From Tetraselmis striata (Eukaryota > Chlorophyta > Chlorodendrophyceae > Chlorodendrales > Chlorodendraceae), in contig VCJN01002949.1 in assembly GCA_006384855.1 (NCBI GenBank), positions 1 through 64,000 of the forward strand: DNA of 64,000 nucleotides, given 5' to 3'. The notes beneath the pieces are model-generated. The model worked only from the letters and a program-made list of their open reading frames with translations. It had not been told where the DNA came from and made no database searches. The position numbers and the translations under genes are program-made. How positions within the stretch are numbered: the stretch's first letter is position 1; every line of letters starts with the position of its first letter. Below are positions 1 through 64,000 of this stretch, piece after piece.

Positions 1-1435
1 ACGCCATGGCGGGCGATCGCCCCGAGCATGTCCCATGCATATCCTCCCCCCCCCCCCCCATCCTCCCCCCCCCCCCCCCCCCCCCGCCACCACCCACCCC
101 TCCCCGCGCCCGGCTGTTTTCTCGGCGCACAGCTCGCTGCCCTGGGAACCTTGAGGGGCGTGGGGCGCGGCGGCCTCTTGGCAAGCACAACCCGCGCCGG
201 CGAAGGCGGGCTGGGCGCATCCGCTCTTCTTGTGGCCCTGTGGGCTGAGCGCGTCGCCGCCAGGGGAGGCCGGCTGCCTTCGTGCGGTTTTTTTTTTGGC
301 CTCAGGGCGGCCACATGACCAGTGGGCGGACATCTGCGGGGCTCCGGGCTGCGCCCGACCTCTAAACCCTCGTAAACCCTTAAAAACCGGGCTTCGGGCT
401 TAGGTGCCGGCGGGCCGGCCATCCCTTAAAGCATGGTGATGAGCAGTCTTGATGTCATAGCTGCACAGCGCTCAAGCCCGCCACGCGTGACGATGCGTGG
501 CAGGAGGAGGCCGCAACGGTACGTAATGTGCGCGTTCCGGAGGGCATATTGCGCGTTCCCGCCGCGTCCGCTTTCATTTGCGAATTATAAATGTGGGGTC
601 AAAGCTAGGCGGGTAGCCTTGACCGTCGGAGAAAGGGCCCGGTTTCATCGGGCGGGTGCCGGGGCTCCTAATACAATCAGCGCATCTTCTCGCACGCCGC
701 GTTTTCGATTGACGTAATGATAATTGTGGTACCTAAGGACAATCCTAACAATCCGTACTAAAAAGCAAGGAGGTCACGAGTGTGCTTCATACACCGCCCA
801 AAAGCTGACCTGATGAGCTGAAGCTGGCTGTACAAACGAGCAGCAAAAACGGTCAACCTTGAAGCACGAACCCTGCGAGTCCACCCCACTACGCGAGGTA
901 TAATTCTTAATAAACTAGGTGGGCTATCTGTTGTCCTTTGCTCATCTTCCATCTTTGCGCCCCGCCTACCATGTGGCGGGCCGCGTCCCTCCCTCACTTC
1001 GTGCTTATGTTCTTGCGGATTGCAATGCTTAGAAACACCGTAAACAAAGCCAAGACGCGTTTTCGGAAAACCACACAGCCCCCCTCCCTTAGCTTGAAAT
1101 AAGTAATCGATCGCGCGCTGTCTCCTAGTTCGGCGAAATAATCTACGGCGAAATAATCGGATCTACGACGGCTGCAACTTTTCGAATATCGGGTTTACCC
1201 TTACGTTAGTATCAGATTAGTCACTATGATGTCCGAATACTGTATGATGCCCCTCTTGATGTTCACCGTCATCCGTCATACTGCTACTACTGGCGTGAGC
1301 TACAAACATGTCAGAAACAAATCAAACTGCTGCTATATTGCCATTGTACATCCGTTGTCCGCTCGGTTGAGCGGTCGTCTCGTACGCGACAGGTCCCGGT
1401 ATCGACTCCTGGTCGATGTATTTTCGTCAATATCG
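1..1435. other. No gene seen; poly(C)-rich spacer
   Basis: I see no supportable gene here. Two poly(C) runs lie near 46-59 and 66-85, and the apparent reading frames across them are proline- or glycine-only low complexity. A TATA-like AT-rich patch near 895-915 has no gene after it. The rest is unassigned sequence with frequent stops in all frames. Confidence 0.6.
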
Positions 1436-1640
1436 TCCCAGCGTGTCCTGGGTTTACCCGGTTGATGCATTAGCCCTTCAGGGTTCGAATGCGGCAATGG
1501 TCTACGGGCTATGCCAGACCTACGATTGCAGTTGGCGCAAGAGGTCAAGTGCTGGGGCGCGCGGCTTCGGCCGATGTCTTGGGGCGGACCTTACTTTTTA
1601 CTTTTTACTGCCATTGAGGATCGGGCGGGTCCGATTTAAT
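1436..1640 (+). repeat. Diverged repeat R0, copy 1 (coding-derived relic)
   Basis: This stretch matches 2430-2690 on the opposite strand. On the + strand it encodes a peptide with P-V-D-A-L-A-L, then S-N-x-A-M-V-Y, then D-L-R-L-Q-L-A-Q-E-V; the other copy gives P-I-D-A-L-A-L, S-N-E-A-M-V-Y and D-P-R-L-Q-F-A-H-E-V. Conservation of the peptide across frame changes suggests two decayed copies of one former protein-coding repeat. I do not recognise the protein. Confidence 0.5.
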
Positions 1641-2429
1641 TTTATGTTTTAGAACCCCCCCCCCCTCCCCCTTTGTTTCCACCCCCCCTCTCTGCTTATT
1701 TATGTTCATCTCATAGTACTTAGTGGAACATGCCCAAAGTTGCATCATAACAACCACTAGAATGACTTTTTTTAATGGTTACAATGCATGACTGTGTGCA
1801 GAAGGGCGTTCCCCGCCATATGCACGCATAAAATGGAGAGGGGTGGGGCACCTTGTGGAACCATCACCATACTATAGTCATCATCATGGCAACCCAACCA
1901 TATGGTGGCCCAATCCACCCCTCCATGCAGCGCTATGATGTTGCTATGCTGCTATGTGTTGCTGTTCTCACCGCGTTGCTGTGCCATGTTGTGCAACATT
2001 GCCTGCCTATCAAGTTCTCGCATCTTCTCATCACAGTTGGCCTTGGCGCCCCTCACGAGCACCTGATAGCCGGCACGCTGACAGGTTTTGCACAAAGGCA
2101 AAATAGTGGTAGTGTAGACAGCCATTACCACCTCATCTATGAATCTTCCGTCAAGCCTGGCCAAGCGCCGTCCAAGGATATGCCTAGCCTGGATATTAAC
2201 GGTGGCGAAGGTGCGGGGCTGAGCCCCCAGCCTCTCGTGCGCCGCTCCCAGCCGCCGAGTACTGCTAAAGTACGTGAACATAAAGTTTAGGCCACTTGCA
2301 TAGTGACCCCCCCCCCCCCCCTCTGTTCTACTCCGGAAAGTAGAGTACTAAAATATGACACTAAATTGGACCGACCTTAATACTAGCGACCACTGCATGA
2401 CGGATTTATGCTGCGTTAGTAATCCTTAT

Positions 2430-2690
2430 GTACTGAAGTAAAAAATAAAGTTCGCCCAGGGTCATCGGCAGAAGCCGCCCCGACACTACCTCGTGCGCGA
2501 ACTGCAGTCGTGGGTCCTGCATAGCGACTACAGCCATTCGACCGTTGCCCCATGCTGCTGGCTCATGTAAATATACCATTGCCTCATTCGAACTCCGAAG
2601 GGCTAATGCGTCTATCGGGTAACGCCATACTGTAGCGACAAGCATTACGACGACTACACCAAGCGCTATGGGCACCAGTATATGATTACA
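2430..2690 (-). repeat. Diverged repeat R0, copy 2 (coding-derived relic)
   Basis: Inverted partner of 1436-1640. On the - strand it lies in a longer open frame (about 2406-2900, 164 codons). The shared block continues to a common ending of the type R-L-(L/R)-P-M-(T/S)-x-G-x-x-Y-F-L-L. The family and function are unknown. The spacer between the copies holds a poly(C) run at about 2307-2322. Confidence 0.5.
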
Positions 2691-2699
2691 TGAGCTAGA

Positions 2700-3758
2700 C
2701 GCAACATTCAAGAAATCCACACAGAAATCCAGAAGGAAATAAATCCTCATTACAGTACTCGAAGAACCCCGCCCGTCTGTAGCCCGTACCCGCAATAGTG
2801 TAGTCGATTGCGGTGGGTTCGCGCGCCGATAAGTCGTAGTCACAGCGCAGTACTCATTAGGATTAGATGTTCGCCCGGTCGTAGGTACTGATAGCAGCAA
2901 ATGGCAAGGAGGGTACAGGTACGGGTACAGCTACGAGTGCGCGCAGGGTACGCCGGGCGTCGTCGTCGATGCACTTTGGCCATGACAAGTGAATTGTAGA
3001 TACGATACAATGCTTTGCATCGTTCTTCCGCATGAAGTGATAAATAATGATGTTTGGGGGGGGGGGGGGGGGGGGGGGCAAAGATGGGTCCAGAACAATA
3101 TATTGGTACATAGTGCAGCACTGGGACAGAGCGCGCTCCACGAGCAAAGACAAAGATATGTTGCGCCCTGCGTGCCCCCGAAGCAGAGTGGCAGTCGACC
3201 TCGGTTCTGCTGACCCCTGTGGCGGCGCAGCAGGAGAAGGGTTGGGTTCGCGCGGGGGGGGGGGGGGGGGGGGGGGGGGGGCTATAAAACAACAATTTCA
3301 GGTGTAGTGATGTAGGGCTTAAAATGACATTTCAATTAATGATAACGTGCGGAGCCGAGACTCAGACGAAATACATACATATGTACAGCGAAGTGAAATA
3401 ATTTGCTAGCACTTCGATTCTGATAATAAAATGCGCGGTTTTTGCAAGAAGTGCGCATCGGCACCCGGATACCCTGGCACACTGCGAGCAAACTCTACCC
3501 CCGTTTTGCTTTAGTCGCTACCTCCTCACCTGTAGAAGATGGGCAAGGGCGGTGGGGGCATGGAGAGACGCGAAGATAACAGACAGCAGGTGCCAGAGCA
3601 TCGGATTCACCCTTCCACGGTTGGCGCCTTGCGACTGCCTTATTGCTGGAAGCAGAGGAAAAAATCTGCACCACTCCAGCAACGCCCTTGATGACTGCCG
3701 ACTACTGTGGATCCCCGCTTGATGTCGGCTGACGATTGTGTGCGTCCATGTGGGCAGG
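2700..3758. other. Spacer with two long poly(G) runs
   Basis: No gene is supported. Long poly(G) runs occupy about 3056-3078 and 3255-3281, and the open frames on both strands over them are translations of the homopolymers. The last part (3500-3758) may contain an intron and upstream exons of the following oxygenase-like gene, but I could not recognise any exon there. Confidence 0.5.
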
Positions 3759-4073
3759 CTGGATGCTACGCTATGCTTCGTGGCAGATGGTACCAGCGAG
3801 GATGCCATGTCCTGGGAAGCTGGAGAGGTCGGCGGCTATGAGTGCTACATTGCGGCGGAGGACGATGACACTCAGGGTGACGTGGCAGTGTACAACGCCG
3901 AGAACGAAGATGACGGAGGGCTGCTGAACGTGGCGGCCAAGTGCAACACCCTCAACCTGGTGCACCGTGACCAGGGCATCATGCGCTTTGTGAAGTACAC
4001 CTCACACCTCGCGCCCAGCAGCCGCTGGGACGTGGCAGTGGAGTACCAAGTGGATGTCCATGATGACGAATAG
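3759..4073 (+). CDS. C-terminal exon of a possible 2-oxoglutarate/Fe(II) oxygenase-like protein
   Basis: The exon is proposed to start after a GGGCAG acceptor at about 3753-3758 and ends at a stop at 4071-4073. It encodes about 104 residues. The order of signals is GGYECY, an acidic DDDT...DVAVYNAENEDDGG stretch, then N-T-L-N-L-V-H-R-D-Q-G, then FVKY, then S-S-R-W-D-V-A-V-E-Y. This resembles the last strands of double-stranded beta-helix (prolyl-hydroxylase-like) oxygenases, where an Arg near the C-terminus binds 2-oxoglutarate; the HxD iron ligands would be in upstream exons that I did not find. The family call comes from memory of such C-termini and is tentative. Clean open frame and a downstream TGTAA support a real terminal exon. 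It converges on the TRF2/HOY1-like gene. Confidence 0.4.
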   Translation: MDATLCFVADGTSEDAMSWEAGEVGGYECYIAAEDDDTQGDVAVYNAENEDDGGLLNVAAKCNTLNLVHRDQGIMRFVKYTSHLAPSSRWDVAVEYQVDVHDDE

Positions 4074-4173
4074 GAAACGTACACAATCAAGCATCTCCAC
4101 ACACCGTCACACTGCATCATCCCCCGAAACCATCGTGGCGCTCGGTGTAGTACGGGGCAACGGATGGCACTAC

Positions 4174-4178
4174 TGTAA
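4174..4178 (+). promoter_or_regulatory. Candidate TGTAA polyadenylation signal
   Basis: TGTAA lies about 100 nt after the stop of the oxygenase-like exon. TGTAA is the usual poly(A) signal of chlorophyte algae, so position and motif fit; five bases alone are weak evidence. Confidence 0.4.
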
Positions 4179-4598
4179 GCATCCAGGCGCTAAGGCATGC
4201 TTGGGGCATGTCGCGTAGTGCTTTTGATTTGCAAGATCTCCTCCAGTGCGAGTATCAAGGGATGCAGCGCAATACATATTCAGTACACACACACATCTCC
4301 AATTGAATGAATGTCATTGTGCCCAAAATCGGAGGTTTCGGCCGCACTACTGAAGCAGAATGAGGCACTGTGTATGCGCCAGGCTTCAATTGCTGGTGCC
4401 ATGGCACAGGTCACACTGTGTGCTCTGCCTCGGAACTCCTTCCAGGGACAATTCAATGCGTATTGCTACTGGTCACTCAGCATGCAAAAACCATCCACGT
4501 TGGGCGAAGAAGGGTAAATCAAGATGGAGCTCGCATAGATTACATTCAGCCAAACAGCTTATCCCTATCCCGCATGCTAATTTATGACCGCAGACTAA

Positions 4599-4603
4599 TT
4601 ACA
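4599..4603 (-). promoter_or_regulatory. Candidate TGTAA polyadenylation signal (minus strand)
   Basis: On the minus strand TGTAA lies about 116 nt after the TGA stop of the TRF2/HOY1-like gene. A second TGTAA occurs further downstream on the same strand near 4541-4545. Confidence 0.35.
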
Positions 4604-4718
4604 CACGCCAGAATTGAACGGAAATATGAAAGTCATGACAAAAGGCAAGTAGGCCTGGCGGCTGGCTAGCAGGCATGTGGTCGCCACATTCCAGCTAAGG
4701 GGTGCACGGGCGCCAGCT

Positions 4719-6634
4719 TCAGCTTGAGTAAGAGTACATGGCTTGGGGGTACCCCCCCTGCTGCGGTGGTAAGTCTTGTGCACCCCAATGCTGCTGCTGC
4801 TGCTGCTGCTGCTGGTCGAGCATTTGCCGATGCCGCACCTCTTGCTCGACCATCATGCGCTGCCGCTTAGCGGTCGGCATCATGTGCGGAGACTGCTGCT
4901 GCTGCTGCTGCTGCCTGTGCATGTCATGGCATTGCGGCACAGAGTCGCTGCTGTTCATGTGCTGCCGCTGTCCGCGCACCCACTCCGCAAAGTGTGGGGA
5001 TGACGGGCCTGCCTGGGACAGGCGGCCTTGCATGTGGGGTGGCAGGCCATCCAGGCTGCCACCGGCGCCGGAGCTGGGCATCTGGTCGAGCGGCACACGT
5101 GGAAACTGGGAGCAATAGCCCGGCAGGTGGAATAGATGCTGACTCGACTGCGACAGCCGCATGTTGTGCTGCATCCGCTCCACCATCGGGGGCTCGCGGT
5201 ATGTCAGATCCTGCAAGCTCTTGATGTCCGCAGACACGCAATTCTCGTGCTGCGTGGTGACGGCGTCAGCCGGCTCTGGCTCGGCCTCGGGCTGGTCGCT
5301 GTCCTCCATCATTTTCAGCAGGCGCGTGTCGAACTCCATGAGCCGGTCCACGTGCCATTGCAACGTGCCGTTCGGAAACACCGCGCGATGAGTCCTGCAA
5401 AGAATGCATCAAGAGCCCAGTCAGCGCCTTGCCGATATGGGGCATTGCTCGGTTCCAAGACAAGATGTGTGCCGACATTTGTGAGGGGACGGATCCAGGC
5501 GGGCACATACAGCGCTAATGATGCCTGCCCATTTGTGAAGTCAGAGCATGCCTCCCACAGGGTGTGCTTCTTGGGCTGTGGCGGCATCTCGCGGTGGAAA
5601 GTCGGCGGGCTAGACACGTCAAGCTCCCACACGTCGAAGCCATTTGCCTGTGCAAAAGCGCACAGAGGTCAGCTCGTGCCAGCACGCAAGTATGAAATTC
5701 AGGAAGCATTTCGAGCAAGCATGGGAGCGGGAGCATGCACGCCGGGAGGTGTCCGGACAGTGCTGCGCACCGGTGTGTGAACGCGCATTGCCGAGATATC
5801 GCTCCACTGAAACTCGATCTTCTTCTTGCGCTCGCCCTCCAGCACCTCCCACACCAGCTTCCGCTTGGCGAAGTAAACCTTGGCCGCGAGGTCGCCGGCG
5901 TTGCGCGAGCGGAACCTCCAGCTCCCAATGCTCAGGCTCTCTCCGTTGAAATTCGAGGCCTTCACCTTCCCGTCCTTGCCGGGCTGCACAGACAGCTTGG
6001 CGCTCTTCTTGAGCATCGACTTGCTGTCCCCACTGGCAGCCGAGCTGGCAGAGCATTTTTCCGCCTTGACCTCGCCGCCGCCTCCGGTGGCAAGGCTGCG
6101 GCTGGGCGTACCCGTGAGTACGTTGTTCACTTCGTCCAGCAAGTCGTCGCAGATGTTAAGACTAAGGTTGAGCTTGGAGGGGCGCGTCTGGGCCGCCGGG
6201 CGTAGAGACGACGGCGCGCGCGGCAGCCCGGAGTACGGCATCGGGCGAGCCGGATCGTGTTGCACCCCGTAAGGCTTCCGCCCGGGCGCCCAGCAGCCTG
6301 CCGGCGGGGGCACGCCGCCCTCCGTGAAGCTGCTCGACGAGGAACGCTGGCCTTCTCCCCCGGCCATTGGGCGCGCGAACATCAAGCGCTGCGGAGCGGG
6401 CAGCTGCTGAAGGTCGCCGTCCGACCCGGCGGGGCCGGCGAAGCCGTGCCGCCAGTGCTCGTCCTGGTTAAACGGCAGCTGCGGGGCCTCGGGCCAGCGG
6501 CCCAGCTCGCCGCGGACGTTCCTGCCACCGTTGGCGGCAGATGGTACAGCCTGGCTCCATGGGCTGCCACCCTCTAGTGCCGCCTGTTGCCGATGCTGGG
6601 CTAGCGCTTGGCCGCCCGGGTAATGGCCGTCCAT
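4719..6634 (-). CDS. TRF2/HOY1 PH-like domain protein (plant ASG1-like), three exons
   Basis: Complete gene by hand splicing: exon 1 6634-5783, exon 2 5647-5511, exon 3 5394-4719, total 1665 nt, 554 residues. Donors are GTTCAC (after 5783) and GTATGT (after 5511); acceptors are CACAG and TGCAG. Exon 1 carries a conserved short motif around residues 154-170 (KLNLSLNICDDLLDEVN) and the start of the PH-like domain from about residue 222 (KASNFNGESLSIGSWRF, then AKVYFAKRKLVWEV, then KIEFQWSDISA). The domain continues through exon 2 (P-Q-P-K-K-H-T-L-W, D-F-T-N-G-Q-A) into exon 3 (H-R-A-V-F-P-N-G). This order matches land-plant TRF2/HOY1-like proteins such as Arabidopsis ASG1, whose biochemical role is poorly defined. 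The C-terminal third is disordered and has Gln tracts of 7 and 8. The start ATG is the first in a long open frame. The family match is strong; function is inferred only by family. Confidence 0.82.
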
Positions 6635-8419
6635 GACGAGACCGCGAGCGATATCGCCGAAAACCTGGCAGCTGCAGGGTATTTGCCACCTGGCAGGCAG
6701 CCCGCCGGAAGAGGTGGGTCAGCGAACACAGCGGCGTAAGCTTCAAATGGGCGGGAGTGTGAGATTCGCAGAAAAGGTAGAGGCAGCGACGCGACTCGGG
6801 CGCAGCGCGGCTACTACTCCGTTGCAGCACCGTCGCACGAGTCGCGACAGAAGGTCGCGAAATGTGGCGAGGTGCCGGAAAAACTATAAATATCAGTGAC
6901 TCGAAGGGTGTCCGTACCCGTACCTGGTACGACAATACCAGGAGGCAAATAACATCAAGCGGGCCCAACTGGGTGGCAGGGGGAGGCGGCGCGACGTCGC
7001 GCGGGGAGCGCTGGTGAACTAGGGGGGCGGTCTACTATGCGCGCACAACCGGAGGGAGAGATACGCACCCAGCCTGGGCGCCACGGCCCGCCAGCGGGCG
7101 AGGCAAGCAAGCACCTCCGTATCTAAACCACACCGTATCTGGTGTATGTTCGGTGTTGCCCGCCGATTTCATAAATATCTAGCCCGATGTGAGCCCTTCC
7201 CGGGGACAACCTGCGACGAAATCCGATCCTCGAAGGCACACAGCAGTGACAAGAGCCTCCAAAGTTGATGAACTTGCGCGTGTGCAGGGTCAGCGTGGGT
7301 GGGGGCGCCCGTGCAGTCCGGCGTGAATGAGGGATGGGCGCGACAGCCTGGAAACGCGCATATGGAGATAATATATATGATATTATCCAAGCGCACACGC
7401 TGGCGGCACCGCTGCAGCCGCAAGCCGCCAGAAGGTTCGCGCGCTTGCGTCGACGGAGAGCATTGTAACGGTAACAAATCTTAGTCGCCGGATATATCGG
7501 CGTTCCGCGAGTGGTTGAAACGAGCCGTGGCCCGTGGCAGTAGGCGAGGCGGGATGCGGGGAGTTGCTCGTAAGGAGAGTCAAGGGGCTAACGCAAGGTT
7601 GGCAGCGACGGAGGCTGAGGTGGCAGGCAAAGCCACCTGGCAGATGACGGCCGTCACGTGGGGCAGACTCTCTCTCCCACTGCTTGGTACGGCGCCTGCG
7701 TCCGGGGCGTCGGTGCTCTGTCTCCCGACCAGATGCCTGCGTGAGGACTGTGTCGTGTGTGGAGGCGGTCAGTCGTTGCTCGTGGCGGGAACTGGAAAAG
7801 TGCAGCTACCGAACATAGAGGATATTGGAAGTACCTGGCAAAAACCTGCGAAAGTGCGCCCAGTAGCAGCAGGCCGGGCCGGGTTCACTTTTCTGCAAAA
7901 CGACGCTATAAAAGCGGGTACGTGACACAGTGCGCAGCACCGCGTGTACCGTGGCGAGTATCTCAGTAATTGAACAGAGATGGAAATATCGTCCTACTTG
8001 CCGGGGATACAGTAGACGCTGAACGCAGGGGCACGCAGCCCGAGCGGCGTGACGCAACAGGAGTGCGGCCGCCGGGGATTCCGCAGTGGTGGCACAATTC
8101 GCTCCGAGTGCCGATAGCGACTACAGGGTATCAGTACGGGTAGGTGCAGCAGGAGCAGCAGACGACGACGAAAATAACAACTCAGGTTTGCTTCGTACGA
8201 GCTTGCTGGACGACGAGTGCAGGGCGGGAGCGGGGCAGGTGCAAATAGTCCCGGCGCGGAGTACGGGTACAGGTAGGGGTTGTTTCGGGGCGCGCGGGTC
8301 AGCAACATCCGGCGGCGGCCGCGCCGCCGCTGAAATTGACCGCCATGAAGTGACGCTCTCGCGCGCATCATTTTTGTTATGGACCATACCAGTACCAGTA
8401 CGGGTACCATACCATACCA
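6635..8419. other. Upstream region of the TRF2/HOY1-like gene; no gene recognised
   Basis: The first few hundred bases are presumably the promoter and 5' UTR of the minus-strand gene; a TATAAATA-type box near 6886-6893 reads on both strands but its assignment is uncertain. Open frames at 7515-7925 (+) and 8086-8502 (+) have no recognisable motif. A short palindrome (ACACCGTATCTGGTGT) sits near 7130. Degenerate GTACC/GGTAC strings appear from 8390 and lead into the inverted repeat of the next element. Confidence 0.4.
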
Positions 8420-8466
8420 GTGTGAATTACAAAAAGGGCAGTTCCCCAGAATTAGAAAATCAACAC
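8420..8466 (+). repeat. Left 47-bp inverted repeat arm
   Basis: Exact reverse complement of 10907-10953. Immediately inward it is followed by a block with CCGCCTAAAAGCGG and CCCGCATCCCGCA that is shared with repeats at 28069-28131 and 28317-28384. Confidence 0.9.
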
Positions 8467-8476
8467 AGCAAGCCGC

Positions 8477-10890
8477 CTAAAAGCGGCCCGCATCCCGCAT
8501 AAGGCGGGATGGATGAGTGATGCGCACACGGTTCAGAGTCCGGGCCACGCGAGCACGTGTGTGTGTAGGTGATCCTCGGACGTGCTGTGCAGCTTCAGCA
8601 ACGGGATGGGAGACGAATCTGCGCCGTCTGATGAGGCAACGAGCACGCTCTCGAGCGGCCACCAAGCTCAGGACCCCGAGGAAATCTCTTGCGAGCAAGG
8701 CCTCCTGGTGAGCCCGGGTGATGCACCGAGTGCCCCGCGATGAGAGGGCACCCTGGTCCGCAGCCAAGCATGCGATACCACGCACTGTGCGGTGCACCCC
8801 CTTGCTCACCTCACCCACTGTGCCGAAGACCATGCCCGTGTACTCCGACATATCCAGGATGTCTCGAAGAGGACCCTTCTGTCCGGGCTCTGTGTTGTGC
8901 CACGCCGCGTCCCGCGCAGCCAACCCCCGTTGTATGTCGCCCAACAGGGAGCGCTCAAACCGATCCACAGCTGTGGCCCGGGGCACCGAAGTGTACTTGA
9001 CCCCGTACCGCATAGTCTTGAACTCTAGCAGCGTGGACTTCAAGCTCCGGGGATCATAGCTCCCGGTCACGACGTTGAACACCGGAAGGGAGAGCTCTGC
9101 GTCCGGCACTAGGTCCTTGAGTTCATCCCGGGGTACGGTGTTGCCGAGAGGCACTGCCTGCTGGAACAAGTCATCCACCTCCCGCCGTACCGCGATACCT
9201 AGGTCGTGAACACAGTGATCGCGGAAGGCATCTGCGATAGCGTCGTGCTGTACACGCCAGTGAGCGTCTCCAGGCGCCGGGAGGTTCATGAGCGCGTCGC
9301 CGTATAGATCAACAATGACGGGGTTGTGCTCCGTCGAGGGCAGAATAATCTGGCACCCAACCACCGGGGCCAAGCACGGGCTAGGCAGAAGAAGTACCCG
9401 GCAGCGACCTCTCGCAGCTCATGCGGAGTCATGGCTGTCCGCGCGGTGGGGATGGCCACTGTCCACATGCCTGACGCCGCGTCGAGCTGGTTGAACAAGA
9501 TCCGTTCCCTACATGTGGCAGGGAGAGCGCACACCTCATTTCGAAGCCGGGAGTTGTTGGCCTGGTCTAGAAATGCCGTCAGCTCCTTTTGCGAGCCCGA
9601 CGCAGCCTCCACTTCCCGCTCCATCTGGCGTGCATCTGCGTCACCGAGATGGCCAGCAGTAGCCGCTTGGAGGCGGCCCCACGCCTCGCGCATCTCCACG
9701 GCGTAGCTGTCCGACCCATGAGCATCGTTGAGGAAGTGGTCATACTGGCGGGCGGAAGAATTTGCGTTGAAGCTGCCTCGGCCAAGTACGGACCCGAGCT
9801 GTGGGTCGAAGAAACCAGGGGTGGGGGTGTTGGTGCCGGAGTTCCTAGTCAGGAACCTTGGGAGGATGGCGTTCATGCAGCCGATGAAGGCGGCATCACG
9901 AACGGTAGCCATGCGGCGGATGCCAGCTCCCTTCAATCGAGTGGGGAGGTGAAGCCTGCTGCGCGCCCTGGCCACTGCATCCTCGCTCAAGGTAGCCACC
10001 TCCGCTGCCATGGGGTCGGGGTCGTGCAAAAGCTCCGCCAAGAAATCGGTGACCACCGGATTGGTGTCGGTGCCGTACGTGGAGGGATCAAAAGAGACCC
10101 CTAGCACCCGTTCGACCGCCGCGAGGATGGTGGCATCCACCGCCTCCGCAAAGGCCTCCACCTCGGACGGAAGACAATTGCGGAGCCAATACCCCGCCTT
10201 GTGTTGCATGCAATGCTTGAGCAGGGCCCATGCGTGGTGATGCAAGGCGTGGGTGTACCGACGGCTGGGCTTGGCAGACAGAAGCTTGCTCAGGCTAGCG
10301 TCCACCTCCTCTCGTAGCTCCTCCGCCTTGCCGCGCATGTACGCCTGCACATACTCTGGCGATCCGAGCGGCACGTTGAGGACCGCGATGCCGTGATGGC
10401 CATCTAGCTCTGGCCACTCGATGTCGGCCGGAGCCTCACGCCGCGCCGCCTCCATGTCTGCGCTGTACGCCTGCATCTTGTCGAAGCGCACCTCAAGCCC
10501 CACGGACGCCTTGATGGACGTGCGGAAGGCGTGAAGAGCCGGCCAAACGTGCTCCGGAAGGCCCACCAAAATTCCATCGTCGGCGTTGAAGCGCGCCGCC
10601 CCGTCATTGACCTCCAACGTGGTATCACACTGCTGCACCTCGGGGTGAATCGCGACGCAAAAGGAAGTCGTGGCCAAAGGTGCGCCCTGTTGCACGCCGT
10701 CCTCCGACCGCAGAGGGGCGGACCGGTCGTCCACGACCAGATACGAGTCCGTGGAGAGGGAGGCTAGAAGCGCAGGGATGACAGGGTGTAGTGGAGAGCA
10801 ATCGATGTGGCGCTGGATGATGGTGCGGCGCCATGCCTCGTTGTAAGCGTTGCGAAGGTCTGTGTGGACGATGACGGCACGTGGGCCAAG
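8477..10890 (-). pseudogene. Reverse transcriptase with C-terminal endonuclease-like region, 5'-truncated and frameshifted
   Basis: Read on the minus strand from about 10890. RT motif A is H-T-D-L-R-N-A-Y-N-E, motif B is G-V-Q-Q-G-A-P-L, and motif C is A-R-F-N-A-D-D-G, so the palm is present while the fingers (motifs 0-2) are missing. The frame (to 9286) is broken near 9370, where an overlapping second frame continues (9373-8477) through G-D-A-H-W-R-V-Q-H-D-A-I-A-D-A-F, a conserved block in RT C-termini, and then P-D-A-E-L ... L-L-E-F-K-T, which looks like the PD-(D/E)xK core of restriction-like endonucleases used by early-branching non-LTR retrotransposons. One indel near 9370 would account for the break. 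The RT assignment is firm; endonuclease and LINE class are inferred. Confidence 0.75.
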
Positions 10891-10906
10891 CTTTTAGGCC
10901 GCTAGC

Positions 10907-10953
10907 GTGTTGATTTTCTAATTCTGGGGAACTGCCCTTTTTGTAATTCACAC
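10907..10953 (-). repeat. Right 47-bp inverted repeat arm
   Basis: Exact reverse complement of 8420-8466. Its outer edge runs into CACCAGTACC, the same ending seen at the other dispersed tails, which suggests a short CAGTACC-type 3' tail. Confidence 0.9.
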
Positions 10954-11079
10954 CAGTACCGACCATTAAGCCATATCGCCTGCTGCTGCTAGCTCACTTA
11001 AATATATACTGAGCCAGAGGATCATACGAGTTACTGGGTCTAAGGCATTGGCTGCTCATACAATCTCCTAGAAATAAAT

Positions 11080-11264
11080 GATCTAAACTAGTTTATGGGG
11101 TTACCCTCCTTGACCTAACCGCTTTTTAGCTACAAGTGCTGCTCAGTGGTACGGGAACTAGGCATCTGTTGTTGCGCCCTTTTTGGGTGCAGCACGAGTA
11201 GACATAAAAGCAGCCAGAACAGCTGAGCATGCCATCTTCCAGTTTTCGATGCGTTCCACGCCGC
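11080..11264 (+). repeat. 5' terminal segment A1 of YR element A
   Basis: About 185 bp, matching 13980-14165 with roughly six mismatches and also the starts of copies B (28958) and C (41317, diverged). It contains a GACATAAAAGCAG stretch near 11201 that could serve as a TATA-like promoter element, conserved in all copies. Confidence 0.8.
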
Positions 11265-11378
11265 GATGTAAAAACTGTCTCGTAACCAGTTGCGAGCAAG
11301 GTCACCCCAGGTTGTTCAAGACCACACCCGGCTCGCCATCCGAGTGTGATATTCTCGTCGGTACGTCCGTGCGTTACT

Positions 11379-12233
11379 ATGTCAGATGGAGAAGAACCCG
11401 TCGCTGAGCCGACGCTAAAGTCGTTGCAAACAGATTTGCGTGCACTGGCTACGGATGTAGCTCAATTGACGGCTCGTGAGCGTGTTGTTGATGGAGAAGG
11501 GGCACATGGCTCTCGCTCCGGGCAGCGCATCGCGGGAGAGCCGACAGGCAGCGGGGGAGCCGCAGAGCGCCCCGACTTGCTAGAGCTAGCCCAGAGCGGC
11601 CATGTCGGAGCAAAATCCGTGAGTGCCGAGGATGACTACCTCGCGGTGCCAGAATTAGTGCAGAGAGCAGAGTCTGCTTATGAGAACGTTCGACCGGTCA
11701 GCCGAGTGCCTGGACTCTTTCCCTTGAGCACCGACCTAACGAACGAGTACCTCAAGCAGGATGACCGGCGTCTGCCGGCTCAGGAGGAGTATTTGTGGAT
11801 GTCGTGTTTCGGGGCCCACATGGCCGCGCTTTTCGTGGCTCTCGACGAGCTACTGCCCTACGTCCCTGCCACCAACCAGGACTTCACCCCCTACCTCGCG
11901 AGAGCTCGGAACCACGCCGAGGCCATCGACAAGGCGTTTCGGTTTCGTTTGGCCTTCCTGCGGAGGTTAAATGAGATCAAGCGTGTGCACGGTGACCAAG
12001 GTGTTCTGGATGTGCTGCGAGCCCAGCATTTTCAGCCTGCTTCGGAGCATCTAGGTTCCGCGATCTTTGGGGACCTCATGCGGGACTACGAGCGCCGTGT
12101 CTTCGAGGCGACCGTTGCCAGCAGCGAAAAAGCAACCGCTACTGCTCGAGTGGTGGTTGCAGCTGCTGGTCGCGGGCGTGGGCGAGGACGTGGTGGTGGA
12201 CGTGGGCGTGGCCGCGAAGGTGAGCACGATTGA
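11379..12233 (+). CDS. Gag-like protein of YR element A
   Basis: ATG at 11379 opens a 284-codon frame ending at TGA 12231-12233. The N-terminus is acidic (M-S-D-G-E-E-P-V), followed by a Gly/Ala-rich linker, a conserved helical block (D-D-R-R-L-P-A-Q-E-E-Y-L-W-M-S-C-F-G through F-R-F-R-L-A-F-L), and a C-terminal RGRGRGRGGGRGRG box suited to RNA binding. No CCHC zinc knuckle is present. Position before the YR and strong conservation with copy B (29256-30158) support a Gag role; this is inferred, I recognise no named family. The stop is TGA followed by CGG and the same frame remains open beyond it to TAG at 12366, so the protein may be extended by readthrough. Confidence 0.65.
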   Translation: MSDGEEPVAEPTLKSLQTDLRALATDVAQLTARERVVDGEGAHGSRSGQRIAGEPTGSGGAAERPDLLELAQSGHVGAKSVSAEDDYLAVPELVQRAESAYENVRPVSRVPGLFPLSTDLTNEYLKQDDRRLPAQEEYLWMSCFGAHMAALFVALDELLPYVPATNQDFTPYLARARNHAEAIDKAFRFRLAFLRRLNEIKRVHGDQGVLDVLRAQHFQPASEHLGSAIFGDLMRDYERRVFEATVASSEKATATARVVVAAAGRGRGRGRGGGRGRGREGEHD

Positions 12234-12368
12234 CGGTGTGGGGCGCCTTTCGTCGGAGCTGCTGGAGCTTTGCGAGGCCACCTTTCGGTGACCGCCGCAA
12301 GACGCACCCTTGCAGCTCAACGGCGAGATGAGCGCCCCGTGTTAGGACCTGACCCCCCCACTTTATAG

Positions 12369-13976
12369 ACTTCCTTTAGACCTTCCTCGGTGCGGCGCTT
12401 CTCACAGCTACAGCCGAGTGCGGCTCAACCATCCGCACACCCGCACATGGCGGCGCAACTAACCGCCTCCCGTACCATTCCACCACTGCGTCCGTCGGTT
12501 GTTACACTACGTGTTACAACTGGTTCGCAACGACCAAGTTTCGCGCGGGTACGTTACGCGCGAGACAGGCGCTACGAGCGCGAAGGGCGCGCAGGGCGGC
12601 CCTCTTACCGGAACCTAGCCCCGCAAACCCATACCGATGCTACTGCAAACCCGTCGAGCAGCTACCGGCCAACCGCCGGGAACCTATCTGCTGCTGCCGA
12701 GTACTTTGCGAACAGTAGTCGTACCGGTGGAACTCTGTCAGTAAAACGACGCACTTACGTAATTGACGAACCCGAAGATGTCGCTCCATGGGCTACTTCA
12801 TTGCGAGCTCGGCTGCAGGACGCGTTCGGCTCAGACGAGCGGGGCCAGCGGACGATCGACCTACTCTCCAGCTCCCTCAGCGCTCAGACACTCAAGAGCT
12901 ATGCTGGCCGGCTGTCTCAGTTCGCGGAATTCTGCCACGACTCCGAGAACATCAGCCCGCTGGAGGCGACTACTGCGACTGTCGTTCGGTACGTTGCCTG
13001 GATCGGCGAGCGGGGGCACATCGCCGCTAAGTCACTGCAACCTTACCTGTCTGCGATCAACACGTTCTTCGAGCTGCACAACCTCGAACCAATCGCCAAG
13101 GACAGCCTGCACTTAACTTCAGCAAGGCGTGGGCTGATGCTGCGTCAGCGCCGACTGGACGCTGCCCCTGTGCGTGTCCCTCTGCCTGCGGATGTGGCTT
13201 ACCGCTTCGTCACAAAGGCCGAGCTGATTGTGTCTGCTCCCTACCCAGAGTACCACCACAACTTCCGGGCCCTCCTGGCCTCGGTTGTCAACTTTATGTT
13301 CTTTGCCAGGGGCCTTACTGGCGTGTCCTGTCGAGTGCGAGACGTGCATGTCGACAACTACAACATCACCCTGCAAGTGTACCGCGAGAAGGGTCGCGCT
13401 GGCCGACGGGGACCCGACGACCTGCGCGTACTTCTCCTTCCTGTGTCCGAGCACCCTCGAGTGGCACGTCTCTTGCACCACTTCATCGACAACGTCCAAT
13501 CTGTCCCCCTGGTTACTGTTGGCTTGGCTACATCAAACTTCTGGGCTGTCACTGCGGCCGAGCAGTCAAAACCTTGGACTGCGGCTACAATGTCAGACTG
13601 GCTGTCTGCAGCCATCAGTCTAGTCAACGCTGCCCCCCCTGCTGGCACTTCCTGGACTTCACACAGTCTTCGCAAGGGCGCAGCTTCTGCAACGAACGCC
13701 ATCGGAGTGCCATTGTCCCACATTCGCTACCAAGGCGGTTGGGCCACTAACTCTGACGTCGTTCTGGACTACATCGACCCCAACGTTCTTCCTTCACCTG
13801 GCGCATGGTTCTTCTTTGGACACATCGCCCCCCTCCGTCCGCCACTTCCAAGTCCAACAGGACTCCGCAGCGGTGGCCTTCCCAGTGCCTCCTTCAGGAC
13901 TTGGCGCTACCTCTTCTCCGTCAATCCACCGCTCTCTCCGTTCGCTCAAGACTGGCAAAACCAGACTCAACTTTGA
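12369..13976 (+). CDS. Tyrosine recombinase of YR element A
   Basis: Open frame to the stop at 13974-13976. There is no ATG at the frame's beginning; the first candidate ATG is near 12447. Counting from codon 12390 the complete catalytic set can be read: R307 (F-A-R-G-L-T-G), K334 (Y-R-E-K-G-R), H425 and R428 (H-S-L-R-K-G), W451 (G-G-W-A-T-N-S) and Y461 (V-L-D-Y-I-D). A helical core-binding region precedes it (S-L-S-A-Q-T-L-K-S-Y-A-G-R-L). YRs of this type integrate circular retroelement DNA by site-specific recombination. The frame is the same as gag's, separated by TGA-CGG and, in this copy only, a further TAG at 12366-12368 that is CAG in copy B. This copy looks catalytically intact. Confidence 0.85.
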   Translation, partial: TSFRPSSVRRFSQLQPSAAQPSAHPHMAAQLTASRTIPPLRPSVVTLRVTTGSQRPSFARVRYARDRRYEREGRAGRPSYRNLAPQTHTDATANPSSSYRPTAGNLSAAAEYFANSSRTGGTLSVKRRTYVIDEPEDVAPWATSLRARLQDAFGSDERGQRTIDLLSSSLSAQTLKSYAGRLSQFAEFCHDSENISPLEATTATVVRYVAWIGERGHIAAKSLQPYLSAINTFFELHNLEPIAKDSLHLTSARRGLMLRQRRLDAAPVRVPLPADVAYRFVTKAELIVSAPYPEYHHNFRALLASVVNFMFFARGLTGVSCRVRDVHVDNYNITLQVYREKGRAGRRGPDDLRVLLLPVSEHPRVARLLHHFIDNVQSVPLVTVGLATSNFWAVTAAEQSKPWTAATMSDWLSAAISLVNAAPPAGTSWTSHSLRKGAASATNAIGVPLSHIRYQGGWATNSDVVLDYIDPNVLPSPGAWFFFGHIAPLRPPLPSPTGLRSGGLPSASFRTWRYLFSVNPPLSPFAQDWQNQTQL

Positions 13977-13979
13977 AAT

Positions 13980-14165
13980 GATCTAAACTAGTTTATGGGG
14001 TTTCCCTCCTTGACCTAACCGCTTTTTAGCTACAAGTGTTGCTCAGTGGTACGGGAACTAGGCATCTGTTGTTGCGCCCTTTTTGGGTGCCGCACGAGTA
14101 GACATAAAAGCAGCCAGAACAGCTGAGCCTGCCATCTTCCAGTTTTCGCTGCGTTCCACGCAGCG
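13980..14165 (+). repeat. Segment A2 (second copy of the 5' end) of YR element A
   Basis: Near-identical to 11080-11264. It joins B1 on its left without a spacer and then switches at CACGCAGCG to a different 120-bp segment that ends in B2. The same A2-to-B2 junction is seen, diverged, at 45296-45490, so it is a family property and not a private deletion. Confidence 0.8.
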
Positions 14166-14214
14166 CCCCCCCTGACTCCGTTTTCCCTCCACGCTTTCGC
14201 TAAACCATCCTGCC

Positions 14215-14392
14215 AATTTCGGCTCTTGACCGTGTAAAACAGCCTGCGCGACCTTTTTGGCAACACCAGACTCAACTTTGAAATTTGTAATTCAAATAAT
14301 TATTTATGTTGGTCATCATAGCAATTTCAAAGTTGAGTCTCATTCTGCCAAAACAAGTCGCGCAGGCTTTTTTCACAGACAAGAGCCGAAAT
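14215..14392. repeat. Inverted repeat (71 bp arms, about 37-nt loop) at the 3' end of YR element A
   Basis: 14215-14285 and 14323-14392 are imperfect reverse complements (roughly 85 percent by eye), both containing the ACTCAACTTTGAAAT ending and a GCCTGCGCGAC block. The second arm is either the end of an opposed truncated copy or part of a terminal hairpin. Confidence 0.75.
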
Positions 14393-16132
14393 GTTCTGAA
14401 CGTGTTCGTGGGGTTTCCTTATAATAACGGATATATAAAACTGTCCTAGTGCGACCCATACGGTCTTTAATGGTTTCAAGCCGTTAAGTAACGGTTACCA
14501 TCTCCCGCCAGCCCTGCGCTCCCGGCCGGGGAGCTACTTAGGACAGCCACCAGCAGCTCATCTGCCATCTTCCAGCTCGCTGCCTTCGGCGGCGGCTTCG
14601 CGTACTTGTGCCCGCGAGGGTCACTGAGGCTGAACAAGTCCGCACCGATGTTCATCCACCCGGTAGTGAGTCGTCGTGCCGCGCACATGCGTTACAACAT
14701 CAGGCAGCGACAGACAGCCCCTCGGTAATGTGGTCTTCCCTACTCGTGCGCCCGAGGTCATTTTTCGTTTTTGCCTTGGCGTCGCAACTCGGACGTTTTC
14801 GGGTAGCGATGGGCACGGCAAGGAATTGGAGCTGGGGGGTCCCCCGTTGGGAGTTTAAACCTCAACACCCGGAGTCGAGTCGCAGTACATGCCTTCGGGG
14901 ATCTCGAAGTGGAGCGCCCTCTCGCAGTAGTCAACTCTTGAGGTTTAGGTGAGGTGGACGCGCTCGGCACCATGGCCGCTGCTCGTCACGGTTGTCAACG
15001 ACGACAACTACGCCCACCGCAACAAATCGGCGCGGATGGAGGAGGACGTCCGTGTCGTCAGGGCGATCACTTGTTCCGCAAGACACTGCAACCATGTCCA
15101 TGTGTCCTCACAACAAGGCGTCGTGGCATCAACGGTCGTTACATGCTGTGGTTTTCCGGAACTACTCGCGTAATTGGTATGTTACGGGGGTGGCGCCGCT
15201 CATGCGTTGGTGTTTTGAGAGGGCTCGTTGCTCTCGCCCCAATCATCCTTCAGCAACGTTTGCTGTGGTCGCAGTGGGAGGCGTTTGTGCGGCTCGTACC
15301 GATGCGTCTCCGACGTCTCGTATTGCAACGGCGTGTCACAAGGACCACGACAACCTGCAGCTGCCCGCCGTGGGGGGGGGGGGGGGGGAGCTCTACCACA
15401 TGGCGTCTCGTGGTGTACATAGCTACCCTTGGCCAACTCTGGATTTGGGACTTCGGCGGCCGTCGCTGGTGCAGTAGCAGCGGCCGCCTCGTCGCCACCC
15501 TCTCCCCGACATCATTGGCATCGTTATGGGCCGGCTTAAGCTACAAGGACCTCTACGCCGGCCAACCCGCTTCCAAGCAATGTCACTATTGCAACGCATC
15601 TGTGACAACACGAGTTGCTCGCTGGGGGACAGCTCCGCCACCTAACACGACTTGTGCGTTTCGTGGCGTCATTCTAAATAAGCATGTGCCTTGTGGGGTG
15701 GTCAGCAGCCGTCGCTGGTGCAGCAGCGGTGGCCGGCTCACCGCTCTCCGCGAAGAAAGACCCGCCCACATATAAAGCCCATGTTGGAATAAGCGAGAAA
15801 TATAAGAAGAATTATACGGTACTTCTCCATGGGTACTGCTTCAACCCCATGTCGTATTATTGTATGTATTGGCCGCACTACAGGTACAGGGTACGGTTTC
15901 AAACTTGAAAGGGAGGTAGGCGGGGAAGATTAGCGGAAACCTGCGCAGGCTTCGTTACACAGAAAGGGCGGGGTACTACTTGCGGCAAAGATCCACAAAA
16001 GAGGGAGGGAGGGCGGGTTGTGCGGGCATGAGGCCAGCACAAAACTAAGATAGTGGTCCACTCTAGCGGACGATTATGGTTTTACATATAAGTTTTGAGC
16101 CATGGAGCCTCGTCGCCATGGAGCGCCTAGAA
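14393..16132. other. No gene recognised; poly(G) and short internal duplication
   Basis: The longest frame (14954-15775, +) has a Trp/Arg/Gly-rich composition and no motif I recognise. Two short similar blocks (GTCGCTGGTGCAG at about 15463 and 15710, each with a GCCG-rich continuation) show a small internal duplication. A poly(G) run lies at 15371-15388. Confidence 0.4.
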
Positions 16133-16489
16133 TCAGAGCGGTTGCTTGGCGAAGGGGGCTGCCCGGAACGCCGCGTCGCGGAAAGCGATGAAGCGGCAAA
16201 GAAGGGTTGTCCACGCGGGCACGGCGGTGGCATGGATTTGGAGTAGGGGCTTAAATCCGTCTCGACGCTTACGATGTCGGCCCTTCTCGCGGTTGACGAA
16301 GAGGGTGATGTTGTGGATGTCCACGGAAATGTCGGGGAGTCGCCAGGAGACGACGCCGGACTCGCCACGGGAACGACTAAAGCATACTTGTTGAGCATAT
16401 CGCGGCGCCCTCGCGGAGGATGGTTCCGTAGTCTGGGGTGGTCGTGGGAAGATTAGCAAGGTCGTCAAGAACATTGGTGATGCCGCCAC
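16133..16489 (-). pseudogene. Diverged tyrosine recombinase fragment
   Basis: On the minus strand a frame reads D-I-S-V-D-I-H-N-I-T-L-F-V-N-R-E-K-G-R, which aligns with D-V-H-V-D-N-Y-N-I-T-L-Q-V-Y-R-E-K-G-R of YR copy A, including the catalytic Lys. The preceding F-S-R-S-R-G-E-S-G aligns with F-F-A-R-G-L-T-G. The HxxR and Tyr parts are missing, and poly(G) runs at 16497-16532 adjoin it. It belongs to a different, older YR subfamily than copies A-C. Confidence 0.6.
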
Positions 16490-16938
16490 AGGGAAGGGGG
16501 GGGGGGGGGGAGGGGGGGGGGGGGGGGGGGGGCAGCTCCTCGCTAGTCTTGAGCTGGCGGATTTGAAGTGCCCATGTCGCCGATGGCTAGGCCGGTGGCC
16601 GGGGCGTCATCCCGACCGGCGTGACGAGGTATTGATGGCCGAGATCACTAGGCTCCCGCGCGACTTCGTAATTACACTGTAATACCCTGTATTTATTATT
16701 TTGAAATCTTACCAGTAATAGTATGACACTCGTCTGTAGTCATTCCATGACATACTCGTAGTAAACTGCATCACGCGCATATCCCTCATCATCACGACGC
16801 ATCATCCAACGCGAACTATTTTTGCATCTGCCCCTGTTGGAAGCCCGACAATGTAGCTGCGCTCTGGCCTAATCCGCGATAGCGCGCGCGCGGCAGTGCC
16901 AGTGAGCGGGCGCGCGGCAGTGGGCGGGCGGAACAAAT
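16490..16938. other. Poly(G) block and unassigned spacer
   Basis: Two poly(G) runs lie between about 16497 and 16532, interrupted by an A. The remaining sequence has alternating GCGCGCGCG stretches near 16882 and no gene. Confidence 0.5.
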
Positions 16939-17584
16939 TACAGTGACTATACCGATATAATAAACATTGCGTCCCCCCCCCCCCCCGTTCACTATATCGG
17001 TATGTTCACTATATCGGTGTTCATTATAAGCAGGCCCACCCGACCTCTATAGTAAACGGTTTACTAAATCGGTACTATTGTTTATTGTAACGGTGACCCC
17101 GTTCACTGTAGCAGTCTGTGCCCATGCAAGGCAACATGTGACTCTGGATTTGTGTTTCAAGAGTTCTTGATTACTTTACATGGCTTTCTAAGGTGGCGAT
17201 GGCGACAGACGCGGTGGGGCAGTTGAGTGGCGGTGGGCGCAATGTGCCGCAGTGTGCCGCCGCCGCCGCCGCCGCCGAGTGGCTGTAGAGGCCTCTGCGC
17301 CCGTACTGGAACGGTACCGGCTATCGGAACACGCCAACGGCCGGGTTCGGCGTCGGCAACACTGCCGTTATGTAGAGAAGTTTACTATATCGGTATAGTT
17401 TGGGGCATTGTGTCCCCCCCCCCCCCGTTCACTATAGCGGTAAGTTTATTATATTGGTAAGTTTATTATAGGGGTATACATAGGGATTTTTCCCGGTGTT
17501 AAGAATCCGTCCCCCCCCCCCCCCCGTTCACTATATCGGTATGTTCACTATATCGGTATTCATTATATCGGTATAGTCACTGTA
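16939..17584. mobile_element. MITE-like element with 23-bp perfect TIRs and TA ends
   Basis: 16939-16961 and 17562-17584 are perfect inverted repeats. Trimming a flanking TA on each side leaves termini CAGTGACTATACC..., and CAGTG plus TA duplication is typical of Tc1/mariner. The interior holds multiple copies of a short unit related to GTTCACTATATCGGTA, arranged next to three poly(C) runs (16973-16986, 17415-17427, 17511-17525). No transposase is encoded. A GCC/CCG-rich patch near 17260 lies inside. Confidence 0.75.
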
Positions 17585-17585
17585 T

Positions 17586-19265
17586 CTACATCCGGTTTTG
17601 ACCAGAACCGCCTCGGCGGCCGGCCTGCTGCTCGCAGGTGGCGGCAGCGGCTACCGCAACCCGGCGGCCGGCCCACGACCTGTGCGCCCCACCGCCCGCC
17701 CTGGCCCCGGCCCCGGACCGGCTATCCAGCCGCCGGCTTAGCGGGCTGCTTGGCCTTCTTGGCCGGGGGCTCTGGGCTACTGCCCTCGTCGACGTTGTCG
17801 CCGGGGACGGCTTGCGCTTGGCGGCCAGGTTCTTGACCGCGTTGGTGTTGTGCTTGATGATGCCGCCCGCCCTCTTCTGCTGTTGCGCATGCACGCCCAC
17901 CAAGCCGTGGAGGTTTGGCGACGCACCGGTGCCCGCCAACGGCAGCGACACGATCGTGTTGCGCTGAACAGTCGATACGATCGGCTTACCGCCGAACGTA
18001 GGGACTGGGCGGGGGTTTGACACAGCAAATGCGAAAGTCAGTATGCGTGTTGATTGCTTGTCGCGGCGGCGGTGGCTGTGTAATCGAACAAGTGCGGAAA
18101 CAAACGCGACTCACCTGCGGCTTCCCAGTGCGGCGTCACCTCGCAGACCTCCTCCTCGCCCTTGAACATCACGTTAGAAGGGGGGCACTTGCCAGTTTGG
18201 TAGTAGTACCTCCCCATCTCGCTATGGTGCCATTCCTCTGCAAGGTCGAGGGCCTTCGCGAGTCGGTCCGCGCTAGGCAGTGGTCCCTTCTTCCTACCTC
18301 CTTGGCCGTCCTTGCCCTCATCCTAGAAGTAGTAGTGCCGAGCGAGGTAGTTCCTCACGTTCCCCTGCTTCATGTACATCACGAGGTGCACCGTCAGCAC
18401 AACCAACAAGGATGGTCGCAGTGGGGTTGGGAGGAAGGGGGAGGGGTGTACTCTCGGAACGCGGTCAAGACTGTCTCCTTGGCGTAGATGTGGTTGTCGG
18501 CTGTGTAGCCAGCACGGTAGTTGAAGGTAGCGTTGCAGATCCGCTCGATGTACGGGGGCGCGGCGATGGGAAGCATGGTCGTCTTCTTCACAGGGTAAGG
18601 GGTCCCCGTCTGAGTGTCGCGCGGCCAGCATTCGTCAAAGACATCCGACAGCACCGCCTTGTCCTTGGCTGCAGGAGCAACCGCAAAAAACGCGGCACGG
18701 GGCGGTCAACGCCTGTGAAATTCCAATCCTCCACGCAGTCGTGTCAAGCACCCGCCGACTCAATGTACATGTCAGGGTCGACTCCTGCCCCCGGCTCCTA
18801 CTAGTAGCAAGGGATGGAACGTCGACGGGGGAGTTCTTAACGCCAGTGCCCATGTCATATCCTGCGCGCGGGGGGGGGGGGGTGTCGCCTTGGGTGCTGG
18901 GTTCAAGATCTGGGCACGCGTCGCGTCGGGTAGACACGATGTAAACGTGACGACACCCGAATCGGACACTTGAAAACCTGCCTCAAGCAGGTGCTTCTTG
19001 TCGGCTTTGTCGTACTGCTTTGGCTTAGCGCGGCCGTTCAATATGTCCGCGAAAGCTTTGCCGAACGCGTCCTCGCCCTGGGGTTGCTCTAGGTGAACGC
19101 GGATATTGGTGTTGGTCGCATGGCCGCGGATCGGAACAGTGCTTGCCGCACGTCCTCAACGATGCGGCCCGTGTTGCACAAAGCACCGACTGGTGTGGTC
19201 ATGCCCTCAGGCCTCACGGCTCTGCCATAGGGGGTGCCTGGTATTAGCTTGGCGTGGGTGGCCAT
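17586..19265 (-). pseudogene. Decayed or intron-split gene of unknown function
   Basis: On the minus strand an ATG in a CATCATGGCC context (19265) starts M-A-T-H-A-K-L-I-P-G-T-P-Y-G-R-A and runs to about 19135, where the frame shifts by one base and continues I-R-V-H-L-E-Q-P-Q-G-E-D-A-F-G-K-A-F-A-D-I-L. Further coding-like blocks follow: D-V-F-D-E-C-W-P-R-D-T-Q-T-G (about 18650), A-E-E-W-H-H-S-E-M-G-R-Y-Y-Y-Q-T-G (about 18230), ending at a GTGAGT-type donor near 18115, then a Pro/Lys-rich tail from about 18020. Some breaks may be introns, others are indels. A poly(G) run at 18871-18882 interrupts one block. I do not recognise the protein. Its 3' end touches the MITE TIR at 17584. Confidence 0.4.
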
Positions 19266-19701
19266 GATGGAGAGTGCGTGGTGGGGGATGAGCAGGTACG
19301 GTACTGTCTAGTTGGTGCGAGTGTGCGTCAGGTGGGCGCAGCTGCTGCTTTATTCAAAAAAAACTAAGTCCGGCGCCGCGCGCCTATACGACTTCTCATC
19401 GCGCTCCGCTGTTAGCGCACTCCGGCTTACTGCGTAACCATCGCGCAATGTCCCGTATATATCCCGTATTTAGCGTTTACATGAGGACACATTTGACACA
19501 CACTTGCGACAGAACCGTAATTCGGCCGTAGCTATCCCTGAACGGGGAATGGTCGCGTAATCTGGCGTACTCCGCTTTTAAATCGATTTTACGCGTCTGC
19601 ACAAGCCCAAACAGTCAAACACGCGGCTGATTATACGTCAGGGCTACTGCCAACGGTGGGGTAGGTCATAACAACACAAGTCGTACTGCCAACTGCGCGC
19701 G

Positions 19702-20015
19702 ATGGATGCAGCCCCGGAAGTAAAGCCACAGCCCGTGGCGAAACGGGCAGCCCCCGGACCCGAACCCGACGAGTTGGTGGAGGAAACGTCAGCCCCCACG
19801 CCCGTACCCGGCGAGGTGCTGCACTGCCCGTGGGACGATCTACCTGAGGACGTGTGGGCGAACATTCGGGAAAAGGCCGCTAATAGCTGCCCCGTAGTGT
19901 TTGGCGCCCTCGAAGGACGGTGAGTCGCGCGTGGTTCAAGGCTTGGCTGCCCCTCCAAGAGCACACAAGCTTCAAAAATCTTTGGCAGGTTCAAGAGGAC
20001 ATATATATGGAGTAG
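19702..20015 (+). pseudogene. F-box-like protein with one-base frameshift
   Basis: ATG 19702 starts a Pro/Glu-rich leader followed by W-D-D-L-P-E-D-V-W-A-N-I, the usual beginning of an F-box. The frame stops at TGA after 19920, but a frame one base off continues immediately V-S-R-A-W-F-K-A-W-L-P-L-Q, which is the second half of an F-box (VSRxW), then T-S-F-K-N-L-W-Q to a TAG at 20013-20015. One missing G in GGACGG at about 19920 explains the break. Alternatively GGTGAGTCG is a 5' splice site ending exon 1. F-box proteins recruit substrates to SCF ubiquitin ligases; here only the box is present. Confidence 0.4.
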
Positions 20016-20414
20016 GCGACCATACGTGTCCAAGTTCAAACGAGGCGATCTTGTGACGTATCATGCTGCCTTGCCCGACCCCCTCCCCCCCTTGCTTGCC
20101 AAGGTGGGAGCTACTAGTTATCCATAGCGAGGAAAGTACAAAGTAAGTAGCGAGTAGCAACACGCAGAAGTGCTGTACTTTTAGGATTGTGTAACATGCT
20201 GGCAAGCCTTACCCCTATGACTGTCCGAACTGTGTCACCTCCCTTTGCAATCCCTCGTACCCAGCACACTGCCAGCATGGGCTATTTGAAAACCGCCGTC
20301 GATTCAGATTGCCAAGGGGGCTAGGTTTATTTGGGCGGTGGGTGCGCATGGCATCTTCAGCGGTGCCGGGGCGCTGAGCGGAATTCCTGGCAGCAGAACT
20401 TTGATCGATTGCAT

Positions 20415-20844
20415 TTACAAGCTATACGGAAATTCAGCTAGTAGTGCAGGGTCATTGTGTAATATGTGCACCACATACTGCCCCACATCATGTGAGGACA
20501 TGCCAAACTTGGATAAGTGCTGTTCTGTCGCTATGTCCGGATCAGCATAGTTTCTCCTCGATGTGCTTTGGCGCGACAGGGAAGGCGCCATGCCCCTTGC
20601 AAACGTTTGGCCAAAGGGGCGCCTTGCTCTGCCAATCACCAGTGCCAAGGGGGGACCCTATTGCCATGCGCTCAGCTGCGTGCAGTCGGCGCACAGCGAG
20701 GGTGAGATCCGGCACCGAAGGGCTGGTATGGGTCACCTCCAAGAAGTACAGCAATCCCCCAACATACATATGGTCGTCATGCTGCTCCACCTTGGCACGC
20801 CTGTCTCGCAGTACGGCATGCTTGCCGTATTCATAAGTTGGCAC
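20415..20844 (-). other. Coding-like fragment, unrecognised
   Basis: On the minus strand 20844-20542 reads H-D-D-H-M-Y-V-G-G-L-L-Y-F-L-E-V-T-H and P-D-L-T-L-A-V-R-R-L, which has the composition of a folded domain, not of random frame. An overlapping frame continues to 20415. I considered a transposase or copia-type origin and could not support either. Probably a repeat-borne gene relic. Confidence 0.25.
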
Positions 20845-21180
20845 CCACTGCTCGTCTCATGTATTATGTCTGCACACCACAGGCATGTCTCGGGCTTCTT
20901 ATGCACAACCTGCATGTATGTGTATACCAGAATTCAGCAAGGCGACACTATGTAGGCAGTTTGGAGTCAGGCGTGGGGGGGGGGGGAGGGGGGGTGCCTT
21001 TATCCAGAAGATGCGCTCCTATCTTGCACTGGTGATACAGGTTGTACCTGCGGGGTAGTGCAGCCAGCAACCTCATTAATCATAATCAACGATCATAACA
21101 TATCAATTTCGACCGCAGATAAGAGTTGAATCGACTCCTGTCCGTCGATTTCACAAACCTCATTTCCATTGCTAGCGCGG

Positions 21181-21360
21181 CCGGGGCAGCGGGGCGCCGA
21201 CGCGCCGCGGCCGGGGCAGCGGGGCGCCGACGCGCCGCGGCCGGGGCAGCGGGGCGCCGACGCGCCGCGGCTGGGGCAGCGGGGCGCCCACGCGCCGCGG
21301 CCGGGGCAGCGGGGCGCCCACGCGCCGCGGCCGGGGCGGCGGGGCACCAACGCGCAGCAG
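21181..21360. repeat. GC-rich minisatellite, six 30-bp units
   Basis: Six head-to-tail units starting CCGGGGCAGCGGGGCGCC, the first three identical and the last most diverged. The 30-bp period keeps all frames open, which produces long Ala/Arg/Pro reading frames on both strands that should not be called genes. A TACCCTGCTG-type degenerate edge follows at 21360. Confidence 0.95.
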
Positions 21361-21899
21361 GGTAGCAACGCGCAACATGGAACGCAGTAGGCGGTTCACA
21401 TATGGTAGCAGAAAGTTGCGTGTATACCCGGAACATTTTGCGTTAAGATTCTGACCTATGACCTGAGTTCAGGTTATGATTAAATGGGGGTAGAGAGGGG
21501 GCATGGGTCCGGGGGGGGGGGGGGGGGGGTCACTTGATGTTAGGGGGTTCGAGCTCCATTTCATATGCGCGCTTCCATGCCGGCTCAAGCTCCAGTGTGC
21601 CAGTTCCTTGACAGTATTTATCCAGCGCCTCTGCGCAGGCCGCTCAATCGGCGGGGGCGGCTGAGGCGCCTTGCTTCACGGCGGCTGACGTCCCGGTACT
21701 GAAGTCATACCTCGCAACAGCGTCTCTCACCGTCGCTGTCGCTGCGGCTGTCGTCAGAGGGGTTGCCTTCCACAACCCCCGCGACAATGCCTTCGGCGTC
21801 GCTATCGGCGTCGAGAAGCTGGCGTAGCTCATGCTAGGTGCACATATGCGCGCAAGCATCTAAACGAATGCGCGTGTAGAAAGGATGAAGCACAGCAAA

Positions 21900-22814
21900 T
21901 CATAGTTTACACGTGGCCAGTGCGATACCCTCACCCCTTAGCGAATATCTAAGGACCCCCCCGAAGCCACCGTCGGTGGGTGCGCAAGGGGCGCACGCCG
22001 GAAGGGCGCCAATGGCGCCTTGAGGCAACCTGCGACTGAAATCGCTCAGCTGCTCTGTCGTCGGGTATAGCGGTTGTATCTTTGACTCAGTTAGCTCTTC
22101 CGAGTCGCCATCGTCGTAAATCACCTTCATCACCAGCTCCCTATCAGCCGGGTCTGCGTCCTCGTCATCCCATCTCTAGCCGACGACCTGGGTGTTGGAT
22201 GATACACACGGGTGGATGTCACATGTCGGCGGTGGGGCTATATATATATGGCGGGTGGAACAAGGTAGGGGGGGGGGGGGGGAGACTACATGTATGGCCG
22301 AGAAAGGTCCCCCGCGTCCCGAACGTCTTGGTTATAATAGCGCCCACGTGAAGCTCGGCATTCATCTCCTGCGCTGCCATGCTTGCTGCCAGGCCACCAT
22401 TAGATGACACCGAACGCCCCTCCCCTCCGCCGGGTGCGGGGCTCGCTGATTCGTTTCGGGGAGACGAGAGCGGCGGAGAGGCGGCGGGGCCGATGGGGGC
22501 GGCGACGGTATCGATGCACCCGGCGGCTCGCCCCGCATTTCGGTCTGACCGGGTCCGGACGGAGCAGAGGGGTTACGGCCGTACAGTGCAGCAACTACCG
22601 CAAAGCGCCATCATCACCGGCTGCGACAGGCGCGGCGGTGGACGGGGGCGACTGGGCGCATGCCCATCTGTGTGTCGTAGAACCGGGTCTTCGTGAAGCA
22701 GGCGCCACACGCGCAGCATCGCATTTTCTTGGTCACCTCTACCCAAGTCCCCTCGGAAGGCGTCTAGCCCTCCTTGCCCTCAAAAATACGGCGCTTGGAT
22801 TTGCGATGCCCGAT
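21900..22814 (-). pseudogene. Tudor/Agenet-like protein, copy 1 (dead)
   Basis: Paralogue of the gene at 24185-24712. The start codon is ATC (22814) where copy 2 has ATG, and a TAG follows 16 codons on. The conserved block H-V-G-A-I-I-T-K-T-F-G-T-R-G-T-F-L-G is present, but the splice donor after it has been lost. A second exon (about 22170-21900) after a CACCCAG acceptor supplies R-W-D-D-E-D-A-D and V-I-Y-D-D-G-D-S-E-E-L-T-E, the typical strand pair of Tudor/Agenet-like histone-reader folds. Poly(G) at 22267-22282 lies in the intron. Domain recognition is by pattern only. Confidence 0.55.
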
Positions 22815-23226
22815 GGCACACCACTACTCGGCGCCGGCGGCTCGCTGCGGCGGGGGTTGGTAGGGGCTAGTCACTGGCGCTCCGACGCTAGTGAGATGCA
22901 TGGTAGTAAAGTGTCCGTTGCGAGTCGTCACGGAGCTTGTATTGTGAGGCGTTGAAGTACAGCGTGGCGGGAGTCCCAAAGATTACGGGATTTACGGCTA
23001 ACCACGCGAGGCGCGATGCAGGCCCAATGTACTACGGGGACGGCACGACATGGTACTGGTATAAATTACGGAAGGCGGGCCAGCCGGGGACTTCATTGCG
23101 ACTACCGAGCCTATAGCAGAAAAGTGGCGATTACACGGTATATACAGCGATTACAAGCCCATTCCGTGGGAAAATCGCGATTACATGCCATTACAGTATA
23201 ATTCCGGGACAGTCTGGGAGGCTAGT
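22282..23226. repeat. 1-kb segmental duplication, copy 1
   Basis: Direct-orientation match to 24180-25163, sharing the Tudor-like gene body, its upstream region and a common right edge (ATTACAGT..., then GGGAG-CTAGTG). The upstream part includes matching CGATTACAAGCCCATTCCG strings. Copy 1 is the more decayed coding copy. Confidence 0.85.
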
Positions 23227-23339
23227 GTCTGGGTTGTCAAACATATCCATGCAGCAACGCCGCGCAGGTCGCGTCCTCAGTAGACAACACCCCACTACAG
23301 CGGAGCTGGGCTGTGTTCCTAGCAATAGCAATAGCAACG

Positions 23340-24005
23340 AGAGGCCCTCACCCAAGGATCAGCACTGCCACAGTCTCCGCGAAGTGCAAGTAGTCCTCGC
23401 ATGTCCGGTTGGCACACACCCCACTGCTTATGCCGGCCGACGGCAGCATCGGCCGGATTGGCCTGCCAAAGTCAGTGGTCAGGGTGACCAGCGCCATCCG
23501 CACGTCCATCTTCTTCATCTTGGGCCGCATATCCTGTGAGGGCACACACATACCGGCAACGCCCCTTGCGGCAGGAACCACTTGCGGGCAGCAACAAAAT
23601 GTAAAAGCTCACCTTCAGGGTGCCGACAAACTCCCAAAAGTCCTTGACTACCCCTAGCAGCAGTATGTGCTATCGGCAGGGGCCATAAGTCAACATAGCT
23701 AATATACAGCAGCCAATGCACAAATAGGGACATGCCCGAAGTGCCGGCTGTCGTCGGCACGATGCGCCATGCGCCGGCCTCCTTTGCCAGATACCGCATA
23801 TCTGCGCTAGACAGCTGCAGGCAATGCTGGGTTCGAAATCATCGTCGGCAGTCTTTCCCTGCGCTGCATCCATCACCACCATGCTCACGCCGTCTATATA
23901 GGCTTCGCAGTAAAGGGCGTCTGGACGGCAGACTCCAAAGTAGTACTTGCCTGCACCCGAAGCCGCCCCCGCCCATGTATGATCAACATAATCCACGGCA
24001 GTCAT
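23340..24005 (-). CDS. Fragment of an unrecognised multi-exon gene
   Basis: Three coding blocks follow each other on the minus strand with splice-like borders. Block 1 (24005 to about 23810) reads M-T-A-V-D-Y-V-D-H-T-W-A-G and K-Y-Y-F-G-V-C-R-P. Block 2 holds A-W-R-I-V-P-T-T-A-G-T-S-G-M-S-L-F. A short block V-V-K-D-F-W-E-F-V-G-T-L-K ends at an AAG/GTGAGC donor (about 23612). After a CACAG acceptor near 23537 comes D-M-R-P-K-M-K-K-M-D-V-R-M-A-L-V-T-L and C-E-D-Y-L-H-F-A-E-T-V-A-V-L, ending at a GG/GTGAGG donor (about 23351). The phases of the last two joins agree. The 3' part is cut off by the 1-kb repeat at 23226. I do not know the family. Confidence 0.4.
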
Positions 24006-24179
24006 ACGATATCTACATGCAGATACTTAACGCATGCACGGTCATACCTTTTTTCTTGTCCCTGCCCTCTGTGCTCTGTAGCAGACAGTAGGAGCAGCCG
24101 TGCCACGATGCATGTGTAGTAACGGGACGTCGGGGAAGGCAACATGGGTGGGTGGGCGGGGGGGGGGGGGGGGGGGGGG

Positions 24180-25163
24180 GCTACTTGGCCGAGAAAGCTC
24201 CCCCGCGTCCCGAACGTCTTGGCTATGACCGTGCCCACGTGAAGCTCGGCATCTATCTCCTGCGCTGCCATGCTTGCTGCAAGGCCACCATGAGACGAAA
24301 CCGAACGCCCCTTCCCGCCGGTGGGTAGTGCGGGGCTCGCTGATTCGTTTCGGGGAGACGGGAGCGGCGGAGAGGGAGGCGGGGGGGGGGGGGGGGGGGG
24401 CGGCGACATCATCGATGCATCATCTGGCTCGCCCCGCGTTTCGATGTGACCGGGTCCGGACGGAGCAGAGGCGTGACGGACGTACAGTGCAGCAGGGGCG
24501 CCATCACCACCGGCTGCGGCGGGCGCGGCGGTGTCCGGAGGCTCGGCGCACGCCTCCGTCCATCTCTGAGTGTCGTAGAAGTAAGTCTTCGAGACAGGGG
24601 CGCCGCACGCCTCGCAGCGCAATCTATTTATCGCCGCTTTCCAAGTCCCCGTGGCAGGCGTCCAACCCTCCTTGCCCTCCGGAATACGGCGCTTGGAGTT
24701 GCGACGCCCCATGGCACACCACTACTCGGCGCCGGCGGCTCGCAAGGGCGGGGGGGGGGGGGGGGGGTAGGAGCTAGTCACTGGCGCTCACGCTGCTGCG
24801 ATGCATGGTATAAAGTGTCCGCGGGACTTGCAGCAATTCAACCGGCGGTTTGAGGCCGTTGGCTGTTGCGGCGTCGTCACAGAGCCTGTGCTGAGGCGTT
24901 AAAGTACAATGTGGCGAGAGTGCCATACGTTACGGGTTGCCGCGCGAGCCGCGATGTGGGTACAATGTACTGCGGGGATGGCACATGCTATTGGCAGCCT
25001 TGGAATTACGGACCGCGGGCAGTCGGACACGCCAGTGTGACTACCGAGCCTAGCAGAAAAGTGGCGACTACACGGTAGATACGGCGATTACAAGCCCATT
25101 CCGTGGGAAAATCACGATAACGGCCCATTACAGTGTAATTACGAGACAATATGGGAGCCTAGT
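24180..25163. repeat. 1-kb segmental duplication, copy 2
   Basis: Direct copy of 22282-23226 about 1.9 kb downstream. It differs by indels and by several poly(G) runs (24159-24180 at its edge, 24381-24400, 24750-24767). Its right edge abuts a tyrosine recombinase relic. Confidence 0.85.
24185..24712 (-). CDS. Tudor/Agenet-like protein, copy 2, first exon
   Basis: ATG 24712 opens a 176-codon exon ending at CAA/GTAGCC (donor after 24185). The N-terminus is basic (M-G-R-R-N-S-K-R-R); residues about 33-54 hold a Cys-pair motif, C-E-A-C-G-A-P-V, with Y-F-Y-D-T-Q-R-W-T-E-A-C, a possible zinc site. A Pro/Ser/Gly-rich linker follows, encoded partly by poly(G/C), then H-V-G-T-V-I-A-K-T-F-G-T-R-G-S-F-L-G, the first half of a Tudor/Agenet-like barrel. 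The second exon seen in copy 1 is absent downstream, so this copy is truncated. Family-level inference only. Confidence 0.5.
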
Positions 25164-25164
25164 G

Positions 25165-25608
25165 ATGTAGGGTACGAGCCGGCACACGAGCCGGCAGCCG
25201 TAGGCATAGACGAGCCGGCACCGATGGTGCCGCGGTCCGCAATATCTAGGCGAGGTAGCGGCCGCAGGTAGACTCGGTGCAATCGAGAGGGGAGATGTCT
25301 TCCTCGTCGGTGCAAAACTCGGCGAAGAGACGAATCTTGCCTTCGTAGTTGGACTAGATACTTCCCGTGAGCGAGGTAGTCAGCATACGATCGAGCACCT
25401 TGGCGCCCCAATCGTCTGTGCCGTAGAGGGCCTCGAGCTCGCTCCGGGGAGCCTTTGCTTCGGCGTCGGCGATGAAGTAGGTAGGTGTTTTTGTGGTGCG
25501 GCGGACACGCCGGAACGCGCCGTACGCCGCTGCCGGGTTTGAGGGTGGCGCACGCCTGGTGGTGTCGAAAGGACCAGGGGCGGCACGAAGCTGATGCCAT
25601 GACGGCAT
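25165..25608 (-). pseudogene. Tyrosine recombinase N-terminal domain relic
   Basis: The minus strand reads Y-G-T-D-D-W-G-A-K-V-L-D-R-M-L-T-T-S-L-T-G-S-I, stop, S-N-Y-E-G-K-I-R-L-F-A-E-F-C-T-D-E-E-D-I-S-P-L-D, and R-Y-L-A, stop. This aligns with the core-binding domain of YR copy A (F-G-S-D-E-R-G-Q-R through F-A-E-F-C-H-D-S-E-N-I-S-P-L-E and R-Y-V-A-W). Both stops are TAG in frame. The gene is cut by the edge of the 1-kb duplication at about 25163. Together with 16133-16489 it shows an older YR subfamily. Confidence 0.65.
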
Positions 25609-26405
25609 GGTACAGTATCCGCAGACCTCGTAGCGAGCGTCGCGTGAGTACCGGGCTCGTCTAGCTGCCCGCGAGAGGCCACTGCGCTAACGGCGGGCGA
25701 AGAGGGTTAGCGCGGCCGGTCCGGGAGGCCGCGCCAGAAACGGGGAGTAGGTGTAGACTCGTGATGTGGGTTTTATAGGATAGAGCAGCGCTGGAGGGTT
25801 TGACCCGGCAAGGGTAAAGGGAAGACGACGGCTCGCGCATGAGGGTCAGCGGAGAGGGAGTCCCGGTCATGCCGACGACTTCAATGCAACGTTATTTGGA
25901 AGGCGTGCCCGGAGGCGTGTCCTCGAAACGCAGCTGCATGAGGTCGGCACGCCATAGCGCCCCATCATTCGGCCTTGTCGAGAGAAGGGGCCTCAACCTT
26001 CGCCTTGCCCTTACCAGGGTCCTTGATGGCGTCCTTTGCAAAGGTGGCTCGTGGCGCCACCGCCTCGCGCCCCGGGCGCTTAGTAGTCTTGAAGTTTTCG
26101 CGGCTGCCGTCGCCGCCGTCCCGGTCGCGGTCATTGCGCCTGAGGGCGCCGCCGAAGCGCGGGCGGGCCGACGTCTTCGCGGCGCTCGCGATGTTGGCGT
26201 CATCGTAGACGCGGTCCGTGAAATTGAAATTGAAATTGATTACAACGTGCTAGTTTGCTGCTCTCCACCGCCCAGACTGAGTTGCTCTTAAGGCCTGCCA
26301 TTTCTAACCATAGTAGGGAACACATATTATAGTGCAATTACAGCTCAGGCTTCCGGCCATCCTCTTTCGTTTCCAAGCCCCGCCTCCTTCCATCACGTGA
26401 TCCGT
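25609..26405. other. No gene recognised
   Basis: GC-rich sequence with overlapping Arg/Ala-rich frames on both strands. A short GAAATT triplet-pair repeat lies at about 26219-26240. Nothing with a recognisable domain. Confidence 0.4.
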
Positions 26406-26494
26406 AGCCGTGTTACCTTCGGATAACTACGGGTCGTCGCCACTACGAGCGACTACCGCTAATTCGCAGTACGGGGACTACGAATGCAGTACTC

Positions 26495-27178
26495 GCCCCA
26501 CCCCCGAAAATGTTATCATGTACATTGGCAATGCACCGGCACCGCGCAATCTTCGTTCGTCGTTCAACTTGGCTCCGCCTGCCGCCATCGATGAAAATAT
26601 CCCGCAGGTCGCGGCGCTGATCGCCACACCACGCCGGCTGTGGCGGTCCGCCGGCCTCGGCCGCGGTCCGCCGATGCTGCCTCCATCTCGCCCGCCTGAG
26701 CTCTTGCGGTAGTATCCCCAAGGGGGATACCTGGAGGGGGAAAGGCGGGCACCAACCCCCCCCCCCCCCCCCCGTCCGCGTGTCGTCGCTCCGTGGTCGG
26801 CATGCCGGTCCTGCTCGTCCGCGCGCCGCTCGCCTCCGCAGCGCGCCTCGTCGCTGTAGCCGCCCCTCCAGAGTCAGGCCGAGCTGGCCGCCCGCTGACT
26901 CCTCCCGCTGCATGGCTGCGACTCCCTCATGGCACTCCGGCTCCTGTCTCCTGGCCCCTGAGTCGCTGCCATGCCCGGCCTCTCCGCCCCCGAACGCCCG
27001 CCCCGCCTTTAAGTGCCGGGCTCCTGTCTCCTCGCGCTCGCCGCCCCCGCCCGTTCTTACGGGACGGCTGAGGGTTTCTCGGGTGTTCCGAACGGGTCGG
27101 CCGCAGGGCGCCGCCAAACACTCCGCTGTACTAGGCCGGGATTTGCTGAGTGATTCACATGTGGAACACATACGGGTG
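26495..27178 (+). repeat. Dispersed repeat R1, copy 1 (uninterrupted)
   Basis: Matches 43600-44889, where it is interrupted by a mini-LTR element. Shared landmarks are the conserved short coding block ending R-P-P-E-L-L-R-stop, a poly(C) run at the same place (26757-26774 here, 44446-44462 there), and the right edge GTGGAACACATACGGGTGG. Identity is high throughout, so neither strand is clearly favoured as coding in the right half. Confidence 0.85.
26506..26712 (+). CDS. Conserved short coding block in repeat R1, unknown function
   Basis: Open on the + strand to TAG 26710-26712. Two blocks are conserved as protein in the other copy: M-Y-I-(G/S)-N-(A/S)-P-(A/V)-P near the start and N-I-(P/S)-Q-V-A-A-L-I-A followed by W/R-S-A-G-L-G-R-G and S-R-P-P-E-L-L-R at the end. 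Many differences between copies are conservative or synonymous, which argues for past coding. The start is unclear; it may be a terminal exon. No family recognised. Confidence 0.35.
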   Translation, partial: ENVIMYIGNAPAPRNLRSSFNLAPPAAIDENIPQVAALIATPRRLWRSAGLGRGPPMLPPSRPPELLR

Positions 27179-27639
27179 GTCGGCTGCTCACGCGGCTGGC
27201 GAGGCCGCAGACCCCTCCTCCCCCGCCCCCAAAACGGCCACATACGCCGATGCACTCAAGCATCAAAAGCCACGCCACGGGAACCCCTCGGGATTCCCGG
27301 GACGCTCGGCCGACGCCCCACGCCCTAGTAGCCAGACGGCAGCCCCGGCAGGCACATGGGCGCCACAGAGTGGTCGCGCGCCAACGCCGACCGCGGCCGG
27401 CGCCCCACCCCACGCAGCGCCGGACCCCAGAAATACCACACAGGGCGGTCGCTACCCTACATAATGCCCTAAAATGCAAAGCCCCGATATCCCACCGACG
27501 CCTACGGCTCCACCATCAACCGACCCGGGCTCCGCTGGACCCTCTGCAGCCGCAGTTAGGGCAGCCCTAGCCGCCCCTCCCCGTCCAAACTCCGAGTCGA
27601 CGTGGGCCAGCGCACGCCGGCGGCCCCCAACAAGCGCAC

Positions 27640-27754
27640 GGAGTCAAGACAGTAGGGCATGTGAAACCCTAGTCAGGTTTGGCACCCATGTCTTGATTGC
27701 CCTAGCACATCTGCCCTACATGAACTAGGGTTGCCCAAAAAACGAAGCGTAGTG
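27640..27754 (-). repeat. TA-flanked repeat R2 (mariner-like), copy 1
   Basis: Reverse-oriented relative to 46723-46875 and 49859-50010. All three begin CACTACGCT at one end; here and at 46723 the end is preceded by TA. Shared interior: CCCTAGTTCATGTAGGGCAGATGTGC and GTGCCAAACCT. The opposite end is not recognisable, so copies may be truncated. Confidence 0.7.
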
Positions 27755-28042
27755 TACGCGCGTTACAAGCCCCGTATGAAACACTGAACGTGTACTAGTA
27801 CCATTCATGAAAGATTGGTGCCGCGGTACTGCAACACAGCCACTTGGCCTACATAGCCCCCATCTTTCACACTTTAACTAGTGGAACCTGAGCAGGTTGG
27901 CCAGGGGCGGGGCCTTCCCTGACGTTGGGTAAATACCAGGGTTGGGCATAAGTGATCCCTGGGTCGCTGATGTCATAACAGAAGTACTTATGACATAAGT
28001 ACATAACTAAGCGGCGCTTCGCGCCGGGGATCTGTGGAGGTG

Positions 28043-28942
28043 CCCCTACCTCTTGGGTTGAGCGTGGTGCGGCCGTGCGGGATGCGGGCCGCTTTTAGCC
28101 GGCTTGTCGTGTTGATCTTGTAATACTGTTGTTTCCGGGTAATAATGCTTTTAGCGTTAGATTTGTCAGTAATTTATTTTTCAAAAGAGACGTATTATTT
28201 TGTAAAACAGATTAAATCTGCAAGCCGCGTAAAAGCGGGCCGCTGACTACTGGTGTGCATTACAAAAAGGCCGGTACCCAACCCACCGCTAAAAGTCGTA
28301 TTAACCCAAAAAAAAAACAGCACTACAAGATCAGCAATACAGTACAAGCCGCCCACAGGCGGCCCGCATCCCGCACGAGGCCGCGCAGGTCGGGCCGGTC
28401 GTCAGGTCTACGGGGCGGGCACGCCGCGAATCGCCACGCCCGCCGCCTGTACCGGCACCGGACGCCGGACGCCGTCGTTCGACCGTCGCCCATCCGTCGA
28501 CGGACGCCGGGCCCCGGGTCGGCGGACTGCCCCCGCACCGCGGCGACCCCTTTTTACAGCATTATCATTTTACAGGAAATACTTGGACTACGTATATAGG
28601 TAAGGAATAGTCGCTGAATAGTCTCGCTTGCTGATTCAGCAGTAAAAACGCGCTGCGGTGCCGCGTTATTTTGGCGTTTTAGACGAATATATGACGTGCC
28701 TGGGCTAGAATACACGCGCATCCATTCAGAATCTTACCGTACAGGTACCAGTACCGTGAAATCAAACGAGCGAACACCGAACGTATGACGGTCCATGCGC
28801 GAAGCGCGTATGGGGGAGGACGGAGGACGGACGCCTAAAACTCCGTGATAAAACCGTATTGCAACCGGTATCGATTCTCACGTATTCCAGGCGATTTCGG
28901 ACGCGCCTCTTCTTTTCCTCCGCTCAACCCAAGAGGTAGGGG
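28043..28942. repeat. 900-bp interval bounded by perfect 22-bp inverted repeats
   Basis: 28043-28064 and 28921-28942 are exact reverse complements (CCCCTACCTCTTGGGTTGAGC...). The interval contains three tail fragments of the non-LTR family and a CG-dense stretch (28385-28560). No target duplication is visible outside the arms and similarity does not extend inward, so it could be a TIR element or two opposed fragments. YR element B starts 15 bp beyond the right arm. Confidence 0.6.
28069..28384. repeat. Cluster of non-LTR 3'-tail copies in both orientations
   Basis: 28069-28131 (+) and 28317-28384 (-) form an imperfect inverted pair sharing TGCGGGATGCGGGCCGC, AAGCCG and CAAGATCA blocks with the left arm of the RT element (8467-8506). 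Between them, 28249-28275 carries the TACTGGTGTG...ATTACAAAAAGG end. Confidence 0.65.
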
Positions 28943-28957
28943 AATTATCTTATGATT

Positions 28958-31383
28958 GATCTAAACTAGTTTATGGGGTTTCCATCCTTGACCTAACCGC
29001 TTTTTAGCTACAAGTGTTGCTCAGTGGTACGGGAACTAGTAACTGTTGTTGCGCCCTTGTTGGGTGCAGCACGAGTAGACATAAAAGCAGCCAGAACAGC
29101 TGAGCCTGCCATCTTCCAGTTTTCGCTGCGTTCCACGCAGCGATGTAAAAACTGTCTCGTAACCCGTTGCGAGCAAGGTCACCCCAGGTTGTTCAAGACC
29201 ACACCCGGCTCGCCACCCGAGTGTGATATTCTCGTCCGTACGTCCGTGCGTTACCATGTTAGATGGAGAAGAACCCGTCGCCGAGCCGACGTTGCAGTCG
29301 CTGAACGCAGATATGAGGGCCCAGTCTTCATTACTGCGAGAGCTGGCTACAGCTGTGGCACAATTGACGGCTCGTGATCGCGTTGATGTTGATGTTGATG
29401 GAGATGTCGATGTTGATGGAGAAGGGGCACATGGCTCCGGCTCAGGGCAGCGCTTCGCGGGACAGCCGACAGGCAGCGGGGGAGCCGCAGAGCGCCCCGA
29501 CTTGCTAGAGCTAGCCCAGAGCGGCCGTGTCGGAGCAAAATCCGTGAGTGCCGAGGATGATTACCTCGCGGTGCCAGAGCTATTGCAGAGAGCAGAGTCT
29601 GGTTACGAGGCCGTTCGACCGGTCAGCCGAGTGCCTGGACTTTTCCCTTTGAGCACCGACCTAACGAACGAGTACCTCAAGCAGGATGATCGGCGTCTGC
29701 CGGCCCAGGAGGAGTACTTGTGGATGTCGTGTTTCGGGGCCCACATGGCCGCCCTTTTCGTGTCGCTCGACGAGCTGCTACCTTACGTCCCCGCCACTAA
29801 CCAGGACTTCACCCCCTACCTCGCGAGAGCTCGGAATCACGCCGAGGCCATCGACAAGGCGTTTCGTTTTCGTCTAGCCTTCCTGCGGAAACTGAATGAG
29901 ATCAAGCGGGTGCACGGTGACCAAGGTGTTCTGGACGTGCTGCGAGCTCAGCATTTTCAGCCTGCTTCGGAGCATTTGGGCTCTGCGATTTTTGGGGACC
30001 TCATGAGGGACTACGAGCGTCGTGTCTTCGAGGCGACCGTTGTCAGCAGCGCCAAGGCGACCGCTACTTCTCGAGTAGCGGCTGCAGCTGCAGGTCGCGG
30101 GTGTGGGCGAGGACGTGGCGGCGGACGTGGACGTGGCCGCGAAGGTGAGCACGAGTGACGGTGTGGGGCGCCGCTCGTCGGAGCTGCAGGAGCCTTGCGA
30201 GGCCACCTTTCGGTGACCGCCGCAAGACGCACCCTTGCAGCTCAACGGCGGGATGAGCGCCTTGTGTCAGGACCTGACCCCCCCACCTTACAGACTTCAT
30301 TTAGACCTTCCTCGGTGCGGCGCTTCTTACAGCTACAGCCGAGTGCGGCTCAACCATCCGCACGCCTGCACATGGCGGCTCAACCATCCGCCTTTCTTAC
30401 AACCCCATCTCTGCGTTCGTCGGTTGTTACACTACGTGTTACAACCGGTTCGCAACGACCAAGTTTCGCGCGTGTACGTTACGCACGTGACAGGCGCTAT
30501 GAGCGCGAAGGGCGCGCGGGGCGGCCCTCTTACCTGAACCTAGCCCCGCAAACCCGTACTGGAGCTACTGCAAACCCGTCCAGCAACTACCGGCCAACCG
30601 CCGGGAACCTAACCGTTGCTGCCGAGTACTTTGCGAACAGTAGCCGTGCCGGTGGAACTCTGTCAGTAAAACGACGCACTTACGTAATTGACGAGCCCGC
30701 AGCTATCGCTCCATGGGCTGCGTCACTGCGATCTCGACTGCATGACGCGTTCGGCTCAGACGAGCTAGGCCAGCGGACGCTCGACCTGCTCTCCAGCTCC
30801 CTCAGCGCTCAGACCCTCAAGAGCTACGCCGGCAGGTTGTCTCAGTTCGCTGAGTTCTGCCACGACTCCGAGAACATCAGCCCGCTGGAAGCGACTACTG
30901 CTACTGTTGTTCGGTACGTTGCCTGGATCGGGGAGCGAGGGCACATCGCAGCTAAATCGCTGCAGCCCTACCTGTCTGCCATCAACACCTTCTTCGAGCT
31001 GCACAACCTCGTCCCGATCGCCAAGGACAGCCTACACCTCACTTCGGCAAGACGTGGGTTAATGTTGCGTCAGCGCCGACTGGACGCTGCCCCTTTGCGT
31101 GTCCCTCTGCCTGCGGATGTAGCTTACCGCTTCGTCTCAAAGGCCGAGCTAATTGTGTCTGCTCCTTACCCAGAGTCCCACCTCGACTACCGAGCCCTCT
31201 TGGCCTCGGTTGTCAACTTCCTGTTCTTTGCCAGGGGCCTTACTGGCGTCTTCCTGTCGAGTGCAAGATGTGCATGTCGACACCTACAACATCACCTTGC
31301 AGATCTACCGCGAGAAGGGTCGCGCTGGCCGGCGGGGACCCGGCGACCTGCGCGTACTTCTCCTTCCAGTGTCCGAGCACCCT
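28958..31383 (+). mobile_element. Gag-YR retroelement copy B, 3'-truncated
   Basis: Begins GATCTAAACTAG like copy A and is collinear with it through gag and most of the YR. Homology ends at 31383 inside the YR. The following 114 bp are unrelated and lead into the 5' LTR of the Ty3 element, whose insertion or a linked deletion probably removed the rest. In-frame structure is gag-TGA-YR with no other stop up to the frameshift near 31250. Confidence 0.8.
29256..30158 (+). CDS. Gag-like protein of YR element B
   Basis: ATG 29256 to TGA 30156-30158, 300 codons. Collinear with the copy A protein, with the same acidic start (M-L-D-G-E-E-P-V), helical block and C-terminal RGCGRGRGGGRGRG box. It is longer because of an expanded Val-Asp/Gly repeat (GATGTTGAT units, about 29380-29420) in the linker, and an additional N-terminal segment. 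The stop context is GAG-TGA-CGG-TGT and the frame stays open after it. Confidence 0.65.
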   Translation: MLDGEEPVAEPTLQSLNADMRAQSSLLRELATAVAQLTARDRVDVDVDGDVDVDGEGAHGSGSGQRFAGQPTGSGGAAERPDLLELAQSGRVGAKSVSAEDDYLAVPELLQRAESGYEAVRPVSRVPGLFPLSTDLTNEYLKQDDRRLPAQEEYLWMSCFGAHMAALFVSLDELLPYVPATNQDFTPYLARARNHAEAIDKAFRFRLAFLRKLNEIKRVHGDQGVLDVLRAQHFQPASEHLGSAIFGDLMRDYERRVFEATVVSSAKATATSRVAAAAAGRGCGRGRGGGRGRGREGEHE

Positions 31384-31391
31384 CACTATGA
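30159..31391 (+). pseudogene. Tyrosine recombinase of YR element B, frameshifted and truncated
   Basis: Open in the gag frame from the codon after TGA. It retains the core-binding domain and reaches the F-A-R-G-L-T-G active-site Arg block, after which an extra T near 31250 (GCGTCTTCCTG against GCGTGTCCTG in copy A) shifts the frame. The Lys block is still readable in the shifted frame, then homology stops at 31383, so the HxxR, Trp and Tyr parts are missing. The linker codon that is TAG in copy A (12366) is CAG here. Confidence 0.75.
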
Positions 31392-31497
31392 GATTCAGAT
31401 GTGACGTAAATGTGCCCTACTGGTGACGCACGACGACATACGGGGACGATACGGGACGGACGAGGGACGTGGATTTCATACCCAGTAGCGACGACTA

Positions 31498-32032
31498 TGT
31501 GACAATAATGGCATACTCTGTACGGGTACTGTATGATCGTAGCATCATTCATGTATTCATGTACGAGTACCTGCTGCTGTATCGTATGTGTGAGCGCGTG
31601 TGTCACGCGCCACAATACGAGTACTGGTGGATGATGAATCATGAGATGAGTCCTACTGGTACCGGTACACTGTTCAGTAGTAGTTACGGGATAATACGCA
31701 TGTGCGTACCCGTAGCGGGCATATATGTATAATGCACCTGCCTCTGTAACATCAGTTGTATACTTGTGTATAAACTGATGTGTCAACTACATGTGCGGAG
31801 GTCTCTAAGCGACGACCTCCTGTTCGACACTTCAAGGCACGACTCTCCACGGTGACGCGCTTAGCAGTGCGCGTGCCGCTTGGTGGTGGCTAGCTGTGAG
31901 CTAGCCATACGCATAAATAGCGGCGGGTGGTGACAACGTTGTAACCATTGTTTCTTTCTCTCTCTGCTGCCTTCTGTGTGTTTACGACAGCCTTGTCTGC
32001 TTGACCTGCGTGAGGCACCCTAGACTGTCGCA
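31498..32032 (+). repeat. 5' LTR of the Ty3 element
   Basis: 535 bp, TGTGACAATAATGG ... GACTGTCGCA, with TG/CA ends. A CATAAATAG TATA-like box lies at about 31912. Three hairpins are conserved in both LTRs: 31749-31781 (arms ACATCAGTT/AACTGATGT), 31797-31820 (GGAGGTC/GACCTCC) and 31887-31907 (TGGCTAGC/GCTAGCCA with a 5-nt loop). A TC-rich tract follows near 31950. Confidence 0.95.
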
Positions 32033-32033
32033 C

Positions 32034-32045
32034 TGGTTTCGGAGC
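32034..32045 (+). other. Primer-binding site
   Basis: TGGTTTCGGAGC starts one base after the LTR's CA. TGG matches the tRNA CCA end, and the sequence resembles the initiator-Met-type PBS TGGTATCAGAGC at most positions. The same 12-mer is the PBS of the mini-LTR element at 43674-44257. Confidence 0.75.
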
Positions 32046-32111
32046 GACTGTTGCGCTCCTTATCCTAGCTTCCACTGCTTTATCTGAGATAACTCGACTG
32101 AACAGTTCGAC

Positions 32112-33869
32112 ATGTCCGAGTCGATGAATTCTGCTGGCAAGAGCCGAGAGCTGCTGCTCAACGAGGAAAGTTCTGTCGACCTGTCGACTACCAAGGTTTG
32201 TGCAGCCGTGGTGGTGACTTACGGTAAGGGTCACTCGGTCGAACGCCAAGTGATTCTGACGACTGAACCGAACGCTAGATCGACTCTCTTCTTACCTGTC
32301 GGAAAGTCGATAGCGTCTGACAAGTCTGTGCGCGGCACGGCGGTGCGCAAACTGCGTGAAGAGACTGGCTTGCTTGTCGATGAAGATGATTTAGAATTGT
32401 TTGACATTCTCACCATCGAGGGCATGCGTTGTTTCTTATATGCATCTAAGCTATCGGCGAAGCAGATAGCGAATGAGATGCGCACACCAGAGAGATCGCA
32501 CGCCTTAGTCATGTCGCATTTAGTAGCACCGGTGGTTGCAGCTGGTGAAGAACTAAATGTTGATGATGGCGGCGCTGCATTACCCGACGTCGCGCGCACC
32601 TTCCCTGAGAGTATCACCCTAGACCCGGAGTCTGAGGATTCGTACTCCGTGAGCATTGCATTGAACAGTCAAGGCAAGCCTGTGCCGACGACTGTGTGGT
32701 ACCCTCCGTTCATGATTCATACTGCGGTAAGTGATTCATGGGCAACCATTTATAAGTCTGTGTTGAATGGTTTCTGGATGAACCGTTCATACCCTGAGCT
32801 TCCTCAACAATTCGCATTTAGGTATGACTCTTGTGAGTCCCCTATCTGGCATGCTGTGCATCGTTATCTAGTTGTAGATCCGATGGCAACTGACCTCAGC
32901 AATATAACAATCACTGACATACCATGGTATGAGACGCGTGATGCACAACTAACTGAGTCCCAGAGGAAGTCTGCTCAAACCCAGCCCAAGCAAGATGGCC
33001 AGGATGTCCTCAAGCTAGATGTATGGCTGACTGGACTACCGGAGCTGCTTGGCACTGTGGGACTGAAGTCCACAACTGCATCTGGTCTTGCATATGCCGT
33101 GCAGACTCTGAGTGGCAAGTTCCAGCGTTGGTGGCAGGGATTTGATTCCAAGCCTCCTTCGCTGCGTCCTACCAACGCTGCAGAGTTTGTGAAGGCAGTT
33201 AGAGACTCACCATTGATGCATGACATAGTGCATGATGCATGCATAGAGCTTGATGGCATCAAGCAGGTGTCTGCTGGTCCCCAAGACTCTCCCTTGGATT
33301 ATAAGGACTTTGTGCAGACCTTCAACGATGTCCTAGCAAGGACCAGACTAACCCTTCCTGATGAGTTCATGGTCCTTAAGTTTGCATCTGCATTGAGTCA
33401 CAATAAGCTTAAAGAGATTGCCCATAAGTTTGTGACTGACCAGAAGCGAGCTGGACAACCATCGACACTCGCTGAGCTACAGCAGTATACAACGGCGATG
33501 GTTGGGAGCAACAAGGCGCTTGGCAATGCGGCTAAGCCTGTGGCCAATGGACATCCTGCTGGCAATGGCAATGGAGGACATGACTCCAGGAAGAAGTCCA
33601 AGGCTGCCAACATGAGCAAGCGCAACCGTGGAGATGATGCTCCACCTGTCGCAACCAATGGACGCCACACCAACAACGGCAAGAGGCAGAAGTCCAGCGA
33701 CGGGAAGCAGAAGGGTAATAACACCACAACACCTGGCAGAAAGATAGTAGATTATCTTAATCATGTCAAAATGCATGAGCCTGAGAAGTATGCTAAGCAT
33801 CTGGCTGCTAAAACATGCTTTAAGTGTGGTGAGGCTCACCTTCTGAAAGACTGCCCTAAGATGAAATAG
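32112..33869 (+). CDS. Gag with N-terminal Nudix-like domain and zinc knuckle
   Basis: 585 codons, ATG 32112 to TAG 33867-33869. Residues about 28-115 look like a Nudix fold: strands C-A-A-V-V-V-T-Y and V-I-L-T-T, then L-P-V-G-K-S-I, then A-V-R-K-L-R-E-E-T-G-L-L (residues 77-88). Against the Nudix box, the E-E-T-G-L end is kept (E83, E84) but the box Gly and two Glu positions are altered, so hydrolase activity is doubtful. Residues about 300-460 form the helical Gag core (W-L-T-G-L-P ... K-F-Q-R-W-W-Q-G-F ... L-T-L-P-D-E-F). A Lys/Asn-rich basic region follows, then C-F-K-C-G-E-A-H-L-L-K-D-C, a CX2CX3HX4C knuckle. Gag would package element RNA. The Nudix call is a fold inference from pattern. 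Confidence 0.8.
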   Translation: MSESMNSAGKSRELLLNEESSVDLSTTKVCAAVVVTYGKGHSVERQVILTTEPNARSTLFLPVGKSIASDKSVRGTAVRKLREETGLLVDEDDLELFDILTIEGMRCFLYASKLSAKQIANEMRTPERSHALVMSHLVAPVVAAGEELNVDDGGAALPDVARTFPESITLDPESEDSYSVSIALNSQGKPVPTTVWYPPFMIHTAVSDSWATIYKSVLNGFWMNRSYPELPQQFAFRYDSCESPIWHAVHRYLVVDPMATDLSNITITDIPWYETRDAQLTESQRKSAQTQPKQDGQDVLKLDVWLTGLPELLGTVGLKSTTASGLAYAVQTLSGKFQRWWQGFDSKPPSLRPTNAAEFVKAVRDSPLMHDIVHDACIELDGIKQVSAGPQDSPLDYKDFVQTFNDVLARTRLTLPDEFMVLKFASALSHNKLKEIAHKFVTDQKRAGQPSTLAELQQYTTAMVGSNKALGNAAKPVANGHPAGNGNGGHDSRKKSKAANMSKRNRGDDAPPVATNGRHTNNGKRQKSSDGKQKGNNTTTPGRKIVDYLNHVKMHEPEKYAKHLAAKTCFKCGEAHLLKDCPKMK

Positions 33870-36800
33870 GGGTGCCCTTATTCTGCTGCTGACAGCTCAG
33901 TAGATAGGGATGTAAGTGATGTTTGTGTTACATCATGCTGTCCAGTAACTGTCGAGTCGCATGACTGCGAAGTTACTGTTGCCGATATGTCATTGGCACC
34001 TGAGGTATCCGCATTATTGTCTAATGCACGTCTGAATGACGATATACCTGTGACGAGTACATGTTCGAGTGACGATGTCGTCATCTCTGAGAGTAGTAAC
34101 GACTATGTTGAGTCGCCTACTGATGAGAACTCGAATAGTGTACGCGAGTCTGGTACGACTTTGCCAGTAGCCTGTGTAACGGGTGCTCGGAAAGTTTCGA
34201 CTCATCGTCGCGTAAAGGCTCTGAGGCGTCGTATGCCTAGAAAGACTGCAGTCAGTGCCGAGTGGCGACTGGTCGATAGAGTCTTCGATCCCTTACATGA
34301 GATGTTCCAGTTTACGCTGGAGGGCTGTGCGGATAATGAGGGTCTGAATACCCATCGAAACTTGCCGTTCTGTTCAGAACAAGATTCGATATTATCGCGC
34401 GACTTGTCGAATGAACGTGTGTTTATTCACCCTCCATGGCATATGACTGAGTCTATTGCGAGGCATTTTGAGCAATGCCGCAGTAGGGCTAAAGAACATA
34501 CTGTAGGAGTGTTTGTATTGCCTGCATTTGATAGATTCAGTGCTTTGACAAAGCATTGGAAACTATTGCAGCAATACCCGGCAAAGACACCTTTGTTCAC
34601 CAGGTGGTCTCATAAAAATGCCACAGTCCAGGAAGATGTTAGACCGCCAAAGTATGGGGTTAACATTTGGTTAGTTGATGCTAACTGTGCTTTTCCTGAT
34701 GACTTTGTACCTAAAACTGTCACAAGTCCAAATGTGAGTTTTAACGTGGACTCTGCAAAAGTTGCAGATTCTAGCGTTGGTATTGGTGAACGTGCATCTG
34801 AGTCTATAAATGAGTGTGATGCTGTCAATGTGACTGATCCATCATTTTGGAGTATGCAAAGGCAAAGTTTGCCTCAGATTGCTTCTTTGACTCGTTGGGA
34901 TGACCCCAGGCCATTGTTGAAAGTTAATGTGACAATTAACGATGACGCCGTTGTGGATGCACTGGTTGATAATGCGGCATCTTTAGATTTTATATCTGAG
35001 GACTTTGTGCGCAGAAACAACTTGCAGATACAAAAGTTGAAAGCCAGAACACCTGTCCGTTTGGCTAATGGTCAACGTGTCTCATGTTGCCATACAACTG
35101 TTGTGTCTCTGTCTGTTGGAGGACATGTATTTGAGAATCGAGTATTTTATATACTGCGTGAGCTCAAAGTCTCCGACATTGTATTGGGTTTAACTTGGCT
35201 TGATGAAGCGCAAGTTACCATTAAGTATGGTACGGAACGTATCATGACTTTAATGGATGGAACCCATGTACCTGTTGTAATAGTGGGTCGTACTCCTGCA
35301 TGTAGCATGATTACTTCCACTAGGGTACAAAAGTTGATGCGCAAAACTGCTCGTGCGTCTAAGCATAATTCTTTGGCTGAATTCTATGTCGTTGAAATGT
35401 CGGTTATAAAGGATGATCCTGACCTGCATTTAGACAATGCTATGACACCAGAGCAAAAGGATGCTATTCGTCATTTGTTGTATGACGAGTTTCCTGAAAT
35501 TTTGCGTCCAGTCAACAGGCCGCCTGTTCATCGGCCATGGGATCACAAAATTGAGTTAACTGGCAAAATGAAACGCCAAAGACTTAATCGTTTGTCTCCC
35601 GCTGAACGTGCTGAATTGGATCGCCAACTCAAAGATGCGATTGCCGCTGGACTTGTTCGTCCTAGTCAATCTGAGTTTGGTTCGCCTATTCTTTTTGTTA
35701 AGAAGGCAGATGGATCCCTTCGGTTGTGTGTCGATTTTCGTGGGCTGAACGAGGTCACTCGAAAGGATATGTATCCTTTGCCGCGAATTGATGAAACGTT
35801 GGATTCTCTCCGCAATGCCCGTTGCTATACCCATCTGGATTTAGCATCAGGTTATTGGCAGGTTGCCATTGCAGAGGAGGACATCCACAAGACAGCGTTT
35901 CAGACACCTGATGGTCTATGGGAGTGGACTGCAATGCCATTTGGTTTGTGCAATGCCCCAGCCACTTTCCAGCGCATGATGAATGACATCTTGAGACCAT
36001 TTTTGCGTGACTTTGTGGTGGTGTATCTGGATGATATATGTATATATTCAGATAATTATGATGACCACATAAAGCACCTTCGTTTAGTTTTTGAGAAACT
36101 GAATGAATATAATCTGAGGTTGCAATTAAAGAAATGTTTCTTTGGCATGCAATCTATGGATTATTTGGGGTATACCGTCGCTGATGGTAAGTTGTCTGTT
36201 TCAGAGGCCAAAGTAGCTGCAGTTAGGGATTGGCCTGTCCCTAAAACTCAGAGTGAAATCAGAAGTTTTGTACAATTCTGCAATTTCTACTCTAAGTTTA
36301 TTCATCATTTCAGTGATTTAACTGCACCATTGACTGACTTATTGCGTAAGTCTAAACCAGTTCATGTTGACTGGTCACCGGCGTGTCAGGAAGCCTTTGA
36401 GACCCTTCGTCTGCGACTGATTTCCGCTCCGTGTCTTTCCATTCCTTCCATGGGGGCGGATGCGACGTTCACCGTAGCGACAGATGCGTCCAACGTAGGG
36501 CTTGCTGCAGTGCTACTGCAGGACCAAGGAGGAGGTCCTCAACCAGTGAGTTACTGGGCGCGAAAGCTGAATGCAGCTGAGCGTGGTAATACCTACAGTG
36601 CTTATGATTTGGAAGCTTTGGCTGTCTGTGAATCAATTAAGCACTGGCGTTGTTACCTTGAAGGGTGCTGTCGATTCCTTGTTGTCTCAGATCATGACAC
36701 CCTGCGTCATCTGCTCAGGCAACCGGCAGAAAGGTTGAACCGGCGACAAGTGCGCTATGTACGCGACTTGCAGCCGTTTGTTGGGTCCATATCTCTTGCA

Positions 36801-37130
36801 TACCGAAAGGGCAAGTGGAATGAAGCCGATCCGTTGTCGCGTAGACCGGATTTTAAGCCGATTGGTTTCGGTGGCTTATATTGGACCGGGGATGTGCCGG
36901 ACGCGGCTGAATCACTCGTGAGTGAACATCGCCCATGTACTGCGGTATTGTCGGCTGTAAGTGCGTCGTCACTTAGCCTTGATGACAATATTCTCCACCT
37001 TATTAAGGCTGGATATGCAGAGGACGCGTTCTACTCCTTATGGGGGGGGGTGGAAGCAGTCCGGTCATGTGGTAGAGCACGATGGTTATTTTTGGAGACA
37101 TGGACGTCTTTGCATACCAACCAATCGTGA
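33870..37130 (+). CDS. Pol part 1: MTase-like domain, protease, reverse transcriptase, RNase H
   Basis: The frame is open from the codon after gag's TAG; the first ATG is 33987 (1047 codons from there). Residues from that Met: about 90-235 resemble a Dam-like adenine methyltransferase, with C-A-D-N-E-G-L-N, F-I-H-P-P-W (motif IV, N/D replaced by H) and V-F-V-L-P. Protease about 310-430 with V-D-N-A-A-S at D328, where D-T/S-G is usual. RT about 520-740 with F-G-S-P-I-L-F-V-K-K, M-P-F-G-L-C-N-A-P and Y-L-D-D (680-683). RNase H about 820-950 with T-D-A-S. The frame terminates at 37130 after a G9 run at 37042-37050, where the following integrase frame takes over; eight Gs would keep one frame. 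Confidence 0.92.
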   Translation, partial: GCPYSAADSSVDRDVSDVCVTSCCPVTVESHDCEVTVADMSLAPEVSALLSNARLNDDIPVTSTCSSDDVVISESSNDYVESPTDENSNSVRESGTTLPVACVTGARKVSTHRRVKALRRRMPRKTAVSAEWRLVDRVFDPLHEMFQFTLEGCADNEGLNTHRNLPFCSEQDSILSRDLSNERVFIHPPWHMTESIARHFEQCRSRAKEHTVGVFVLPAFDRFSALTKHWKLLQQYPAKTPLFTRWSHKNATVQEDVRPPKYGVNIWLVDANCAFPDDFVPKTVTSPNVSFNVDSAKVADSSVGIGERASESINECDAVNVTDPSFWSMQRQSLPQIASLTRWDDPRPLLKVNVTINDDAVVDALVDNAASLDFISEDFVRRNNLQIQKLKARTPVRLANGQRVSCCHTTVVSLSVGGHVFENRVFYILRELKVSDIVLGLTWLDEAQVTIKYGTERIMTLMDGTHVPVVIVGRTPACSMITSTRVQKLMRKTARASKHNSLAEFYVVEMSVIKDDPDLHLDNAMTPEQKDAIRHLLYDEFPEILRPVNRPPVHRPWDHKIELTGKMKRQRLNRLSPAERAELDRQLKDAIAAGLVRPSQSEFGSPILFVKKADGSLRLCVDFRGLNEVTRKDMYPLPRIDETLDSLRNARCYTHLDLASGYWQVAIAEEDIHKTAFQTPDGLWEWTAMPFGLCNAPATFQRMMNDILRPFLRDFVVVYLDDICIYSDNYDDHIKHLRLVFEKLNEYNLRLQLKKCFFGMQSMDYLGYTVADGKLSVSEAKVAAVRDWPVPKTQSEIRSFVQFCNFYSKFIHHFSDLTAPLTDLLRKSKPVHVDWSPACQEAFETLRLRLISAPCLSIPSMGADATFTVATDASNVGLAAVLLQDQGGGPQPVSYWARKLNAAERGNTYSAYDLEALAVCESIKHWRCYLEGCCRFLVVSDHDTLRHLLRQPAERLNRRQVRYVRDLQPFVGSISLAYRKGKWNEADPLSRRPDFKPIGFGGLYWTGDVPDAAESLVSEHRPCTAVLSAVSASSLSLDDNILHLIKAGYAEDAFYSLWGGVEAVRSCGRARWLFLETWTSLHTNQS

Positions 37131-38496
37131 CATCATCAATAAGATATTGTATGAGCTACATGATTCTGTTGGTCACCGTGCTTATGCAAGCACCTTGGCA
37201 CGTGCCTTGGACCGTTTTTGGTGGACACGCATACGACATGACGTGAAAACCTATTGTGAACAATGTTCGGTGTGCCGGCGTGTTCGTGCACGTCCGCAGC
37301 CACCTGCACCAACACAGCCCTTACCAGTACCGCCACGTCCATGGCATACGGTTGGTTTGGATTTTATAACCGAGTTACCTGAGAGTAATGGTTATAATAC
37401 TATGTTGGTTGTGTGTTGCCATCTGTCCCGGCAAGCACATTTTATTCCAACCACAGTCAACGTGACTGGTGGACAGGCAGCTGAATTATTTCTGAAGGAA
37501 GTATTCAGGCTGCATGGAATACCTCGTGTGATCGTCTCTGATAGAGATCCACGGTTCCTGTCTGCATTCTGGCAAACTCTGTGGCGGAGACTTGGCACTA
37601 AATTGAACATGTCTAGTGGCCAACATCCTGAAACAGATGGTTTGACCGAACGCATTAATGCCATAGTCACTGAGTTGGCTCGTGCGTTTTGTTGTTTCGA
37701 TGGTTCAAACTGGGTAGACCAGTTACCATTGATGGAATTTGCGTATAATTCCAACAAAGCACTTGGCATTGAGCATGCACCATTTGAGGTTATGTATGGT
37801 TTCAATCCTGAAACGCCTCCGGATGTATTGTTTGGTATGAGACCAACAATAGCATTCTCTCGTGATGCTCAGCAACGTATCCAAGATATGAAGGAGATTC
37901 ACGAGTTGGTTCGGTCAGTGTTGGCTGTCCATAAAGATGAATTGACTGTTCGACCTAGTGTTAGGCAACAGCGCAATCCTCCTATCTTCAATGTTGGAGA
38001 TAGAGTATCTGTGGATACCCGTCTGCTTAAGGTCAAAGGTCAGCCTTGCAAAAAGCTGATGGACAAGCAGCTTGGCCCATTTTCTATTGTAGAGAAAATT
38101 GGCGGTCATAGTTATCGACTGAAATTACCTGCTGGTGTTAAGTTGCACCCAGTATTTCATGTTAATAACTTGAGACCCTGTCCCACTGCGCCGTTGCGCC
38201 CGCATGTACCTCTTGTTGTTGGTACCGGTGACGACTCTGATGATGAGTATGAGATTGACAAGATTACCAGCGTTAAAATCGGTTCCATGCCCGGTTTACG
38301 TGGTACTCAGTTGCAATTTCTTGTTCACTTTGCGGATGAGTCTATTGCCCCTGTTTGGCATCGTTTGTTTGATGTTAAAAGGACAATAGCATTGCAGGAT
38401 TTTATGGCTACTCCCAAATGGTTGGACTTTGTAAAGTCACCTGAATTTGTGGAGCATATGCATAAATACCCGGCACGTGTGCCGACTGCAAATTAA
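37051..38496 (+). CDS. Pol part 2: integrase with GPY/F module and chromodomain-like C-terminus
   Basis: Overlaps part 1 in another frame and has no start of its own that makes sense; it is the continuation of pol beyond the G9 run. The zinc-binding HHCC is H-D-S-V-G-H ... C-E-Q-C. The catalytic triad is D (G-L-D-F-I), D (S-D-R-D-P-R-F) and E (T-D-G-L-T-E-R) with 35 residues between the last two. A GPY/F-type module (L-G-P-F-S-I-V-E-K-I-G) precedes a C-terminal block Y-E-I-D-K-I ... F-L-V-H-F ... D-F-M-A-T-P-K-W that looks like a chromodomain, used by chromoviruses to target chromatin. Stop at 38494-38496, just before the PPT. Confidence 0.92.
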   Translation, partial: WKQSGHVVEHDGYFWRHGRLCIPTNRDIINKILYELHDSVGHRAYASTLARALDRFWWTRIRHDVKTYCEQCSVCRRVRARPQPPAPTQPLPVPPRPWHTVGLDFITELPESNGYNTMLVVCCHLSRQAHFIPTTVNVTGGQAAELFLKEVFRLHGIPRVIVSDRDPRFLSAFWQTLWRRLGTKLNMSSGQHPETDGLTERINAIVTELARAFCCFDGSNWVDQLPLMEFAYNSNKALGIEHAPFEVMYGFNPETPPDVLFGMRPTIAFSRDAQQRIQDMKEIHELVRSVLAVHKDELTVRPSVRQQRNPPIFNVGDRVSVDTRLLKVKGQPCKKLMDKQLGPFSIVEKIGGHSYRLKLPAGVKLHPVFHVNNLRPCPTAPLRPHVPLVVGTGDDSDDEYEIDKITSVKIGSMPGLRGTQLQFLVHFADESIAPVWHRLFDVKRTIALQDFMATPKWLDFVKSPEFVEHMHKYPARVPTAN

Positions 38497-38529
38497 ACTG
38501 CCTGTGGAATGCTATTTCACACTGTTGTC

Positions 38530-38541
38530 AAGGGGGGAGAG
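38530..38541 (+). other. Polypurine tract
   Basis: AAGGGGGGAGAG lies six bases before the 3' LTR and is the expected plus-strand primer site. Confidence 0.8.
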
Positions 38542-38547
38542 ATGTAG

Positions 38548-39065
38548 TGTGACAATAATGGCATACTCTGTACGGGTACTGTATGATCGTAGCATCATTC
38601 ATGTACGAGTACCTGATGTATCGTATGTGTGCGCGCGTGTGTCACGCGCCACAATACGAGTACTGGTGGATGATGAATCATGAGACGAGTCCTACTGGTA
38701 CCGGTACACTGTTCAGTAGTAGTTACGGGATAATACGCATGTGCGTACCCGTAGCGGGCACAAGTATAATGTGCCTGCCTCTGGAACATCAGTTGTATAC
38801 TTGTGTATAAACTGATGTGTCAACTACATGTGCGGAGGTCTCTAAGCGACGACCTCCTGTTCGACACTTCGAGGCACGACTCTTCACGGTGACGCGCTTA
38901 GCAGTGCGCGTGCCGCTTGGTGGTGGCTAGCTGTGAGCTAGCCATACGCATAAATAGCGGCGGGTGGTGACAACGTTGTAACCATTGTTTCTCTCTCTGC
39001 TGCCTTCTGTGTGTTTACGACAGCCTTGTCTGCTTGACCTGCGTGAGGCACCCGAGACTGTCGCA
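38548..39065 (+). repeat. 3' LTR of the Ty3 element
   Basis: 518 bp, TGTGACAATAATGG ... GACTGTCGCA. Shorter than the 5' LTR mainly through loss of an 8-bp partial repeat (CATGTATT) and small indels. Hairpins and TATA-like box are kept. Confidence 0.95.
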
Positions 39066-39948
39066 CGTTACTTAGTACCCTAGAATAGTGAATCGTGTTT
39101 AGCGCTTACTTCCCGGTATAGTCCGCTCGTGTGCTGCGTAGCATTGCGCGAAAACGCCCTCATGTCGGCCGCAACTGCGGACGAGCAGTGCCCGTTCGAC
39201 TCACGGAGGCGGGGGACGATACTCAAGGCGGCCTTAGGCCCGAGCCGAACGGGTACCACCTGCCCAGGAAAAAAGGATAGGTCCATAGCCCATCTCATAA
39301 AGATGCTATACAGAAAATGAGCTAGAGGTCGGAGGCTACAAGGACGGTGCCCCGTGTGCCCCCGATTCAAGAAACCGTCCGATCTTATTGGAACTCGCGT
39401 TTTCGGAAATACACCTCCGGCCTCAACTCCTCCCGCAGGAGCGGCTGAGGCAGCTCTTTACTTATCGATCGTATGAACACTGGTAGAGGCTCATACGTAG
39501 GGGTGACGCTCGCTGGCGGCCAGTTTGCGGTCAATCTCGGTCGATGCCGGCCCGATGGACCAACCTACCCGGATTTTCCGCGCTCGACCCCCTCCCGCAT
39601 AGGCATCCCCTGCCACACGCAGCTTGCTATTTAGCCCGCCGCACATGTACCGTGCCATGGCTTGGCTCCTAGGAGTGCGGTAGATCCCATGAGTGGCCCA
39701 TGAGGTAGTCGGTGCACGGTGCCCCATCTCCCCCCGTATTTTGAGCCGAGATTAGATAAACGGGCTGAATGAGGGGCCGCTCCGCCACTACGGCACGTAC
39801 ATGAGTGCTCGACGCGTCAACCATCTACCTACGCCTACCGAAGGCCACTATACTCATATATGCGAGCGATAGAGTTCAATACGGGTCGATTCGGCTGCAT
39901 GTTGGTGCACCGGGAGCCGATGGAGTGACGGATAGCTATATGATAATC
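39066..39948. other. No gene recognised
   Basis: Unassigned sequence after the 3' LTR. Short frames on both strands lack motifs. It is not the continuation of YR element B, so the Ty3 element is not simply inserted into that copy. Confidence 0.4.
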
Positions 39949-40835
39949 TCAAAAAATAGCGAAAATACGGCTATCGGGTGGAGGTGAGACACTGCGGACA
40001 AAATCGCGCGATACTTCACTGTGCCTCACCAAATCCCACACGACTTGGCCCATATCCCATCCCTGGCCTCTTAGGGCAATGGCTGGTGGTCTATAGGTGG
40101 TGGTTCGCGTCGAGGGCACTGCTAGTTGCCGATTCGGAGGTGGGATGGGGGTGGTGTACGGGTACATGAGACACCGTATGGGCGCTACATCGCCGATTTT
40201 AAACACCGTGCGGGTGCGCCGTGCCGCTAATATCAATACTGCGACAGGCGACTCAAAAGCCAACACGAACTTGCGGATGTCGCTGATCGTGGCCCCGCCA
40301 CGATGGTCGTCGCCTGTTCGATCCCAATGGTCGAAGGTCAAAGGAGTGTTCTTCCGATGGTACGCCTCAGGGTCGAGGCCCTCGTCGGTTATCAGTTGCT
40401 GGGCTGCGGCGATACGCATATGTAATGTACAACCTCGTTTGAAGCGGCGTTATTCAATATCCGATGTCACTGCACTTGCCAGCTCCTCCTCGATCGGGGG
40501 AACGAGCCGGCGATCCAGGCCAGAGAGCGGGAGTCGGCGCTCTAAACACACCGAAAAATGTTGCTTCCGGCGGCTCGCTCCGCCGTGGTGTTGTGGTCAG
40601 CAGCCTCCGTTCCCGGGTGCTCGCCGCTGATACGTAGGCGCAACTCACTGTCGCGGCTGATTTTAATGAAAGTACGAAATCCACGCAACACTTCGCTGCC
40701 TATCGTGATTGTCAAATGCGGTGGTATGCGAACCTTGTACAACGAAGCGCTAGGAGGTGTCTTCGATGCGACTTGGAGGTATCTGATGCGACTTGGGAAA
40801 TGTCCCGCTCGGCTGATGCTAGGCCAACGAGTCAC
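39949..40835 (-). pseudogene. Decayed coding region, unrecognised
   Basis: On the minus strand a coding-like series can be followed across frame breaks: S-L-Y-K-V-R-I-P-P-H-L-T-I-T-I-G (about 40740), then L-D-R-R-L-V-P-P-I-E-E-E-L-A-S-A-V-T-S-D-I-E (about 40520-40450), a TAA, then in the same frame M-R-I-A-A-A-Q-Q-L-I-T-D-E-G-L-D-P-E-A-Y and I-S-D-I-R-K-F-V-L-A-F-E-S-P-V-A-V-L. Composition suggests a former protein gene, perhaps of a mobile element. No family identified. Confidence 0.3.
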
Positions 40836-41316
40836 TTCGCCATGCGCATGTCATTTATGGCAAAACATATTTCCATTTCACTAAAATTCTAAAAATTCTT
40901 TTTCTTTAACATATATAACCCGCCAGCCACACATATCTTGATATATGTTGGCAACATGCCTGCACGAGCAACACCCGTAAATAATCCGTTGGAAATGATT
41001 ATGATTGCGCATACGAGTCTAGTAGACTAATAATCCGACGACTTGGAGTTTATCGCCCATATCAACCGTTTTGACTGAAAAATGAGTGAGATTCAGGGAT
41101 GTCGATCGTTTTATTTAACGGAGGTCAAGGCATGTCGAGACGTATGCCGTTCACTCTGGTGTAGGGGTGATGTAAAGTGCTTTAGGCCTTTAAGGATGGT
41201 TCTACACCCTCCCCATTTACCCTTTACCGCTTAACTACATGCAAGGGCATGCGATTCCACATGGTTACGTTCTATGTGAAATTTGAAATTTCTTACAACT
41301 TTATTCCTGATCATGT

Positions 41317-42930
41317 TCTAAACTAGTTTATGGCATTTCCTCCTTTCCTGAACCGCTTTTTAGTTATTGCATGCGCAGTTGCATCGGTATGGGTTATTAG
41401 TTCAACCGTTGGTGTGCCCGTACTTGTGCATCATGAGCAGACATAAAAGCAACCGTAACAATTGAGCATACCATCTTCATGTTTCGTTGTGTTCCACACA
41501 TCGATTGACTGTCCCGCCGAACATGATGCCGGCAACGGTCACATGTTTTTTCAAGTTCGCGCTCGACTCATCCATCCCTTGGGTGTGGTATTCTTGTTTG
41601 TACTACGTCCGCGCGTTGCATGTCAAATGGAGAAGAACATGGCGAGCCGACACTCGAATCGCTTCAAGCGGAGATGCGGGACCAGTCCGCGTTGCTGCTT
41701 ATTGAGCTTTATAGCTCGGCAACCGACGGCTCGTGATCGCGATGGCGAAGGAGACGGGGCGTATGGTTCCGTATCCGCGCCGCGCGTCGCGGGCAAACCA
41801 ACATGCAGCGGGGAAGCCATTATGCGCCCTGACTTGCTAGAGCAAGCCCACGGCAGCCGTGCCGGCTCAAAATCCGCGAGTGACGAGGATGATTACGTCG
41901 CGGTGCCATAGCTCATGTTGAGGGCAAAGCGCGTGTTGGTTGCGAGGGCGTTCGGCCGGGTAGCCGGGTGCCCGGTTTGTTCCCGCTACGTTCCGACTTC
42001 ACGAACGATTACCTCAGGCAAGATGATTGGCTAATGCCGGCCCAGGAGAAGTATCTTTGGATGTCTTGTTTCATAGCTCATACCGCTGCCCTGTTTGTGG
42101 CTCTCGACGAGTGACTGCCCTACGTCCCATATATATATATATGCTAATCAAGACATCGCGCCATATATCGCGCGTACGCGCAATCATGCCGATGCGGCGA
42201 TGCCATGCATCGACATGGCGTTCCGGTTCCGTCTAGCCTTCATCCGGAGGTTGGAGGAGATCAAGCGAGCTCACGGCGACCAGGGGGGGTTATGGACATG
42301 CTGCGAGCTAATAAGCGTTTCCAGCCCTCCCCTGAGCACTTCGATCCAACCGTCTTTGGTGACCTGATACGTGACTACAAGTGTCGGGTCTTCGTTCGAG
42401 GCGACGGTCAACAGCAACGCTGAGGCCACAACTACCGCACTCGTGCATGCGACACTCGCATGTCGCAGGCGCGGGCGTGGACGCGAGGTAGCTAGGGCGG
42501 TCGCGGCCGTGGCGCGAAGGCTGGCGCGAGTTATAGCGTGGGCCGTCTTTCGTCGGAGTTACCAACGCTATGCGAGGCCACTTTTCGGTGACCGCCGCAC
42601 AACGTACCATTGCAGATCAACGGCGGGGTGAGCATCCCGCGTCCGGCCCGGACCTCCCTTCTCCACAGACTTCATTTAAGTTTCTCGGTGCGACGCTCTA
42701 TATAGCATCGGCACATTGCGGCTCAACCATTCGCACACATGCACATGACGGCGCAATAACCCGTCTCCCGTACCATTTATGCCCAGCGTCCTTCGGTTGA
42801 TACTATGCTCTACGGGTCTCAACTGGTTATCAACGACCTGCATTCGCGCGCGTACGTTACGCGCGCTACGAGCGCGACGGGCGCGCGGAGCGGCCCTCTT
42901 ACCACAACACTTCCGCGGTACCCGTACGAT
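41317..42930 (+). mobile_element. Gag-YR retroelement copy C, heavily decayed
   Basis: Starts TCTAAACTAGTTTATGG like copies A and B. The A segment, with GACATAAAAGCAAC, and gag landmarks (T-C-H-A-L-type start region, Y-L-W-M-S-C-F, F-R-F-R-L-A-F, and the GCGCGGGCG-rich Arg/Gly end) can be followed through many indels, an AT microsatellite at about 42127-42141 and stops. It fades in the region before the YR core near 42930. It is much older than A and B. Confidence 0.75.
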
Positions 42931-43599
42931 AATATTGCGAAAACTTCCCAAATTCATGATCCGATATGCAGTTTGCGCGGTTAGTACCGTGTGCACATGC
43001 GGCAACGTGACGCGCACATCGCCCGGCCCATTGGCCATGCTCTAGCCTCGTATAGCCAGCCCACGACTGTCGACCACCGACACCGCGGCCGGATGTAGCG
43101 CAAGAAGTACCTCTTTATGCGGCGATGGTGGGCGGGTCGCGACCGCTACGGCCGCGCGCAGGCGGCGTGCTGCGGCATCTCCGTGGCGACCCCGCAGCAA
43201 CCGGTCTAAGTGCCGCCCAACCATAAACTTCGCACCGATGGCATATGCTCCGTCGGACCAGCTAGGGAAAAACGTAAACTATTTATTCTCTATATTTTGA
43301 CTAAGAACGATGCCTTTCTATCTGAGCGGTTTTGGCCCTAAAGGCGTATATATGTGTCAGCAAGACGCGAATCTTGATGGAATGGTCAATCTGGCGGCAG
43401 TCGCGAGGGTGAACATCTTATTGGCCGCCGTTCCGGGACACACAAGCGCCCCAAGCCATCCATGATCGCCCTGTGTCTTCGAAGGTGGCGGGATGTAGGG
43501 CTACGGGGTGGCCGGGAGCTGTTGGGTTGGATGGGGTTGCGCTAGTGGATGCATGATTCGCCGAGCCGCGTGCTGACGTCGCTCTATACGCAGTCATTC
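42931..43599. other. No gene recognised
   Basis: Unassigned sequence between YR copy C and the start of repeat R1 copy 2. No motif, repeat or RNA gene seen. Confidence 0.4.
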
Positions 43600-44889
43600 A
43601 ACTACTACCCGAAAAGGTTTTCATGTACATCAGTAATTCACCGGTACCCGCAATTTACAGTCGACGTGTTGCGTGCGGCAGTCTCAGCCGGATAGAGACT
43701 GCAAGGACAAACAAAGGTGGGTGTGCAGTGGTGGTGCAAAGGCGAGAGGCTACAATGTTTTTCTGAATACAATTATTGTTTAACACAACGCTTACCATAC
43801 GGCAGCATTATACAGTACATATACTCGTAGTCTCAGGTACACATTGTACTAGTACACACAGGTACTAACTCGTAGTATATCGTACTCGTATAATTGTCAC
43901 ACTTCATTCCGCCCCCCCCCTTCGAGAATTCAATTCTCGACATCCGCGGGGTTCGAACTGGTGACCCTTACATCAGGATGCTGGCGCCTTGTAACAATTG
44001 AGGCGGTATCAATGCGGCTCCGAAACCAGTGCGGCAGTCTCAGCCGGATAGAGACTGCAAGGACAAACAAAGGTGGGTGTGAAGTGGTGGTGCAAAGGCG
44101 AGAGGCTACAGTGTTTTTCTGAATACAATAATTGTTTAACACAACGCTTACCATACGGCAGCATTATACAGTACATATACTCGTAGTCTCAGGTACACAT
44201 TGTACTAGTACACACATGTACTAACTCGTAGTATATCGTACTCGTATAATTGTCACATGCGTCTTGGCTACACGTGTTGCCATCGCAGAAAATATTTCGC
44301 AGGTTGCGGCGTTGATCGCCCCGCCGCGGCTGTTACGGTGGTCCGCCGGCCTCGGGCGCGGTTTGCCGATGCTACTTCCATCTCGCCCGCCTGAGCTCTT
44401 GCGGTAGGATCCCCAAGGGGAACTAGAGGGCAAAAGGCGGGCATCCCCCCCCCCCCCCCCCCTCCACCCCTCGTCGTCTGCGTGCTTACGTCGCTCCGTG
44501 TTCGGCATGCCGGTCATACTTGCCTGCGCGCCGCTTGTCGCCGGAGCACGCCTCGTCGTTGTAGCCACCCGTACATGGCTAAACCGGGTTGGCCGCTAGC
44601 TGACTCCTCCCGCTGCTTGGCAGCTACTCCCTCATGGCACACCGCCTCATGTATTGTGGTCCCTGAATAGCTGCCATGCCGGGCCTCTCCGCCCCCGAAC
44701 GCCCGCCCCGCCTTTAAGTACCGGGCTCCCGTCTCCTCACACACGCCGCCCTCGCCCGTTCTCACGGGGCCGCCGAGGGTTTCCCGGGTGTTTCGAACGG
44801 GTCGGCTGCAAGGCGCCGCCGAACTCTGCGATGTATTAAGCCGTGATTCGAGTGATTTAGAAGTGGAACACATACGGGTGGGGGGTACG
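43600..44889 (+). repeat. Dispersed repeat R1, copy 2, interrupted by a mini-LTR element
   Basis: Homologous to 26495-27178 on both sides of 43674-44257. The left part carries the M-Y-I-S-N-S-P-V-P coding block, the right part N-I-S-Q-V-A-A-L-I-A to R-P-P-E-L-L-R-stop (about 44280-44406), then the poly(C) run and the right edge. The uninterrupted copy supplies an approximate pre-insertion site. Confidence 0.85.
43674..44257 (-). mobile_element. TRIM-like miniature LTR retrotransposon (584 bp)
   Basis: Minus orientation. Two 228-bp LTRs (44257-44030 as 5', 43901-43674 as 3') begin TGTGACAAT and end GACTGCCGCA, nearly identical to each other. The internal part is only about 128 bp. One base after the 5' LTR comes TGGTTTCGGAGC, the same PBS as the Ty3 element, and before the 3' LTR a purine-rich GAAGGGGGGGGG tract serves as PPT. 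Flanking TGCG occurs on both sides (43670-43673 and 44258-44261), a 4-bp target duplication. It encodes nothing and would need an autonomous partner; shared PBS and LTR ends point to the Ty3 family in this window. Confidence 0.88.
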
Positions 44890-45295
44890 TCAAATCTTTT
44901 GTAAGTCGGTGGCGGGTCGTACCTAGGCCAAGAACACGATTTTAATTCGAATAGCCCTCGCGAGTAGGCTGCCCCCATCCGAGTCGTACACACCCCGATC
45001 CCCGCCCGTTAGGGGAGGCCGGAGAGGCCGACGCAAGGCCGAGGTAGTCGTACACGAATTATTTATGGCAGCCCCCCGTACATGGTTGCTGCCGGGCGGC
45101 CCCAACATGCTCTGCCGGAACTACGAGTACTATTTGAAAAGCCCCCGTAGGGCTTCCCGGTCGTCGCATGATCCGAGGACCAAGGGCCTAGGCCGGGCAC
45201 GGGTCTTAGGGGTTACTAGCGCCCACCACGTGGAGGTGGGGGTGGTTCCGCGTTGCCTGCCGCACCCGAGATCCTCCGCTTCCGATGGACCGCTA
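44890..45295. other. No gene recognised
   Basis: Unassigned sequence between repeat R1 copy 2 and the YR-family end relic. Confidence 0.4.
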
Positions 45296-45490
45296 CTTGG
45301 TTGCGGGCGCCCATCGTGCGCAACACGAGCATACATAAAAGCAATTGTAGCAACTGAGTATGCCATCTTCCATTTTCGTTGTGTTCCACACAACGCCCTC
45401 CCCTCCCTTCCTTCGTTTTCCTTAGTTCTTCATTTTCATTGAACCTCTCCGACAATTTCGGGCCCTCACCCCCGTGTTTAACATTATGCA
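45296..45490 (+). repeat. Terminal A2-B2 relic of the gag-YR family
   Basis: Diverged match to 14080-14250: GAGCATACATAAAAGCAA, GCCATCTTCCATTTTCG, GTGTTCCACACA, then the switch to CGCCCTCCCCTCCC and TTTCGGGCCCTCACCCCCGTGT. It preserves the A2-to-B2 junction without any gag or YR, so it is a solo 3' end or a short non-autonomous member. Confidence 0.65.
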
Positions 45491-46554
45491 TGCGGAACAT
45501 GATTGGCAAACCGAACTCACCTTTAAAATTTGACAAGGGGGATCCCACGAAGGCCGGCCAGACAACCTTGCGCCCCTTAGACGGATATTTCGGCCTATGC
45601 ATGTATGACCTAGAACTTTAGGGCTTAAATAAGCATGTGGCTGGGTCCGATCAAAACATGAAGCAACCTCGAGAAACTACTATTCCGGATAGACACACGA
45701 AGCCCTAACGAATAGATGTGGAGGATCGAAACCCTAGTCAACTGTGGCCAATACATACCGTCAAAATCTCGCAGTATTACTGGTACGAGTACTAGTATCA
45801 GTGTTAGTCGTACCAGTATCACGAAAACAGCCGTCTTACATCAGACATTTGTTTATAATTACATGAGCTATTAGCTGCAGAAGGCGATATCTGAAAATCA
45901 CCATAAAAGGACAATCGGAAAGGTCCTCTACAACAATTGCGAGGTGGAAGCAGTAGCAGGAGATAGAAGATGCAGAATGGGCACGAGCCCACGCCTCGGA
46001 CTTGGCAATCTGCACACCGGCGGAGAGAATGCCGCCCAGGGTACCATGCACGCAAGCAGAGACCCGCTGCAACAACCCCGGCCGTGTGCGCGACAGGCGA
46101 CGGCGGAACTCAGCAGGTTGGCTAGCGACAAAGTTCCGAAGTGCCTGAACATTTGTTTATGGTACGAGCACTACATATCATCTGCGGGTTCGTCCCTACC
46201 TTCATTCGTCAAGTGGCCTTACGGGTTGATTTGATCATCTGATCCTTGAGCACCATGTTCCACTGTCTAGTCGTGTTTCCGATAAGACATTAATCCTCGT
46301 ATGCTATTCCAAAGTCTTCATCACACAGCACTGCGCGTGATGACATCTCTACGTTGGATTTCTCTGATCGCCCAGTTCCGATATCGATCGATCGATTTTT
46401 CTGAACAATTTATTCGAGTAGACCATGCTCATACATGCATTAATCTGGGATACCGTCGCAAAAGCAGATATTGTTTCTACCGCGCAACAGGTACTGGGAG
46501 TACGCGTGACAGCGTGGCAGTGTTGCGAAAATGAACCGGTACCGTACCTGTTCT
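45491..46554. other. No gene recognised
   Basis: Spacer with several GTACGAGTAC/TACCAGTA strings near 45780-45830, resembling tails of the dispersed non-LTR family, and a GATC-repeat at 46386-46394. Frames on both strands have no motif. Confidence 0.4.
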
Positions 46555-46692
46555 GTACCAGTACTGGTGTGAACTACAAAAGGGCATACGAGTACCAGTA
46601 CCTGCCTTTTTGTAATTTTCACACCAGTACCAGTACCTGCTTTTAGCGCGGTGGATAATATTACTGGCCTTTTTGTAATTCGCACCAGTTCT
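46555..46692. repeat. Palindromic cluster of non-LTR tail sequences
   Basis: Three tail copies in alternating orientation: GTACTGGTGTGAACTACAAAAGG (-), CCTTTTTGTAATTTTCACACCAGTACC (+) and GCCTTTTTGTAATTCGCACCAG (+), with a TTTTAGCGCGGTGG block as at 28.2 kb. The first pair makes a near-perfect hairpin. Confidence 0.7.
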
Positions 46693-46722
46693 TGCGGGTA
46701 CCAGTAGTCTGAAATGTGAATA

Positions 46723-46875
46723 CACTACGCTCCAAATATTTTGGTAAGCCCTAGTTCATCTAGGGCAGATGTACAGTAAAGACATGGGGTGCCAAACCTC
46801 ATGAGGGTTTCAAATGCCCTACGTTTCGACTACCGGTGCTACGTGCTACATGGATTTTCCGAATTGTGCAAATGG
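46723..46875 (+). repeat. TA-flanked repeat R2, copy 2
   Basis: Starts CACTACGCT directly after TA (46721-46722) and follows the other copies through CCCTAGTTCAT, GGGCAGATGTAC, GACATGGGGTGCCAAACCT and the TGGATTTTCC block. See 27640 and 49859. Confidence 0.75.
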
Positions 46876-48279
46876 AGATGTAAGGAGCATTGCTCATAAT
46901 TTGGATCAGTCAGGATTTGGATCGAAAATTCAGTTTTCCTCAATACACTACATGTACCGGGTACGACCAGCAGGACGATGACCGCACTCGAGGGGTTATA
47001 GGCCCAGATTATACCTGAGGTCTAGGGCTAGCCGTAGACCCCAAGCTCGTATGATATGCTGACCGGAGTCGGTCTCGGTGGACTGGCGCGCGGCAGGTGG
47101 TCGGAAGTGTTTTGAAATTATAAAGTTTTCAGTACGGCACAGGTCTACGCACCACACTGGTGCACGGCAGCACGCCACCTCCACCACCACACTGGCTAGC
47201 ACAGCTGACCAAGGCCCGTCCTAGCCCCGCCAGAGTAGTTGCGAGGCCCGCACAAAGGTTGCGGGTCGGTTTCGAGTGCGAATAGGATGTCGTTGCCTAT
47301 TCGAAGTACCTGTGCCAGTGCGAGTAGCCGAGTCGGATATAACAATGGCGTACGCGCGATCTGCCGCCTAGCAAGCATGCATGGATGCTCTCTCAGCATG
47401 CAAGGAGCACGCACTACGTGCATCACAGGTAAGCGCCGAGGCAGCGCAACCGTCAGCATAAGCTGCGTCCGAGAGGGCAGCTCAGCAGGTGCAGGCCGCA
47501 CCTTCGAGTGCGCCATCCCAACCAACCGCCGCGCCGGTTCCAGCGAATCTAGCAGCTATGGTAGTCGATCCGCAGACTCTCGCATTGCTAGCCACCCTCT
47601 CCAACCATCTTCAGGCTTCGGGTGGCGCTGTGTGACATGTGGCAACCACATGGTGTCGTTAGGTCAAGTGAACGCCGTCAAGGGTGACCGCGCATCGAGG
47701 CGGAAAACCGGCCGCATGGCGCGGGGTCCAAATTGAAAAAAGTAGGATTTGCGATTTACGACCTACCCAATTGCCACCGCGCATCATCGCGCGCTCGGTG
47801 TATATCTGCCCATGCCCCTCTAGAGCTGTTGTTGAGCCCTACAGCTGGACAAGGCGCTAGGACTTGTCCCATCAAGTTTGGCCAAAACCTCAAGCTGTGA
47901 GGCCGAGAAAGGCCATCTTCATGTCCAAATCTGGTCAATGCTCCTTACATGTAGGCAAATTACAGGTACCAAAACGGCACATTCTTGAATGACATCAACC
48001 CTCATTGCCATTAAAAATTCCGTCAGGCACGTCACGGCTATGGGGAGTCTATGCAGGTAACGAAATCATACTAATGTACTCCGTTGTCGCTCATGGGTAC
48101 ATGAGCGATCCAGCGTAGCGCACGTTAGCCGGTTCAAACGCATGAGTACATAGAAGCGGTTGTCGCTTTAAACATCGCATGCGACATGCGACTACCCGTC
48201 GATATCATTTGTAAGTAGGCAACGGAACTTTTCGGCACTTAATCATACACGAGTACCCCGTGCTGGGCGGTACTCGAAA
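46876..48279. other. Unassigned region with an Ala/Gln/Pro-rich decayed frame
   Basis: A + strand frame around 47380-47637 reads an Ala/Gln/Pro-rich peptide (A-A-P-V-P-A-N-L-A-A-M-V-V-D-P-Q-T-L-A-L-L) interrupted by one TAA near 47460. The composition recalls Gag N-termini but no Gag core follows. The remainder shows nothing. Confidence 0.25.
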
Positions 48280-48535
48280 GTGGCACGGTCGATGACCCCA
48301 AGTACGTGCCTCCCCCCCCCCCCCCCCCCTTTGTGGATAAAGCAGGCATGCGCCGCAGCGTCACATCAACGTTTGATGTCGATGTGTATCCGACGGAAAC
48401 CCTATACGTTTTGAATAAACTCAATTACTCTGCAATAAGCGCTTTAGCGACAAGTATCCGTAATTACGTGCCCTTCTCAAAATGCCTTCGGGCTCGATTT
48501 TGCGGCGCCAACTATCCCCTGGAGTGTTGCAACTA
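48280..48535 (+). repeat. Direct repeat R3, copy 1
   Basis: Matches 51325-51600: GGTCGATGACCCC, a poly(C) run at the same place (48311-48329), GTGGATAAAGC, CATGC.CCGCAGCGTCACATCAAC, TATCCGACGGAAACCCT and AAGTATCCGTAATTACGT. In this copy a frame reads T-F-D-V-D-V-Y-P-T-E-T-L-Y; copy 2 has lost two bases there. Confidence 0.85.
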
Positions 48536-49298
48536 ACCAAAAAATCTGAAATGTAGTGATGGCCCCAAAACCAAACTTGCACAACATCGACATGTAGCGT
48601 GGGCACAGTGTGCCTCATTGTAGGCACGCTCTTTACTGCATTATCAAGCATCACTATAGAATCGGCGTGTCGTGGCTTTGGTATACTTGCTTCGGGAAGT
48701 ACTAGAGACTGTACATATTTCATAAAAAACGATTTTTCATTCATTGCCATATACACGGCTGCCTTGCTTGACCGCACGTTGCGAGCACAAGGGCATCATG
48801 CAACGCGGACCTGTGTGTCGCAATACGCCAACGAGACTCTATTACGAATATCCGGATCTAGCACGGTTTTAATGTACATTCGGTATTTCATATGGCGTAC
48901 CGCCCGTAATTTCCTATTTGCCGAGCCGCTGCCCTATTGCCTATAATGCAAGAGCGTCTACATCTCCATGGGGCATATATCCCCCGAGATGACAAACAAT
49001 CCGGCGCCCTATGCCCGCGTCTATGCCACGGTGAAACCTCCACACTTTCGTTGACATGACAACATGACAAAAGCCCAATAACGGAACAAGCGGCGGTGCC
49101 GCACTTGTTGAAAGCGTACCACGGAGACCGTGCACTACATGTAGCACAGCAATCGGGGCTCGACATGCGCTTAGTAAAGCATTGGGGGGGGGGGGGGGGG
49201 GGGGGGGGTAGCCTGCTGCCGGCAAAGTCACCCGCCACGCCCCTAAAGTTGGAAGCAAATGCATCATTCAGGGTGACGTGATAAGCGCCGGATAGCGA
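48536..49298. other. No gene recognised; long poly(G)
   Basis: Spacer with a poly(G) run at 49184-49208. It may contain the decayed N-terminal half of the mariner-like transposase that follows, but I could not recognise it. Confidence 0.35.
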
Positions 49299-49781
49299 AT
49301 GGCAAGCGGCAAGTCCAAAGTCTCGCCAATGGGAATATCTAAGAGACTCCATGTCGGCGGCAAGACGCAACATGAACCGTCAGCATGTACGATGCAGCGC
49401 GCCTTGGCCGGTGGGCATGCATGCCCCCATTTTGTGGGAAAGTGTTGTAAGGCGTCAACACCTTACAAAGGCAGAAATGGGCAGGAATGGGCAGAGCATC
49501 GCAAAGATGTGACGGCGCTCCAAGCACCGCCTCGTTCTCCGGATCTCAACTGGATCGAGAACGTGTGGTTTGTGGTTGAAGACAAGCTGATTAGGAAGTC
49601 TTGCAAGACAATAACAAGCTTCAAGGCAGCGATTCGGAAAGCGTTCAATGAGATTTCGCCTCATTTTTTCATCAAGCAAGTACTGTCAATGGATGGGCGC
49701 TTGCAGAAGATGATCGAGATGGGCTGCGGTCACATAGAGCGCAACGTATACATGTTCATGGGTAGCAGCCCTAACAAGTAA
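49299..49781 (+). pseudogene. Tc1/mariner-type transposase, C-terminal fragment
   Basis: The frame from about 49480 to the TAA at 49779-49781 reads V-T-A-L-Q-A-P-P-R-S-P-D-L-N-W-I-E-N-V-W, the diagnostic third-catalytic-acid block (PxRSPDLNxIExxW), then K-L-I-R-K, S-F-K-A-A-I-R-K-A-F and the terminal M-D-G-R-L-Q-K-M-I-E-M-G-C-G-H. The upstream part of the frame does not resemble the DDE core and lacks the first two Asp blocks. Repeat R2 copy 3 begins 78 bp downstream and could be related to this element's end. Function: cut-and-paste transposition at TA; this copy is dead. Confidence 0.85.
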
Positions 49782-49858
49782 TTTCGAAGTGTTGGACGGC
49801 GTACATAGACTGATGCACCATGTAACATGATGAAAAACTGATACATTTTTTGGTCCGT

Positions 49859-50010
49859 CACTACGCTTCAATGTTTTGGCAAACCCTAGTTCATGTCGGG
49901 CAGATGTGCTTTGACAGTCAAGACATAGGGTGCCAAACCTGATTACGGATTCAAATACCCTATTGTTTCGACTACGCGTGCTACGTGCCAGATGGATTTT
50001 TCCAATTGGT
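49859..50010 (+). repeat. Repeat R2, copy 3
   Basis: CACTACGCTTCAATGTTTTGG followed by CCCTAGTTCATGT, GGGCAGATGTGC, GACATAGGGTGCC and TGGATTTTTCC. Here the end is preceded by GT, not TA. It lies just after the mariner-like transposase fragment. Confidence 0.75.
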
Positions 50011-50280
50011 CCAGTAAGAACTGTATGTGTGTTTAGATGCCATATGTCGCTCAAAACAGCGAGGGGGGGGGGGTGAATTCTATAGCTGGCCAAAGTTTGG
50101 ATGCTAGTACTTTCCGCTTTGTTTACCGGCTTCAACTAACTGCCGTACCGTACCCACCGCTCAATCCTCACCAGCACCGCCGCTTCCGCGTTAGGCCGGC
50201 ATGCTGTTGTCCCCCCGAGCGCAAATACCTATCAGTCCACAATCACGCTTACCTCACGTCGCTAGCCCTCGGCTTGGATG

Positions 50281-51068
50281 GGTAGCTGACACCATGTCGG
50301 TATCCATCAGGCACACCGGGAAGGTGGAGGTGAAGTGGGACGGCAGGGAGCTTTCCGTTAGGCCCGTAGTGCTCTATCCCCTAGAGCCGGATTGGCTAGA
50401 GGCCCGCACCGTGCGCATCATGCTAGATAGAGTATGTACTGAACGGGGGGGGGGGGGGGGTTTCAATTCCCTGTGTTAAGCAGATTTGACCACCCCTGCA
50501 CTGACACCCCCATTTTTAGTGACACACCCCTATAGTGACGGCGGGGGGGGGGGGGGGGGGGGGGGGGAGGCAAACTGATGGCCGCTTAACACTACTAGGG
50601 GCAACACCTTTACAGTGACACTAGTGGCGTAACCCTGGGAAAATCGGAGTTTTTACATGTTTACGCCTTTTTGCAGCCCGGCCGGTTGCGCCCGGCGGCA
50701 CTACGCGCGCGGCCCGCTCGGCAGCCCCGACGAGGTGCGCAATGCCGCCACCGCCGCCGTTCTTGGGCGGCCCGCCGGCACTCCCGCTCTAATTGCCCTT
50801 CGCACCCGCGAGCCAAGGTCGCGCCCGCCAGGATTTGGCGCCCGAAACGGCACGATGGCTAGGAATGAAGAAGCGGGCAGAGGTCACCGATTCATACGTA
50901 GACTACGGGCCAGAGGCCCCCCACTGGTGCCCCGGCCGTGACCTCGACCGGTACCCCTTGCAAGGATGCGGCCAGCCATGGTGCAAGTCGGACCTCGAGG
51001 ACTTCGGCTACCTAGCGGGGGCAAACATGCTCCACCCCACGTGCGAGCGAGCCTTCTGCGACACGTAG
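50281..51068 (+). other. Coding-like blocks, unrecognised
   Basis: Two + strand blocks have protein-like composition. 50294-50440 reads K-V-E-V-K-W-D-G-R-E-L-S-V-R-P-V-V-L-Y-P. 50800-51068 reads Y-V-D-Y-G-P-E-A-P-H-W-C-P-G-R-D-L and Q-G-C-G-Q-P-W-C-K-S-D-L, with several Cys that could bind metal, ending at a stop. Poly(G) runs lie between them (50445-50460, 50540-50567), flanked by GTGACA-type short repeats. They may be exons of one gene; unproven. Confidence 0.25.
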
Positions 51069-51324
51069 GGACGATATATACCGTCTGGTATAGAGAGCAG
51101 ATTACGGAGATGTAATGGATACACACATTGGTGGTCATGCAGCAATATTTCTGAGGACAACACCCACGTGGTGACTACTACGGCAACAAGTGACTTGTGT
51201 CACTATATGGGTAGTGTTCCCCGCCTATACAGTGACACCCCCCACTGTGACACCACCCTTATTACAGTAGCACTAGGGGAGGGGGTCCACAAAAGTCACA
51301 AGGGTGGTGTCGCTGTACTCGTAA

Positions 51325-51600
51325 TAAGGGGCATGGTCGATGACCCCCATCATGCGGCGCGCAAAGCCCCTCCCCCCCCCCCCCCCCCCCCCCCCAAGGT
51401 GGATAAAGCTGGCATGCACCGCAGCGTCACATCAACATTTGATCGACGTGTATCCGACGGAAACCCTGTACTTTTTGAGATTATATTACTCCGCAATAAG
51501 CGCTTTAGTAACAAGTATCCGTAATTACGTCCACTTTTCAAAATTCCTTCGGACTCGATGCTTTTTGCAGTGCCAAGTACTGGTACCCATGGAATATTGC
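51325..51600 (+). repeat. Direct repeat R3, copy 2
   Basis: Second copy of 48280-48535, about 3 kb downstream, same orientation, with its poly(C) run at 51372-51395. A two-base loss in the T-F-D-V-D-V-Y block shifts the frame. Confidence 0.85.
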
Positions 51601-53142
51601 AAATAATTACAAACAATAATGCGATGTGTAGTTATAATTTTGGATGTACATTTATATATTAACATCTTCGCACACTGCACATGCTGACGCACAGCGAATG
51701 CATTTTCTAAAATTTGATGCTTACGACAACCCGCGACCGCAAATAAGGAGTATTCGCGCGCCATTTTGTCGGACAAGTAGTAGCCCCTATGTCTAGAGCC
51801 TCTGTACATGAATGTGGTAATATATCTCATACTGGTATTCTTATGACCCTTCGGGTTCAACACATGAAATTCAAAAACTTTTGTGTTCCGCCTGTGTAGG
51901 CCGCCGGACATCGACCAAAGCCAATCCTGGCGAAGCCTGGAGGGCATACTAACTTCGTAGCAAGGTTGTTTACAAGGTTGCTTACATGGCACTGGCAGCT
52001 AAGTCTGTCCGCGGACCCGAAGGCGCTAATATATGCGCGTACTAAAAAAGGTAGCTAATGCGCACGGCCAAACCCAGCACCAGGAAGGCAATCCTATCAT
52101 ACTAGCTCTGAATATATGCTGGAAGACTCCCATATGAAGCATTCTGGGCAGTGGTTCGGGTCCGCATGTACCCGTGTCACTCCGATATCGGCATATTTTT
52201 GAATTTTCAGCACATATGTTTTCAGATATACTTACATGGCAGCCACGTGTGCCATACCTGACCATACCCGGTAGAAACACGTGTCCATATGTGCACTTTG
52301 ATGCCCCAACATTGGCTCCTGTACTTAGACTTTCTCAGGGGGGCATCATTGTGGTGCATGATGAGTGGGGGGGGGGGGGGGGGGGGGGATGTGCGTGAAA
52401 TCCTTACATGGCACACCGGTGCCAAGGTGCATGTGCTAGAATTAAAATGGCCACTCTACTTGGGTGCAGCCCACCCCAGTGCCTTCAAATGCCTTGCACT
52501 GTGAACGGCAACGCAGTTGCGGGCCATTATATCGTAGTCATATCAGCCTCCCAGACTGGTGAACCTTGCTGATGCTGGTCGATCAGCGCGACTACGGCGG
52601 CTGACATGCTGGTGGCCCACTAACTCAACCACGCACGCTGTCCCGTTATATTCTCATCATTGGCGGTGCGTGGGCGCTCAAAGCCACCACGCTGCACAAG
52701 CGTCAGCCCGGTCGCCAGCCTCATCCCGCGCCCCACGCCCGCCCGATGCTCCGCCGTGCCTCCTTGCTGCGCGAGTTGGCCGACCTCGGCACCGCGCCGG
52801 TAATTAGCGGCGCCCAAGCGCGCGGCGCCCCGCCGGAGAGCCATCGCCCGCGGATCAGTCAGGGAGTGGCACGCATCGGGCAGGCCATGCCGGGGCATAC
52901 ACCGGGAGAAGGCTGCGCGGGCGGCGCTGCGCAGCGGTGGCGGGTGCTTGGCTGGATTTGGGCCCGAGGCGGGAATGCGAGCCACTCAACCATCTCTCTT
53001 CCCCACGGACCCCAACATACCATCGCTGCACTCGCCGTCATGCAGGGCTCAACACATGCGCGCCGCTGTTTTGTCCAGCCACCGCCCATACATCGACTGA
53101 AATTTACGTGTCTCATACACGCGTCTACACCTACGGATAAGC
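51601..53142. other. No gene recognised
   Basis: Contains a poly(G) run at 52367-52388. A GC-rich part from 52650 has long Ala/Arg frames without motifs. Nothing else supported. Confidence 0.4.
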
Positions 53143-53194
53143 GTAACCTGTCTCTTTCCCTCCCTCTCTCTCCCTCTCCCTCTCTCTGTCTCTT

Positions 53195-53243
<49 letters not shown>

Positions 53244-53402
53244 GTCGCTGTCTCTGTCTCTCTCTATCTCTCTGTCTCTCTATGTCTTTGTCTTTGTCTC
53301 ATCTCTCTCTCTCTCGCGTTCTCGCTCTCTGTGTCCATCTCTCTCTCGCTTTCTCGCTCTCTCTCTCTCGCGCGCGCGTGCGCGCATTGTAATTGCATCC
53401 TG

Positions 53403-53440
<38 letters not shown>
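53143..53440. repeat. CT microsatellite (53150-53375) and GT microsatellite (53405-53440)
   Basis: A long, impure CT tract with CTGT, CATCT and CGCGCGCG interruptions is followed by about eighteen GT units. The long Ser/Leu frame across it (52746-53726) is an artefact of the repeat. Confidence 0.95.
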
Positions 53441-53446
<6 letters not shown>

Positions 53447-55692
53447 GTGTCACCCTATTGCATGGCAATACAAGGTCAATGTTGTATCCCGCGTAGTCAT
53501 GGCAGGGCAGGTCCACGCTCGCTGGCCGGGCGAGACGCCGACATGCGTCCATGAGGTCTTGGGTGGGTGCGGGGGCACGCCGTACGCGTCCGGTAGCGGT
53601 TTGTCCTCCGCCCCTGCATCGGCTGGATCGCTCATCGCCGCTTCCATCAGCGTCCGTCCCTTAATCTGTACGTGCCTCGGCATAGGGGTAGAGGATCCTC
53701 TTGCCCGCCTTTGTGCGCGGGTTTGAGCAGCTTCCGCCGCCGGTGAGCGTGAGGGCCGTGGGGCGCAGCGCGGTTGGCATTGCCATTGATCCGCGGGCGG
53801 GCGTCGGGGAACCCAACTGTAACCCACCACGCATTCGTTCTTACGGCCGTACCCTTCATGGCCGCCGTGTTAGGGTCACCCTATCTAAGGGTTACACTTC
53901 TTCTATTTGGCCTTGTAATGGTCGCCTAGGCGGCTCATCGTGGTGGTGACGTCGTCGCCAGCCTGGTACCTCATGGTGGAGATCGGCGGGTGGACATGTG
54001 GAATCCCCAATGAGCGACAGCGCACCACCGTCATTTATGGCACTAACCCACCGTGCCCGATACTTATGCTATACTTTAGCCCCCAAAATACCCCCAAATC
54101 GGTGGACATGAGCCATTGTCATGTGTGGACCCCCAAGGGATACTCTAACCGCAAGTAGCACGCGCGTACTACATTTATTACGCTCGTACTAGACGAGTAC
54201 GTGGCAGCAACATGCCAGTAGTGCCGTCCCGGACGGCGAGCGTGGTCCCCGGATGCGTTGTTAAATAAGACCAAGATAGAGGCCATGTTAAATCACATCA
54301 GTACCGGGAATACACCATTATTATTTCATCCCTCAAGTACTGTACCCGATGCCACCCGATGTACCGAGTACTGTATAAATATATCCGCGATGTACGAGTA
54401 ACGTATGTATGGGTGCACTGTGCGAATATACATGCGTACTCAGTCACTACTTGTACGACTACATTAGTCGATAGAGACCTTCGGGATGTGATATTAATTT
54501 CGTGAGCTAGCTGCAGACGGCGATATCAGACTATGATGCTCCAGCGCAGCTCTGCTAGCTTCCGCTAGATTCTTTAAAAAACACCAATCGCTACCGGTGT
54601 GACACTCACGTGTATGAAGCCGTTATTCACATTAAAAAGTACGAGTGAAAACTACAGATGAAACAACTGGTATTTGAGAAAACATTTCGAGTTTTTCTCA
54701 TCCGAAAGACAGCATAATACTACCGTTTTCGGCATGTATCAGTGTGCATGCACTCACGTTAAAAACCTGCCTGGCCGTAAAAGCGGGGCGCCTGTAGCGG
54801 CGGGCGCTCCCGCCATCAGATGCCGACACTACCCAGCTCAAGCGTATATTGTGGCCGCCAATGGCGCTTCTGCCACGCTTCTCGCTATGCTTGGCGGGGA
54901 GGACGAGGGGCGCTCGACGCCTCGCCAATTTTGACCGCTGCCGGTGGGCGCGGCCAAGGTAGCGAGAACAATGCTGCCCGCCCTAGAGAGAAGCGACGAA
55001 AGCGCGCCGCCATCCTCGCAACACGTGCGTTGTGTGCACGACTCCCACGATGGCTGGAGGAAAAGGGGCCGAGGCGGTGGAGCACCGGTTTTCCCTCATC
55101 ATTTGATCGGTAGGCGAGCGCCCAAAACCCGGGCCTCGGTTGATTCCTCGACCACCGTCGCCGCGGGCTATAAGAGCAGCGAGTACATGTACCAGTAGCC
55201 ATCATCTCCACAACCACGAGCCGCATGGGGCGGTCGTGGGCGCGCCTCAAGCCCGCAAAGTACGGACGCTATATATTGCAAGCGGTTTCCTCTCCAAGTT
55301 CATGGAGAAAGCGCCAGTTCCGCGATATAAATCAGGGGTCGGTTTTCTCCCTAGAAAGCATTGTTTTCTACCGCATAGAAAACTTTTATGACCGAAAACT
55401 TATCATCGAACATGCTAATCTAGCTCCGCCTGCTGTCACAGTTTGCCATGCCGCCACAGCATAGTTGTAGTAGTTGAGCGGTATGACAGCATTGTGGGCT
55501 TTGGGTAGACATGCAAAGGAATGATTTGGATCAGGTTTCCGACAGACCCTGAGGCTGGTTGAGTGATGTACCACCACAACAACCCCGACTGCGTTATTGT
55601 TTACTACAGCAAATCACTGTTGCAGTCAAAGCATTGTTAATCCAACTGGAAGGCTGTGAGGACTACTGGCACGCTCTGCGCTGGGGCCCAGT
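53441..55692. other. No gene recognised
   Basis: Several short frames have protein-like stretches (for example 53940-54158, +) but no recognisable family. A TACGAGTAC-rich AT patch lies at 54160-54480. The last part is the presumed 3' UTR and downstream region of the Arc1p-like gene. Confidence 0.4.
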
Positions 55693-58600
55693 CTAACCAA
55701 CGGTGCCGCTGGCCAGCTTGGAGGTGCACGCCCCCTTGCTGGTCATGAAGGCCGCGCCTTTGTACTTGGCCACGCCGCCTGCGGCACGGGATCCAGAATC
55801 AGATGTGGTTCTAAAGACGAGGCGGCTTGCGCTTAATCATTTCAGGCAACTTGTTGCTTTTCGGTTGGCTTCGGGGCGCCTGATATTTAAAAACAATTTG
55901 GATGTCCCACAGCTCTGCATAAAATGGTCACTTAGTACGAGCAAGCAAACTTTGGACACTGAGAAGGTGGAATGGGGGAAGGAAGGGGGGGGGGGGGGGG
56001 GCGCACTCTCGTCAGTCACCAGGTCCGGGGCAATCTTTTCCCAGACCTTCTTCTTGGGGTTGAGCACCTCCTCCGGCTCGCCCTCATACCTGACAACAGG
56101 GGGCAGCACGGCCCGGTGGGTTTCAATTACAAACGCCTGTTGGCGAGCAGGGCGCGTCACCTGGCTATTCTGCTTTAGACTTGGCATGCCAGGGCGGGAG
56201 GCCCACCCTTCAAAGGTGATCCGCTCGCCGTTGGGGACACCCTCTGGCGGCGCAATCGGCTCCACCTGGTCGTGCGCGCTATTGGCGGCGCAGAGCACCT
56301 GGCATGGTGGAATGAGCATCAAGAGGTCAAGCGACGGCTGTAGCAGTATAACAGAGCCTTACTGTGTGTTTCGTGAACATGATGTGGATTTATTTCTCAA
56401 TATCGAAGAACTGTGGCCTGCATCCTGGGCGCTGGGCCAGAATAAAATGTATACACCCCCCCCCCCCCCCACACACACACACACACACTTATTTGCGAAT
56501 CCGGCATGTGCTGAAAATGGGAATCCCGCATTTGCCGAAACAAGGAAACAAATATACTGTCAGCCAATGCTGTGCTTGATTTCATAACACGGCCTTAGTA
56601 TGTAGCGCAATAGCATCAACAGGTTGAGCTCAGGCTGAGGGAGGATCGGCGGATGGTGACGGGACTGGCCGGGGGAGGCCCCTTGCAGGGCGCACCATGC
56701 CGTACGACATGACGTCCCTCATCTTGGCAGGCTTCAGGTTGCAGACGACCACCACCCGGCGGTTCAGCATGCCCGCCTCCGGCACAAACTTCACCAGCCC
56801 GCTCACCACCTGCGCCCGCGCCGACAGAGGAACGCGTCAGCGGCAAAGGCATTGATGGGAAGAAACCGCAGCAGCGGTTAGCCAGCAGCGCACGCACCTG
56901 CCGGGGCTTGTCCTCCCCAAGGTCTATCTCCTCACAGTACAGCGCCTCCGCATTGGGGTGGCGCCACACCTGCGGCACCCACGGCCCAACAGGGCAGAGG
57001 CCACCCATATGTAGGGCCCACCGTGTCAGGACAGTCACACGGCGCACGCTGGGTCGCTGCCCTGCGTTTTGATGCCGGCACTGCTGCTCCTTGTAATGGC
57101 ATAAACTAGCAAGGTACATCCACCACGTGTGTTCACGCTTGCCGCTGCCTGCTGCGCCGCCGTTCAGAGGACAATGCTGCCCAGTAATGCGCATCCCTAA
57201 AATGGATACGTACATCAAAATCGAATTTGATACGAGCAACGCAATCAGTTGCAAAATATTTGTCTGCCTTTGTGTAGATCATGCAAAATTGCGGCAGTGG
57301 GGGGCTCATGGCAGTAGTGGCGATCAAATGTAAATACACTACGTGTGTTGGCGTTGAGTCTGAGGGAATCAGAAGGGGGACGGGGGGGGGGGGGGGGGGG
57401 GGGGCTGCAAACAGGCTCGCCTTGGTGATGGTGCCCACGCGAATGTCGGCCATCCGGACGGACACCTCCACCTCCGCCTTTGGTGGCGGCGGGGCCTTCT
57501 CCTTCTTCTCCTTCTTCCCCTTGCCGCCCTCAGCGGACGCGCCGCTATCCGCAGCCTGCGGCTGCACCAGCAGCAGCCAATGCTCCAATTCAGAGAGGAA
57601 GCAACAAGCGCACCACAGGGCTATGCAGCGCAACAGTCTGCAATTACACAAACAACATTATCAACAGTAATGCTGATATCAACTATGTGTTCCCACACAC
57701 TATCGACGGCACTCTACCGAGACACCGGCGCAAATTTAGTTCATGTTATTGCACATTTTGACCATGCCAGTAGGACCAATTTTCCGGCACTTGCACTCAA
57801 GAGCAATTGAATGGTAGGTGTTCCAATTGTTTTGCCGGCACCCATGAGAGGGGTAACCGTCTCTGTGGGACAGGTGAGAGCCGCCTCCTGTTGAAATCCC
57901 CCAGGCCGTCCCGTCCATTTGCAGCATTTTAGCACCCATGCGCACACACACACACACACACACACACATGCACATGACATGCAAGAGCACATAAGGCCAC
58001 AGCCTCTGGTTGAGGTGGTAAGTAAACGAGATGGAAACCTTGGCAGCGGCCGCCTCCGCGCCCTTGCCGGCGCCCTTGCCAGCCTCCTTGCCAGCCTCCT
58101 TGCCAGGCTTGCCGGGCACTCCCTTCTGGGCGGGAGCCGCTTCCCGAGTGGCGCTGCTTGCGCCGCTGCTGGATGACTTGGCACTCGCCTGCATGCCATG
58201 CCAGGAAAAAGGGGGGGGGGGGGGGGGGGGATAAGGCTAACGTCAGGCGAGATTAAGGTGTCCACCCACAAGGTGATTACTACCCCTGTTGAGGCAACAG
58301 CGAATAGGCTGCTCCTGTCAAATGCCCTGCTCCGGTCATGCGGGCCATGGTGAGGGGTGGCACCCTCGCATCGACGACAGGTGGTGCAGCTGTATCGCAC
58401 AGCATACGCCATCGTTCGGTCAACACATCAGCTACGCTGGAAGGGCATATTATCAAGCTATGATAGGACTGTGCGCTTCAGTGTTATCACGGCGCGAATA
58501 AACCGCCACCCTCCTTGATGATACGGGAGAGGTTTGAGAGAGGGGGGGGGGGGGGAGAATGCCATCACTCAAATCTTGCTTGTGCGCACGCTGCCAGGCG

Positions 58601-59826
58601 CGGCAACCACCACATTCCCGCAGAGTCTGCCCCTGGTAGTCATACCTACCCTAAACGCCAATCCGCTGGGCCCTCTGCGCCCTGCCTACCCCCCTTATCC
58701 GGCCATTAGCGCCCTTGAGCATGACATGCAGCGATGCTGGGAGGACAACTTCGCGGGTAGCAGGGTGATGGAGACTTGGAAGTGTGGGGAAAGGGGGGAG
58801 GGAGCGGGGCACCTGCTCGGGCTGCGCGGCCGCAAGAGGGCTGGTGTTGAGGCGCGGCTTAGCGACCGCCACGGGCGGGAACAGTGGCCGCGCGGCTGGC
58901 GACTTCTGCACCATATCAAACCAGCGGAGCAGGTTGCACAGCTGGTCTGTCTGCGCGGCGGGGAGTGCGGCCTGCGGCAGTCGGGCGGACGCTCAGCGGG
59001 GCAGGCGCTGACGTGGAGGAAGGCGGGAGAGGGGGGCAGGGAGGCGGGGGGCATGGGTGGGCGCTCACCACCGCAGCGCTGAGGCGGCTGAAGACGAGGA
59101 GGTCCGCCAGCGTCATGCGCTCCAGGGTGAGGAAGGTACGGGACTGCAGATGCTCGTTGACCTGCACCCCCGAGGTCAGGCGCCTTGCCGCGCAATAATG
59201 CGAGCCGCCAACACCCCCTCCCCCCCTCCCCCCCCCCCCCCCCTGCTGGCCCACTCCTGTCCAATGGCTGCCACAAGTGGGGGGAGGCAGCCCACCCGAA
59301 ACAGCTTCTGGTCCGTCACCACCCCGCTCAGCTCGGTGTTGCAGTACGTCAGCCACTCGGCGACCTGCAAGGCAGATTGATGTCAGCCGCTGACAGGGAA
59401 CATGATGATCTGCTAGCGTGCTGGTGTGCTTCACTCCGAAGATGGTCCCCAAAGCCGGGCGGCCACAGTTGCAAGCGGGGATAAAATAGGGAGAGGTCCG
59501 CTAGAGTTAGAGGGAAAGGGGGAAGGGAGGACGGGCGGAGGAGGGAGAGGCGGACAGGGGTGAGGGGAGCGGCGCACCGCTGCCTGATCCTCCGCGCTCG
59601 CGCCCAGCAGGGCGTCGGACACCTCCTTTGCCGCCGCCTGCACAATGCCGCGAGCCACGGGGTTGAGCCCCTGGATGTTCTCACCAGCCTTGGTGGCGGC
59701 GGAGAGGGCGGAGCTGCCCTCAGGCGCCGTGAAGGCCACCGCGGAGCCAGCCAACCCGGCGGCCGCCGCCACCAATTGCAGCGCCGGCTTCGCCTCCACG
59801 GCGCACTTAACAGTCAGAGCCGGCAT
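55693..59826 (-). CDS. Arc1p/AIMP1-type tRNA-binding cofactor of aminoacyl-tRNA synthetases, eleven exons
   Basis: Exons: 59826-59578, 59364-59245 (end uncertain), 59161-59069, 58950-58813, 58188-58039, 57561-57421, 56969-56898, 56809-56696, 56298-56207, 56089-56007, 55778-55693; about 445 residues, TAG stop. Exons 1-4 form a GST-C-like domain ([19 protein letters not shown]-Trp-type [16 protein letters not shown]) used for docking to synthetases. Exons 5-6 are a Lys/Ala linker ([10 protein letters not shown]) that would contact tRNA. Exons 6-11 are the EMAPII/tRNA-binding OB fold: [53 protein letters not shown]. It delivers tRNA to partner synthetases in the cytosol. Introns are GT-AG except GC-AG after 57421; the donor after exon 2 is replaced by a poly(G) run. 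Exon phases add up from exon 3 to the stop. Confidence 0.93.
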
Positions 59827-60224
59827 GCTTGCGCGGGGTCGAAGGAAGGGTGAAGCGAGGGGAGGGGGGGGGGGGGGGGGGGGGTAAAGCCGGGGAGTCG
59901 TCGTAAGGTTGCCGACAGTAAGTGCCACAGAAGCACAGAAGCACAACTCGGCCGGAAAGCGGAAGCAGCAAGGTGCTGCTGGCCGCCTGCGCGCCGCTGA
60001 TGATGATATTGCACTTTATTTGTCGCTATATTCAGGGTGACTACCTGTACATGACCCTAAATCCTATAAATGACATTAAATTAGTCTTGCAGGATGCAGC
60101 AATTTGCTTGTGAGTCCTACACGGGAGGTCGCCTACCCATCAGGGCTTTCCGTAATTGGATCGCTGCAAAAGCGGCCGTCGTCGTAGATATGCTGCAAGG
60201 GGTTTCAATAAGGGATGGGCTTAA
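59827..60224. other. Upstream region of the Arc1p-like gene
   Basis: Contains a poly(G) run at 59862-59883, only about 40 bp upstream of the start codon, and no TATA box I trust. Presumed 5' UTR and promoter on the minus strand. Confidence 0.4.
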
Positions 60225-60590
60225 CACACTTACGTTAAGTTCTTCAGGTAAGTTAAGTCATTTTAGTTAAGTTAACGTAAGTTAGGCTAAGTTAGGTTAA
60301 GTTAAGTAAAGTTAAGTAAAGCTAAGTAAAGGAAAGTTTAGTTTAGTTAAGCTAAGCTAAGCTAAGCTAAGCTAAGCTAAGTTAAGGTATGGTAAGCTAA
60401 GGTAAGGTAAGTTCATTTCATTTCATTTCATTTCAGTTTATTTCAGTCCAGTTCAGTTCTGTCAGTTCAGTTCAGTTCAGTCCAGTTCAGTTCAGTTCAG
60501 TCCAGTTCAGTTCAGTTCCGTTCATTTCAATTCAGTTCCATTCAATTCAGTTCAATTCAATTCAGTTCCGCTCAGTTAAGTCACTCCCGA
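60225..60590. repeat. Pentamer array (GTTAA, GCTAA, GTTCA variants)
   Basis: A continuous 5-bp periodicity drifts through GTTAA, GCTAA, GGTAA, TTTCA and GTTCA units. It is not a telomeric (TTTAGGG or TTTTAGGG) array. A similar but shorter array is at 62045-62215 and the two bracket a hAT relic. Confidence 0.9.
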
Positions 60591-60867
60591 AAAATTACTT
60601 AATTTGGGGTCGACTTCAGTAAATAGCAGTGAATTAAATCCGCAAAACAAGCAATTACACAGCCACTTGTTGTGGCTGGGGAGCCTCAAGGCAGTAGGGC
60701 AGCACAAGCAGCAAGGCTTAGGCATGCCAACAACCTAGTTCATTTCACTAGCCACGGTGTCGACCGACAACACAGATAGAGTCGTCAGAATCAGGCGGCA
60801 TGTGTTGGTCCTCGGCGGGCCGAGTGTGCGATGCTCCAGCCGCTTGGCGCATGGCATCATGAACCTC

Positions 60868-61144
60868 AAAAATATGACTGTTGTCTAGCTCTATGATAGA
60901 TGTACCTCTCATACAATAGCTCGACATCACGAACACAAGGCAAACATTTGGCGAACTTTTCACACTGGTTGATATTCCTAATGATGGATACGACTGCAAC
61001 CAAGATGTCCATCTTCATTTAATTTATGAGGCTCGAGACAAGGAGGCCGCAATTGCTTAACACCCTTTCGCACTCAATTTGAGAGCCAGGAATGGCCAAC
61101 ATCAAGCACGCAAGGAGCGCCAGCGTAGGGAAGGTCCTTAACAA
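60868..61144 (-). pseudogene. hAT transposase C-terminal dimerisation domain relic
   Basis: The minus strand from 61144 reads L-A-C-L-M-L-A-I-P-G-S-Q-I-E-C-E-R-V-L-S-N-C-G-L-L-V-S-S-L-I-N, an in-frame TAA near 61020, then M-K-M-D-I-L-V-A-V-V-S-I-I-R-N. This is the hAT dimerisation signature (IPxSxxxxERxFSxxG followed by a helix ending in xN). The rest of the transposase is absent; a frame at 61420-61193 upstream contains N-P-V-W-A-F-F, which could be a BED-finger remnant. Confidence 0.75.
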
Positions 61145-61192
61145 ACATATATGCACAAGTCATGACATTATACGCGATCATGGCAAAGCTAA

Positions 61193-61732
61193 TCACCAAG
61201 TGCAAAGCCGACACAACAATAAGTTAGGCAAGAAAAGGGCGAAATGTGCAAGATAATGAGGGTTTTTACTGCTATACGGCTTACTATTATCCGGGCAGAA
61301 GAACGCCCAAACGGGGTTGTCCGGTGGTGCGTTGCCCAGCACTTGCGGGTCGATCGGGCTCTTCTCTAGTAAGCCGAATATGATCTCGGCCGCCATGGGC
61401 ACATCGACCTCAGAGTCCACATCGAGCGAGATGGCGGCATAGCCGTCACCGATAGGGGGCGGAACCTGGCGCCACCTTTGCCGTTGGGGTTCAGGAGGGG
61501 CCGGGGAGGTTGGCGTTATGCCCGCTTCGTCGCCTCCTTAGGGCTAGTGGGGTGTCTCATGCCGCCCCCGGCACCAGGCGACGCGCTGCCGCCCGCCACA
61601 CCCGACATGCACGAGTCCGAGGCGGCAGGGTTCACCGCTTGGGTGAACAAACGTTGGGACTGTTCGGCCTGCGGCCTATCTAGTGCTCGACCTCGCTCGG
61701 TGGGCGACTGCCGCAGTTTCTGGTGCGCTTAG
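61193..61732. other. Short unrecognised frames
   Basis: Minus-strand 61420-61193 has N-P-V-W-A-F-F-C-P-D-N, weakly like the start of a BED zinc finger and in the right position for the hAT relic. Plus-strand 61478-61732 ends with W-D-C-S-A-C-G-L and a Cys near the stop. Neither can be assigned. Confidence 0.25.
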
Positions 61733-62044
61733 TCTGGGGCGTTGAGAAATGCCGCTTGGCGTCAAGGCACTCAGCATAATGTAGTCGCTTCCCTCGGGGG
61801 TGCCGGTAGCCAGCATACTTTAGGCGATGCGCGCGACGATGCCGCCGCGTGCGTCCCGGGCGCCGACGTGCGCCGAGTAGCGCCACTGTGAGCTTGTACG
61901 GGGTACTCGTACCCACGATGCTTCAACGAACTAACAGCGAATACAAGCCGGATATCTATGAGGGTTAATTGTTCGTACGAGCCGATTAGCGAACGGTTGC
62001 CGACTAAACGGGGCGGTTGATTTCGGGTTTCGATATAGCTTTAC

Positions 62045-62215
62045 TGCAAAATTAAGTCAGTTAAGTCTCTTAAGTTTAGATAGCTCTTAAGGCGAAACTT
62101 AAGTGACTTAATTTAACTTTACATTTGTTAAGTAGTTAAGCTGAAGTTGACTTAACTCAACTTTGTTAAGTTAAGTTAAGTTAGGTTAAGTTAAGTTAAG
62201 TTAACTTAAGTCCAT
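62045..62215. repeat. Second TTAAG/GTTAA-type array
   Basis: Degenerate TTAAGT/GTTAA repeats with a pure GTTAA-like core at about 62165-62210. Same orientation and unit type as 60225-60590. Confidence 0.85.
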
Positions 62216-64000
62216 AATCTACTTATTAAGCCCAACCATGGTTTCAATGTGGCCAGTCCTGTCCCAGGGACGGGAAAATTGTAGCCAATAATAATAGTAA
62301 TAATAGTACACAACTTCCGTGATACATCGGGTTGTATATTATGTAGGAAACCCCGCCTACGGGCGGGTCCCCCCCCCCCCCCCCCCCCCCCTGAAGGCGG
62401 GGGATGAACCACATGGGAGGGGGTCTGGGCGAGGGGATATCCCCCCCCCCCCCCCCCCCCCGGGAAAAATTTAAAATACGGTCAAAATAACTGCGCACTT
62501 TCGCACCTGTTTACGGCATGACTTCTGAGCTTGTTTATGAGTTGGAAAGACCCGCAAATTCATAAATGAGAGACTGTTGGGCAGAACTGCTTAAAGACTA
62601 TTCGGCAGAATTATCATTGTTGTTGTCTTGTGCTTCACATGTTCATTGAGTGACTTTGTCGCTACGGAAGAATGTCTTCTTGCAGAACGGGCATTGCGGC
62701 TTGCCCGTCATTGGGCAGATGAGGGGGATGAACCGCGGTGGCATCTCACTTGACAATCGGATACACTTTTAATATAATTAGTGGTACGAGTACGCGCAGC
62801 GAGTACGGAGTACCTAGCTAGCCATTAGGTAGGAATCCTTTACATCAGAGCTTTAATATATGCGCAGTAAAAGCAAAACTAAAAGCAATTGTGAAAGGTG
62901 AGAACAAAAAGACAGATCTAAGCCTGAAACCAAAAGAGCTATAGCCCCTAGGTAGGCTTTTCGCTTACTACGACTTCCTAGTATGGCACATGGAAAGTCA
63001 GAGTGGGGCCATTGTATATATGGACAAGCACCCCAACATGCCGACCATGCCTTGACGCCGCAGCCCCGGTGATACCGCCACGCCACCAGCCATCATGACA
63101 GGTTTCCAGTACCTTGTACATTTCTCTAGCAGAGGTCCGCAACCCGCCCGCCTAACCGGGGCCCGCGGGCGCCGCACCGCCATAGTCGTGGCCGGTCGCC
63201 CAAAGCGCCAGACCCCCTCTAGACGGGTGTAGGGCGCGGTGCCCAAAACCCTCATATCACCCCGGGGGTACTGTAGGGCGCCAAAACCCACTCCTGTCCT
63301 GGCAGGCGTATACTATTTAATATAGAACCCGGCAGCCATGTACATGTCTACGAGTATCAGTACAGATACTGGCGTAAATTACAAAAGGCCAGTAACAAAA
63401 AGACCAACGGTACTCGTACCGGCACCCCGGGCTTTCGTTGGTGACACGATCGATGCATACTATGAACTGCACATGTAAACTGCAACCAAGTCCCTAGATT
63501 TGCAGTCGTAGGTCCGACTGTCTAGATTATTTTGCCAATCTCGGACAGCGCCCGCCGCGATCGACTATTTTGCCCCAGCATATTCGAAAAACATCTCATC
63601 GTCACTATCTCGTCGTTGCGGCCACGCCGCCCGCCCCGCTGCCGGGATTGGACCACCAACCCAAAAGCCACCGCGGCCGCCTGCATCACTTTTCACTGCT
63701 CACTGTCGCCATCCGTCGGAACCCAGCCTCAGAACCCCCTCCCCGTCCTACAATATGCGTCTCCTCAAATATCCAGCCGGTATCATGTACCTGGCCTTGC
63801 TTGCCATCGCCATGATGTCGGCTCGTCTCGGGTTATTATGATGATCGCTAGTTCCACCCTCGGTCGCCATTGTGGGGGTCTCATAAATAAGGTCGAGCGA
63901 CGCGGAATAGAGCGAGCCTAACATGACAAAGGGATATTCATGACCGATGCCCCGGAATTGGCGCCTATATATGCATGGCGCCGGACTTCGGGCGCGGCGG
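62216..64000. other. No gene recognised; poly(C) runs and a non-LTR tail
   Basis: Two poly(C) runs lie at 62369-62391 and 62441-62461. At about 63369-63392 ACTGGCGTAAATTACAAAAGG is another copy of the dispersed non-LTR tail (minus orientation). An AT-rich patch with ATAATAATAGTAATAATAG is at 62288-62308. The frame at 63532-63921 (+) has no motif and may continue past the window. Confidence 0.45.

What the first reader, a model, noticed from the sequence alone, without database searches (positions are those of the whole stretch)
33840..33990. Ty3 Gag and Pol are one frame separated by a single TAG: probable readthrough element
Gag ends AAA-TAG (33867-33869) and the next codon, GGG, begins a frame that stays open for more than 3.2 kb through protease, RT and RNase H. 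The first ATG of pol is 117 nt downstream, which would skip part of the conserved frame. Most Ty3-type elements use one fused ORF or a frameshift; an in-frame stop is the gammaretrovirus strategy. TAG is used as a genuine stop in the Arc1p-like host gene here, so global codon reassignment is not the explanation.
Basis: partly seen in the sequence, partly recalled or inferred. Interest (0 to 1): 0.8.

Follow-up and report, generated by a model that had tools for sequence, protein, structure and literature searches.

The report
Leaky stop in green-lineage Ty3 retrotransposon
A mobile element in what looks like a green-plant or algal genome seems to make its enzymes only when ribosomes occasionally ignore one conserved stop codon, inside a short sequence that matches the leaky-stop signal of a family of plant RNA viruses.

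Summary
In detail: Gag ends AAA-TAG at 33867-33869, the same frame is then open for 1086 codons, and the first ATG is 117 nt on. It is no private mutation. The genome has 150 matches to the junction; of the 100 listed, 99 read TAG and one CAG. A diverged sister lineage (Gag C-terminus 32% identical, RT 88%) keeps AAA-TAG-GGG-TGC-CC. Of 40 junctions fetched next to Gag matches, 36 align: 28 TAG, 2 TAA, 2 sense (near-duplicate decayed copies), 4 disrupted. In some sister copies 196 or 212 codons precede the first in-frame AUG, reaching into or past a conserved methyltransferase-like domain, so a downstream AUG start is unlikely. A hairpin 5 nt after UAG is predicted well in the sister lineage, less well in the window's; covariation within each lineage is nil. 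The core UAGGGGUGC equals that printed for turnip crinkle virus (Tombusviridae). The host's uL3 is nearest to plant ribosomes and its gene ends in TAG. Best reading: programmed type III UAG readthrough making Gag-Pol. Ty3 elements with in-frame UGA are known in fission yeasts, so this is a new variant of a known kind. No RNA or protein evidence was available; splicing is the main rival left.

The parts
31498..32032 (+). 5' LTR (approximate ends; TGTGACAA...GTCGCA)
   Evidence: Direct repeat with 38548-39065: 506 identities, 10 mismatches, 17 gap positions over the aligned part; ends set by eye
32112..33869 (+). gag ORF, 585 codons plus TAG; Nudix-like N-terminus, CCHC knuckle (CFKCGEAHLLKDC) at the C-terminus
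   Evidence: PF00293 NUDIX E 1.5e-4 for the first 163 aa, zf-CCHC only E 0.29
33867..33869 (+). gag TAG stop, proposed readthrough codon
33864..33877 (+). Conserved core AAA-TAG-GGG-TGC-CC
   Evidence: Same in window and sister lineage
33875..33909 (+). Predicted bulged stem-loop, starting 5 nt after TAG (CCC ... GGG)
   Evidence: clear in the sister lineage, weaker here
33891..33942 (+). Possible pseudoknot: loop GACAGC (33891-33896) with GCUGUC (33937-33942)
   Evidence: prediction only
33870..37130 (+). pol frame in frame with gag: linker, methyltransferase-like domain, protease (motif VDNAAS at 34965), RT (YLDD at 36024), RNase H; lost after the nine-G run in this copy
33987..33989 (+). 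First in-frame ATG of pol; not at this place in the sister lineage
34149..34773 (+). Conserved pol N-terminal domain with HPPW motif (34428), adenine-methyltransferase-like fold
36961..38496 (+). Integrase part, in another frame in this copy
   Evidence: PF17921, PF24626
38548..39065 (+). 3' LTR (approximate ends)

Best explanation
The UAG at 33867 is a programmed, leaky gag terminator. Most ribosomes stop there and release Gag. A minority, favoured by the 3' context GGG-UGC-CC and by a bulged stem-loop (perhaps a pseudoknot) that begins 5 nt after the stop, decode UAG as an amino acid and go on to make a Gag-methyltransferase-like-PR-RT-RNaseH-IN fusion, which sets the Gag to Gag-Pol ratio. 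It is a type III readthrough signal. Shown: position and frame, conservation of stop and context in two lineages, lack of a usable AUG in sister copies, TAG as stop of a host gene. Inferred: that readthrough happens, its rate, the residue inserted, and that the stem-loop stimulates it.
For: TAG in 99 of 100 listed junctions of 150 matches. AAATAGGGGTGCCCT unchanged in the diverged C221 element and K-stop-G-C at all 16 places of a second pattern, which by design contains the TAG. In 40 loci fetched next to Gag matches, not chosen by the motif, 36 align at the stop: 28 TAG, 2 TAA. Gag and pol frames both open around the TAG in at least six copies. Codons before the first in-frame Met: 39 in the window, 60 in C221, 196 in C1320 and C2675, 212 in C1802 and C2768; C1320 has a 1509-codon open pol frame; the stretch after the linker shows pN/pS 0.33-0.61 among sister copies. 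Window against L039: 8 of 20 synonymous sites differ before the Met position against 69 of 95 after it, Fisher P 0.006. Hairpin in the sister lineage, synonymous-shuffle P 0.026-0.069 in five copies. Type III definition UAG plus 3' G or purine-rich octamer plus 3' structure (PMC3542737, passages); UAGGGGUGCUU in turnip crinkle virus (PMC7150753, passages).
Against: No RNA, ribosome or protein data. Three decayed copies have a sense codon and four of the 36 aligned junctions are disrupted. No covariation within either lineage. In the window copy the hairpin is weak (shuffle P 0.18) and the 101-nt fold prefers a hairpin that pairs the stop itself (z -1.0). The protein linker 33870-33986 is weakly constrained. 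Low divergence just downstream may partly be recombination. Tca2 has a similar layout and showed no readthrough in S. cerevisiae (PMC2194720, abstract and passages).
Confidence: 0.82

Rival explanations
1. Alternative splicing: a short in-frame intron around the stop is removed in a fraction of transcripts, joining Gag to Pol.
For: GT-AG pairs that would remove the stop in frame exist: 14 to 61 per copy in six copies; a donor-like GGTGAG or GGTAAG lies 38 nt before the stop in five of the six as listed (all but L039, whose site is weaker), with acceptors in both lineages.
Against: Such pairs are expected by chance in any sequence. The donor lies in the zinc knuckle, which would be cut from Gag-Pol. 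The conserved block AAATAGGGGTGCC would be intron interior with no reason to be kept. One predicted spliced junction (window family) has no copy in the genome at up to 3 mismatches; other junctions were not searched.
Confidence: 0.07
2. Pol is made by itself from an internal start (AUG 33987 here, or a non-AUG or internal ribosome entry), not as a fusion.
For: The window family has an in-frame AUG after 39 codons in the copies of that type checked, L043, L093 and L095; the linker before it is weakly constrained as protein. The predicted relatives P0004 and P0005 begin at a Met, but that is how genes are predicted.
Against: The AUG is absent at this place in the sister lineage, where 60, 196 or 212 codons precede the first Met, in C1320 within a 1509-codon open frame. 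A stop-free run of 195 codons has P about 9e-5 by chance. Gag has many AUGs upstream.
Confidence: 0.06
3. The TAG is a mutation in a dead family, without function.
For: Many copies are decayed, and this one has a frame loss in pol.
Against: The copies with both frames open carry it, and a lineage with very different Gag carries it with its 3' context.
Confidence: 0.03
4. UAG is a sense codon in this host.
For: Some green algae read UAG as glutamine (recalled).
Against: The uL3 gene ends in TAG at the expected C-terminus; the long gag and pol frames hold no other TAG.
Confidence: 0.01

Closest known systems
Tombusviridae replicase readthrough signal (turnip crinkle virus RSE, carnation Italian ringspot virus)
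   Same: UAG followed by GGG-UGC: nine letters UAGGGGUGC equal to the motif UAGGGGUGCUU printed for turnip crinkle virus, with a 3' stem-loop (PMC7150753, PMC3234231, passages); green-lineage host
   Different: Retrotransposon, not an RNA virus; the hairpin is shorter; long-range pairing with the 3' end, required there, was not looked for here
Gammaretrovirus gag-pol readthrough (murine leukaemia virus)
   Same: In-frame UAG-G between gag and pol and a possible pseudoknot; PMC3234231 (passage) prints UAGGGGUGU as the sequence around the MMLV stop
   Different: The eight-nt purine-rich spacer (PMC2194720, passage) is not met here: the letters after UAG are GGGGUGCC, and the stem starts after 5 nt. 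I recall a different MLV sequence from the one printed in PMC3234231 and did not resolve this
Fission-yeast Ty3 elements with an in-frame stop (Tj1, Tosmo1-3, Tcry1)
   Same: Ty3 type, in-frame stop between gag and pol, conserved context (PMC10085805, passages)
   Different: UGA followed by CT there; UAG followed by GGG here
Tca2 of Candida albicans
   Same: In-frame stop, short spacer and predicted pseudoknot (PMC2194720, abstract and passages)
   Different: UGA; Ty1/copia type (recalled); its junction did not read through in S. cerevisiae
Epsilonretrovirus readthrough
   Same: UAG-R and extended stem-loop (table in PMC3542737, passage)
   Different: Not compared further

Membership tests
Type III stop-codon readthrough signals (class as given in PMC3542737) | UAG stop | tested here: met
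Type III stop-codon readthrough signals (class as given in PMC3542737) | 3'-adjacent G or purine-rich octamer | tested here: met
   UAG-GGG (G alternative; the octamer GGGGUGCC is not purine-rich throughout)
Type III stop-codon readthrough signals (class as given in PMC3542737) | 3' RNA structure | tested here: inconclusive
   Predicted stem-loop in both lineages, no within-lineage covariation
Type III stop-codon readthrough signals (class as given in PMC3542737) | Measured readthrough product | not testable with these tools
   No translation or protein data
Tombusviridae-type signal | UAGGGGUGC core | tested here: met
   against PMC7150753 (passage)
Tombusviridae-type signal | Bulge in the stem-loop pairs with a distant 3' element | not tested
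   No search for long-range pairing was made
Gammaretrovirus-type signal | Eight-nt purine-rich spacer, then compact pseudoknot | tested here: not met
   Letters after UAG are GGGGUGCC; predicted stem starts after 5 nt
Fission-yeast Ty3 UGA readthrough group | UGA followed by CT | tested here: not met
   UAG followed by GGG
Ty3-type LTR retrotransposon | LTRs, and order PR, RT, RNase H, IN | tested here: met
Ty3-type LTR retrotransposon | RT falls in the Ty3 clade of a tree | not tested
   No tree was built; domain order and Pfam hits only

The most novel reading that the evidence does not exclude
Ty3 retrotransposons of a green-lineage host have settled, by convergence or exchange, on the same UAGGGGUGC core as plant Tombusviridae, with a 3' stem-loop. 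The motif would then be a general leaky-stop signal for green-plant ribosomes, here dosing a Gag-Pol that carries a Nudix-like and an adenine-methyltransferase-like domain.
Probability: 0.45. Interest if true: 0.7.

Novelty: new variant of a known kind. Interest (0 to 1): 0.6.

Why it matters
UAG-G readthrough with a 3' structure is known from retroviruses and plant RNA viruses, and Ty3 readthrough from fission yeasts with UGA. A Ty3 family with a virus-like UAG signal, with 150 junction matches in one genome, would be an independent case of the same solution to the Gag:Pol ratio and a natural test of what the UAGGGGUGC core does in green cells.

Tried and rejected
Private mutation and codon reassignment: rejected on copy counts and on a host gene ending in TAG. 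Downstream AUG start: disfavoured by sister copies. Covariation within lineages: tested, none. Protein-level purifying selection in 33870-33986: tested, not shown. A possible third lineage at C586 (L083, CAG-TAG-GGG-TGC-C): a single decayed copy, its relatives matching only the knuckle region; not used as support.

A search with a piece of P0005 for further families gave 150 scored matches. Of the 12 loci returned, 8 show the junction. Of 17 more loci fetched upstream of other matches (L111-L127), one shows it (L125); the rest, read by eye in three frames, look like relatives that have lost the Gag C-terminus and junction. L128-L130, from the pattern CAGTAGGGGTGCC, look like chance matches.

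No Rfam match near gathering level. No relative in viral contigs. Protein database: one Gag relative and two pol relatives, without DNA. AlphaFold of the Gag N-terminus alone: pLDDT 38, useless. The chitin synthase search was uninformative. The full-length sliding window and its permutation (0 of 20000) are not used: beyond about codon -155 and +250 frameshifted copies are misaligned, which inflates the background. Papers: none listed by the searches announced, in title or shown abstract, readthrough in a green-lineage Ty3 element; only a few of the listed papers were opened and most subscription papers are not held.

Rows left out of hairpin alignment A1: L046, L058, L063, L064, L066, L070, L078, L079, L083, L085, L087, L100 (no matched 3' end, a disrupted junction, or the CAG copy). 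A2 leaves out L048, L068, L071, L080 (indels).

L071 closes differently, and in window-type copies the UAU/AUA pairs are my drawing, not the minimum-energy fold. I also had said that the signal is nearer to Tombusviridae than to murine leukaemia virus, which PMC3234231 does not bear out. For this I lowered the main confidence from 0.85 to 0.82.
Full report
What is there. The window holds an LTR retrotransposon of Ty3 type. The LTRs, about 31498-32032 and 38548-39065, differ by 10 mismatches and 17 gap positions against 506 identities. Gag (585 aa) ends AAA-TAG at 33867-33869. The same frame then runs 1086 codons through protease, RT and RNase H. The first in-frame ATG is at 33987. In this copy the pol frame is lost after a nine-G run at 37042-37050 and integrase lies in another frame; 27 of 92 RT matches in the genome have a 1541-codon open frame instead.

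The stop is a family trait. The window belongs to an unnamed assembly of 224 Mb in 2903 contigs. A 35-nt pattern over the junction, with the stop codon left free and up to 3 mismatches, matched 150 places, the reversed control none. The 100 listed all match without mismatch outside the free codon: 99 read TAG and one, C1335, reads CAG; the other 50 were not shown. In C1335 the Gag sequence upstream of about the last 33 residues is replaced by other sequence. These copies are nearly identical, so the count shows what recent source elements carried, not selection.

A diverged sister lineage gives the better test. The element at C221 has an RT 88% identical and a Gag C-terminus 32% identical to the window's over 157 residues; in the pol N-terminal region synonymous sites are near saturation (pS 0.72 over 139 codons). 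Yet AAATAGGGGTGCCCT is unchanged. The pattern HAAATAGGGGTGCC found 16 places, and all 16 read K-stop-G-C in the Gag frame; this pattern contains the TAG by design. To avoid choosing copies by the motif I took 40 loci next to Gag matches out of the 124 rows; the choice was mine and not random. Thirty-six align at the stop: 28 TAG, 2 TAA, 2 sense, 4 disrupted by indels or rearrangement. Four do not align there. The two sense copies, CAG and CAA, are near-duplicates of each other (449 identities, 11 mismatches) and decayed.

Pol can hardly start elsewhere. In the window, 39 codons precede the first in-frame Met; in sister copies 60 (C221), 196 (C1320, C2675) or 212 (C1802, C2768). C1320 has a 1509-codon open pol frame. 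A start at its first Met would leave out most of the conserved domain. The stretch after the linker shows pN/pS 0.33-0.61 among sister copies. A stop-free run of 195 codons has P about 9e-5 under equal codon use.

Nucleotide constraint after the stop. Window against L039: before the Met position 8 of 20 synonymous sites differ, after it 69 of 95 (rounded; Fisher P 0.006). Two sister pairs give P 0.03 and 0.08. Nonsynonymous divergence of window and L039 is alike on both sides, so the linker is weakly constrained as protein. Among sister copies the low divergence goes on for some 70 codons with pN near pS, so recombination may add to it.

Structure. In the sister lineage the minimum-energy fold of the 48 nt after UAG-GGG is CCC/GGG, then CAG/CUG stacked on an eight-pair stem, with a loop that holds GACAG; L044, L045, L055 and L102 agree, L071 closes differently. 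In the window lineage the inner stem CUACUGA/UCAGUGG and CCC/GGG are predicted in the older copies L095 and L098; the UAU/AUA pairs between them are my drawing. In the window copy itself the stem has a C-U mismatch or shifts register, and the 101-nt fold prefers a hairpin in which the stop itself is paired. Against synonymous shuffles P is 0.026-0.069 for the five sister copies and 0.069-0.18 for the three window-type ones; against dinucleotide shuffles z is -2.2 and -1.5 for L039 and -1.0 and +0.3 for the window. The drawn pairs form in 97.4% and 93.9% of cells in the two lineages against 21-48% when slid, but the structure was drawn from these sequences, and control shuffles show no covariation: no pair changes on both sides within a lineage. 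Between the lineages one pair (A-U to G-C) changes on both sides, and two more if UAU/AUA is accepted; MAFFT places the gap otherwise. The loop GACAG(C) can pair with (G)CUGUC 33-40 nt further on. I call the hairpin likely and the pseudoknot possible.

Host. uL3 of this genome scores 588 bits with chain 8azw_r; the first seven chains score 565-588, the eighth, 7r81_E1, 518. From recall 8azw, 7qiw and 4v3p are tobacco, tomato and wheat, and 7r81 is Neurospora; the tool names no organism. The alignment with 8azw shows a fair number of differences. I take the host for a green alga or another green-lineage organism; this is inference. The uL3 gene ends in TAG.

Comparison. PMC3542737 (passages) defines type III readthrough as UAG, 3' G or purine-rich octamer, and 3' structure, and lists Tombusviridae as UAG-GGR. 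PMC7150753 (passages) gives UAGGGGUGCUU at the start of the turnip crinkle virus element, with seven nts invariant in more than 35 Tombusviridae; here it is UAGGGGUGCCC. PMC3234231 (passages) calls the MMLV sequence similar and prints UAGGGGUGU for it. PMC10085805 (passages) describes Ty3 elements of fission yeasts with in-frame UGA in a conserved 8-bp context. PMC2194720 (abstract and passages) found no readthrough in S. cerevisiae for Tca2 despite a predicted pseudoknot: layout alone is no proof.

Verdict. Programmed UAG readthrough 0.82; splicing 0.07; internal start 0.06. A new variant of a known kind.

Noticed in passing
34149-34773: Conserved pol N-terminal domain between the stop and protease, with an HPPW motif (NPPW in P0004 and P0005). 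A low-confidence AlphaFold model (mean pLDDT 59) matches the cap-specific adenosine methyltransferase (6irw, E 2.1e-4) and phage N6-adenine methyltransferases (E 8e-6). PMC6338049 (passages) mentions such domains in DIRS elements.
   Followed up: partly
32112-32600: Gag starts with a Nudix-like domain (PF00293, E 1.5e-4 on this piece), unusual for a Gag; a search of papers for Nudix, Gag and LTR retrotransposon listed 6 papers, none by title on this.
   Followed up: partly
37042-37050: Nine-G run where the pol frame is lost. Eight of 92 RT matches, this one included, have the same 1086-codon frame: repeated slippage, assembly error or a propagating broken form.
   Followed up: no
30195-31391 and 12390-13976: ORFs with phage-integrase N-terminal domain matches (PF02899), perhaps tyrosine-recombinase retroelements of DIRS type.
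   Followed up: no
31493-31497 and 39066-39070: The five bases flanking the LTRs (by eye GACTA and CGTTA) do not match, so no target-site duplication is seen.
   Followed up: no
L039 against window: RT is 88% identical but the Gag C-terminus only 32%: the two lineages may be mosaics.
   Followed up: no
33862-33882: In the window family the stop can itself pair in a hairpin AUAGGGG/CCCUUAU; older copies of the family have G at one of these places.
   Followed up: no
L111-L124, L126, L127: A group of degenerate relatives that have lost the Gag C-terminus and the junction but keep the methyltransferase-like domain.
   Followed up: partly
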